From the NCBI GenBank assembly GCA_013138735.1, contig WTCE01000061.1, positions 1 through 44,587 on the forward strand: a stretch of 44,587 bases of DNA, read 5' to 3'. Made by a program: the position numbers and the translations under genes. The notes beneath the pieces are model-generated. The model made no database searches. It was not told the origin of the DNA and worked only from the letters and a program-made list of their open reading frames with translations. This document shows positions 1 to 44,587 of the stretch, piece by piece; the first letter of the stretch is position 1; each line of letters opens with the position of its first letter. The stretch comes from Crocinitomix sp. (GTDB lineage: Bacteria > Bacteroidota > Bacteroidia > Flavobacteriales_D > Crocinitomicaceae).

Positions 1-146
1 AAAGGAATGACGTTAATTTCTCGATAACAGTGTACTTTTCGTCACTTAGAACAATCCATAACTGTCATTCCCCTCATCAAGTTTGTTTCGTTTAATTTAT
101 ATAAAAACAAACATAGGAGAACAAGTCTAACATCTTTCATCTAAAA

Positions 147-1466
147 TTATTTCCTCATTGGTAAGGATCTAAATTTAGAGTACACTGGTTTGAATAGGGC
201 AATACTCGCCAATCCCGTTAGCACGCATATCAAGTAAACAACATCCCATGGATCATATCCCGAATATGGATCATGATAGTAACCGGCAAAATTGTACTGG
301 TTCAAACTGATGATTGAAAGATACACGAAGAGCGGTAAAATAGGCACCCAAAAATTGAAATACATACTCATTACATAAGCAGATTGGTTCAATCTATCCT
401 GTTTATAACCACGAATGAAAATAAACGCCACAATTGCGTATGCAATTAAAATGAATACGAAAAACAAATCTTCAATTCTGTTTGAGCGGTAAGAGCTATA
501 GAAGATTGCCCATAGAATCGCACCCAATATTCCTCCAACGAGTGGGGTTACACATAGGCTAATGAATCCAAATACAAAATGGCGTAAATTCATCTGTTTA
601 AAGATCCAAACCAATAATGCCAACCAACCTATAAATGCAAATGAAATTTTCCAAAACCAACCTTCTCCCCACAAACTGAATCCTGTGTTATCATGTAACC
701 TTCTAATTTTAGAAACTTTATTTGACACACCCCATGAGCCATCATAATAACTGTAATAATCATAGTCATCATAGGGCACATCATTGTTTATCCTATCTTC
801 TAGAATCATTTCAGGTGAACGTGTAATTGTGCCATAGGTGTATTTATTGTAAGCACCAACATAATTTTCTATCCGCTCGAGTACCTCTCTTTTGGTTAAT
901 GTTAATTCCTCTTCTTCTGTCCCATATTCGTAGTCATAATCGTCATAGTAATAATAGTCATAGACAAAATTACTTTCTGTAATTTCGAACGTATTATTAT
1001 CCAACATGGCGAAGCCTCCCTCTTCGTTTACTATTGAATTTCCGTCATTGAGATATATAATATCCTGTTTCACCTCATCTGCGCCTACTGCAATAGTCAT
1101 TTTATGATCATTCGAATAAGGAACAACCAGAATGAGGCCGTATGCTACTGTAAACACACATGCATAAAGGATAAAATTCAAATACTCCTCTAAAATCGTC
1201 AGCTTTCCGCCACTTTTAGAAACGTTGTAGCGCGACTGAAAAATGAACCAATAAACTAAATAAACCAATACAGGAATAATCATCATCAAAACTGGCAATT
1301 GTGATTCAGGTTTATCTCCTTTCGGATCCCAGCCAATGGCTAGGTTTCCTAAATAAATGATTAGGATTAAACCAATTCCTATTGGTAAAAAAGAGTGCAC
1401 GCGTGTTACCCAAATTGACGGCAAATAGTGCAATAAATAATCGTCTATTTTTTTAAATAATTTCAC
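147..1466 (-). CDS. ABC-transporter-associated polytopic membrane protein
   Basis: 439 aa, probably the membrane partner of the ATPase encoded 11 bp upstream on the same strand; the two look like one operon. I see hydrophobic segments near residues 25-42, 58-75, 93-114, 272-290, 298-325, 334-355, 370-390 and 410-428, so about eight membrane spans. Between the third and fourth spans is a soluble loop of about 150 residues (about 120-265) with an extreme tyrosine/aspartate run (residues about 168-183), followed by a glutamate run. I do not recognise a named family. The arrangement resembles ABC-2 type exporters of Bacteroidota, where a permease-like protein follows its ATPase. The substrate is unknown. 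Confidence 0.7.
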   Translation of the reverse strand: MKLFKKIDDYLLHYLPSIWVTRVHSFLPIGIGLILIIYLGNLAIGWDPKGDKPESQLPVLMMIIPVLVYLVYWFIFQSRYNVSKSGGKLTILEEYLNFILYACVFTVAYGLILVVPYSNDHKMTIAVGADEVKQDIIYLNDGNSIVNEEGGFAMLDNNTFEITESNFVYDYYYYDDYDYEYGTEEEELTLTKREVLERIENYVGAYNKYTYGTITRSPEMILEDRINNDVPYDDYDYYSYYDGSWGVSNKVSKIRRLHDNTGFSLWGEGWFWKISFAFIGWLALLVWIFKQMNLRHFVFGFISLCVTPLVGGILGAILWAIFYSSYRSNRIEDLFFVFILIAYAIVAFIFIRGYKQDRLNQSAYVMSMYFNFWVPILPLFVYLSIISLNQYNFAGYYHDPYSGYDPWDVVYLICVLTGLASIALFKPVYSKFRSLPMRK

Positions 1467-1477
1467 GTGTAATGGTT

Positions 1478-2389
1478 TTAATCGTTAAATAATCTTCTTG
1501 TAGATGAGCTAATATTTCTGAAATACATCACCTTTCCACCTTTTTTCAAAATAATATCTAAAAAGGCTTCAGCGCTTAAATCTAAACGCACTTTAACATG
1601 AACAGTTTTGCCAACAACATTCAATGCACCACCTTCTGGTATCAATTCTTTTAATATGCTAATGTCTAAATCCGTTTGAATTTCAAATTCGTTGAAGGTT
1701 CTTGATTCGCCAATTTTATCAACTTCTCCCGAATAAATCATTTCACCTTTTTTCAGGAAAACAATTGAATCTGAAACATTTTCAATTTCATGCAATTGCT
1801 GTGAACTCAAAATCACACTTACATTTCGACCGGGCTCAGTCACAATAGTTCTCAAATCAGCCAAGAATTTTTCTTGTGCATTGATATCTAAATTCGCAAT
1901 TGGCTCATCTAATACAAGCAGTTCAGGACTGCCAATTAGCATTTTCGCCAATTGAAAACGCAAACGATAACCTGTAGAGATCTCTTTCCATTTTAAGTCG
2001 GCATATTCTTGTAAGCCCAATTTCTCAAGCAGCTCATCAACCATAAAATCGGCTTCATCCCCATTAATTCCTCGAATACTCGCTTCAAAAATTAAGTTAG
2101 ACTTTAATAAACCATGCCATTTAGGAATGCGTTGCGAAATATAAGCCACTCTTGAACGAATGTTCTCCCAAGTTAAAACGGCAACTTCATTCTCTCCAAA
2201 ATATGACATAGAACCTGTGTCATGCGAAAGTTCACCCGCAATTATTCGAAGAAGTGTGGTTTTACCATTTCCGTTTTCACCAACAACTCCCGTTATTTTT
2301 CCTGATTCTAATCCCAAAGTAATATCCGACAAGGTAAATGCACCATTGGGGTATCGTTTGGTTAAATCTGTACATGAAAATAATTTCAT
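1478..2389 (-). CDS. ABC transporter ATP-binding protein
   Basis: 303 aa cytoplasmic ATPase. Walker A is GENGNGKT at residues 37-44, the ABC signature is a degenerate STGYR at 138-142 (LSGGQ in most members), and Walker B ELLVLDEP is at 156-163. The C-terminal 80 residues form an extra domain like that of ABC-2 drug/polysaccharide exporters. The next gene downstream encodes a polytopic membrane protein, so the pair probably forms an exporter whose substrate cannot be read from the sequence. Confidence 0.88.
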   Translation of the reverse strand: MKLFSCTDLTKRYPNGAFTLSDITLGLESGKITGVVGENGNGKTTLLRIIAGELSHDTGSMSYFGENEVAVLTWENIRSRVAYISQRIPKWHGLLKSNLIFEASIRGINGDEADFMVDELLEKLGLQEYADLKWKEISTGYRLRFQLAKMLIGSPELLVLDEPIANLDINAQEKFLADLRTIVTEPGRNVSVILSSQQLHEIENVSDSIVFLKKGEMIYSGEVDKIGESRTFNEFEIQTDLDISILKELIPEGGALNVVGKTVHVKVRLDLSAEAFLDIILKKGGKVMYFRNISSSTRRLFND

Positions 2390-2534
2390 AAATATGATTC
2401 AGTTAGTATTGCGCTTAACATTGCGCTGATCTGTACGGAAAAATACGTTTTTTATTTCCAGAATTAGGTGGATTTGGGGATTAATTTATTATTCGGGGGA
2501 GTTCTAATGGAATTTGATTCTTAATTGAAATAAA

Positions 2535-2566
2535 AAAAAGGATGCTATATAATAAGCATCCTTTTT
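2535..2566. terminator. Strong hairpin with A- and T-tracts, bidirectional terminator-like
   Basis: A perfect 12-bp stem AAAAAGGATGCT / AGCATCCTTTTT with an 8-nt loop. It looks like an intrinsic terminator usable from either strand. It lies between divergently transcribed genes, where no obvious transcript should end. Confidence 0.55.
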
Positions 2567-2876
2567 GCGATAATATAAATCTATAATTTTTTGGGACTAG
2601 TGTTAATTGATCTCCGTTTCAAATATAATAGCTAAGTGCAAGATATAGCCCGAAAATAACTTAAACGGATGGTTTTATTGAGTGATTTGTTGCAAGTTCC
2701 TGCTGAACATAAAAAATACTTGGTTCAGTCTAAGCATCTCAAGTTTTTGATTGCCGAAAATTACTGATTTAAATAAAAAAAGGAAATCAAATAATAACAA
2801 CCTTGGCTTTGTCACAATATTTTCAAAAAAGAACCCCCTCTTTATTACAAAATATTAGAAAAATAATCTCTGGGCT

Positions 2877-3008
2877 ATGAATCCTTCGACTAAAAAGGGT
2901 TTATTAGGTTTCCTAGATGTTCAAATTGCAAAACGTGCATTAGAGTGGATATCAAGATTAACTATAGCATCAACAGCTTCTGAATTCATTATCGAGTACC
3001 TCTTCTAA
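2877..3008 (+). CDS. Possible small protein, 43 aa
   Basis: ATG-initiated ORF with balanced composition, encoding a possibly amphipathic peptide rich in Leu, Ile, Ala and Ser (starts MNPSTKKGLLGFL, ends EFIIEYLF). It sits 57 bp before the histidine kinase start on the same strand. There is no recognisable ribosome-binding site, but Bacteroidota often lack one. No family recognised; it may be chance. Confidence 0.22.
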   Translation: MNPSTKKGLLGFLDVQIAKRALEWISRLTIASTASEFIIEYLF

Positions 3009-3064
3009 ATAGAGGCCTAAAGAACTCATTTTCATCAATTGAAATTATGCTTACATTTAAGCCT

Positions 3065-4666
3065 ATGAAAATATTTTTGCTCGCCTTACTTTTTCTTCCT
3101 GTTTTGGTTAGCGCCCAAACTTCAGCTGAAATACAGGATGAGTTGAAGGTCCATTTTAAATTGGCGGATCAATATAATGACATTGCACTTTACGTAGAAT
3201 GCCTTGGGGAATTGGATGCAATCATAGAGATTTCGAATAATAATAACTTGGAAGAGTCATTAATAAAGGCAAGTATAAAAAAGGCCGAAATTTTTAGAAA
3301 AACTCAAAGTTTTGAACGCGGAATCAATTTACTTGAATCGCTTAAAGAAACTGAAAGATTCCCTCAATTACATGTTCAAAAACTAGGGAGATTAGCGGCT
3401 CTATACGCGGAGAATGGAGCGTTAGACCCGAAAGTTCAAGATGATTCCGTTGCTGCTTTTACCGCCGAAGGAATTGATTTGGCCCTGAAATTTGGTTTTG
3501 TTGGAGAAGAAGCAGGCTTACGAAATGAACTTGGTTTTAGACAAAATCGTCACCGGGACTTTGATAACGGATTGGAAAACTTGTTAAGATCAGCAGAATT
3601 ATTTCAAACTATTGGAGACAAGGAAAATGAAGCCGGAGCACTGATAAACGTGCTAGACTTATACGTCAATAAGGGAGATTTTGACCGATTTGACTCATTA
3701 TATCCCATACTCGTTTCTCAAGTTGAAGGTACAGATTGGCATTCTGCGCAAGGCAAATTATTCAGCATAATTGCAGCACCGTTTGATGCAAAGGACGATA
3801 CTGTATCAGCATATTACTGGATGAGTCTTGCAAATAGCCAAACAGTTCAGCAGATAGAAAAAACAAACTCAGCTCAAATGGCTGCGTTTAAAATTATTCA
3901 TGACACTAATATATATAAAGAAGATGCGCTTCGAAAATCTAGAGATCTTGAACGCCAGAACAGTAAAACACAGCAACTTTATTTCTTTATAGTTATTCTG
4001 ATTCTTGTAGTTATAATTGTAATACTCATCTTTTTCCGTGAACGCCGTTTAAAACAAACATTAAATCGCACGGTTATGGATTTGAACATACTCAATGAAA
4101 AGTATCAAATGTTGATGGTTGAAAGCAATCACCGCATAAAAAACAATCTTCAAATGATCATTTCAATGTTAGAGTACACAAAAAAAAGAGCAAAAAATTA
4201 TGACCCCAAATTTGTCATGAGTATTTCAAGTAAAATTCGAACCATTAGTGCACTTCATAAACATTTGTATTTAGATGTACATAATGGAATGGTAGAATTA
4301 GCTCCTTATTTTTCAGAAATAATCGAACACTATAAGGCTATTGGAATAAACTATGAGATTAATCAAGCCGTTTGTCCTGTGCAAATACAAGGAGAGCGAA
4401 TTGTTTACTTCGGACTAATTTTAAATGAGATGTTGGCGAATACTTTACAGCATGGAGAATCCAATAGTGACCAAGTGATAATTGAAGTAAAAACACATAA
4501 AGAGGGTTATACTTTTATATATTCGGATGATTCTGTTCATCCAGAAAAGGCAAGTGAAGGGATAGGCGTTGGATTAATTGAGAAATTAGTTAAAAGGGTG
4601 AAGGGCGTTGATTATAAATTGGATTTACAAAAAGGTAAATATGAATTCAGTTTTAAATCTGATTAA
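3065..4666 (+). CDS. TPR-containing sensor histidine kinase, HisKA_2 type
   Basis: Membrane sensor kinase of 533 aa. I chose the ATG at 3065 because it begins directly with a signal peptide (MKIFLLALLFLPVLVSAQ); an in-frame ATG 18 bp upstream gives 539 aa. Order (numbering from the upstream ATG): exported helical TPR-like sensor region about 25-300, one membrane span about 311-330, a short coiled coil, the phospho-acceptor His362 in NHRIKNNLQ (HisKA_2 signature), then an HATPase domain with N-box Asn460/Asn465 and G-box GIGVGL (505-510). A LytTR response regulator is encoded convergently with a 4-bp overlap at the stops and is the likely partner. The signal sensed is unknown. Confidence 0.88.
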   Translation: MKIFLLALLFLPVLVSAQTSAEIQDELKVHFKLADQYNDIALYVECLGELDAIIEISNNNNLEESLIKASIKKAEIFRKTQSFERGINLLESLKETERFPQLHVQKLGRLAALYAENGALDPKVQDDSVAAFTAEGIDLALKFGFVGEEAGLRNELGFRQNRHRDFDNGLENLLRSAELFQTIGDKENEAGALINVLDLYVNKGDFDRFDSLYPILVSQVEGTDWHSAQGKLFSIIAAPFDAKDDTVSAYYWMSLANSQTVQQIEKTNSAQMAAFKIIHDTNIYKEDALRKSRDLERQNSKTQQLYFFIVILILVVIIVILIFFRERRLKQTLNRTVMDLNILNEKYQMLMVESNHRIKNNLQMIISMLEYTKKRAKNYDPKFVMSISSKIRTISALHKHLYLDVHNGMVELAPYFSEIIEHYKAIGINYEINQAVCPVQIQGERIVYFGLILNEMLANTLQHGESNSDQVIIEVKTHKEGYTFIYSDDSVHPEKASEGIGVGLIEKLVKRVKGVDYKLDLQKGKYEFSFKSD

Positions 4667-5322
4667 AAATCCTTATAACTTCTGGAGATAGGGACAACAT
4701 GTTCACCAACAACCAATTCTGTAGATTTTTTTTGTAAGATGTAATGTTTATTTACAATATAGGAGCGGTGCGTGCGAACAAAGTTGCTTGGAAGTTCTTC
4801 TTCTATTTCTTTTAACAGTTTTCGTTGAATAATTTGCTTGTTTTTTGTTTGGATTTGAATGTAAGCGCCATCTGATTTGATAAAAATAATCTCTTTTGGA
4901 TCAATTTCTTCAACTCCATGATGTCCTCTAAGTTTTATCTTGTCAGGAATTTCTAAAGACACAATTTCCAATGCTGCTATTACATCATTCTCATTGAACG
5001 GTTTACTGAGATAAGCTTTTGGAGCAAGAAAGGCAGCCTTTTTAAGAATTGCTAAATCTTTGTTCGCTGTTAAAAAAATAAAGGGTATTTTCCGTTCTTG
5101 TAATTTAGCCGCAACTTCCAATCCAAGTATCTTTTCTGATAAAAAAATATCCACAAGCGCAACATCAAACTTCCAATCGGTTTCTTCTAAAAACTCTTCA
5201 CCGCTATGATACACACCAACAACATCATAACCTTGACTAGCAATCATATCATTCAAGTGATCGGCAACAAAGAATTCGTCTTCTAAAATAACGATTCGCA
5301 TAGGAACCTTTTTGTTTGACAT
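4663..5322 (-). CDS. LytTR-family response regulator
   Basis: 219 aa cytoplasmic transcription regulator. The receiver domain (about 8-125) has the acidic pair Glu14/Asp15, phospho-acceptor Asp58 in VALVDIFL, Thr85 and Lys107. The LytTR DNA-binding domain (about 130-219) has the typical FVRTHRSYIVN motif. The domain order is the AlgR/LytR type common in Bacteroidota. The stop codon overlaps that of the convergent HisKA_2 kinase by 4 bp, which suggests a matched pair. A second in-frame Met (residue 8) directly before the receiver fold is an equally good start. Confidence 0.88.
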   Translation of the reverse strand: MSNKKVPMRIVILEDEFFVADHLNDMIASQGYDVVGVYHSGEEFLEETDWKFDVALVDIFLSEKILGLEVAAKLQERKIPFIFLTANKDLAILKKAAFLAPKAYLSKPFNENDVIAALEIVSLEIPDKIKLRGHHGVEEIDPKEIIFIKSDGAYIQIQTKNKQIIQRKLLKEIEEELPSNFVRTHRSYIVNKHYILQKKSTELVVGEHVVPISRSYKDF

Positions 5323-5949
5323 ATTATTAGTTTAAGCTCATTTTTACTGCTTCATTCACTTTTTCATTTACGCTTTATGACAAAGCATCACTAGTATGCT
5401 AATTTGCATGCTTCGCTCAAAATCAAGAGATATGAGCAATCGTTAATGTAAAACTAGTATTATAAACGATAGTATTCGATTCCCTTGTTATGAACGAAGG
5501 TTTTTTGTTGTGTATCACATAAAAACTTCTTACAAACATAATTTTGAAAAAAAAGAGGCATTGTTATCATAACTATTTTTAATGGTAGAATTAACTCAAT
5601 CTCTTTTTAATTGAGATGAATATTTAAACCGATTAGGCCATATAAATTATATGGCCTAATCGGTTTATTTTTCGAATGCTTTAAGTTTTTAAATCAAGTA
5701 TTAGTGATATTTCGCTTAGCAAAGCAAGTTATGATTCCCCCAAAAAACTAACCAAACGAAGCTTATTCCAGGTTGATTTTGGTCATTCACAACATAATTT
5801 GTCTGTTCATGACAATTACTAAAAAATTAAAAAAAAGCAACCTAAGTTTGGATCGAATATTAACACGATAAGTTTTAAACGATTCCTCTCCTCTCAAAAA
5901 ACAAGAGTGATTAACAAAATTGTTTAATTCCAAATTTAATAAATGCGTT
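5323..5949. other. Intergenic region, 627 bp
   Basis: Divergent spacer between the response regulator and the T9SS-exported protein. It contains a short hairpin (about 5392-5411), CTCAAT/ATTGAG arms at about 5595-5615 and a nearly perfect 41-bp palindrome (5626-5666). I see no convincing protein gene in it. Confidence 0.5.
5626..5666. terminator. 41-bp near-perfect palindrome, terminator-like
   Basis: Left arm 5626-5645 starts AAACCGATTAGGCCATATAA; right arm 5647-5666 is its exact reverse complement, with one base between. A T-rich stretch follows. It looks like an intrinsic terminator, yet it lies between divergent genes, so it may instead end an unannotated small RNA. Confidence 0.55.
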
Positions 5950-8724
5950 ATGAAAAAAATGATTATGTCTATTGCCATGTTGATTGCAATAGGAGCAAAT
6001 GGTCAAGGCTTTTTGAATGGAAGCTTTGAATCAACCACATCAACTGGCTGTGATTACAACAACTCAATTCCGTCCTTCAATTCCAAAATGGATAACGCTG
6101 AAATGTATGATGGTTGGGAATTAGATATTCACGAAGATGGATGTTATGTAAGTTCATTGCCAGATGGCATAAAAGCCCTTGGATTACATTCGACTGATGC
6201 TGTCAATATTGAATTAACAGACGCGTTGATTTCAGGAGAAGAATACGACATAACTTTTTGGATACATGGGAATTCTTCATTCGGTAGTGTACTAGGAGCT
6301 TTGCAATTGGGAAGTACGGAAGATTCAGGATTAGGTGGAACATTTATAGGGAGTGCTATTTCAGTAGCGCTCGATACATGGGAAGAGCATACATTCAGGT
6401 TTACAGCACCAAATAATGGGACACATATTTCCGCTCGAAATGTTGGTTTAAGTGGTGTTTGGAATCAAATCGACGATTTTAGTATTATATTAGCCTGTGA
6501 TGCACTGACAACTTCTGTTTCTGACACAGAAGTATGTATTGGAGAAACGGTGACATTAGAGGCTTCTTCTGAAATTGGAGGAACAGTTACATGGAATTTA
6601 GGAGTGGAAGATGGTGTCGCATTTGAACCACCAGTAGGAACGACAACTTATATCGCAACAAGTGACAATCCAGATGACTGTCAATTCTCGGTTGATATCA
6701 CGGTACACGAGTCACCTACCGTAACAGCAAGTGTAGATGATGCTGAAATTTGTTATGGATACGCAGTTGTTTTCTCAGGTGGTGGAGCAGACACTTATAC
6801 TTGGGATATGGGAGTAGTAGATGGAACTTATTTTGCACCTGAAGTGGGTACAGAAACATATACAGTAACCGGAACGGATATTAATGGTTGTGAAAATACA
6901 GCTTCAATTGATGTAACTGTTCATGATGTGCCAACGGTAACAGGAAGTGTAGATGATGACGAAATTTGTTTGGGAGATTCATTTACTTTCACTGGAGCCG
7001 GAGCAGACACCTATGATTGGGATTGGGGTATAATTGATGGCGTTCCGTATAATCCAGGATATGCTGGTACATTTTTGTTTGAAGTAACGGGAACAGATGT
7101 TAATGGTTGTCAAAATCACGATACAGTTATGGTTGGAGCAACGGTACATGCCTTACCTACAGTAACCGCAAGTGTTGATGATGCAGATATTTGTTTCGGT
7201 GAGTCAGTAACATTTACTGGTACTGGAGCTACAGATTATGATTGGGATATGGGCGTGTCTGATGGTGTTGCATTTACCCCTTTAGTAGATGGAACAACAA
7301 CTTATACCGTAACAGGAACAGACGATAACGATTGTGAAAACACAGCTACGGTTGACGTTGATGTAAATCCAGAAATGTTTCTTTCTTTCGTTATTATTGA
7401 TGAAACAATGGGTGACGGAGAAATTGATTTGACTGTTACGGGAGGTGTTCCGGCTTATACTTATGATTGGGATACGGATGAAGCGGATGATTTTGATGAC
7501 CCACAAGATTTGACAGACTTATCTGCCGGTTTCTATACCGTTGTTGTTAGAGATGCATCAGGTTGTGAACAAGATTCAATTGTAGAGGTTATCTTATTAT
7601 GTACACCGCTTGCTGTTGTAGTTTCTGAATATTCAATCTGTGATAATGAATTACTAATTCTAGATGCTACTTCTGAAACAGGAGGAACTATTACATGGGA
7701 TGGCGGAGCAATTGATGGTATTGGTTTTTATCCAGAAATGACTGGAACAATTACTTATACTGCAACAAGTGATGATCCTTTAGATTGTCCAATGTCTGTA
7801 GAAATTGAAGTATTGGCCTCCCCTACTGTTATACCATCAGTTGGTGGTGAAAATTACTGTGATGGAGACGCCATTGTTTTAAGTGCTGGCGGAGATGCTG
7901 ATAGTTTCGAATGGGACCCTATTGATTTAACTCCTGGTGTTGGCGTAACTACTTATACCTTAACAGGAACTTATGATGCAACAGGTTGTTCTACTTCTGA
8001 ATCAATTGATGTAACTGTACATGCTTTACCAACTGTAAATGCAAATGTAGATCTTGAAGAAGTATGTATTGGAAACCCAGTTGTATTAACTGGGTCTGGT
8101 GCTACAACTTACGATTGGGACCCAGCTGATATTATGGATGGAGAAGAGCATTTCCCTGGAGATGTTGGAACTTATTCTTATACTGTAACCGGAACTGACG
8201 ATAACGGATGTTTAAATACAGATGAAATTAGCATTACCGTTGTAGAAGAAATTGAAATCACTTATATCGTTATAGATGAAATCATTTTCGAAGATGGTGA
8301 AATTGATATCACTGTTACTGGCGGTGTAACTCCTTATACTTTTGATTGGGACAATGATGGAACTGGAGATTTTGATGATGATGAAGACTTGACTGGTTTA
8401 GCAGATGCCGTTTATACTGTAACAGTAAATGGTAGCACAGGTTGCTCAGCACAAGCTGTCATTATTTTAGGACGTCAGGCAAGTATCGGTGAGTTTGATT
8501 CTCAAAACATCAATGTATATCCAAATCCAACAGTAGATCAAATTACGATTACTGTTGAAGGATTCTTTACTTACACTTTATTTGATGCAGCTGGAGGATT
8601 AATTCTGACAGGAAATGCTACAGATCAAGAAGAATTATCGCTTGAGGAACTTCCAGCAGGAGTTTATTTTGTGAAAATTCAAAATGAACAAAAAACAGAA
8701 AGTGTTCAAGTAGTTAAGAACTAG
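5950..8724 (+). CDS. Secreted Ig-like / SprB-like repeat protein with type IX secretion tail
   Basis: 924 aa from the ATG at 5950; it starts with a signal peptide (MKKMIMSIAMLIAIGANGQ), so the in-frame TTG upstream at 5920 is unlikely. A non-repetitive N-terminal domain (about 20-185) has the look of a carbohydrate-binding-like fold. Tandem 75-85-aa modules follow (about 185-840). Most are Ig/PKD-like, carrying a Cys near the start and a TYTVTGTDxNGC-type end. Two are SprB-like (about 480-547 and 771-840; Y-D-W-D ... L-x-A-G-x-Y-T-V-x-V). The C-terminal about 75 residues match a T9SS sorting domain (VYPNP ... LPAGVYFVKI ... VVKN). It is likely exported across the outer membrane and anchored or released as an adhesin. 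The acidic, Thr/Gly-rich composition is typical. A terminator follows. Confidence 0.88.
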   Translation: MKKMIMSIAMLIAIGANGQGFLNGSFESTTSTGCDYNNSIPSFNSKMDNAEMYDGWELDIHEDGCYVSSLPDGIKALGLHSTDAVNIELTDALISGEEYDITFWIHGNSSFGSVLGALQLGSTEDSGLGGTFIGSAISVALDTWEEHTFRFTAPNNGTHISARNVGLSGVWNQIDDFSIILACDALTTSVSDTEVCIGETVTLEASSEIGGTVTWNLGVEDGVAFEPPVGTTTYIATSDNPDDCQFSVDITVHESPTVTASVDDAEICYGYAVVFSGGGADTYTWDMGVVDGTYFAPEVGTETYTVTGTDINGCENTASIDVTVHDVPTVTGSVDDDEICLGDSFTFTGAGADTYDWDWGIIDGVPYNPGYAGTFLFEVTGTDVNGCQNHDTVMVGATVHALPTVTASVDDADICFGESVTFTGTGATDYDWDMGVSDGVAFTPLVDGTTTYTVTGTDDNDCENTATVDVDVNPEMFLSFVIIDETMGDGEIDLTVTGGVPAYTYDWDTDEADDFDDPQDLTDLSAGFYTVVVRDASGCEQDSIVEVILLCTPLAVVVSEYSICDNELLILDATSETGGTITWDGGAIDGIGFYPEMTGTITYTATSDDPLDCPMSVEIEVLASPTVIPSVGGENYCDGDAIVLSAGGDADSFEWDPIDLTPGVGVTTYTLTGTYDATGCSTSESIDVTVHALPTVNANVDLEEVCIGNPVVLTGSGATTYDWDPADIMDGEEHFPGDVGTYSYTVTGTDDNGCLNTDEISITVVEEIEITYIVIDEIIFEDGEIDITVTGGVTPYTFDWDNDGTGDFDDDEDLTGLADAVYTVTVNGSTGCSAQAVIILGRQASIGEFDSQNINVYPNPTVDQITITVEGFFTYTLFDAAGGLILTGNATDQEELSLEELPAGVYFVKIQNEQKTESVQVVKN

Positions 8725-8742
8725 AATAGTTTTAAAAATAAT

Positions 8743-8778
8743 AAAAGCCCACCAAGATTAATTTCTTGGTGGGCTTTT
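8743..8778 (+). terminator. Intrinsic terminator of the repeat-protein gene
   Basis: 15-bp stem AAAAGCCCACCAAGA / TCTTGGTGGGCTTTT with a 6-nt loop, followed by more T, 18 bp after the stop codon. Confidence 0.85.
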
Positions 8779-8796
8779 TTGTACCTGAGCTTGGAC

Positions 8797-8852
8797 AAAT
8801 ATCAAACCAACATCTTGTAAAATATCAAGTATTAAGGAATTCAGTCGTTAAG
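8797..8852 (+). repeat. 56-nt intergenic repeat, copy 1
   Basis: Matches 10394-10449 in direct orientation, ungapped, with 50/56 identity; all six differences are transitions. The two copies bracket the ric and rrf2 genes. Confidence 0.75.
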
Positions 8853-8909
8853 CTTTTAACCCGCGTGAGACTATTCCCAAACCTAAAGCCCTAACATAAA
8901 GCTTCTCAA

Positions 8910-8956
8910 ATACTGACAATTGTCAGTATATAATTCAATATTTAATCGGACATTTA
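8910..8956 (+). promoter_or_regulatory. Palindromic operator plus -7 box of ric
   Basis: A perfect 20-bp palindrome (8910-8929, ATACTGACAATTGTCAGTAT) with core TGAC-AATT-GTCA centred at 8919.5. The -7-like box GACATTTA (8949-8956) ends 36.5 bp from that centre, the same geometry as the TGAT-N4-ATCA promoters further right. The C/G in the half-site suggests a regulator other than the canonical FNR-type one: the 208-aa Crp/Fnr protein, or the Rrf2 protein. Confidence 0.65.
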
Positions 8957-8992
8957 TATCCAATTAAATTAATCAGCATTAAAAAAAACTTT

Positions 8993-9715
8993 ATGTCAAC
9001 AATAGAAGATACTAGAACAGTAGGTAAAATGGTTGCCCAGGATTATAGAAAAGCAGAAGTATTTAAACGTCATGGAATAGACTTTTGCTGCGGAGGCAAT
9101 ATTTCATTAAATCAGGCCTGTGCCGAAAAAAGTGCAGATATTAATGCTGTTCAAGCTGAACTTGACGAAGTCGACAGCAGACAAACTGCACCTCAAGAAG
9201 ATTTCGAGTCATGGGAATTAGACATGCTTGTTGACCACATAGTTGGTGTGCATCACGTTTACGTCAAAAAATCAAATCCAACAATTAGAGAATTCGTAAA
9301 TCGTGTAAAAATGGTTCATGGAATGCACAAGCCAAATGTGTCTGAGATATCTGATCGTTTTGATGGCCTTGCTCAAGAATTAGAAATGCACATGCACAAA
9401 GAAGAAACAGTTCTGTTTCCATACATTAAAGAACTTGTTGCAGCAAAGAAATCGGGAACTAAAATATCGGCCCCTTTCGGAACAGTTCAAAACCCGATTA
9501 ACATGATGCTTGCTGAGCATGATAGTGCGGGCAATGAACTCGAAGCGATTCAACAATTAACAGAAGATTACGTGCCACCTAAAGGAGCTTGTGCAACGCA
9601 TACAGTTTCATACGGACAACTCAAAGAATATGCTGATGACTTAATGCGACATATTCATTTGGAAAACAATATTCTATTTCCAAAAGCGATCGCCTTAGAA
9701 AAGGAACTTCAATAA
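8993..9715 (+). CDS. ric: RIC / YtfE / ScdA-type di-iron Fe-S cluster repair protein
   Basis: 240 aa cytoplasmic protein that repairs iron-sulfur clusters damaged by nitric oxide or oxidants. The N-terminal ScdA_N domain (about 5-45) has the FCCGG motif with Cys32-Cys33. A hemerythrin-like four-helix bundle follows, with ligands expected at His82, His133/Glu137, His176 and His220/Glu224 (HIHLENNILFPKA). Length is normal for the family (about 220-245). It has its own operator-promoter and is followed, after a hairpin, by an Rrf2 regulator, as in NO-stress loci. A decayed second copy lies at 14319-14427. Confidence 0.93.
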   Translation: MSTIEDTRTVGKMVAQDYRKAEVFKRHGIDFCCGGNISLNQACAEKSADINAVQAELDEVDSRQTAPQEDFESWELDMLVDHIVGVHHVYVKKSNPTIREFVNRVKMVHGMHKPNVSEISDRFDGLAQELEMHMHKEETVLFPYIKELVAAKKSGTKISAPFGTVQNPINMMLAEHDSAGNELEAIQQLTEDYVPPKGACATHTVSYGQLKEYADDLMRHIHLENNILFPKAIALEKELQ

Positions 9716-9729
9716 GTTTAAACTAACTT

Positions 9730-9758
9730 AGAGCATTCGGAGATTATCCGGATGCTCT
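9730..9758 (+). terminator. Hairpin between ric and rrf2
   Basis: 12-bp stem AGAGCATTCGGA / TCCGGATGCTCT (one G-U pair) with loop GATTA, followed by ATTTAT. The weak T-tract suggests a partial terminator or attenuator lowering rrf2 expression relative to ric. Confidence 0.55.
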
Positions 9759-9772
9759 ATTTATAATTTGTT

Positions 9773-10204
9773 ATGTTTTTTTCAAAAAGCTGTGAATATG
9801 CCCTTCGTGCTTCAATGTATTTAGCAAAATTGGAGGATAATCAAAAAGTAGGAATCCAAATCATAGCAAAAGACTTGGACCTACCCCCAGACTATTTGAG
9901 TAAAGTGCTACAGATCTTAGTGAAAAAGGAAATCATTTCCTCATCCAAAGGTAGAAACGGCGGATTCTTTTTGACGAAAAGTGAAATAAATAAACCACTA
10001 ATTAGAATCGTTCACGCCATTGATGGCGAAGATGTTTTTCGTAAATGTGGATTAGGAATTCGCGATTGCTCGAATAAAAAGCCTTGCCCGCTTCACAATG
10101 ATATTAAAGCATATCGCGATAATTTAAAATTGGCGCTTTCTTCCAATTCTATCGGATCAACTTTAGATGATATAAAAGCTGGAGTAACCTTTTTATCAAA
10201 GTAA
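9773..10204 (+). CDS. Rrf2-family transcription regulator with three cysteines (NsrR/IscR-like)
   Basis: 143 aa winged-helix regulator. The N-terminal wHTH has the Rrf2 signature (YALRASMYLA; LPPDYLSKVLQILVKK; KGRNGGFFL). Cys92, Cys99 and Cys105 have spacing C-x6-C-x5-C, close to the Fe-S ligands of IscR and NsrR, so it probably carries a [2Fe-2S] or [4Fe-4S] cluster sensing NO or cluster status. It lies 57 bp after ric and is likely co-transcribed with it. NsrR is the favoured function from context, but IscR-like sensing cannot be excluded. Confidence 0.88.
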   Translation: MFFSKSCEYALRASMYLAKLEDNQKVGIQIIAKDLDLPPDYLSKVLQILVKKEIISSSKGRNGGFFLTKSEINKPLIRIVHAIDGEDVFRKCGLGIRDCSNKKPCPLHNDIKAYRDNLKLALSSNSIGSTLDDIKAGVTFLSK

Positions 10205-10393
10205 ATTTCTTCGCGTGCTGACTTCGCAAATTCTTTCATTCCTATATCTGTGGCTTGTGTGTATTACCTTAAGGTGTTTTTCCAAATTCAAGAATTTCGG
10301 TAAAGCTTTTATTAGAGGAAAATTTGCGCGGAAATTAAAACCTAACAAGGTCTATAAATAAGAACTTGTCCCGTCAATCATACAAGGTGGGAA

Positions 10394-10449
10394 AAATATC
10401 GAACCAACATCTTGCAGAACATCAAGCATTAAGGAATTCAATCGTTAAG
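10394..10449 (+). repeat. 56-nt intergenic repeat, copy 2
   Basis: Direct-orientation copy of 8797-8852, ungapped, six transitions and no transversions. It lies between the convergent ends of rrf2 and the 208-aa crp gene. The rest of the 270-bp spacer (10205-10475) holds nothing I can name. Confidence 0.75.
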
Positions 10450-10475
10450 TGTTTATGTATTGTCCATTTAAGACT

Positions 10476-11102
10476 CTAGCCTAAAGCAGCTCTCTTCAAT
10501 CCTTTAAAATCTATTATTTCAATTGAATTTTGAATGAGGCAAATCAACTTCTTATCTTGCAGGGCATCTAAGGTACGTTTGGCAAAATTCAAAGGCACGC
10601 CAACAAATTCCGCAATTTCTTTAACGGTATAATTAAAAATATAGCCGTTTTGATTGTGCTCTACCTTTTCTACCAAAATACGAAGGAGTCTTTTCTTTCG
10701 AGTCAAAGTTAGGTGCGATTGCGCTCTTTCAAGTGTGAGGTTAATGCGATCATTAAAGAGTTTCATCAATTCTTTATTTAAAGCAGGAAATTTTTGAAGC
10801 GCTGACTCAAAATCGGCAATGGCTATTTTAAGAAGTGTTGATTTTTTGTTCGTTTTAACCTCATAGGAATAATATAAATCCTTATTAAAATAAGACGAAA
10901 TCCCAATGAATTCATCATGATAGGATTGCCAAATCAATTGGTTATTCTTAAGAATACTTAGTTCCCCTTTTTTTAGGAAATAGATGTGTGATACACTATC
11001 TTTTATATTAAAAAGTGTTTCCCCCTTCTCTAATTCTATATGCATTACATCAGCTTCAGAAAAGTAAATGCTGGTTATAACTGCTAAGTCTTGATTCTTC
11101 AT
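10476..11102 (-). CDS. Crp/Fnr-family regulator without Fe-S cysteines
   Basis: 208 aa. The N-terminal cyclic-nucleotide-binding-like beta barrel (about 20-110) lacks the cysteine motif of FNR. After the dimer helix (about 112-135), the winged-helix HTH (about 150-200) has recognition helix VPLNFAKRTLDAL, which lacks the Glu that FNR and CRP use to read the TGA half-site. Binding specificity is therefore probably different, and TGAC-N4-GTCA near ric is a candidate target. Its own promoter has a TGAT-N4-ATCA site, so it sits under the canonical regulator. It could be a DNR/NnrR-like NO sensor, but haem binding cannot be judged. Confidence 0.82.
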   Translation of the reverse strand: MKNQDLAVITSIYFSEADVMHIELEKGETLFNIKDSVSHIYFLKKGELSILKNNQLIWQSYHDEFIGISSYFNKDLYYSYEVKTNKKSTLLKIAIADFESALQKFPALNKELMKLFNDRINLTLERAQSHLTLTRKKRLLRILVEKVEHNQNGYIFNYTVKEIAEFVGVPLNFAKRTLDALQDKKLICLIQNSIEIIDFKGLKRAALG

Positions 11103-11125
11103 ATTTTATCACGATTCACCTTGTG

Positions 11126-11168
11126 TAAATATACGAGCGGTGAAGGCCTTATAAAATGATTTGAATCA
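11126..11168 (-). promoter_or_regulatory. FNR-type site and -7 box of the 208-aa crp gene
   Basis: TGAT-TTGA-ATCA at 11157-11168, centre 11162.5. The -7 box TATATTTA on the minus strand (11126-11133) ends 36.5 bp from the centre, and the start codon is 23 bp further on. Confidence 0.7.
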
Positions 11169-11193
11169 TAGCGCCAAGCGTTTAAAAATTAGC

Positions 11194-11907
11194 TTATTCG
11201 TAAATTGCGGCAGACCGTCTAAGGGACTTTAAACAGAGAATTTTAATCATTTTACCATTTAATACAATCAATTTCTCCTTATGCAAATTAGCCAAAGTTC
11301 TTATAGTTGTTTCAGTAGTTGTACCAGCAATGTCAGCAATTTCTGACCGCGAAAGTTGAACGTCTAAAGTTTGGGTATCATCTTCCTTAAAACCAAAAGT
11401 ATCATGCAGTAGTATTAAAGCTTCGGAAATTCGCTCTTTAACGGTTTTTTGAGCAATATTAATTAAATGTTGTTCAGCGTTTTTTAAATCTTTTGATAAA
11501 ACCTGCATTGTATTCCAAGATAATTTTGGATTTGCGGCCATTACTGCAATATACTTGTCGCGTGAAAGATGACAAATATGCGAGTCTTCCAATACTGTTG
11601 CTGTAGCACTATAAGGCTCTTCACTTAAAGAGGACCTATATCCTAAAATGTCTCCTGTTTTTGAAAACCTTAATACTTGGTCTTTCCCATCCTCGCCTAG
11701 TTTTGTAAGCTTCACTTTTCCTTTATAGATACAATAAAGACCATTGGAATGATTCCCTTCATAAAAAATGACTTGTCCTTTCTTATAAAAATTGTTCCCT
11801 TTGTTTGCGCTTACCATATCCTTTTCCTCTTTAGATAAAGAACAGAAAACTTTACTTTCAACGCTGCACTCAGTGCAATTCGGCATATGTTCAACTTGTT
11901 TTTTCAT
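11194..11907 (-). CDS. FNR-like regulator with N-terminal Fe-S cysteine motif
   Basis: 237 aa. N-terminal Cys11, Cys14 and Cys22 (C-x2-C-x7-C) plus Cys112 in the sensor barrel match the four-cysteine arrangement of oxygen-sensing FNR (C-x2-C-x5-C plus one central Cys). The cNMP-like barrel spans about 30-140 and the dimer helix about 145-170. The HTH (about 190-220) has recognition helix TTTETTIRTL with the Glu and Arg that read TGA half-sites. It is thus the best candidate for the activator of the TGAT-N4-ATCA promoters here. A site lies 16 bp upstream of its own start, a position suited to autorepression. Confidence 0.85.
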   Translation of the reverse strand: MKKQVEHMPNCTECSVESKVFCSLSKEEKDMVSANKGNNFYKKGQVIFYEGNHSNGLYCIYKGKVKLTKLGEDGKDQVLRFSKTGDILGYRSSLSEEPYSATATVLEDSHICHLSRDKYIAVMAANPKLSWNTMQVLSKDLKNAEQHLINIAQKTVKERISEALILLHDTFGFKEDDTQTLDVQLSRSEIADIAGTTTETTIRTLANLHKEKLIVLNGKMIKILCLKSLRRSAAIYE

Positions 11908-11922
11908 AGCAGTATCATTATA

Positions 11923-11934
11923 TGATTATAATCA
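11923..11934 (-). promoter_or_regulatory. FNR-type site close to the fnr-like start codon
   Basis: TGAT-TATA-ATCA, 16 bp upstream of the fnr-like ATG. A class II -7 box at the usual distance would fall inside the coding region, so this site more likely blocks transcription (autorepression). Confidence 0.6.
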
Positions 11935-11985
11935 AATGTAGACAAGTATTTCTAGTTAATCTCTCGCAAAAGTCAATAATTATTA

Positions 11986-12029
11986 TGATTTAAATCATTG
12001 TTTGAGCATGTGGAAATGACTGATATTTG
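11986..12029 (+). promoter_or_regulatory. FNR-type site and -7 box of moeA
   Basis: TGAT-TTAA-ATCA at 11986-11997 within the 14-bp palindrome 11985-11998. GATATTTG at 12022-12029 ends 37.5 bp from the centre; the same GATATTTG serves the thioredoxin-like gene. Confidence 0.7.
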
Positions 12030-12046
12030 AAATCAAAAAGAGAGGC

Positions 12047-13213
12047 ATGATATCAATCAAAGAAGCCGTCAAAAGAATTTCGGATGAAAATGTACAAATG
12101 AGGTCTGACGAGATAGCTTTAAATGATGCCCTTAGCTATGTTTTGTCGGAGACCGTGCTTTCACCTATATCTATGCCCCCATTTGACCAATCGGCAATGG
12201 ATGGGTATGCACTCTTTGGCAATATTGATAAATATAAGGTCGTAGGCGAGCTGAAGGCCGGGGACCAACCATGGAATAAGGATTTAACGAATGGCGAAGC
12301 CTTACGGATTTTTACTGGAGCCTTTGTCCCAACTGCGACATACGCAGTAGTAAAACAAGAAGATATCAATACGAATGAAGGAGATATAATTGTACCCAAG
12401 GAGATTTTGGAAGGAGCAAATATTCGCAGAAAGGGCGTAGAAATACAAAAGGGTCAAATCGCCTTAAAAAAGGGAACATTATTAAATGCAGCGGCAATTG
12501 GTTTTTTAGCAGGTTTAGGAATTCAAAAGGTACGCGTGATATGTAAACCCAAAATTAGTGTATTGATTACTGGCAATGAATTGGTTGCTCCCGGATCTGT
12601 TTTGGTGCCTGGTGAAATTTATGAGTCTAATTCAATAACACTGAAAGCGGCAATAAAGGAATTTGGGTTCTCGGCGAAATCCAGTCATGTAAAAGATGAT
12701 TACCAAACAACGGTAAATAGTATTGAAAGGGAATTGAATGGAAATAATGTTTTGATTATTACAGGCGGTATTTCCGTAGGAGATTATGATTTTGTTGGCA
12801 AAGCTTTAGCTGAACTGGATGTAAAGGAGATTTTTTATTCGGTAAATCAACGACCTGGAAAACCAATGTATTTTGGAACTAAAGAAGGAACATTAATCTT
12901 TGGTTTACCCGGCAATCCAGCAGCTGTATTAACCTGTTTTTACATGTATATTCTGCCCGCTCTAAAAAAAATGTCTGGCTGTAATTATCATCTTACACCA
13001 GAAACAGCTACATTAAAACAAAACTATAGTAAACATGGAGACCGCGAATATTTATTAAAAGCAAGACTAAAAAATGGGGTGGCTGAGATCTTTGACAGAC
13101 AAAGTTCTGCCATGCTAAGTTCTTTTGTTACCGCTAATAGCCTTTTACATTTACCCGCAGGCGCTAGAGATGTTAAGAAAGGCGACACAGTTGAGGTCTA
13201 CCCCTTATGGTAA
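12047..13213 (+). CDS. moeA: Molybdopterin molybdenumtransferase MoeA
   Basis: 388 aa cytoplasmic enzyme inserting molybdate into adenylylated molybdopterin, the last general step of Mo-cofactor synthesis needed by NarG. MoeA landmarks are present: PPFDQSAMDGYAL (45-56), a central MPT-binding domain with ITGNELV and TGGISVGDYDF, the GLPGNPAAV loop, and a C-terminal domain. Length is normal (about 390-410). It is driven by an FNR-type promoter. The other cofactor gene in the window is moaA; moaC, moaD, moaE, moeB and mobA are not here. Confidence 0.93.
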   Translation: MISIKEAVKRISDENVQMRSDEIALNDALSYVLSETVLSPISMPPFDQSAMDGYALFGNIDKYKVVGELKAGDQPWNKDLTNGEALRIFTGAFVPTATYAVVKQEDINTNEGDIIVPKEILEGANIRRKGVEIQKGQIALKKGTLLNAAAIGFLAGLGIQKVRVICKPKISVLITGNELVAPGSVLVPGEIYESNSITLKAAIKEFGFSAKSSHVKDDYQTTVNSIERELNGNNVLIITGGISVGDYDFVGKALAELDVKEIFYSVNQRPGKPMYFGTKEGTLIFGLPGNPAAVLTCFYMYILPALKKMSGCNYHLTPETATLKQNYSKHGDREYLLKARLKNGVAEIFDRQSSAMLSSFVTANSLLHLPAGARDVKKGDTVEVYPLW

Positions 13214-13272
13214 GTCCGATTTCCCATTCGAATATATGCTGGGAAGCAGTCATAATATATGATTAATCCGAA

Positions 13273-13386
13273 ATGCAAATGCGCATAAAAACAATTGATA
13301 AAACAGGGATTAAGATTCAAGCCATCTTTGATGTCCGAGTGCAAGTGCTAAATATTTACGAAATGATTAATAGACTTAATGTATAG
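13273..13386 (+). CDS. Possible small protein, 37 aa, overlapping the MORN gene start
   Basis: ATG ORF in the moeA-MORN gap. It encodes a charged/hydrophobic peptide (starts MQMRIKTIDKTGIK) and its TAG stop overlaps the next gene's ATG by 8 bp, so translation of the two could be coupled. No family recognised. Confidence 0.3.
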   Translation: MQMRIKTIDKTGIKIQAIFDVRVQVLNIYEMINRLNV

Positions 13387-13753
13387 TTATAACAGTTATC
13401 ATAAAATAGTTGTCGTTGTGCTGGTGATTTTTTGGGCCGCATTCCATTTTTCTCAACGAACTGATGAGGGTTTATATTATGACAATGGTCAAATCAAACA
13501 AACTGGGGGTACAAAAAACGCTTTAAATGAAGGGGTCTGGACCTGGTTTCACCCTGATGGAACAGTGCAATTACAAGGTGCGTTTCTCAGTGGAAACAGA
13601 GATGGAGTTTGGAAAAAATATGATAAAGAAGGCAACTTATCTTCAAAAAGTACCTATTTAAATAATCAGCTGCATGGCGTCTATCAGGAATTTGATACAG
13701 AAGGCAACATTACAATAACTAAGTCCTATAAAAAAGATGTGCTACAAAAATAA
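13379..13753 (+). CDS. Membrane-anchored MORN-repeat protein (YwqK-like)
   Basis: 124 aa. An N-terminal hydrophobic segment (about 9-25) serves as signal anchor. Three or four MORN_2-type repeats follow (YYDNGQIKQTGG, GVWTWFHPDGTVQLQG, GVWKKYDKEGNL, GVYQEFDTEGNI). Such proteins are very common in Bacteroidota and are often called YwqK-like antitoxin proteins by homology, though the role is unproven. The stop codon sits in the loop of the terminator. Confidence 0.8.
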   Translation: MYSYNSYHKIVVVVLVIFWAAFHFSQRTDEGLYYDNGQIKQTGGTKNALNEGVWTWFHPDGTVQLQGAFLSGNRDGVWKKYDKEGNLSSKSTYLNNQLHGVYQEFDTEGNITITKSYKKDVLQK

Positions 13754-13773
13754 ATTTTTGTAGCACATCTTTT
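13732..13773 (+). terminator. Terminator overlapping the end of the MORN gene
   Basis: 19-bp stem (left arm 13732-13750, right arm 13755-13773) with loop TAAA, which contains the stop codon. It could serve the convergent gene at 13807 as well. Confidence 0.85.
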
Positions 13774-13806
13774 AATAATTATTTAACTTCAGTTGCCGGG
13801 TTTAAT

Positions 13807-14268
13807 TTACAATGGAAGCTCAAATTTTGTTTCCCAGGGCGTCTTAGAAATACTATTCTCTAAAACCACTTTAAGGTAACTCGTATCTCCTTCTTTCAGC
13901 ATTATCCGATCAACAACATTACTGTCACCTTCTTGTTGAGGATCTTTTAATTGATCACCTAGCCGTGGTAAAAAAGGATATTGAATAGTTATGCGTTCAT
14001 CCTCTGTTTTAACGAGCTTATCTGCCGTTTCAAAAATTATTTCCTCAAATTTTTCTCCAATTATTTCGTCGTTCAATTCATCCTTGGCTTTTGGGTTAAT
14101 ATTGTTAGCCCAAGTGAAAAATTTCTCAGTCGCTTCTCTTTGAAGGTTCGGTCTGATGTAGTTCGGGAAAGGAGAGCGAATATGTTCTTGATCCGTAAAC
14201 CAAAATCTAAAGGTTTGTTCAACCAACTCACTACTTTCCACTGTATTTAATTCTAATGCTTTCATCAC
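13807..14268 (-). CDS. Uncharacterised 153-aa soluble protein
   Basis: Predicted soluble, acidic, helix-rich protein with no signal peptide, membrane span or cysteine. Marks include an aromatic N-terminal stretch (TFRFWFTDQEH), FFTWANNINPKAKDELNDE and a C-terminal TPWETKFELPL. I recognise no family. The only promoter I find upstream is the FNR-type one at 14454-14496, so expression probably follows the nitrate/NO regulon. A role in denitrification is inferred from context only. Confidence 0.7.
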   Translation of the reverse strand: MMKALELNTVESSELVEQTFRFWFTDQEHIRSPFPNYIRPNLQREATEKFFTWANNINPKAKDELNDEIIGEKFEEIIFETADKLVKTEDERITIQYPFLPRLGDQLKDPQQEGDSNVVDRIMLKEGDTSYLKVVLENSISKTPWETKFELPL

Positions 14269-14318
14269 AATTCGTATTTGTTTCTTGCCTATTGTTTATG
14301 CGAGATCATTGTTTAACT

Positions 14319-14427
14319 CTAATCGGCTGTTTCCTTTTTAATCGCCTTGGGGAATAGAATGTTATTCTCAAGGTGAATGTGCTCTAAAAGTATTACAAGC
14401 TCCTTCTAGCGGAGTAAAATTATTCAC
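14319..14427 (-). pseudogene. Remnant of a second ric (YtfE) gene
   Basis: Reading the minus strand, VNNFTPLEGACNTFR is followed, after a shift of frame, by EHIHLENNILFPKAIKKETAD and a stop. These match the last part of the intact RIC (VPPKGACATHTVSY...RHIHLENNILFPKAIALEKELQ) with about 15-17 residues missing at the junction. The whole N-terminal three quarters is gone. It lies directly downstream of an intact FNR-type promoter. Confidence 0.8.
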
Positions 14428-14453
14428 CCCTTTCTTCTCATTATACTCTAATT

Positions 14454-14496
14454 CAAAGGTATTTGAATGTGTCATTAAAAAGTATGATATAAATCA
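14454..14496 (-). promoter_or_regulatory. FNR-type site and -7 box in front of the ric remnant and 153-aa gene
   Basis: TGAT-ATAA-ATCA at 14485-14496, centre 14490.5. TACCTTTG on the minus strand (14454-14461) ends 36.5 bp away. Transcription would start near 14447, run through the ric remnant as a leader of about 180 nt, and reach the 153-aa gene. Confidence 0.7.
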
Positions 14497-14515
14497 TTCT
14501 AACGCGAAAATTTGG

Positions 14516-15109
14516 TCAGTTTTTGAGCCATTCTTTTAGTTGCGACAACAAGTCTTCATTAATTCCTTTACCCTTATCTTTTGCGTAAAAAAGGTGAAGA
14601 TCTTTTTTGAATGCGTCAGGCTCGAAACTTAAGTTCTCAGTTCTATAATTCGCAATCCATTCGATTACATTATTTGGACGAGGCCCCCAATGACCAATAA
14701 TAGCATTAGTTTCAACATTTTGACAAATTAAGATAGGAATTGCCCGACCTTTATTCGTCAAGAATTGATCCATGATTTCGAGATTTTCATCTCTAAGAAT
14801 GATGTTCAGATTGATAGAATCCCCTAATTCAGAAACCTTATTAAGATAAGGAATGATTTGGGCGGCATCACCGCACCAAGCCTCTACAATTAACGTCCAC
14901 TCCCAATAAGGTTGATGGGCTTGAATTAGACTCCGAACGGAATCGTGAACCTCACCTCTTTTGTGAATTCGCTTGATGCGTTGAACGTTTATTTTTGTAG
15001 CCTCCACTCTCTCTTGAGATTGATCTTCACCTGTAGTTTTATTTTCTTTTAAAAGCGCTTGTATATGGCTGAAATATTGTTCAAACGTAAATGAATTAGT
15101 GTACTGCAT
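14516..15109 (-). CDS. Thioredoxin-like protein with a single active-site cysteine
   Basis: 197 aa from the ATG at 15109; Mets at 15118 and 15130 are in frame, but the -7 box at 15128-15135 makes the latter unlikely. Thioredoxin-fold domain (about residues 60-165) with EAWCGDA in place of WCxxC: the second cysteine is Ala, so it cannot form the usual intramolecular disulfide. The cis-proline motif RAIPI is present. It resembles the Thioredoxin_9 group of cytoplasmic Bacteroidota/Firmicutes proteins. No signal peptide. The FNR-type promoter suggests a part in anaerobic or NO-stress thiol chemistry; the substrate is unknown. Confidence 0.78.
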   Translation of the reverse strand: MQYTNSFTFEQYFSHIQALLKENKTTGEDQSQERVEATKINVQRIKRIHKRGEVHDSVRSLIQAHQPYWEWTLIVEAWCGDAAQIIPYLNKVSELGDSINLNIILRDENLEIMDQFLTNKGRAIPILICQNVETNAIIGHWGPRPNNVIEWIANYRTENLSFEPDAFKKDLHLFYAKDKGKGINEDLLSQLKEWLKN

Positions 15110-15127
15110 GATCGACATTTTTTTTTG

Positions 15128-15170
15128 CAAATATCTGCCAAACTAAAGAATCATAATATGATTTCAATCA
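15128..15170 (-). promoter_or_regulatory. FNR-type site and -7 box of the thioredoxin-like gene
   Basis: TGAT-TTCA-ATCA at 15159-15170; minus-strand GATATTTG (15128-15135) ends 36.5 bp from the centre. Confidence 0.7.
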
Positions 15171-15183
15171 CTATTCTGAGTGC

Positions 15184-15567
15184 CTAATTTAAATTAACTC
15201 CCAAAATCTCAAGCAAGGTATTAAATCCTACTCCGGCGAGTAAGAATATAATGACAATATTAAGGAGTATCATCTTAATTTCATCTCGACGTAAATGAAC
15301 TACAGCAGCACCCGCCATTACCATTGCAAGCCCTGTTGCCGCAATCGGTGTTAGAATGGGGGAAATATCTAATTGGTGCGGTGCTATAATCCCAATTCCG
15401 CCCAAAATCTCGAACACACCAAACATTTTCAACCTGGCGTTGGGGTAATCGTTTGCCCATGAAACCCTTTTTTCAATCTCCTTGAATGGAAGTATGAGTT
15501 TCAATAACCCAAAATAAATAAATAGCGCACATAGCCCAATTTGTAAAACAAGTATTATCGTATTCAT
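15184..15567 (-). CDS. DoxX-family membrane protein
   Basis: 127 aa with four hydrophobic segments (about 2-20, 46-62, 71-90, 98-118) and the DoxX-type FGLLKL and FGVFEILGGIGI stretches. I start at the ATG at 15567 because the protein begins there with its first membrane span and a -7 box (TACCTTTG, 15583-15590) lies just upstream; a longer reading from 15687 adds a non-homologous 40 residues. DoxX-like proteins occur in redox and terminal-oxidase contexts; the exact role is unknown. Confidence 0.78.
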   Translation of the reverse strand: MNTIILVLQIGLCALFIYFGLLKLILPFKEIEKRVSWANDYPNARLKMFGVFEILGGIGIIAPHQLDISPILTPIAATGLAMVMAGAAVVHLRRDEIKMILLNIVIIFLLAGVGFNTLLEILGVNLN

Positions 15568-15582
15568 TGCATAAGATTTGTA

Positions 15583-15624
15583 CAAAGGTAAATAATGCGT
15601 CGTGCTAAAATATGATTTAGCGCA
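15583..15624 (-). promoter_or_regulatory. Degenerate FNR-type site and -7 box of the doxX gene
   Basis: TGAT-TTAG-CGCA (15613-15624; right half-site two mismatches from ATCA). Minus-strand TACCTTTG (15583-15590) ends 35.5 bp from the centre. The box is good, the operator weak. Confidence 0.4.
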
Positions 15625-15634
15625 TATAATGATA

Positions 15635-15677
15635 GGATTAGGCTCATATCTTAAGGCAATAGTGCTTCTTAAATTTG
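15635..15677 (+). promoter_or_regulatory. -7 box of narK1 with a weak operator
   Basis: TAAATTTG at 15670-15677 is a perfect Bacteroidota -7 box. At exactly 36.5 bp upstream is GGAT-TAGG-CTCA, two mismatches from TGAT-N4-ATCA. Confidence 0.4.
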
Positions 15678-15699
15678 CCATTATCAATTTATACCGATT

Positions 15700-17223
15700 A
15701 TGGAATCTGAAAAGTTTAAATTATTTGATTTCTCTCAAGAGAAAGTGAGGGTCTTACACTATACGTGGGTAGCATTTTTCCTCACCTTTTTTGTTTGGTT
15801 CAACATGGCTCCCTTAAAAACCGCAATGGTTGAGTCATTCGATTTTTTGACAGGAAAAAACTTTAAAGCCTTACTATTATGTAACGTTGCTTTAACAATT
15901 CCTGCTAGAATCGTCGTTGGCGCCTTGGTAGATAAATATGGTCCGCGGGTTATTTTCTCTGGATTAATGGTTGTAACCGTTATACCAGGTTTAATGTTTG
16001 CCTTTGGAGACTCATTTACGCAACTGGTTATTTCTCGTTTATTACTTAGTTCAATTGGAGCTGGTTTTGTAATCGGAATTAAAATGACTGCAAATTGGTT
16101 CCCTGCTAAACACATTGGTCGGGCCGAAGGTTTTTATGCGGGTTGGGGGAATTTCGGTTCTGCAGCAGCAGCAGGCTTAATACCTTATATTGGTCTTACA
16201 TTAATTCAAGGCGAATATGGTTGGAGATATGCAATGGCCATCAGTAGTATTATAACCGCGCTATACGGGATCTTCTATTATTTTAAAGTTAAAGATCATC
16301 CAAGTTCTCATCCCGTTCAAAAGGAGAAGAAAAAGGGCTCGAGTATTATGCCTGTTTCATCTTACGGTGGATTAGTTCAATATATACTTTGGACCTTGCC
16401 TTTATACGGGGCACTTGGGTTATTGTCTTGGAATTTACAAAAGCAAGTGATTCACGACAAAAACATGTATAGTGTAGATACTATGTATATGATTTGGGGA
16501 ATTTTGGCTTTGTTTTTCATTTATAAAGTAATAGGGATTTTAAGAATAAATTTGCCTCGACTAAAACAAGGTATTCCTGAAGAAGAAAAATTCCATTTTG
16601 GGAGCGTTGGTGCTTTAAACATGACCTACTTCGCCAATTTCGGAGCGGAATTAGCCGTAGTCTCCATGTTGCCTTTCTTTTTCGAGGGCACCTTCAAAAT
16701 TTCTCCTCAAATGGCAGGCCTTGTCGCTGGTTCGTTTGCAGTCATTAATCTAATTGCGCGTCCATTGGGCGGTTATTTATCCGATAAGATGAATAATCGA
16801 AAAAAGACCATGCTCGTTTACATGATTGGAATTTCGATTGGATTCTTTTTAATGGGTCTGATCAGTAAGTATTCAGGAAGTTTCACTCCAGATGGCGATC
16901 CTATTTTGGTACCTATGTATAACGGTACTTGGTGGCTTGTTGTTTCTGTCATGATAACCATGTTTGCTTCCTTGTTTGTTCAAGGAGCCGAAGGAGCTAC
17001 CTTTGCCATGATCCCATCTATCAAAAAAGAAATGACAGGGCGTATTGCAGGTATGGCTGGTGCTTACGGAAATGTTGGAGCGGTCACCTATCTCTTTATT
17101 CTGAGTATGGTAGATTCAAAAATGTTCTTTTATATACTCGCTGCGGGTGCGGCAATTAGTTTCTTTTGGTGTCTTTTTGCACTAAGAGAACCTGAGGGCG
17201 CATTTAATGATGAGACACACTAA
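15700..17223 (+). CDS. narK: Nitrate/nitrite transporter, NarK1 type (MFS NNP family)
   Basis: 507 aa inner-membrane major-facilitator protein with about 12 spans. NNP hallmarks: FVWFNMAPL in the first span (31-39), IPARIVVGALVDKYGPR after the second, and the nitrate signature AGWGNFGSAAAAG (147-159). The WFNMAPL type corresponds to NarK1, taken to be a nitrate/proton symporter. It is followed 55 bp downstream by a second, different NNP transporter, like the NarK1-NarK2 pairs or fusions of denitrifiers, so the two probably act together. Confidence 0.9.
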   Translation: MESEKFKLFDFSQEKVRVLHYTWVAFFLTFFVWFNMAPLKTAMVESFDFLTGKNFKALLLCNVALTIPARIVVGALVDKYGPRVIFSGLMVVTVIPGLMFAFGDSFTQLVISRLLLSSIGAGFVIGIKMTANWFPAKHIGRAEGFYAGWGNFGSAAAAGLIPYIGLTLIQGEYGWRYAMAISSIITALYGIFYYFKVKDHPSSHPVQKEKKKGSSIMPVSSYGGLVQYILWTLPLYGALGLLSWNLQKQVIHDKNMYSVDTMYMIWGILALFFIYKVIGILRINLPRLKQGIPEEEKFHFGSVGALNMTYFANFGAELAVVSMLPFFFEGTFKISPQMAGLVAGSFAVINLIARPLGGYLSDKMNNRKKTMLVYMIGISIGFFLMGLISKYSGSFTPDGDPILVPMYNGTWWLVVSVMITMFASLFVQGAEGATFAMIPSIKKEMTGRIAGMAGAYGNVGAVTYLFILSMVDSKMFFYILAAGAAISFFWCLFALREPEGAFNDETH

Positions 17224-17278
17224 ATTTTATTAACAATTTACAACAACCAATTAATGCTCATAAATTAATACCGAAGTT

Positions 17279-18907
17279 ATGAAAACGAATATCGAAAAAT
17301 GGGACGTTGAGGACGAGGGATTTTGGAAATCAACCGGCAAAAGTATAGCCGGAAAAAATCTCTGGGCATCAATCCCAGCATTATTACTTGCCTTTTCTAT
17401 CTGGATTATGTGGGGTGTACTGGTTAAGTACATGAAAGAATTTGGATTTACTTTTGGAATGACCGAAGGCTTGGTTCCTGGTTCACAAGCATATATTGCT
17501 GCATTAGCTGAGGTAAACAGTCTTTTATATACACTTCCAGCAATTGCTGGTTTGGCAGGAGCAACACTAAGGCTTCCCAATTCGTTTTTAATCTCGCTCG
17601 GAGGAGGTAGAAATGTTGTGTTTGTTACAACTGGCTTATTACTAATCCCAGCTATTGGAACAGGGATCGCCTTAAGCGATATTAACTCATCCTATCTATT
17701 TTTCGCAGCCATGGCGTTGCTCTCAGGTTTTGGAGGTGGTAACTTCTCTTCTTCCATGAGTAACATTAGTTTCTTCTTTCCTAAAAAAATGCAAGGTTAT
17801 GCACTTGGAATGAATGCTGGTTTAGGAAATTTAGGAGTAGGCGCTATGCAATTCTTAATTCCTATTGTCGTTAAGTTTGCCATTTTTGGAGGAACAGTTG
17901 GTGCAATTGCAACAGCTAAAGGAGCACCATTCGAAGGGTTTCAAAACGCAGCTTGGGTCTGGGTACCTTTAATCGCTGTGGCAACACTCTTAGCATTTTT
18001 CAGAATGAACAACGTTTCAACTGGTACGCCAAGTTTACCAACTACGTCTCAAGGTGTTGGAAAAACACTTTACATGCTTCTTTTAGGCCTTATAGCTGCT
18101 GGTTTAGGAGCGTTTATGCTAATTGGAATTCCATGGGGTAATTTTGGTATGAAAAACGCATCCATGTGGATTGTTTTACCTATTGTAATCATTGTGGCAG
18201 TTCTCCTTATGAAGCATGCTACTCCTACTGAAATTAAAGGGAATTTGAAAAAACAATTTTCAATTTTAGGAGATAAGCACAATTGGATTATGACCATTAT
18301 TTACACCATGACTTTCGGTTCATTTATCGGGTACTCAATGGTGTTTCCAAAATTAGCACAAGATATTTTTGTCTACTCTAACGCTTTAGATCCAGAATGG
18401 ATCAATCCAAATGCACCAAACATTATGTTATGGGCATTTTTAGGGCCTGTTTTTGGTGCGCTCATTCGTCCAGTTGGTGGAATTTTGGCCGATAAATTTA
18501 ATAGTGGCGCTAAAGTAACCATGTGGAGTACCATCTTTCAAATAATAGCAGCACTATCAGTCGCATATTTTGTGATACAAGCAAGAGATTCTGCAACTCC
18601 TGAGGATTATTGGTGGCCGTTCTTTACTGCATTCATGGTCTTGTTTTTAACGACAGGTATAGGGAATGGATCTACTTTCCGAAGTATTCCATACATCTTT
18701 TCGAAAGAAAAAGCTGGCCCGGTATTGGGTTGGACAGCAGCTATAGCAGCTTATGGGGCTTTCATTATTCCTAAAGTTTTTGGTCAGCAAGTTAAAGCTG
18801 GTCATGCTGAGTATGCGCTTTACGGATTCGCTATTTACTATCTCATTTGTTTGGTCTTGAACTGGTGGTATTATCAAGGACCAAAACGTGAATTTGATAA
18901 TCCTTAA
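17279..18907 (+). CDS. narK2: Nitrate/nitrite transporter, NarK2 type (MFS NNP family)
   Basis: 542 aa, about 12 membrane spans after a 30-residue polar N-terminus. NNP signatures: GGGNFSSSMSNISFFFPKK (152-170) and GMNAGLGNLGVG (177-188), the second with the conserved Asn-Ala/Gly-Gly-x-Gly-Asn pattern. This matches the NarK2 branch, taken to exchange nitrate and nitrite. Transcription is probably shared with narK1. Nitrite exported here would reach the periplasm, where a nitrite reductase, not in this window, would act. Confidence 0.9.
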   Translation: MKTNIEKWDVEDEGFWKSTGKSIAGKNLWASIPALLLAFSIWIMWGVLVKYMKEFGFTFGMTEGLVPGSQAYIAALAEVNSLLYTLPAIAGLAGATLRLPNSFLISLGGGRNVVFVTTGLLLIPAIGTGIALSDINSSYLFFAAMALLSGFGGGNFSSSMSNISFFFPKKMQGYALGMNAGLGNLGVGAMQFLIPIVVKFAIFGGTVGAIATAKGAPFEGFQNAAWVWVPLIAVATLLAFFRMNNVSTGTPSLPTTSQGVGKTLYMLLLGLIAAGLGAFMLIGIPWGNFGMKNASMWIVLPIVIIVAVLLMKHATPTEIKGNLKKQFSILGDKHNWIMTIIYTMTFGSFIGYSMVFPKLAQDIFVYSNALDPEWINPNAPNIMLWAFLGPVFGALIRPVGGILADKFNSGAKVTMWSTIFQIIAALSVAYFVIQARDSATPEDYWWPFFTAFMVLFLTTGIGNGSTFRSIPYIFSKEKAGPVLGWTAAIAAYGAFIIPKVFGQQVKAGHAEYALYGFAIYYLICLVLNWWYYQGPKREFDNP

Positions 18908-18956
18908 CCCCTGTAGAAAAGATACAGATTTGAGAATATTTCAGAACATATAATAT

Positions 18957-19001
18957 TATGAGTTAACTCATAGTAAGGCAACGAATAAATCAAAAACTTT
19001 G
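18957..19001 (+). promoter_or_regulatory. Variant FNR-type palindrome and -7 box of the porin gene
   Basis: Perfect 16-bp palindrome TATGAGTTAACTCATA (18957-18972), core TGAG-TTAA-CTCA centred at 18964.5. AAACTTTG (18994-19001) ends 36.5 bp away. Confidence 0.6.
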
Positions 19002-19039
19002 CCTCGATTAAATCAATCAATTTATTAAAAAATAAATAT

Positions 19040-20356
19040 ATGAAAACGATTATAAGAAAAGGTGTTTCAATGGCCATTCTTACAATGGCAATGGGTACAG
19101 GTTATGCACAATTAAATTTGTCTGCAGAAGTTCGGCCAAGAGCTGAATACCGACACGGGTATAAAACGCTACCTGCTACTGATTCGGAAAACGCAATGTA
19201 TGTGGGCCAACGAACACGTCTAAAATTTGATTTTAAAAAAGATCGAATTGCATTGAAAATCACACTACAGGACGTACGTACCTGGGGGAGTCAAAAACAA
19301 TTAGTAGGAAATGAGGATTTCGGAACATCCATTCATGAAGCATGGGGCCTTGTTAACTTAACGGAGAATTTTGACATGAAGTTTGGTAGACAAGAGTTGG
19401 TCTATGATGATCATAGAATTTTCGGTAGTGTAGGCTGGGCGCAACAAGCTCGAAGTCATGACGCACTTTTATTTAAATTCAAGAATGATAAGTTGAAGTT
19501 AGATTTTGGTGGAGCCTTCAATCAAGACAGTCCTAAACTCAATACAACTAGTTATACAGTTGGCGGTAGTTATAAGACAATGCAATATCTTTGGGCCAAT
19601 TATGCCTTTTCAAAAACCTTTAAGGCAAGTATACTTGCTATGGGAGTTGGGCAACAGGTAAATTATGTTAATGTTGATGGTATTGATCGAAACCAAGATA
19701 ATTATACCATGACAGCGGGTACACGTTTAGTCTACAAAAAGGAGAAATTATCAGCTTCGTTCAATGGATATTATCAAATGGGTAGCACCAATACTTGGCC
19801 TGCTATGGATGTTTCCGCCTATAATATTTGTTTGGACCTTGGCTTTCAAGTAGCTGATCCACTCAAAGTTTCTGCAGGTTTTGAAATACTTTCAGGAAAT
19901 AGTCAAACGGACGTTTCAACAGGAGATTTCGTACAGCAAGCATTCAATCCTTATTTTGGAACTAACCATAAGTTCAATGGGTATATGGATTATTTTTATG
20001 TTGGAAATCATATTGGTAATGTTGGTTTGAATGATCTTTATTTAAGATTGGATTATAAGCATAAGAAATTCACTACTGGAATAACTGGTCACATATTTAT
20101 GGCAAACGCTGAAGTTAGAGATTGGGAAGAGTTTGTTGCAACAGGTACAGTTGCAGCTATGGATCCGTATTTGGGAACTGAAATCGATTTGTTTGGATCG
20201 TTTAAACTCGCTCCGGGTGCAACGTGCAAACTAGGTTATTCGCACTTATTAGGAACTTCTACAATGGAAGCTATTAAAGGAGGTGATATGAATGAGGTGT
20301 CTAATTGGGGATACGTTATGATTATCTTAAGCCCGACTTTATTTGAGCAAAAATAG
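19040..20356 (+). CDS. Outer-membrane beta-barrel porin, alginate-export-like
   Basis: 438 aa with a signal peptide (cleavage after GTGYAQ, about residue 24). The rest is a run of amphipathic beta-strands with aromatic girdles. The early RPRAEYRHGY and the RTRLKFDF / LQDVRTWGSQ / FGRQELVYDDHRIFGSVGWAQQARSHDAL region match the alginate-export (AlgE-like) porin family, often present in Bacteroidota nitrate or metal respiration loci. It lies downstream of narK1K2 and before a terminator. A role letting nitrate/nitrite across the outer membrane is inferred; the ligand is unknown. Confidence 0.8.
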   Translation: MKTIIRKGVSMAILTMAMGTGYAQLNLSAEVRPRAEYRHGYKTLPATDSENAMYVGQRTRLKFDFKKDRIALKITLQDVRTWGSQKQLVGNEDFGTSIHEAWGLVNLTENFDMKFGRQELVYDDHRIFGSVGWAQQARSHDALLFKFKNDKLKLDFGGAFNQDSPKLNTTSYTVGGSYKTMQYLWANYAFSKTFKASILAMGVGQQVNYVNVDGIDRNQDNYTMTAGTRLVYKKEKLSASFNGYYQMGSTNTWPAMDVSAYNICLDLGFQVADPLKVSAGFEILSGNSQTDVSTGDFVQQAFNPYFGTNHKFNGYMDYFYVGNHIGNVGLNDLYLRLDYKHKKFTTGITGHIFMANAEVRDWEEFVATGTVAAMDPYLGTEIDLFGSFKLAPGATCKLGYSHLLGTSTMEAIKGGDMNEVSNWGYVMIILSPTLFEQK

Positions 20357-20387
20357 ATTTGGTAATATATTTAAGTTGTGTAGAAGT

Positions 20388-20426
20388 AAGTTGTCTCAGC
20401 GTTTTGTCTGGGACAACTTTTTTTTT
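20388..20426 (+). terminator. Intrinsic terminator after the porin gene
   Basis: 12-bp stem AAGTTGTCTCAG / CTGGGACAACTT (one G-U pair), loop of 8, then nine T residues. Confidence 0.88.
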
Positions 20427-20476
20427 ATAAAGCATATTCATCTTGAAATTTTCAAGATGAATGTTTGGTGAAAATC

Positions 20477-20519
20477 TGATTTATATCATAGAATTGACTG
20501 TTTGATATAACGATCTTTA
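20477..20519 (+). promoter_or_regulatory. FNR-type site and -7 box of the hemerythrin-moaA-crp operon
   Basis: TGAT-TTAT-ATCA at 20477-20488, centre 20482.5; GATCTTTA (20512-20519) ends 36.5 bp away. Confidence 0.65.
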
Positions 20520-20555
20520 CAGCGATAGAAAAGAATAAAATCAAAAAAACGACGG

Positions 20556-21257
20556 ATGAAAATCATAAATAAAGGCGGGAAGCGTATAGACGGAAAAGCA
20601 TCAGATAAAGAGATTAAGAAAAAATTAAAAGAAGAGGATCCGATTATAAGAAACGCTGAAAAAGGAGATATTGAGGAATTATCCCCAATGGATCCACCGG
20701 ACGGCTTTGATGAAAAACGTGCTCTTGGCATGGAATATGAAGATTTTCATGGCAATTTGAAAGAATTGTGTGATGAACATAAAGGCGCTATTGAAAGATG
20801 TAACGCATTTGAAAAAGCGCTCAATGATTTTAAAGAAGGAGGTTTTTACATTACCCGTGAAATCAATGACTCCTTCAATGAATTTTTTGTAGCATTCGAC
20901 GAAAATATAATGCCACATAACCGCAAGGAAGAAAAAGGGCTCTTTCCTATACTTCAAAAAAGAATGTTAGAGTCTGGAGAACATAGCACAGGCGACAGCC
21001 CTCATACTCCGGTTGATTTAATGGAAGACGACCATATTAAAATGATTCAATTGGCAACATTATCATTTAATTTTTTGGGACTAGCAATGCGACTAAAAGC
21101 CAAAGAAGATGTAGCTATCGCATTTGATTTAGCATACAATAATGGAAAAGAATTAGCCGAACTATTACGTCTTCATATTTTCAGAGAAGATCATACATTA
21201 TTTCCATTAGCACAAAAGCTTTTAACTGAAGAGGAAATGAATCAATTTTATGATTGA
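20556..21257 (+). CDS. Hemerythrin-domain protein
   Basis: 233 aa cytoplasmic protein. A lysine-rich N-terminus (1-55) leads into a four-helix hemerythrin-like bundle. Candidate di-iron ligands are His75, His121/Glu125 (PHNRKEEKGLFP), His160 (MEDDHIKM) and His207 with Asp212/His213 (LHIFREDHTLFP). There is no ScdA_N domain, so it is not RIC itself, but related hemerythrins bind O2 or NO or take part in NO resistance. It overlaps moaA by 8 bp and shares its promoter, which is FNR-type. The exact function is unknown. Confidence 0.85.
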   Translation: MKIINKGGKRIDGKASDKEIKKKLKEEDPIIRNAEKGDIEELSPMDPPDGFDEKRALGMEYEDFHGNLKELCDEHKGAIERCNAFEKALNDFKEGGFYITREINDSFNEFFVAFDENIMPHNRKEEKGLFPILQKRMLESGEHSTGDSPHTPVDLMEDDHIKMIQLATLSFNFLGLAMRLKAKEDVAIAFDLAYNNGKELAELLRLHIFREDHTLFPLAQKLLTEEEMNQFYD

Positions 21258-22251
21258 TTTGAATCATAAAATTGTAGATAAATTTGGAAGAAATCACGAT
21301 TATTTACGGATTTCGCTTACAGAGCGGTGTAATTTAAGGTGTTTTTATTGCATGCCTGAAGAAGGGATTGCTTTGCGCGATAAGGCCGAGTTTATGTCAA
21401 GCGAAGAAGTGCTAGAAATTGCGCAGACATTCGTAGATATGGGCGTAAAAAAAATCCGCCTAACAGGTGGTGAACCGCTCATTAAAAAAGACGCAAAAAA
21501 TTTATTACTGAATTTAGGAAAATTACCCGTTGAACTGGCCATAACAACTAACGGTGTTTTGGTAGATCAATTTATTGACACATTTAAAGCTGCAGGAATT
21601 CGCGCAGTAAACGTTAGCCTGGATTCATTGGATGAAGAAAGCTTTAATAAAATATCGCGGCGAAACTACTTTAAGCGTATTCGATCAAATATCGATTTAT
21701 TAATTGAGCACGGATTTCACGTAAAAGTGAATGTAGTTGTCATACGCGACATGAATGAACATGAAATACCCGATTTTATTCGTTGGTCCAAGGAGCAACC
21801 TATACATATTCGGTTTATCGAGTTCATGCCATTTGATGGAAACAAGTGGAATTGGGATAAAAAAGTATCCTACCGCGAAATGCTCTCAATAGCAGAAGCT
21901 GAATTTGGAGAGACTGCCATTAATAAAATTAAGAGCAAAAAGAACGACACAGCACGTGTATATCAACTTAATAAAGGCTTAGGAACTTTCGGGTTCATAA
22001 GCTCTGTTACAAACCCTTTTTGCGACACCTGTAATCGAATTCGTTTAACAGCTGATGGCAAAATAAAGAATTGCCTTTTTTCTCAAGATGAAACAGATCT
22101 TTTAAAAGCTTTAAGAAATGGAAATGAGATCAAAAGTTTAATTAGAAGTACTATTTTTGACAAAAAAAAGGAACGTGGAGGAATGATTGATTTTAATGAA
22201 GATTTTGTAAAATCTGATAAAAATCGGTCCATGGTCTCTATTGGTGGATAA
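21250..22251 (+). CDS. moaA: GTP 3',8-cyclase MoaA
   Basis: 333 aa radical-SAM enzyme making 3',8-cyclo-GTP, the first step of molybdenum cofactor synthesis. The N-terminal radical-SAM cluster is Cys27, Cys31, Cys34 (ERCNLRCFYCMP). The C-terminal second [4Fe-4S] cluster is Cys258, Cys261, Cys275. The GTP/SAM motif LTGGEPLIKK and the conserved C-terminal Gly-Gly tail (residues 332-333) are both present. It overlaps the hemerythrin gene at the start, indicating translational coupling, and is followed by a Crp/Fnr gene. It supplies cofactor for NarG. Confidence 0.96.
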   Translation: MIDLNHKIVDKFGRNHDYLRISLTERCNLRCFYCMPEEGIALRDKAEFMSSEEVLEIAQTFVDMGVKKIRLTGGEPLIKKDAKNLLLNLGKLPVELAITTNGVLVDQFIDTFKAAGIRAVNVSLDSLDEESFNKISRRNYFKRIRSNIDLLIEHGFHVKVNVVVIRDMNEHEIPDFIRWSKEQPIHIRFIEFMPFDGNKWNWDKKVSYREMLSIAEAEFGETAINKIKSKKNDTARVYQLNKGLGTFGFISSVTNPFCDTCNRIRLTADGKIKNCLFSQDETDLLKALRNGNEIKSLIRSTIFDKKKERGGMIDFNEDFVKSDKNRSMVSIGG

Positions 22252-22267
22252 TTTTAACCCCGTATTA

Positions 22268-22939
22268 ATGAAATTTTTAATTGATAAGTATTGTTCAAAA
22301 GAGTGGAAAGCATTTATAGATTTCCACAAAAAAACAAAACACTTTGAGAAAGGTGAATTTGTATTTGAAGCAGGTCAAGACACTAAAGGCTTATACATCA
22401 TTGAGTCAGGAAAAGTAAAAATTACTTCAAAGCAGTTTGATAAAAGTTTGCGATTAATTCGTTTGGCAAATGATGGCGATATTTTAGGCCACAGGGGATT
22501 TGGTGGAAATTGGAAATACCCGATTTCGGCATCTACTTTAGAAAAAACAGAAGTTACTTTCATTTCAGTTAAAGTTTTTGATGTAATAGCGAAAACAAAT
22601 GCCTTATTTAGCTATCATTTAATGATGTTTTTTGCAGAAGAATTGCGAAAGTCAGAGGCTAAGATAAAACATTATCCAGTTAAAAATTTGGTAGCAAGAG
22701 CCCTACTCGATAACTGTCGTGCATTTGGATTTGAGAATAAAAAATCTACAAAATTGGCTTATACATTATCTCGAAAAGACCTAGCCAGCAAAGCCGGAAC
22801 AACTTATGAAACGGTCGTTCGATCCTTAGCTGAGTTCAAAAAAGCTGGCATTATTGATACAGAAGGTAAGGCTATTCATGTACTTGATTTGGATCGACTA
22901 AGAGCAATTGCCCGCCCAGAGGAACTTATTCACCACTAG
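22268..22939 (+). CDS. Crp/Fnr-family regulator, third in the window
   Basis: 223 aa from the ATG at 22268; an in-frame TTG at 22241 would overlap moaA and is less likely. cNMP-like barrel (about 20-105 from this start), dimer helix, then a winged-helix HTH with recognition helix GTTYETVVRSLAEF, which keeps the Glu and Arg for TGA half-sites. No N-terminal cysteine cluster, so not an FNR-type oxygen sensor. It is the last gene of the hemerythrin-moaA operon, under an FNR-type site, giving a regulatory cascade. It may sense NO (DNR/NnrR-like), but no sensing residues are identifiable. Confidence 0.83.
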   Translation: MKFLIDKYCSKEWKAFIDFHKKTKHFEKGEFVFEAGQDTKGLYIIESGKVKITSKQFDKSLRLIRLANDGDILGHRGFGGNWKYPISASTLEKTEVTFISVKVFDVIAKTNALFSYHLMMFFAEELRKSEAKIKHYPVKNLVARALLDNCRAFGFENKKSTKLAYTLSRKDLASKAGTTYETVVRSLAEFKKAGIIDTEGKAIHVLDLDRLRAIARPEELIHH

Positions 22940-22958
22940 TACAAATGTACTACCAGCC

Positions 22959-24296
22959 TTAATTCGACTGTTCCTTTGATAATTTCATGTGATTGTAGAG
23001 CCTTTTTAATAATGGTGCGGATATCATTGTGATTCCAATAAAAAGTGCACATCCTGAAAGGAAAAACAGCCAAAAAATAGGTGTAGATTCGGAATGCAAG
23101 GTTGAAAATGATAAGTTTTCAGGATTGGACATCCATACAGCTTTGTAAACACCACCTATGACTAAGCTAAGCCAGAAAACGGCTAAGGAAATATTGAAGA
23201 GTATAAAACCATAGTACCCCGTTTTACTTGTCAAAGGCCCGCTAATTATTTTCACAATATAACTTACTGAAGCCAGTAATATGCAGGTGTTAATACCAAT
23301 CGTTGTGCCCATTGAATGGGCAACGGTAATATGCGTACCATGCATATAATAATTCAGCGCTGGTATAGACATTAACAAGGCCAATATGAGATTTACAAAA
23401 ACCCAGAATTCACTCGCCATTAAAAAACGATATGCCATTGAATTTTCTTTCTTTTGAGCCTTACTCAATGATTTGGCCCAAGCATAAATAATGTGGATCA
23501 AAATGATCCATTCTGTCATACTAATAACGTAGGCTACGTATCTAATCCAATCTGCATTTGGCAAAATATAAGTATGGTGTGCCCAGCCAAACATGAGGTT
23601 GGTCAACCCTAAAAAATAGAAAAAGAACACTGTTTTGCCTCTAGCCACATTTTCATCCTTTTTAATTTTTGACATGAGATAAATCGCCGTTCCATAAATC
23701 AACATGTTCCAACTGCCAAAAAATGAGCCATAGGACTTCCATTGTATGCCCATGTCTTTTATAAAGTCACTTCTTATGTCTGAAAAAATCCAGAAGTGGG
23801 CTTCTGATAAATGGTAAACCATAAATACAATACCCGTTCCCCACATCCAAAGATAAACGGGACGATTTTTAATTTTTCCAAAGAGTGATTTGAAATAATT
23901 AAATCCAAATAGGATCCATCCGACTAAAATAGGTATTGTTAAAAGTGGAAAATACTCCAAATATTCGCGCCCACCCATTCGTCCAGACAACAATGAAATG
24001 TAAATGGCTACTCCTGTTAACGCAAAGAGTATAAAATGAAAAAAGCCCAACTTGGGAGCGTAAATGGTGATGTTTTTAATTTGAGACAAGTAATAATAAA
24101 CCCCTCCAGTTGCCCCAAGAACAATCCAAGAAACCACAGTAGTAGTATGTAATGGGCGGAGTTGGTTGAATGGAATAATTTCTTTTAAAAAAGTGGCGTC
24201 TAAATAAGTAAAGGAAATTAGCAATCCAATGAAAGAACCAAGTACCAAAGCCACGAGGCCCAAAGCAATAAAAAGTAAAGGGAAATGCCGCGTCAT
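22959..24296 (-). CDS. norB: NorB-like haem-copper oxidase family subunit with a non-canonical FeB site
   Basis: 445 aa, 12 predicted membrane spans, catalytic subunit partner of NorC (2-bp gap). Family assignment rests on RPLHTTTVVSW (His50, low-spin haem ligand), WAHHTYILPNADW (His240-His241), MTEW (Glu262), YYMHGTHITVAHSMG (His327, haem b3 ligand) and the NorC neighbour. Compared with the P. aeruginosa NorB residues known from the structure (His207, Glu211, Glu215, His258, His259, Glu280, His347, His349), a constant offset of 18 aligns helices VI-VIII without gaps. It puts Tyr189, Phe193 and Asn197 where His207, Glu211 and Glu215 should be. At an offset of 20, Met329 stands where His349 should be. 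The usual reaction is 2 NO to N2O; with this active site that is not certain. No norQ or norD is nearby. Confidence 0.8.
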   Translation of the reverse strand: MTRHFPLLFIALGLVALVLGSFIGLLISFTYLDATFLKEIIPFNQLRPLHTTTVVSWIVLGATGGVYYYLSQIKNITIYAPKLGFFHFILFALTGVAIYISLLSGRMGGREYLEYFPLLTIPILVGWILFGFNYFKSLFGKIKNRPVYLWMWGTGIVFMVYHLSEAHFWIFSDIRSDFIKDMGIQWKSYGSFFGSWNMLIYGTAIYLMSKIKKDENVARGKTVFFFYFLGLTNLMFGWAHHTYILPNADWIRYVAYVISMTEWIILIHIIYAWAKSLSKAQKKENSMAYRFLMASEFWVFVNLILALLMSIPALNYYMHGTHITVAHSMGTTIGINTCILLASVSYIVKIISGPLTSKTGYYGFILFNISLAVFWLSLVIGGVYKAVWMSNPENLSFSTLHSESTPIFWLFFLSGCALFIGITMISAPLLKRLYNHMKLSKEQSN

Positions 24297-24298
24297 AA

Positions 24299-24721
24299 TT
24301 ATTTGTATTTAATAGATACCCAGCCGTCGGCTCCAAATTCAGCATTGAGATTTGGGTAATACCCAGTTCTGTCAACATGCTCTAAAAATTGGACTAGCGC
24401 TTCTTTTTCAGTTTCTGAAAAATCGAATTTAGGCATTGAACTCACCCCACTGTTAAAAAAAGCTTTGGCATATCCCGAACCTTTATAAGGGTGAGAAATA
24501 ATGTTTGTTAAATCAGGACCGAGATAGCCCCCAAGTCCATAAAGTTGATGACAAGCCGTGCAATTGTTTTCTTGCCAAATTTTTTCACCTTCTAAGGCGG
24601 TTTCTGACATCAACGGAGCCGTGCTACCTGAGGTGGGCTGTAAATACAATACTAAATTATAGGTTGCAAATACACAAACTAAAATTGTAAGTACTAAAAT
24701 GTTTCCACCCCTTTTTTCCAC
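24299..24721 (-). CDS. norC: NorC-like membrane-anchored cytochrome c
   Basis: 140 aa. N-terminal membrane anchor (about 8-28), then a periplasmic mono-haem cytochrome c domain with CTACH at 54-58 and a likely Met96 axial ligand (SSMPKF). NorC-type context is GLGGYLGPDLTNI after the haem motif, and QFLEHVDRTGYYPN near the end matches the NorC family tail. It passes electrons to NorB from periplasmic or membrane donors. First gene of the norCB pair, behind an FNR-type promoter. Confidence 0.88.
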   Translation of the reverse strand: MEKRGGNILVLTILVCVFATYNLVLYLQPTSGSTAPLMSETALEGEKIWQENNCTACHQLYGLGGYLGPDLTNIISHPYKGSGYAKAFFNSGVSSMPKFDFSETEKEALVQFLEHVDRTGYYPNLNAEFGADGWVSIKYK

Positions 24722-24737
24722 GGTTAAATTGTTTTGG

Positions 24738-24780
24738 CGAAATTACATGTATGCAATTACTAAGAAAATGATATGAATCA
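24738..24780 (-). promoter_or_regulatory. FNR-type site and -7 box of norCB
   Basis: TGAT-ATGA-ATCA at 24769-24780, centre 24774.5; minus-strand TAATTTCG (24738-24745) ends 36.5 bp away, leaving a leader of about 10 nt. Confidence 0.75.
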
Positions 24781-24835
24781 TACAGGTATAGCATTGTATA
24801 ATACTCCTGAATTCCGAAAAAACACGATAACGGCA

Positions 24836-24878
24836 TGATGCGTATCATTTATTAAACCTCTGAATCCCTCTAAATTCG
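24836..24878 (+). promoter_or_regulatory. FNR-type site and -7 box of the acyl-CoA synthetase-nadAB operon
   Basis: TGAT-GCGT-ATCA at 24836-24847, centre 24841.5; TAAATTCG (24871-24878) ends exactly 36.5 bp away. Divergent to the norCB promoter, giving two sites in one 173-bp spacer. Confidence 0.75.
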
Positions 24879-24894
24879 CATAAATTTGTATGTG

Positions 24895-26952
24895 ATGTTA
24901 AATAAACAGCTCATTAATCCGGATAGTATTGTAGTAATTGGCGGGTCCAATGATGTCAAAAAACCTGGAGGTAAAATCATAAAAAACATAAAAAAAGGGG
25001 ATTTTAAAGGACGATTATTCGTTGTTAATCCCCACGAACAAATAGTGCAGGGATTAGCTTGTTTGGAGTCGATTGATGAACTACAACAAGTAGATCTTGC
25101 CATATTGGTTGTGCCAGCAAAATATTGTTTGGACATTGTTGAGAGGTTGTCTGAAAATAATGGCACAAAGGCCTTCATTATTTTATCGGCAGGGTTTGGT
25201 GAAGCCGGAGAAGACGGTGCACTCCTTGAATCGAAAATAGTGAAAGTGGTTAACCGTGCGGGGGCCTGTTTAATTGGCCCAAACTGTATTGGTGTACTCA
25301 ATAAAAACTATAATGGAATTTTCACAACGCCAATTCCCCCACTTTTTAAAAATGGGTGTGATCTCATTTCTGGTTCTGGTGCTACTGCTGTGTTTATTAT
25401 AGAGGCGGGCATTCCATTAGGACTCAAATTTAATAGTATTTATTCTGTTGGGAATGCTGCTCAGATATCTGTTGAAGATGTTCTTGAGTATATGGATGAC
25501 AATTTTGATATAGAAAACGACTCTAAAATAAAACTCCTTTATTTGGAGTCCATTAAAAATCCACAGAAGCTATTAAAGCATGCAGCATCATTGATTCGAA
25601 AAGGGGCGAAAATTGCCGCGATTAAATCTGGAAGCACGGATGCTGGGAGTCGTGCAGCAGCGTCACATACCGGTGCTTTAGCTAGTTCTGACATGATGGT
25701 CCGTGCACTTTTTGACAAGGCTGGAATTGTTTACTGCAGTAGCCGAGAAGAACTGATTAGTGTAGCTTCCATTTTTAATTATAAAGCATTAGAAGGAAGC
25801 AATATCGCCATAATTACCCATGCAGGCGGATCGGCTGTTATGCTAGCAGATGTATTAACTTCGAGAGGTTTAAATGTCCCTCCGATTCAAGGAGAAAATG
25901 CTGAGAATTTGTTAAAATATCTTTACAACGGCTCTTCTGTTAAAAATCCGATTGATTTTTTAGCGACAGGAACTGCGGAACAATTGGGAATTATCATTGA
26001 CTATTGCGAACATAAATTTGATCATATTGATGCTATGGTTGTTGTTTTTGGCAGTCCGGGATTATTTGATGTAGAAAACGTTTACAATGTATTGAGTGTT
26101 AAATTAGATATTTGCACAAAACCAATTTACCCTGTTTTACCATCATTGATTAATGCTCAAAAGGAAATTAAAGGCTTTTTAGCAAAAGGAAATGTGAATT
26201 TCCCAGACGAAGTGGTTTTAGGCAGAGCACTACCTGAGGTGTACTCTACCCCAAAGCCATTTGAATATGATGGCGAGCTTTCTGATGTCGATCAAAATAA
26301 GATCCGAAAAATAATTGATGAAGCCGCAGATGGTTTTTTAGCTCCGAATCATGTGTCAGGCTTATTGGATGCTGCAAATATTTCTCGGGCAAAAGAAGGA
26401 ACAGTACGCTCAGAAGATGAGCTTCTTGAAATGATAGATGAATTTGGTTTTCCAATTGCAATGAAGGTAAATGGTCACCTTCATAAATCAGATGTGGGTG
26501 GTGTTATTTTAAATGTATTGAATACAAAGAAGGCGGTGAATACGTATAGTAAACTTATGAAAATTGAGGGAGCGAATAGTGTTTTGATACAATCCATGCA
26601 CAGCGGATTTGAGCTTTTTGTCGGGGTTAAAAAGGAGGTTGGTTTCGGACATGCCATTTTATGCGGAATGGGAGGTGTATTTATTGAAATTCTAAATGAT
26701 GCGGCAGCTGCACTTTCACCAGTATCCAGAAAAGAAGCCGAGACAATGGTGCAAAGTTTAAAGAGCTATAAGCTTTTTGAAGGGGGCCGAGGCAAAGACC
26801 CACTTGATAAAGAACGTTTTATTCAAATAATTCTAAATATATCAGCCTTGGTTGAAGTTGCTCCCGAAATTGTCGAAATGGATATCAACCCGCTTTTAGC
26901 TAGTAGTGATAATGTGATATCTGTTGATGCACGAATTCGAATTGAAAAATAG
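24895..26952 (+). CDS. ADP-forming acetate/acyl-CoA synthetase, fused alpha-beta type
   Basis: 685 aa from the ATG at 24895 (a TTG at 24886 is in frame but less likely). Order: CoA-binding domain (about 5-130; VVIGGSNDVKKPGGKI, VGPNC-like LIGPNCIGV), succinyl-CoA-ligase-like domains (about 140-440) with the phospho-His258 in ASHTGAL, and a C-terminal ATP-grasp domain (about 480-685; PIAMKVNG, HKSDVGGV, MDINPLL). This is the acetate--CoA ligase (ADP-forming) architecture, which conserves energy as ATP when acetyl-CoA is turned into acetate. Related proteins include lysine acetyltransferases, but no GNAT domain is seen. It heads an operon with nadA and nadB. Confidence 0.88.
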   Translation: MLNKQLINPDSIVVIGGSNDVKKPGGKIIKNIKKGDFKGRLFVVNPHEQIVQGLACLESIDELQQVDLAILVVPAKYCLDIVERLSENNGTKAFIILSAGFGEAGEDGALLESKIVKVVNRAGACLIGPNCIGVLNKNYNGIFTTPIPPLFKNGCDLISGSGATAVFIIEAGIPLGLKFNSIYSVGNAAQISVEDVLEYMDDNFDIENDSKIKLLYLESIKNPQKLLKHAASLIRKGAKIAAIKSGSTDAGSRAAASHTGALASSDMMVRALFDKAGIVYCSSREELISVASIFNYKALEGSNIAIITHAGGSAVMLADVLTSRGLNVPPIQGENAENLLKYLYNGSSVKNPIDFLATGTAEQLGIIIDYCEHKFDHIDAMVVVFGSPGLFDVENVYNVLSVKLDICTKPIYPVLPSLINAQKEIKGFLAKGNVNFPDEVVLGRALPEVYSTPKPFEYDGELSDVDQNKIRKIIDEAADGFLAPNHVSGLLDAANISRAKEGTVRSEDELLEMIDEFGFPIAMKVNGHLHKSDVGGVILNVLNTKKAVNTYSKLMKIEGANSVLIQSMHSGFELFVGVKKEVGFGHAILCGMGGVFIEILNDAAAALSPVSRKEAETMVQSLKSYKLFEGGRGKDPLDKERFIQIILNISALVEVAPEIVEMDINPLLASSDNVISVDARIRIEK

Positions 26953-26958
26953 TATTCT

Positions 26959-27894
26959 ATGAAGTTTTTAGAAGAAAAAATTATTGCCTTAAAAAAGGAA
27001 AAAAATGCAGTAATTTTAGCACATTTCTATCAAGATTCTGCCATCCAGGATCTTGCGGATTTTGTTGGAGATAGTTTAAGTCTTTCACAAAAGGCTGCCC
27101 AGGTTGATGCTGATATAATAGTTTTTGCTGGTGTTCATTTTATGGGAGAAACCGCTAAGATTTTAAATCCAAATAAAAAAGTAATAATCCCAGATTTGGA
27201 CGCAGGTTGCTCTTTAGCTTCTTCTTGTCCTCCCGATAAATTTGGTCATTTTGTAAAGCAGCATTCCAACCATACGGTTATCACTTATATTAATTGCTCT
27301 GCAGAAGTTAAGGCGCTTAGCGATCTTGTTTGTACTTCGTCTAATGCATTAAAAATTGTCAATTCCGTTCCTAAAGATCAGCCCATCATTTTTGCTCCAG
27401 ATAAGAATTTGGGTAAATATATCATGAGTCAAACTGGTCGAGACATGTTATTGTGGGACGGTGCTTGTATAGTGCATGAGGCATTTTCTATAGAAAAACT
27501 ATTGGAATTAACTCGAAAATATCCAGATTTCAAAATTATTGCGCATCCCGAATCGGAGGAACATATTTTGAAAACAGCAAGTTATATTGGTTCAACGTCT
27601 GGTATGATCGCTTATGTTAAAAGGTATCCGACAGAGAAATACATTGTTGCTACAGAGGTAGGGATTTTACATAAAATGCAAGCCGCAGCACCTTATACAG
27701 AATTGATACCTGCGCCCGCCAAAGATGATAACTCCTGCGCATGTAGCGAATGTGGCTACATGAAACTAAACACATTAGAAAAACTATATCAATGTTTGCT
27801 TAATGAGGCCCCTGTTATAGAAGTAGCAGAGACAATTAGAATTAAGGCGCTAAAACCTATTGAACGAATGCTTGAATTATCTAAAGAAGAATGA
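26959..27894 (+). CDS. nadA: Quinolinate synthase NadA
   Basis: 311 aa, [4Fe-4S] enzyme condensing iminoaspartate with dihydroxyacetone phosphate to quinolinate in NAD synthesis. Family marks: [20 protein letters not shown] (21-40), [20 protein letters not shown] (81-91), [19 protein letters not shown] (112-130), WDGAC (Cys170), HPES, STSGM, and a C-terminal [11 protein letters not shown]. The cluster cysteines are among Cys84, Cys113/125, Cys170 and Cys260-265. It overlaps nadB by 4 bp. Confidence 0.95.
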
Positions 27895-29438
27895 AAACAG
27901 ATTTTTTAGTGATAGGATCTGGAATTGCGGGTTTGACCTATGGTATAAAAATTAGCGAAAAATTTCCAGATAAAAAGGTATTGATAGTGACCAAAAACCA
28001 TGAATCGAACACTCAGTTTGCTCAGGGCGGTGTTGCCATTGTTCAAAATGACACAGACTCATTTAATAAACATTATAATGACACTATTCTCGCAGGGGAT
28101 GGGTTATGTGATGAAAAAATAGTGAAAATGGTAATTTCGGAAGGTCCAAAATGTTTGTCCGAGATGGTGGATTGGGGTGTTCAATTTGACCTTAAAGAAG
28201 GGGGGCGATTTGATCTAAGAAAGGAAGGAGGACATTCAGAGAATAGAGTTGTACATTATAAAGATATTACTGGTGCGGAGATTTCAAGAGCAATGTTGCT
28301 CAGATTAGAGAAACTTGAAAATATCACTTTTTTGTCCAATCATTTTGTTTTAGATCTGATTTCGGATCATCATCTAAAAAGTGAAAAATCGAAAAATGAA
28401 ATAACATGTTATGGATGCTACGCCTTGAATGAGGAAAACAACCAAACAGTAACTATTCAAGCGAAAATTACATTAATGGCAACAGGAGGAATAGGCCAGG
28501 TTTATGGACATACCACTAACCCAAATGTAGCAACCGGGGATGGTATTGCCATGGCCTATAGGATTGGAGCTAAAATAAAAGAGATTGAGTTTGTTCAATT
28601 CCATCCAACGGTTTTGTACGCGCCTTCATCCCAAACAACTTTTTTGATTTCAGAGGCAGTAAGGGGTTTTGGAGCAAAACTAAAAAATGAGTCAGGAGAA
28701 GAATTTATTTATAGATATGATTCACGTGGAGCGCTAGCTTCTAGAGATATTGTAGCTAGAGCAATTGACGCAGAATTGAAAAACACGGGAAAAAAGTGTG
28801 TGTATTTAGATTGTACAGAACTTGATCCTATTGGTTTTTCAGCTCATTTCCCAACGATAACAGAAACCTGTCGACAGAATGGAATCAATGTTCATAAGGA
28901 TTTGATTCCGGTTATTCCTGCTGCGCATTATGGTTGCGGAGGCATACAAGTAAATAAAGATGCGGAAAGTTCAATTCAAAATTTATTTGCCTGTGGTGAA
29001 TGCGCTCAAACTGGTCTGCATGGTGCCAACCGTCTAGCGTCAAACTCATTGCTTGAGGCATTTGTATTTGCTGATAAAGCAGTCGAAAAATCGGCACAAC
29101 TTATCGGAGGTATTGAATTGCCGGTACATATCCCTGATTGGAATGATAAGGGAACGGTATTGACTAAAGAAAAGGTGTTGATTTCTCACAATAGAGTTGA
29201 ATTACAGCAAATAATGCAAAATTACGTGGGTATTGTTCGCTCCAACACACGTTTAGAACGGGCTTTAAAAAGAATTGAATTACTTTATGAAGAAACAGAA
29301 ACACTCTATAAATTGGCGAAAATTTCGAATGAGTTATGTGAGCTTCGAAATATGATTTCCGCTGCCTATTTAATCATTACACATTCACAACGAAGAAAAG
29401 AAAACAGAGGTGGATTTTATAATATCGATCTCATATAA
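27891..29438 (+). CDS. nadB: L-aspartate oxidase NadB
   Basis: 515 aa FAD flavoprotein oxidising L-aspartate to iminoaspartate for NadA. FAD motif [12 protein letters not shown] (about 8-19), [33 protein letters not shown] with the active-site His, [15 protein letters not shown] with the active-site Arg, and [13 protein letters not shown] near the C-terminal helical domain. It can pass electrons to O2 or, without oxygen, to fumarate, which fits a promoter controlled by an FNR-type site. The nadC gene is not here. Confidence 0.95.
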
Positions 29439-29449
29439 ATGAATTTCAA

Positions 29450-29641
29450 ATGGAGAACAACTTGCCTTATCCCCTTATTATTACATGTGTTGTTATATAT
29501 GCCTTGTTTGCGTTTTTAATGCTTTATCTTAAAAAGAAATTAAAAAACGCTAGCACTCTAAAGGTTGCCGTTTTAATCCCAGTTTTTGGTGGGTTTATAT
29601 TGGGAGCCACTATTTTACTTTATGCAATCTCTTCCTTATAA
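29450..29641 (+). CDS. Small two-span membrane protein
   Basis: 63 aa with two hydrophobic helices (about 8-26 and 39-61) joined by a basic loop (KKKLKNASTLK). It lies 11 bp after nadB and overlaps the end of the convergent ctaA by 22 bp. No family recognised; the pattern suggests a genuine inner-membrane small protein. Confidence 0.55.
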   Translation: MENNLPYPLIITCVVIYALFAFLMLYLKKKLKNASTLKVAVLIPVFGGFILGATILLYAISSL

Positions 29642-30705
29642 CCTGAGTTCGTTATTGAATGAGGTTTTATGGTCGTAAAAAGAAATGAAACTAGAGAAAG
29701 TAGTAAAATAATAGCACCAAATTGATGGAGCACTCCAATTGTTACAGGAACAGAATACAGTACCGTAATTACACCGAGTGTAAATTGCAAAGCCGTAATA
29801 AGCAACAACGTGTTTTGCATTCGTTTTTGAACGCGACTAAGCTGAAGTCTCCTAGTCTTTAGCCATAAATAAATGACAAATCCTAGAATTAAAAAGGCAA
29901 TTATTCTGTGAATAAACTGTACAATCCCTGGACTGGTTGTCAAGGCCGAAATTCCTTTTTCTTCGAGCATGAAGCCAAATTCATCTGGCACCCATTGTGT
30001 CCCCATCTTTGGAAAGGTTGGATACCAATAACCCGCCTTTAAACCTGCTACAAAAGCGCCATAAATTAATTGAATCACCACCAACACAATGAAGCCCTTT
30101 AAAGCTTTATTAAGCCAAGTTGTAGTTTTATTAGCGGCAGAAACAACTTGATATTTTATTGAAAGTGCAATCCAAAAAACATAGGCCAAAAGACCCAAAG
30201 CTGTTATCAAGTGCGCTGCTAAACGATAATGACTTACATGCGGATTATCCACTAATCCACTTTTTACCATGACCCAACCCAAAGCGGCTTGCAAAACACC
30301 AAAAGCGAGAATTAGGAGGACCTGCTTCTTACGCTTTTTATTAAAATATCCCTTGAACCAAAATACAAGGCACGGAATTATGAAAACCAACCCTATTAGA
30401 CGGGCAATGAGCCGGTGCAGATACTCCCAAAAAAAGATGGCCTTAAAGTCAGAAAGTGTAAAGTTAGAATTGTAAACTTTGAATTCTGGAAATTGTTGAT
30501 ACTGTCCAAAAACTTCCATCCACTCTGCATGAGAGAGCGGAGGAATAATCCCCATTATTGGTTCCCATTTAACCATGGATAGTCCGGATTGAGTTAACCG
30601 GGTAATTCCACCGATCACAACGATCAAAATAATTAGGATACATCCCAAAATCAACCAGTTGAAAATTCGTTTTTCCTTTTTAGAATATTCTGGATTTATT
30701 TGCAT
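29620..30705 (-). CDS. ctaA: Haem A synthase, COX15/CtaA family
   Basis: 361 aa inner-membrane protein with eight spans converting haem O to haem A for aa3-type cytochrome oxidase. Four conserved histidine sites are seen: EYLHRLIARLIGL, HYRLAAHLITALG, VQFIHRIIAFLILG and GVLHQFGAIILL. The GGITRLTQSGLSMVKWEPI stretch in the first span and loop is diagnostic. Its presence shows the organism also respires oxygen. It diverges from nrdJ across a spacer with an FNR-type site, which could repress it without oxygen. Confidence 0.93.
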   Translation of the reverse strand: MQINPEYSKKEKRIFNWLILGCILIILIVVIGGITRLTQSGLSMVKWEPIMGIIPPLSHAEWMEVFGQYQQFPEFKVYNSNFTLSDFKAIFFWEYLHRLIARLIGLVFIIPCLVFWFKGYFNKKRKKQVLLILAFGVLQAALGWVMVKSGLVDNPHVSHYRLAAHLITALGLLAYVFWIALSIKYQVVSAANKTTTWLNKALKGFIVLVVIQLIYGAFVAGLKAGYWYPTFPKMGTQWVPDEFGFMLEEKGISALTTSPGIVQFIHRIIAFLILGFVIYLWLKTRRLQLSRVQKRMQNTLLLITALQFTLGVITVLYSVPVTIGVLHQFGAIILLLSLVSFLFTTIKPHSITNSGYKEEIA

Positions 30706-31061
30706 AATAAAATTCGCTCGTGCTCATATTAATTATTGGAGACAAAGATCAATACGACTGAAGAAATAAACAATGACTTCGATCACTTCTGACTTATTAA
30801 TTCGATTTTATAAAATCCAATTAATAAGTTCGATCACACACCTACATGATTGACATCATCTTGCATTATGATTTGAATATCAATTGTTTATAAGTTTAGA
30901 AAACACTTCTTAGAGCGATCCTTTTAGTCATTATTTTTAATACGGAAATAAAAATAAACCATTTTTTAGATTGAGAGGTGTTAGAGGGGATGACTATTTC
31001 TGATTAAGGAAATATTGCGTATTCAATTCATAGAAAATGGCTCATATTAAAAAAGCGAAAA
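30706..31061. other. ctaA-nrdJ divergent spacer, 356 bp
   Basis: Holds one good FNR-type site (30847-30858) and a second TGAT...ATCA pair with 6-bp spacing (30869-30882), which does not fit the family pattern. I see no gene. Confidence 0.5.
30847..30858. promoter_or_regulatory. FNR-type site between ctaA and nrdJ
   Basis: TGAT-TGAC-ATCA. Unlike the other sites, no good -7 box lies 36.5 bp away on either side (TAATTGGA toward ctaA is the nearest), so it could repress or act at another spacing. Confidence 0.5.
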
Positions 31062-33623
31062 ATGAAATTAATGGAGTTAGAAGAATTAAAAACGAAGGGA
31101 GCGGCTAGAACGTACAAATATGAAGAAGTGCTGGAAGCATCACGCGCCTATTTCGAGGGTGATGAATTGGCGGCAACTACTTGGATGAATAAATATGCTA
31201 TGAAACGTGATGGTGATTTTCTGGAAATTACGCCAGATGATATGCACCAGCGTATGGCAAAGCAGTTTGCCAGAATTGAACAGAAATATAAGATTCCGAA
31301 AGAAAAAGCTAAAGCGTTATCTGATTACGGAAAATCGCGTAAGGTATTGACGGAAAAAAAGATTTACGACTACTTCAAAGAATTTAAATATGTTATTCCG
31401 CAAGGCAGTGTTATGTATGGGCTTGGGAACGAGCACATTCTAGCTTCTTTATCCAACTGTGTGGTCATGCCAGAAATTCATGATTCTTACGGTGGGATTT
31501 TTAAAACAGATCAGCAGTTAGCACAACTTTTTAAACGGCGTTGTGGCGTAGGAATTGATCTTTCAGAATTGAGACCAGCAAATGCAAGAGTTACCAATGC
31601 GGCAGGAACAACATCTGGCGCCGTTTCTTTTATGGAACGTTTTTCAAATACAACTAGAGAAGTGGCGCAAAATGGAAGAAGAGGTGCATTAATGCTAACC
31701 ATGGATATTGCCCACCCGGATGTGGAAAGCTTTATTACTAGTAAGCAAGATTTGACTAAAGTAACTGGTGCAAATATCTCTATTCGCTTATCGGACGAAT
31801 TTATGTCCGCAGTTGAAAATAATTTGCCATATACGCATCAATGGCCTATCAATTCTGATAATCCGACATTCACAAAAACCGTTGAAGCCAGAGAACTTTG
31901 GACAACAATTATTCAATGCGCACACAAGACTGCAGAACCTGGTTTAATTTTTTGGGATAGACAACATAACTATTCGACATCCTCGGTATATCCAGGATTT
32001 AAGAATGTCTCGACTAATCCTTGTTCGGAAATTGCCATGCAAGGTGGCGATAGTTGCAGATTAATCGCCTTGAATTTATATAGTTTTGTAAAAAACCCAT
32101 TTACACAAGAGGCGTCATTTGATTTGGATAAATTCTATAAGGTAACTTATGAATCACAGCGGTTAATGGATGATTTGGTGGATCTTGAATTGGAATCAAT
32201 AGAACGTATTTTGGACAAAGTGAACACCGATCCCGAGCCTATTGGCATAAAACAGGATGAAATTAATACCTGGAAATTGTTATCCGATACCGGTAAAAAA
32301 GGACGAAGAACAGGATTAGGATTTACCGCATTGGGCGACACTGTTGCTGCATTGGGATTTGCATTTGATTCGAAAGAAGCAATTGATAAGATTGAAGGCA
32401 TAATGAAAGAAAAATGTCGGGCAGAATTTGATAGTTCAATTGACATGGCCTTGGAAAGAGGAGCTTTTGAAAACTTTGATCCAGTTATTGAAAAAACTTC
32501 TGAATTTGTACAAATGTTGCAGGTAGAATTGCCAGTCGTTTATAAAAGAATGATGAAATATGGCCGGCGGAACATCTCCATTAGCACCGTTGCTCCAACT
32601 GGAAGTTTGAGTATGCTTGCTCAAACCTCATCAGGTATCGAACCCGTATTTCTTTTGTCATATAAGCGCCGAAGAAAAGTCAATTCCGCCGATCAAAATG
32701 CCATAATTAGTTTTGTGGATGAAATGGGAGATCAATGGGAAGAATTTGAAGTTTATCATGGGAAGCTGAAAGATTGGATGCGTATTTCTAAAGAAAAGGA
32801 TTTAAATAAAAGTCCTTACTTTGGATCAACTGCTGCTGAAATAGATTGGAAAAAGCGGGTCGAAATTCAAGCCGTTGTTCAAAAATACGTGACGCATTCT
32901 ATTAGTTCAACCATTAATTTGTCCAGTGATGTTTCAATGGATCGTGTGAATGAAATTTACATGGAATCATGGAAAAAAGGTTTAAAAGGCATTACGGTTT
33001 ACCGGGATGGTTCGCGCAATGGCGTACTAGTTGCAACTGATCATGATGGGAAAAAACAGGACGCAATTTCAGTAACTATTCCACCAAAAAGACCAAAGCG
33101 TATTGAGGCAAATGTAATTCGTTTTCAAAACAACAATGAAAAATGGTTAGCCGTTATCGGTTTGATAGATGGGAAACCCTATGAAATATTTACTGGAAAA
33201 GCGGAAGACGCTTTTTATCTGCCAAGTTGGGTGGAAAGAGGCTTCGTTATCAAAAACAAAACCGAAGATGGTAAATCGCGTTACGATTTTCAATACTGTG
33301 ACAAAGAACAGTTCAAGGTTACGATTGAAGGCTTGTCACGTTCTTTTGACAAGGAATGTTGGAATTATGCAAAGTTAATTTCGGGTGTATTAAGACATGG
33401 AATGCCTTTGCCATTTGTTGTTGATTTAGTGACGAATTTAGATTTACATCACGATAATATTAACACATGGAAAGCGGGGGTTGTTAGGGCCTTAAAGCGA
33501 TACATTCTAGATGGTACACAAGCTGCAGATCACCTTTGCCCTGAATGTAGCGACCCGGATGGATTGATTTATGAAGAAGGTTGCTTGAAATGCAAAAGTT
33601 GTGGTCACTCAAAATGTGGCTAA
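31062..33623 (+). CDS. nrdJ: Adenosylcobalamin-dependent ribonucleotide reductase, class II
   Basis: 853 aa enzyme making deoxyribonucleotides with a B12 radical, independent of oxygen. Family marks: SNCVVMP (Cys133), RRCGVGIDLSELRP, the finger-loop NPCSEIAM with Cys321 and Glu323, STVAPTGSLSMLAQTSSGIEP, and GITVYRDGSRNGVL near the end of the catalytic part. The C-terminus has a Cys-rich tail (CPEC...GCLKCKSCGHSKC) typical of NrdJ, used for reduction. Its place among anaerobic genes suggests DNA synthesis during anoxia. Confidence 0.95.
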   Translation: MKLMELEELKTKGAARTYKYEEVLEASRAYFEGDELAATTWMNKYAMKRDGDFLEITPDDMHQRMAKQFARIEQKYKIPKEKAKALSDYGKSRKVLTEKKIYDYFKEFKYVIPQGSVMYGLGNEHILASLSNCVVMPEIHDSYGGIFKTDQQLAQLFKRRCGVGIDLSELRPANARVTNAAGTTSGAVSFMERFSNTTREVAQNGRRGALMLTMDIAHPDVESFITSKQDLTKVTGANISIRLSDEFMSAVENNLPYTHQWPINSDNPTFTKTVEARELWTTIIQCAHKTAEPGLIFWDRQHNYSTSSVYPGFKNVSTNPCSEIAMQGGDSCRLIALNLYSFVKNPFTQEASFDLDKFYKVTYESQRLMDDLVDLELESIERILDKVNTDPEPIGIKQDEINTWKLLSDTGKKGRRTGLGFTALGDTVAALGFAFDSKEAIDKIEGIMKEKCRAEFDSSIDMALERGAFENFDPVIEKTSEFVQMLQVELPVVYKRMMKYGRRNISISTVAPTGSLSMLAQTSSGIEPVFLLSYKRRRKVNSADQNAIISFVDEMGDQWEEFEVYHGKLKDWMRISKEKDLNKSPYFGSTAAEIDWKKRVEIQAVVQKYVTHSISSTINLSSDVSMDRVNEIYMESWKKGLKGITVYRDGSRNGVLVATDHDGKKQDAISVTIPPKRPKRIEANVIRFQNNNEKWLAVIGLIDGKPYEIFTGKAEDAFYLPSWVERGFVIKNKTEDGKSRYDFQYCDKEQFKVTIEGLSRSFDKECWNYAKLISGVLRHGMPLPFVVDLVTNLDLHHDNINTWKAGVVRALKRYILDGTQAADHLCPECSDPDGLIYEEGCLKCKSCGHSKCG

Positions 33624-33674
33624 TGATAGATAAAACTGAGAATCGAGCTGTTTTTTGCATGATTACCATCATAA

Positions 33675-33702
33675 TTGGCTACTTATTCAAAGCGTAATTT
33701 TG
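33675..33702 (+). promoter_or_regulatory. Candidate Bacteroidota promoter of the 598-aa gene
   Basis: TTG (33675-33677), 17 bp, then TAATTTTG (33695-33702) as -7 box, 22 bp before the ATG. The spacing is slightly shorter than the usual 19. No FNR-type site is seen. Confidence 0.4.
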
Positions 33703-33724
33703 TATCCAAATAAAAGTAAATTAA

Positions 33725-35521
33725 ATGAAAAATATACACTCATTTCACATTCCTGTTATGGGGATTGGATTTACAATTGACTCGCCAATAAAGGTGAGTC
33801 AATTTGGTATAGATTCAGCCATATCATTAGCAGATGATCGATTGCTTGAACAATTAAGAGAAGGATTTTGTGAAAAATATAAATTCCCCTTTATCGCAAT
33901 TAATAGAAAAGTAAAAGATTATCGCGCAAAAAGAATTACTTCATACCTAAACTTGATTAAAGAAATTACTGAGAAAAAATTTGCTGAATTTAAGGTGAAT
34001 TCATTCAACTCCATAAGAGATATCAAATCCTATTTTGATCTTCTTCCTGATGGAATGGAGTTAAAAGAGGAATTTAAAAGACGAACGGAAAAAGCCTTCA
34101 ATTTAAGCAAGACGAAAGAATGGATCAAGAAGAATTTGCATATTGGAAGTATTGACGTGAATATAATGACAAAGGTTGATGGGGTTAGTTATCAGGAAAA
34201 GGAGCCTTTACCTATCGCGTATAATGATGCTCATTCCGCTTTACGCGGTTTTGCCAATAGTAATCTAAATTCATCTATTATTTTTTCAGCAGGAATGAAT
34301 CCCGCGCTTTTCAGTTATTTAGAGCAGTTCGAAAACTTTTTCCCGGATGCTAATAATCAAATAAAGCAGAAAATAATTTTAAAAGTGAGTGATTACAGAT
34401 CGGCGCTCATTCAAGGTACCTACTTGGCGAAAAAGGGGCTTTGGGTTTCTGAGTATCGGATTGAATCTGGTCTTAATTGCGGAGGGCACGCTTTTGCAAC
34501 GGACGGGTACTTAATGGGACCAATTTTGGAACAATTTAAAACGAATAGAGAGGAACTTCATGCGACCGTCTTTGCCGTTCTCATTGATGCCTTATCAAAA
34601 AAGGAATATCATAAGCCCAAAAACTTGCCTATAATAAAAGTTACAGCACAAGGTGGAGTTGGAACGGCTGAAGAGCATCAATTTCTATTGGATCATTATC
34701 AAGTGGATTCTGTGGGCTGGGGAAGCCCATTCCTTCTCGTTCCTGAAGCAACAACTGTTGACCCAATTACAATGGATAAATTGAGTAAGGCAACAGAAAG
34801 TGATTTGTATTTGAGTGATATTTCACCTTTAGGGGTCCAATTCAATAACCTTAAGGGAAACACAAAGGATATTGAGAAAGAAGCTATTATTCAAAAAAGG
34901 GAACCTGGAAGCCCTTGTATTAAAAAACACTTGGCATTTAATACGGAGTTCACCACGAAACCTATTTGCACAGCTTCAAGCCAATACCAAAAATTAAAAA
35001 TAGAAGAACTCAAAGAGAAATCATTATCGGAGGATAAGTTTCAAAAAAAATATGACCGCATTGTGGAGAAAGCGTGTTTATGCATGGGGTTAAGCGCATC
35101 AGCCATAACCGTTAATGATTTAACTGTCAAAGAATCGGTAAAAGGAGTTTCCGTTTGTCCAGGTCCTAATTTGGCTTATTTTTCGAAAATTGTGAGCTTA
35201 AAGGCTATGGTAAAGCACATTTATGGTTCAAGTAGCGTTATTTCACGTACAGATCGTCCCAATATGTTTATCAAAGAACTAACCATGTATCTTGATTATT
35301 TAAGCAATAAAATAGATGAATCAGTTCTTCCTTTGTCCAAAAAGGAAGAGAAGGGTCTTGTGAAAATGGCGAAAAATTTGAAGGAAGGAATTATTTATTA
35401 TAATGAATTGTTCACCGACTTCTTTTTTCAAAATGAAAAGAATCATTTTATCGATACTTTAGCTCAAAATAAAATACGCTTACAACAACTAAATGATCGA
35501 ATAATTCATTTGCAACTATAA
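33725..35521 (+). CDS. Uncharacterised 598-aa protein with conserved-looking Cys motifs
   Basis: Soluble, no signal peptide or membrane span. I do not recognise the family with certainty. The middle part (about 235-375) looks TIM-barrel-like, with NCGGHAFATDGY (251-262), VTAQGGVGTAEEHQFLLDHY (306-325; GGVGT is like a flavin or phosphate loop) and VGWGSPFLLVPEATTVD (330-346). The C-terminal third has cysteines in motifs SPCIKKH (Cys398), KPICTAS (Cys415), KACLCMGL (Cys451/Cys453) and VCPGPN (Cys478), which could bind a metal or Fe-S cluster. It lies 101 bp after nrdJ but has its own candidate promoter. Nitronate-monooxygenase-like barrels are a remote possibility; function unknown. Confidence 0.75.
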   Translation: MKNIHSFHIPVMGIGFTIDSPIKVSQFGIDSAISLADDRLLEQLREGFCEKYKFPFIAINRKVKDYRAKRITSYLNLIKEITEKKFAEFKVNSFNSIRDIKSYFDLLPDGMELKEEFKRRTEKAFNLSKTKEWIKKNLHIGSIDVNIMTKVDGVSYQEKEPLPIAYNDAHSALRGFANSNLNSSIIFSAGMNPALFSYLEQFENFFPDANNQIKQKIILKVSDYRSALIQGTYLAKKGLWVSEYRIESGLNCGGHAFATDGYLMGPILEQFKTNREELHATVFAVLIDALSKKEYHKPKNLPIIKVTAQGGVGTAEEHQFLLDHYQVDSVGWGSPFLLVPEATTVDPITMDKLSKATESDLYLSDISPLGVQFNNLKGNTKDIEKEAIIQKREPGSPCIKKHLAFNTEFTTKPICTASSQYQKLKIEELKEKSLSEDKFQKKYDRIVEKACLCMGLSASAITVNDLTVKESVKGVSVCPGPNLAYFSKIVSLKAMVKHIYGSSSVISRTDRPNMFIKELTMYLDYLSNKIDESVLPLSKKEEKGLVKMAKNLKEGIIYYNELFTDFFFQNEKNHFIDTLAQNKIRLQQLNDRIIHLQL

Positions 35522-35549
35522 CTAGTGCCTGGTCTGAAATACAACCAAA

Positions 35550-35576
35550 TCCGTCCGCCTTAGGCGGACGGACTTT
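35550..35576 (+). terminator. GC-rich terminator after the 598-aa gene
   Basis: 10-bp stem TCCGTCCGCC / GGCGGACGGA with loop TTA, followed by CTTTT, 28 bp after the stop codon. Confidence 0.8.
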
Positions 35577-35598
35577 TGAGTTTATTTTAGCAATCTTG

Positions 35599-35642
35599 TC
35601 AGATGATGTTATCAGAAGCTGGCACTTCTTCTGATCATCTGA
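35599..35642. other. Nested hairpin
   Basis: Outer stem TCAGATG / CATCTGA, inner stem ATCAGAAG / CTTCTGAT, separated by a 5-nt bulge on one side. No T-tract, so not a simple terminator. Confidence 0.4.
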
Positions 35643-35940
35643 TGCTTTTCTCAGCACTATTTTCAAAAAAAAGTCTCAACATCACATATAAATAGGGATT
35701 TGATTTTTTATTGGTCTCAGATTTAACATTAACAATTGGCAGTTTTTTTTAGGCAATGACCAATTCTTAATTTAAAATTCTGAGATCGACATTCGTTAAT
35801 CATTATTCGACATTCAATAATAGTCCGTATTTATTGCTAATTGGGAGATTAATAACCATTTATTTTAAATGCGTTTGCCCTGGGGTAACCTTGAAAATAT
35901 ACTTCAAATTCTAGATTAAATTAATGCGATTTCAACAGTC

Positions 35941-36030
35941 ATGCAGCAATCCAATTTGAAAATGGAAGATTTTTTGTACAACACAAATGTGCAAAAACGT
36001 GAACTTAATAAGTTCAAACTAGAATATTAA
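35941..36030 (+). CDS. Doubtful 29-aa ORF
   Basis: ATG ORF (starts MQQSNLKMEDFLYN, ends KFKLEY) whose frame stays open again after the TAA. It may be the relic of a larger gene. No match recognised. Confidence 0.15.
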   Translation: MQQSNLKMEDFLYNTNVQKRELNKFKLEY

Positions 36031-36106
36031 GGTATGGTTGAATCATTGGAGAAGACAGGAAACTCGTCTATTTCCGACCAAGCACAAGCTAGTTCTTTCC
36101 AAAAAG

Positions 36107-36141
36107 AAAAACCCCGCCAACCTAAGGCTGACGGGGTTTTT
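36107..36141 (-). terminator. Terminator of the nar operon
   Basis: Stem AAAAACCCCG / CGGGGTTTTT with a 15-nt inner part, 20 bp beyond the narI stop codon; T-tract in either direction. Confidence 0.8.
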
Positions 36142-36160
36142 ATTATGAACTTGTTTAGAA

Positions 36161-37576
36161 TTAATGGTTTCTCGGTTTTTTTCCGAAAAAATGACTTTTA
36201 GATTGGCGAATTTTCGATTTGTTCCAATTCCAAATCACCATTTGGTATCTTCTCCAGAGATAATCTACTGGCGCAACCAAGAAGTGCATAAATCGTGTGA
36301 ATGGAATAAGTCCAATGAGAACAAAGGCCGCTACAATATGAATTTGAACCCAAACAGGAGCTGCAGATACAGCATCAATATCTGGACTGAAAGAGAATAT
36401 TGATCTGAGATAAGGAGTCAGAACACTAGCAAACCAACTTGAACCCCATCTTACGAAATAGGCTACTCCTAGTCCGGATACAATTTGTGTCAGTAAAATG
36501 GCGTAAACAACCATGTCCATTTTATTGGTAACTACCAGTAAGGTCTTAGAAGTCAGTCTTCGTTTAATTAACAAAATCAATCCTAGAAGCGCCAATAAAG
36601 CAAAGGCAAATGAACTAATTTCAAGAATTAGAAGGCGAACGGGTTGCCCATTCCAAGCAATAAGCGCTCGTGGGAACATGAAAGCAATCAAGTGTCCAAA
36701 GAATATAACCATTAAACCCCAGTGGAAAGGTTGACTTCCCCAAAATAATTTTTTCCCTTCTAAAAACTGTGTGGAAAGAGAAGATACTTTGTACCCTTTT
36801 TTAGTATAACGATATATACTTCCGACAATGAATAAGCCAAAGGCAACGTATGGAAGGGTCGCAAATAACAGCCCATTGATATGTGATATATTATTATTTA
36901 AGCCTTCAATCAATAATATAATTACTAGACTGAAAACAGCTAAAATGATGAAGAATATGAGCGGAAAATTTTTGATCTGATGCGGTCCAAAGAAAATCCC
37001 ATCTTCACGCGATAGTTTTTTAACCTTGCGTAGATAATTGTAGAAATAAGCAATTACAAACATCAGGATTATTAAGCCCCATAAAAGGAAAGCGCTATAA
37101 TCCGGGCCGGTTGCAACAGTTGCGTCAGAACCTGATGCTACTGACTCATCTCCACCTGCCGCAACAACAGTAGGATCGGCCATATACTCAACCAAACCTT
37201 GGATTTCATCATCCGAAAGATCGGTGAAAGCAGGCATAGCTGACTTATTAAATTCCTCATAAATAGCTATAGCATCTGGGTCGCCTGATTTTATCATGGC
37301 GTCTGAATCTTTAATCCAAGTTGCCAGCCATTCTTCCGTTCTTTTTTCAGTAATACCACCTAGACCTGGACCAATTATTACGTCGTCCGATACTGAGTGA
37401 CAAACACTACATCTATTCTTAAAAAGCTCACCACCTTCCTGCGCAAGCAAGTTAGATGAAAGTAGAAAGGTTGATAAAAAGATAGCCAAGGTACCAAGCA
37501 TTGCTCGGTATTTAGTGGCACTATTCTTTGACCATAACATAATTTTCTTTTTTTTAATGATTGAATGACCTTCCAT
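36161..37576 (-). CDS. narI: NarI-type nitrate reductase membrane subunit fused to an N-terminal cytochrome c
   Basis: 471 aa. A signal peptide or anchor (about 26-46) leads into a periplasmic mono-haem cytochrome c domain (about 47-135; CSVCH at 56-60, likely Met114 ligand in SAMPAF) and a Gly/Ser/Ala linker. Then follow a membrane span (about 161-181), another (about 204-223) and the NarI di-haem b core with the expected four ligands, His285/His295 (FHWGLMVIFFGHL) and His413/His431. E. coli NarI is 225 aa and takes electrons from quinol only. The fused cytochrome and extra spans suggest an added electron entry or branch at the periplasmic side. Last gene of the nar operon. Confidence 0.9.
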   Translation of the reverse strand: MEGHSIIKKKKIMLWSKNSATKYRAMLGTLAIFLSTFLLSSNLLAQEGGELFKNRCSVCHSVSDDVIIGPGLGGITEKRTEEWLATWIKDSDAMIKSGDPDAIAIYEEFNKSAMPAFTDLSDDEIQGLVEYMADPTVVAAGGDESVASGSDATVATGPDYSAFLLWGLIILMFVIAYFYNYLRKVKKLSREDGIFFGPHQIKNFPLIFFIILAVFSLVIILLIEGLNNNISHINGLLFATLPYVAFGLFIVGSIYRYTKKGYKVSSLSTQFLEGKKLFWGSQPFHWGLMVIFFGHLIAFMFPRALIAWNGQPVRLLILEISSFAFALLALLGLILLIKRRLTSKTLLVVTNKMDMVVYAILLTQIVSGLGVAYFVRWGSSWFASVLTPYLRSIFSFSPDIDAVSAAPVWVQIHIVAAFVLIGLIPFTRFMHFLVAPVDYLWRRYQMVIWNWNKSKIRQSKSHFFGKKPRNH

Positions 37577-37577
37577 G

Positions 37578-38270
37578 TTATTTAGTTTTTACAAGTTCTG
37601 TTGCAGTTGAACAAGCCCCTTCACAATTAGGCAAAAATGAGCTTAAGGGGTCTGGTTGAATTTTTTCCTCTTCAAATGAATTGATTTTGAAATCAGATTG
37701 AAAAACTTCTAACAAAGCCATCAATGCATATTGGTAGGCATTTTTATCTTTCAAATTTTCTTGAATGAGTACTTTTTGCTTTTTCTTTCTAACTTTCGTT
37801 TTCAATGCTATTCGTGATGTTTCAAATTCTTTTACCATCATTTCAATTGCTGGTATATACATCCGCACTGCTAGCTCTTCTAAGAAAACTTGATCTTCCA
37901 ATAAAGGAAGCAGTGTTAATGCATTCGGCAAATTATCAGACAATTCAACACCGCAGTCGTTATTTACTTTACGCTGCTCATTTTTCATTTGCACCAAAAA
38001 ATCACCTCTTTTATAATCTTCAGCATACAACACATACCCAAGATCTAAATAGCATATTGCCTGAATATGGAAGGTTTTACCAAACAACTCCTCTATTTCG
38101 TAGATGTTAGCTCTTTCGTGAATGATTTCTTGAAACCTCTTTAAATGTACATACGCTTTAGGGTATTGGTATTGGATAAACTTTACGCAAGCGTCTACCT
38201 GCTCTACATATCCTTTTTGCGGATACCGAAATAAATTAGCTAAGAGATTATATTGAATTTTATCTTTCAT
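37578..38270 (-). CDS. narJ: Nitrate reductase assembly chaperone NarJ
   Basis: 230 aa all-helical protein of the NarJ/TorD chaperone family, needed to insert the Mo cofactor into NarG before membrane attachment. Seen: LLANLFRYPQKGY near the start, LPLLEDQVFLEELAVRMYIPAIEMM in the helical core. It lies between narH and narI with almost no gap (1 bp to narI), the standard order. Sequence is divergent, so position supports the call as much as residues do. Confidence 0.85.
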   Translation of the reverse strand: MKDKIQYNLLANLFRYPQKGYVEQVDACVKFIQYQYPKAYVHLKRFQEIIHERANIYEIEELFGKTFHIQAICYLDLGYVLYAEDYKRGDFLVQMKNEQRKVNNDCGVELSDNLPNALTLLPLLEDQVFLEELAVRMYIPAIEMMVKEFETSRIALKTKVRKKKQKVLIQENLKDKNAYQYALMALLEVFQSDFKINSFEEEKIQPDPLSSFLPNCEGACSTATELVKTK

Positions 38271-38298
38271 TTGTCCACTTTTTTAATGATTGTGAGAT

Positions 38299-39792
38299 TT
38301 ATAAACCTCTAGCAGGTCTTTCTTTAAATCCAAACCCTGTTTCTCCTTTAGCGTCTGCCGTTGCTTCTAGCATCTCAATTGACTCTTCTCTATGCGCTGG
38401 TGGAATTACAAATCGTTCTTCAAAAGTTGCTAATGAAGTCAATCTAAAAATGGCGTTCGCAGTGTCTTTATCAACTTTTGCGTTTTTCATTAAATCTATT
38501 ACTTCATTTTCATCTAAATCACCAACAGTTTCGTGTCTTCTGAAATATTTAACGCTCAACAGTTTTTCATAAACCTCTGTGATCTTTTCTGTGTCATGAT
38601 TTGAAAATAAAGATGCCAAATACTTCACAGGAACACGTTGTTGATCTACTTTCGGAAACAAATCCGTTGATTTCGTTTCATAATGTCCGTTTTCATCCAT
38701 TTGCGCCATAGCTGGCAACATTGGCGGAACATAAAATAAATTCGGTAGTGTTCTATACTCGGAATGTAAAGGCAATGCAATTCCCCATTCTTTCACAAAT
38801 TTGTAGACTGGCGATTTTTGCGCAGACTCAATAGTTGAATCATGGATCCCTGCTTTTCTTGCAGCTGCAATAATTTGTGGATCGTTCGGATCGACATAAA
38901 TATTGAGTGAATTATGTAATAGATCTTTATCACTTGATGAAGCTACAGCCTCTATACGGTCTGCATCATAAAGCATAACACCTAAATATCTAATTCTTCC
39001 TACGCAAGAGTGCATACAAGCTGGTGCTTGTCCAGATTCTAAACGTGGATAGCATAGGATACATTTTTCAGATTTCCCAGTATGCCAATTGTAATATGAT
39101 TTTTTATAAGGACAAGCCGTTACACACATTCTCCAAGCTCTGCATCTTTCTTGATTGATCAAGACTACACCATCTTCGCCTCTTTTATAGATAGCGCCAG
39201 ATGGACAAGCTGCAACACAAGCAGCATTCAAGCAGTGATTGCAAATTCTAGGCAAATACTGCAAGGTCATTTGTTCCAACTGAAACATTGCTTCTTGTTC
39301 AGATGGAGAAAGCGCTGCAAAATTCACATCCTTACGTGCATAGTCAGGAGAACCTCCTAAATCATCATCCCAATTGGGTCCTGATTTAATGTCAATCGGT
39401 TCACCAGTCACTAAAGAAATTGCTCTACCAATTGGTTGATCATCTCCTTCAGGTGCAGTGAATAAATCACTATACTTATACGCCCATGGATGATAATAAT
39501 CTTCCAAAGTTGGCATGTGTGGATTATGGAATATATTTTTTAAACCTTTGAGTTTTCCAGCTCCTTTTAAGGCAATTTTATCTCCTTTTTTCTCCCATCC
39601 ACCTTTATAGATGTCCTGATCTTCCCATTTTGTTGGATAACCTGTACCTGGCTTTGTTTCAACATTGTTCCACCACATATATTCTGCTCCACGTCTGTCT
39701 GTCCAAACATTTTTACAAGCAACCGAACAGGTGTGACAACCGATACATTTATCGAGATGAAAAACCATTGAAATTTGCGCTCTAATATCCAT
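38299..39792 (-). CDS. narH: Nitrate reductase beta subunit NarH
   Basis: 497 aa Fe-S electron-transfer subunit linking NarI to NarG. I start at the ATG at 39792 (MDIRAQISMVFHLDKCIGC), as in other NarH proteins; a longer frame would run into narG. Four ferredoxin-type Cys groups are present: CIGCHTCSVAC, CNHCLNAACVAACPSGAI, CRAWRMCVTACPYKK (Trp marks the [3Fe-4S] site, as in E. coli) and CILCYPRLESG...ACMHSCVGR. Length is close to E. coli NarH (512). Third gene of the operon, 29 bp after narG. Confidence 0.96.
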   Translation of the reverse strand: MDIRAQISMVFHLDKCIGCHTCSVACKNVWTDRRGAEYMWWNNVETKPGTGYPTKWEDQDIYKGGWEKKGDKIALKGAGKLKGLKNIFHNPHMPTLEDYYHPWAYKYSDLFTAPEGDDQPIGRAISLVTGEPIDIKSGPNWDDDLGGSPDYARKDVNFAALSPSEQEAMFQLEQMTLQYLPRICNHCLNAACVAACPSGAIYKRGEDGVVLINQERCRAWRMCVTACPYKKSYYNWHTGKSEKCILCYPRLESGQAPACMHSCVGRIRYLGVMLYDADRIEAVASSSDKDLLHNSLNIYVDPNDPQIIAAARKAGIHDSTIESAQKSPVYKFVKEWGIALPLHSEYRTLPNLFYVPPMLPAMAQMDENGHYETKSTDLFPKVDQQRVPVKYLASLFSNHDTEKITEVYEKLLSVKYFRRHETVGDLDENEVIDLMKNAKVDKDTANAIFRLTSLATFEERFVIPPAHREESIEMLEATADAKGETGFGFKERPARGL

Positions 39793-39821
39793 AATTGATG
39801 TATTTAATTCTTGTCTGCTAA

Positions 39822-42800
39822 TTAATATTCTACTTTGTGCATCTTTCTCACTAGCACGTGTGTATCCCTGTTTACACCAACCGGTCCCCAATAATTAAAG
39901 TGGTAGGTAAATTGTCCGTAACCACCGCACATTAAGTTTGGCTTAAGGTGAACCCGAGTAAAGGAGTTATTCATCCCTCCACGACGCGGCTCGCCATTTT
40001 TACCTCTTCTTATTTGGGATTTTGGAATATTATAAGTTCGCTCAACAGCGTGATAAACAATACAAACTCCATTGGGAATTCGAGCACTTACACAGGCTCT
40101 TGCAACGTATACACCGTGGTCATTATAAACTTCCACGTGGTCGTTGTCATTGATTCCTAGTTCGGCTGCATCATGCTCACTTAACCAACAAGGTTCGTTA
40201 CCACGGGATAGCGTTAACATTCGTAACGTATCTCCATAAGTAGAGTGAATATGCCATTTTCCGTGAGGAGTTAAACAATTCAGCATTTTGGCCTGACCAT
40301 CATTCACTGTTTGACGCAAATCTCCGTATGCTTCAGGTGTTGGAGATGGTTTATAGGTTGTCATATGTTCACCAAAAGCCAAGTAGGCATCATGGTCTAA
40401 ATAAAAGTGTTGACGTCCTGTTAAGGTTCTCCAAGGCACAAACATATCTACGTTGTAGGTATATGCTGCATAGGTTCTTCCATCATGCATTAATCCTGAC
40501 CAAAGTGGTGAAGAATTATAGCGTTTAGGTTGCGCCTGTAAATCACGATATTCGATTGAAACATCTTTATAAGGTTTACCTAACTCAGCAATTTCAGGGA
40601 TACCAATTTTCACGGCCGCGTTTTTATAAGCGCGGTCTGCTAATTTACCATTGGTTAAACTTGACAATTTCAAGATGGCATCAATCGCTTCAACATCTCC
40701 ATGTAAGGATGGGTATTCTGTTCCATCTTTCCATTTTTGAACATGTTGACGGTGATCAAGCATTTCTTCATACACATCATCACACATATAGTGATTTCCG
40801 TGTGCGCCCAATCCGTTTTTTGCAACTCCTTTTCCTAAGGATATAAATTTGTCGTAAATTTTAGTGTAATCCCGTTCTTTGAAAACAATATTGTGCATTG
40901 TTTTACCTGGAATTGGTTCGCATTCTCCTTTACTCCAATCTTGCAAATGTGGTTGACTCATTTCATCTTTAGAATCATGAACCAATGGCACGTTTATTAC
41001 ATCCTTCATTACATCTGGAAGATATTGCGGTGCCATATCCTGCACTTTTTTCGCAATATCTCTAAAGATATGCCAATCTGTTTTTGATTCCCAAACTGGC
41101 GGAATCGCAGCAGATAGTGGATGGATAAACGAGTGCATATCAGTTGAATTGATATCCGCTTTTTCATACCACGAAGCTGTAGGCAATACAATGTCAGAAT
41201 AGAGAGCAGAAGTATCCATTCGGAAGTTGATGTCAATGACTAAATCCATTTTCCCTTGTGGGGCTTTTTCTAAGAATTCAATATCATGCGTAACATCCTC
41301 GGCTACCTCATCTGCAATTTTGTTATTGTGTGTACCTAAGTAGTGATCTAAGAAATACTCATGTCCTTTTGCGGACGTTCCAATTGCATTTCCTTTCCAG
41401 ATAAACCAAACACGTGGAAAGTTAATTTCTCGATCCGGTTCAGTAATAGCATGTTTCAATTCACCTGATTTAATTTGAGCAACCATGTGGTCTCTAATCT
41501 CATCATCTGTATTAAAACCTGCAGCTTGAGCATCTTTTATAATGTCAAAATTGTTTTTGCTGTATTGAGGGTAATAAGGCATCCAGCCATTTTTAACCGC
41601 TTTAACAGCCCAATCAGCTGAGTGCATATTGGCTAATTCATTGTCTGGAGATGAATTGTATTTTTTCTGATTTCCATCATATCTCCACTGGCATGAATTA
41701 ATATAATGCCATATTGGTCCTTGCTGTAATCTTGGGGTTGTCTCCCAATCTTTTGAACTCATTATAGTTGACCATGAATCCATTGGCGCCAATTTCTCTT
41801 GCCCCACATAGTGATTCATTCCTCCACCATTTTTACCATTACAACCCGTTAGCATTTGCGCCATAATAGCTGAGCGGTAAATCAAGTTTTCATGAAACCA
41901 GTGATTAATTCCGGCTCCAACTATTACCATACAAGCACCCTCAGTTTTCTCGGCAGTGGTTGCCCACTCTCTTGCCAATTGAATAACTTCTTTTCTACCG
42001 ATACCGGTAAAAATCTCTTGCCATGCAGGAGTATAAGCGGAACTTGTATCATTATAATCTGTTGGATAATCTCCTTCAAGACCTCGTCCAACACCATATT
42101 GAGCCATAGTAATATCATAGATAGTTGCTACTGCAATCTGATCCCCATTAACATCTGTAATGTATCTAACAGGAACTCCACGATTCGCTTTATTATCTAA
42201 TCCGTATTCTGTAAATTCTACTTGAAGTACACCTTCATTCTTGTCTAAGAAAGATAATTCCGGATCATATTCTGCTCCAGTTTCTCCATCATTAAAATTG
42301 AGGTTCCACTTTCCTTTTTCATCTTGCCATCTAAATCCAGTAGTCCCCATAGGAACTATAAGTCCACCAGTTTTTGTGTCATAATTCAAAAATTTCCAGT
42401 CGCCATTTTCAGCGTCTTTATGTTTTGAAATTTCGTTGGCACGAATCATTCTACCTGGCAGATTTACACCATTTTTCTCTTCCACTTTAACAAGGAAAGG
42501 ACAATCTGTAAAACGCTTTATATAGTCCATGAAATATGGAACTTGGCGTTTAACATGATATTCTTGTAGAATTACATGTGTGACAGACATCCAAAATGCA
42601 CCATCAGATCCTGCGTGAACAGGAATCCATTGATCGGCATGTTTAGCAACCATACTAAAATCCGGAGACATTACCACGGTTTTTGTACCATTATGTCTTG
42701 CTTCAGAAAAGAAGTGAATATCTGGCGTACGCGTCATCCCAAGGTTGGCACCCATTGAAACAATGAATTTTGACTTAAACCAATCGGCAGATTCGCAAAC

Positions 42801-43463
42801 ATCTGTTTGCTCTCCCCACACTTCAGGAAATGCATTTGGTAAATCACAATACCAATCATAAAAGCTTAAGTTAACAGCCCCCATTAATTGCAAGTAACGT
42901 GATCCAGCAGCATAACTAAGCATACTTTTAGCCGGAATTGGAGCAAATCCTATAATTCGATCTGATCCATATTTTTGAACCGTATAAATATTTGAGGCAG
43001 CAATTAATTCCACCATCTCATCCCAATGAACTCGTCTAAAACCACCTTTACCACGAGCACGTTGATAACGTTTTCTTTTTTCAGGATTAGCTTGCAAATT
43101 TGCCCAAGCTTTAACTGAATCTCCATCAACTTTTTCTTTTTCCTCGCGATACAAATCGATTAAAGCTCCTCTAATAATTGGATACTTTACCCGAATCGGG
43201 CTGTATAAATACCAAGAATATGAAATCCCACGTTGACAACCTCTTGGCTCATAAGGAGGAACCTCTTTATTGAACTGCGGGTAATCTAATTGTTGCATTT
43301 CCCATACAACAATCCCATCTTTTACATGAATTGCCCATGAACATCCACCAGTACAGTTTACGCCATGCGTACTTCGAACTACCTTGTCATACTGCCATCT
43401 GTTTCTGTAAAATTCTTCCCATTTTCGGGTTTCTGGCGATATTATATCTTCGATCCAACTCAT
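39822..43463 (-). CDS. narG: Respiratory nitrate reductase alpha subunit NarG
   Basis: 1213 aa catalytic molybdenum bis-MGD subunit reducing nitrate to nitrite. The FS0 cluster ligands His33, Cys37, Cys41 and Cys76 ([11 protein letters not shown]...PRGCQRG) match E. coli His49/Cys53/Cys57/Cys92 with a constant offset of 16. The Mo-ligand Asp is in FYDWYCDLP (Asp207). Other typical stretches are [13 protein letters not shown] and the ERTYN...RRGGMNNS near the end. No twin-arginine signal: the N-terminus ([20 protein letters not shown]) is even shorter than in E. coli, so the enzyme should face the cytoplasm and nitrate must be imported by NarK. Length is normal (about 1240). Confidence 0.97.
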
Positions 43464-43493
43464 AATGTTGCTTATTTATACTGTTTAGTTCAA

Positions 43494-44165
43494 TTAAAAT
43501 TTTGCGTCCCAAGCGCTGTGTTGCCGTGCAAAAATATCGGCCTTTACCATTTTCTTTTTTCGTTTGCTCCAAAGCAATTGGACAAGTCCCAAGAGACATA
43601 TTAGCCCGATTCCACCACCAACAACAAGGTAAGTACCTCCGCTCGTTTCTACCTGACTATCTTTTGTTTCGTCTGCATACTTAAGAAAAGCTGTTAAATC
43701 AACACGCTCTTGCTCAGTAAGTGGGTTATTATTATATGTGGATGCCATTGCTGGAAATGGAGGAGCGCCTAACCAACTAACCAATCCTTCGCCCAATCGG
43801 CTATATACATCTGTTAAGTCTTTTGCGAATAATCCTCCTGGAATTACATCCTCATGCGTCACGTTGTGACAAGCAATGCAGGATGGCCCTCCATTCAAAA
43901 ATAAACTTCCTCCTTGAAAAAAAGCCTTACCACGATCGATATCCCCTACCAATGTTATAACGGGTTCAACTTCAGTTTCAGTTTCAGTTTCAGCGGCGTC
44001 TTCATCAAGTTCTTCTACCACTATAGCTGAATCTGCAATAACGACATCTTCAATTATGCCATCTTCAATTGTATCACCTTGCGCTTGCAAAGCAAGAGGC
44101 GAAAGAAAAAGGATTTGGCTCATTAAGAGAATCCTAACCCGTTTGTATATTCTTGTTCGATTCAT
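43494..44165 (-). CDS. narC: NarC-like membrane-anchored cytochrome c
   Basis: 223 aa from the ATG at 44165; a longer frame to 44252 would run through the promoter. Signal peptide (RILLMSQILFLSPLALQAQ), an acidic Glu/Asp/Thr linker (33-68), a mono-haem cytochrome c domain with CIACH at 96-100 and Met in PFPAMAS, and a C-terminal membrane span (about 181-203) with a basic cytoplasmic tail. A cytochrome c gene before narGHJI is known from Thermus (narC), where it takes part in electron flow and enzyme maturation. First gene of the operon. Confidence 0.85.
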   Translation of the reverse strand: MNRTRIYKRVRILLMSQILFLSPLALQAQGDTIEDGIIEDVVIADSAIVVEELDEDAAETETETEVEPVITLVGDIDRGKAFFQGGSLFLNGGPSCIACHNVTHEDVIPGGLFAKDLTDVYSRLGEGLVSWLGAPPFPAMASTYNNNPLTEQERVDLTAFLKYADETKDSQVETSGGTYLVVGGGIGLICLLGLVQLLWSKRKKKMVKADIFARQHSAWDAKF

Positions 44166-44208
44166 TGTGTTTAGATTTAATTCTAAATGGTTTATCAATT
44201 TTACATTA

Positions 44209-44251
44209 CAAATGTGCGGCTTAAACAGGTCTGATAAAATGATCTGAATCA
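44209..44251 (-). promoter_or_regulatory. FNR-type site and -7 box of the narCGHJI operon
   Basis: TGAT-CTGA-ATCA at 44240-44251, centre 44245.5; minus-strand CACATTTG (44209-44216) ends 36.5 bp away, leaving a leader of about 37 nt. Confidence 0.75.
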
Positions 44252-44301
44252 TGTTTTTGATATAGTCGTCTGCTTAAAACTGAACTAAGCAACGCCATGT
44301 A

Positions 44302-44463
44302 AGATTTAAATCATTAATTACATAGCTTAACTTTAAATTAATTGCTTGGAAATCAATATGAATCAGGAAGAATTAACCATCAAATAGAAGTTTATTCAAA
44401 CTTGCTGCTCACAAATTTTTCTTTCGAAAGTTGATCAGCGTATTATTTGGGAAGAAATAAAAA
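44302..44463 (+). pseudogene. Possible truncated, stop-interrupted gene beside the intron
   Basis: A weak FNR-type site AGAT-TTAA-ATCA (44302-44313) has AATTATTG ending 36.5 bp from its centre (44344). An ATG follows at 44358: nine codons (MNQEELTIK), a TAG, then the same frame continues open (starts KFIQTCCSQIFLSK) until the intron end near 44464. This could be the 5' relic of a regulon gene cut by the intron. No family recognised. Confidence 0.25.
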
Positions 44464-44587
44464 ATCGAGTAGGAAGATAGAGGTTATTCCCCTATCTGTC
44501 CTCTCACACCACCGTACGTACGGATCCGTATACGGCGGTTCATTAAGTTAGTAATTGTTTTGAGTACATTTCCATAAGGCTAATGTA
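44464..44587 (-). mobile_element. 3' end of a group II intron (domains V and VI)
   Basis: Read on the minus strand, 44539-44508 folds as domain V: lower stem ACCGCCGTA / TACGGTGGT with the catalytic-triad C-G-C and its G-U pair, 2-nt bulge CG, and upper hairpin TACG-GATC-CGTA. It is followed by GTGAGAGG and a domain VI stem AGATAGGGG / CCTCTATCT. The end CCTACTCGAT (44473-44464) is a typical intron 3' end. The intron body, and any reverse transcriptase, lies beyond the right edge. Confidence 0.78.

Follow-up and report, generated by a model that had tools for sequence, protein, structure and literature searches.

A NorB-related protein family with a NorC-like partner and altered metal-site and heme b residues

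Our reading, to which we give a probability of about 0.6, is that NorC*B* is a two-subunit, membrane-bound heme-copper enzyme fed by a heme-c protein, that it most likely makes N2O from NO, and that it represents a separate family whose catalytic centre has been rebuilt. NO reduction is inferred from genome content, the partner subunit and the retained NOR-type glutamate. The family is probably undescribed; its FeB site is probably rebuilt, and its low-spin heme b is probably held by one His and one Met. Several lines of evidence led to this reading. The nearest structures were cNOR and cbb3, the partner matched NorC, and Glu262 was present as in all 13 c/qNOR references and absent from both cbb3 references. 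Four genomes with both NirK and NosZ contained no other NOR-like heme-copper protein, and nosZ was found in seven of the eight phylum-sample genomes with NorB*. In addition, NorD was confined to the cNOR genomes apart from one 24% match, and 7 of 80 loci have a canonical norB next to the pair.

The gene pair and its active-site residues

The window, i.e. the whole 44,587-nucleotide stretch of Crocinitomix sp. contig WTCE01000061.1 that was analysed, carries norB* as a frame of 445 amino acids on the minus strand (24296..22959), a strand missing from the original prediction; the plus strand of the same interval was stop-rich in the frame read. NorB* scored 103.1 bits against PF00115 (cut-off 34.8). 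Its best solved relatives in a phmmer search of PDB chains were the NorB chains 4xyd_A (2e-15) and 3o0r_B (3.1e-11), followed by cbb3 CcoN (4e-8), and it passed none of the NCBIfam models, the top one being ccoN with 51.7 of 583 bits. NorC* matched the P. aeruginosa NorC chain 3o0r_C (5.1e-11) over query residues 8-116, and a NorC-type heme-c subunit is thus encoded with NorB*, as in cNOR. A scan of genome contigs yielded 94 coding relatives, of which 80 were kept as loci. A pattern search found a NorC-like gene upstream in 79 of these 80, and the exception (L073) carries a NorC-cluster member. At one locus (L065:4992-6324) an assembly error or a frameshift divides the NorB* gene into frames of 338 and 138 aa. 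The coordinates are collected in Table 1.

Table 1. Features of the window and residues of NorB*, with positions in the window; residue counts refer to the family alignment
Feature	Position	Strand	Evidence
Hemerythrin protein and moaA	20556..22251	+	PF01814; TIGR02666 over cut-off
Crp/Fnr-type regulator, convergent neighbour	22241..22939	+	PF13545 and PF00027
norB*, catalytic subunit of the new family, 445 aa	22959..24296	-	ORF, PF00115, phmmer, tree
norC*, membrane-anchored cytochrome c (CTACH), 140 aa, NorC-like partner, three bases upstream of norB*	24721..24299	-	PF13442 and PF00034; 3o0r_C 5.1e-11
Met329, place of the helix-X heme b His	23310..23312	-	Met 79/79; His in 15/15 references
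Glu262, place of Glu280	23511..23513	-	79/79; Glu in 13/13 c/qNOR, Leu in 2/2 cbb3 references
His241 and His240 codons, kept FeB pair	23574..23579	-	79/79
Asn197, place of Glu215	23706..23708	-	N 79/79
Phe193, place of FeB Glu211	23718..23720	-	V43 T33 F2 I1 of 79; never Glu
Tyr189, place of FeB His207	23730..23732	-	Y63 T13 V2 G1 of 79; never His
Lys187, new invariant near the lost His	23736..23738	-	79/79; 0/15 references
Glu165, end of helix V, putative metal ligand	23802..23804	-	79/79; 0/15 references
narGHJI-like nitrate reductase genes	36161..43463	-	ORFs, named by eye

The residue alignment contained 79 sequences, namely the window protein and 78 of the 80 loci (L063 and L065 were dropped as fragments), and was compared with 15 reference rows (nine cNOR, four qNOR and two cbb3). 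In the phmmer alignment to 3o0r_B, the P. aeruginosa NorB, YGSFFGSWN was paired with HLWVEGVWE, AHH (240-241) with GHH, and SMTE (262) with SALE; at the aligned places we take the P. aeruginosa NorB numbers to be His207, His258 and His259. The residue pairs originally proposed (Tyr189/His207, Phe193/Glu211, Asn197/Glu215, the His240-241 pair and Glu262/Glu280) all hold in this alignment, with Glu211, Glu215 and Glu280 numbered as in passages of PMC3431322. A metal site differing strongly from that of cNOR had also been predicted, and the loss proved to be family-wide: the FeB ligand set of three His and one Glu was not found, with 0/79 His at position 189 and 0/79 Glu at position 193. Because the substitutions extend through all 79 aligned sequences, chance or a sequencing oddity is excluded. 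The alignment showed no other conserved His or Glu in helix VI, whose presence was named in the original prediction as what would refute it. The divergent relatives L087-L090 had N, N, Y and A at position 189 and V at position 193.

These losses count against an NO reductase, since the residues matter in the known cNOR and qNOR enzymes. Glu211 and Glu280 are described as critical in cNOR in part of PMC3431322, and mutants at the Glu211 and Glu215 equivalents of qNOR lost more than 90% of activity according to passages of PMC6713497, where the Glu215-equivalent mutant of the P. denitrificans cNOR lost only about 60%. The place of Glu215 is Leu in one of the nine cNOR references (L009), which cautions against overweighting Asn197.

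Helix X has changed as well. Its motif is HxM throughout the NorB* family (79/79) and HxH in 15/15 references; of these two histidines the first binds heme b3 and the second the low-spin heme b. An arrangement of this kind, with one heme b3 ligand and one heme b ligand on the same helix, is described for qNOR (PMC6713497, in part). Kept in NorB* were the proximal heme b3 ligand His327, the helix-VII pair His240-241, the NOR-type Glu262 and the heme b ligand His50. Among the six signature histidines that passages of PMC3413370 give for the heme-copper superfamily, four remain (H50, H240, H241 and H327); the two lost in 79/79 are the one in helix VI and the second one of helix X. Both PF00115 and the structural matches given below place NorB* in this superfamily; with the six-histidine set incomplete, it is, judged by its sequence, a homologue but a non-standard member. 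The invariant residues of the family that are absent from all 15 references include Glu165, Lys187, Tyr201 and His322, and directly after Glu165, between helices V and VI, the family has a segment that is extra with respect to cNOR.

An AlphaFold2 model of NorB*, which was built with 30 family members and contains neither heme nor metal, had a mean pLDDT of 85.9 and a pTM of 0.90, with low confidence at residues 161-190, 231-250 and 311-330, the very places in question. Its top Foldseek matches were the cNOR chains 3o0r_B and 4xyd_A (query TM 0.82 and 0.86) and cbb3 structures including 3mk7 (0.80-0.86). A control model of canonical NorB was poor (pLDDT 54, pTM 0.44) and was left out of the comparisons. 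In the NorB* model helix V ended at residue 165 and helix VI started at residue 178. A hand estimate, which counted 1.5 Å per residue from the cytoplasmic helix ends at 147 (from the model) and about 208 (chosen by hand), placed Glu165 and Tyr189 about equally deep, at 27-29 Å, and this similar depth makes Glu165 a candidate ligand only.

Relationship to known reductases, dismutases and oxidases

The main tree contained 33 rows (13 of the new family, nine cNOR, six qNOR, two NOD and three cbb3), with the B-type eNOR, sNOR, gNOR, bNOR and nNOR families not among them. The new clade was supported at 100/100, cNOR at 99/96 and NOD at 100/100, and a branch of cNOR, qNOR and NOD that excluded the new clade had 100/99. 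NorB* therefore does not group with cNOR, which is nearer to qNOR and NOD, and the separate position outside cNOR, qNOR, NOD and cbb3 that had been predicted is borne out. A quick tree of 49 rows agreed on the new clade. In the NorC tree, the NorC-like partners likewise formed their own side (100/99). Plasmid records gave 240 matches, all below 60% identity, with the best 40 of the 240 at 21-25% and no close relative among them; these matches and one further search served as the source of reference sequences.

NorC*B* resembles cNOR (NorCB) in the two-subunit layout with a NorC-like heme-c protein, the fold, the HH pair, the Glu280 place and the heme b3 His. Unlike cNOR, NorB* lacks the helix-VI His and Glu, carries Asn for Glu215 and Met for the heme b His, has the extra V-VI segment and forms its own clade, and the NorC*B* genomes without cNOR have no close NorD. 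With qNOR it shares the HH pair and the Glu, and it would also share independence of NorQD, whereas qNOR has its cytochrome-c-like domain (PF22085 in L136) fused into a single long chain and NorC*B* consists of two genes (445 and 140 aa), has a heme-c partner and falls in a separate clade.

The oxygen reductases come close in structure, and a terminal oxidase of cbb3-like type was therefore weighed. NorB* shares with CcoN the fold and a QW at the start of helix VI, its sequence matched CcoN weakly, and in the main tree it fell on the same side of the midpoint root as cbb3. This placement joins long branches, however, of which both trees warned, and nearness to cbb3 is not claimed. Both cbb3 references keep HxH and HH and lack Glu262, and their partners are other than NorC-like, whereas NorB* has the NOR-type Glu262, a NorC-like partner that is not of the CcoO/CcoP type, and a clade of its own. 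The tyrosine six residues before the HH pair has a role in cbb3 oxidases, and NorB* has Leu234 at this place. Furthermore, G000, G411, G413, G427 and G438 already encode both a cbb3 and an A-type oxidase. With separate clades, Glu262 and other oxidases present, an oxygen reductase was judged very improbable.

The original prediction had also raised a different fate of NO, for instance dismutation to N2 and O2, to which joint work with an NO dismutase may be added. Like NOD, NorB* is related to NOR and has altered FeB ligands, and long qNOR-type proteins with NOD-like changes (SHN and STLQ) adjoin the pair at two loci, about 4 kb away in L137 (L137:1066-3405, plus strand) and directly beside it in L140 (L140:5866-8178, plus strand). 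In the published dismutases one FeB His has become Asn and one Glu has become Gln (PMC3413370, in part), and which FeB His changes was read from the L137 and L140 rows. In the NOD rows it is the HH pair and the Glu280 place that have changed, with the helix-VI His intact, and NorB* shows the reverse: HH and Glu262 were kept in 79/79 and the helix-VI His and Glu were lost instead. The published changes were thus found in L137/L140 and not in the NorB* family, and membership among the NO dismutases was rejected. NorB* also stands outside the qNOR and NOD branch, NOD was read in only two genomes, the heme-c subunit supplies electrons that dismutation does not need, and seven of the eight phylum-sample genomes with NorB* carry nosZ. 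A dismutase-like outcome is consequently unsupported, and we regard it as quite improbable.

Another possibility, which we consider rather unlikely, is that the family is genuine but has been classified before, by Murali et al. 2024 or in a later study. Later surveys do use the Murali et al. 2024 profiles of seven NOR classes, as passages of PMC12569097 and PMC10359470 indicate. Like NorB*, the eNOR, sNOR, gNOR, bNOR and nNOR families are NOR relatives with an altered active-site residue, given as N, Q, D or N, with none for nNOR, in Table A4 of PMC8756737. The classes beyond cNOR and qNOR are described as B-family related in passages of PMC11388526, whereas NorB* sits by cNOR, qNOR and cbb3. 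In addition, sNOR, gNOR and eNOR have a cupredoxin subunit II according to part of PMC8756737, in contrast to the c-type cytochrome partner of NorC*B*. A literature search covering few subscription papers, and not Murali et al. 2024, gave no description of the NorC*B* family. The undescribed NO-reductase clade of the original prediction thus stands as a separate clade, while its undescribed status is unproven by this search.

Genome content, neighbourhood and maturation

The genome survey comprised 51 genomes, namely G000 and the genomes of 50 of the 80 loci, many of them MAGs, so that absences may be gaps. cNOR was found in 21, a long c/qNOR-type protein as the only one in three, and neither in 27. 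Five long c/qNOR-type proteins occurred in the 51 genomes, and of the three that were read, those of L136 and L138 were qNOR and that of L137 was NOD. NirK was found in 19/51, a NirS-type domain in 8/51 and NosZ over the cut-off in 34/51. A nitrite reductase was present in 10 of the 27 genomes without c/qNOR, and NirK and NosZ together in four of the 27 (G411, G413, G427 and G438). Each of these four encodes exactly three PF00115 proteins (E 1e-5): an A-type oxidase (HPEVY), a cbb3 oxidase and NorB*. cbb3 oxidases can slowly reduce NO. Three of the four are the isolates Aequorivita aquimaris, A. soesokkakensis and A. viscosa, and the fourth is a MAG; in A. aquimaris (L027, G411), a single contig carries nirK, cbb3, NorC*B* and nosZ in a stretch of about 31 kb.

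This gap-filling argument was kept off the gammaproteobacterial NirS genomes because G444 (L139) has further heme-copper proteins and G437, G441 and G442 have six or seven each. The two further proteins of G444 are L139:11736-13469 (minus strand, 578 aa, GHSSQQ) and L139:629-2038 (plus strand, 470 aa, GGHIIQF). Gln is the residue listed for eNOR in part of PMC8756737, and GHSSQQ would match it provided that the relevant position lies four residues beyond the His. Two adjoining NirS-type frames with one in-frame TGA each were observed at G443:C86:7915-13649.

The family is rare. In an even sample of the phylum, NorB* was found in 8/395 genomes, in two of them as partial genes only, and NosZ in 128/395; among 398 genomes drawn around a gammaproteobacterial genome, only the centre genome was positive. 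nosZ accompanied NorB* in 7/8 genomes compared with 121/387 genomes without NorB* (Fisher p = 0.002, not corrected for kinship), and N2O as the product therefore fits better than N2 and O2. The exception among the eight is the genome of the window itself, which had no match to NirK, NirS, NosZ or NrfA, and NorC*B* closes no gap there. In that genome the NO would have to be of external origin or arise in side reactions as nitrate or nitrite is reduced, and the pair would serve in detoxification.

The window resembles a region for nitrate respiration, with the features of Table 1 and a NarK-family match under its cut-off. By eye, the NarI-like gene (36161..37576, minus strand) starts with a cytochrome c-like stretch (CSVCH), and a cytochrome c-like protein (CIACH; 43494..44252, minus strand) flanks narG. 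A scan of the window for FNR boxes gave 21 matches with at most one mismatch, where 11.5 were expected; the single exact match is at 40746, and one of 100 or more shuffles reached 21. None of the matches lay in the stretch upstream of norC*, and the scan is uninformative on the norC*B* operon. nadA/nadB were named by eye near the pair (26959..29438), with a possible link to NO stress; NadA is an iron-sulphur enzyme. Across the 80 loci, clusters named by eye near the pair were norD/norQ/norE-like at 23, nadA or nadB at 37 and Rrf2 or RIC types at 33. Another recurring protein, of membrane type and about 400 aa long, has an HTHSH motif and no Pfam match; it was seen at L144:14841-16055 (plus strand), with relatives in L024, L038, L043, L048, L051, L053 and L056.

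NorQ and NorD insert FeB into cNOR, and qNOR is independent of them (PMC9976466, in part). NorD, the one of the two chaperones that was searched, was found in 21/21 cNOR genomes and in 1/30 others, the latter a 24% match (Fisher p about 2e-13, not corrected for kinship), and it does not accompany NorC*B* as it does cNOR. Since NorD tracks cNOR and not NorC*B*, either the metal site is filled without NorQD or there is no such metal. In the latter case NorC*B* would be a heme-based complex for NO binding or electron transfer, i.e. a sensor, a buffer or a helper of canonical NOR. Such a complex would suit the loss of two FeB ligands, the distribution of NorD, the canonical norB (HLWVEG motif) adjoining the pair in some loci and the cNOR held together with the pair in 21/51 genomes. 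But a metal-free site has no need of an invariant HH pair and Glu262, and 27 genomes have NorB* and no c/qNOR, ten of them with a nitrite reductase. We therefore consider this unlikely, and the invariant HH pair favours a site filled without NorQD over an absent one. In the 21 genomes that also hold cNOR, the pair may do another job.

Proposed mechanism and meaning for the family

As an NO reductase, NorC*B* would receive electrons at the heme c of NorC*, from which they would pass via the low-spin heme b, held by His50 and Met329, to heme b3. The non-heme metal would be held by His240, His241 and a carboxylate, for which Glu165 is the leading candidate and Glu262 the second, so that a 2-His-1-carboxylate site would replace the 3-His-1-Glu site. 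Maturation would proceed without NorQ and NorD.

A stronger reading, which we put forward tentatively, is that NorC*B* represents a third lineage of heme-c-fed NO reductases, combining a 2-His-1-carboxylate site (His240, His241 and Glu165), a His/Met low-spin heme b and a proton path from the cytoplasm, and conserving energy unlike cNOR. Both the metal site and heme b would then be unlike those of any NOR or oxidase compared. The polar residues Asn197, Tyr201, Asn233 (77/79) and Asn336, which are new in this family, invariant or nearly so, and placed on the cytoplasmic side of the centre by a reading of helix directions, would form the proton path.

Known c-type NO reductases are taken to be built around an FeB site of three His and one Glu and a heme b with two His ligands, and a strictly conserved family with a NorC-like partner that lacks both would show what the formation of the N-N bond needs. 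Cultured hosts exist in the three Aequorivita species, which have nirK and nosZ and in which NorB* is the sole NOR-like heme-copper protein, and the function is thus directly testable. In accounts of greenhouse gases, the NorB* family would escape surveys that exclude proteins lacking the known ligands, and some nirK-nosZ Bacteroidota that seemingly lack a NOR could be complete denitrifiers.
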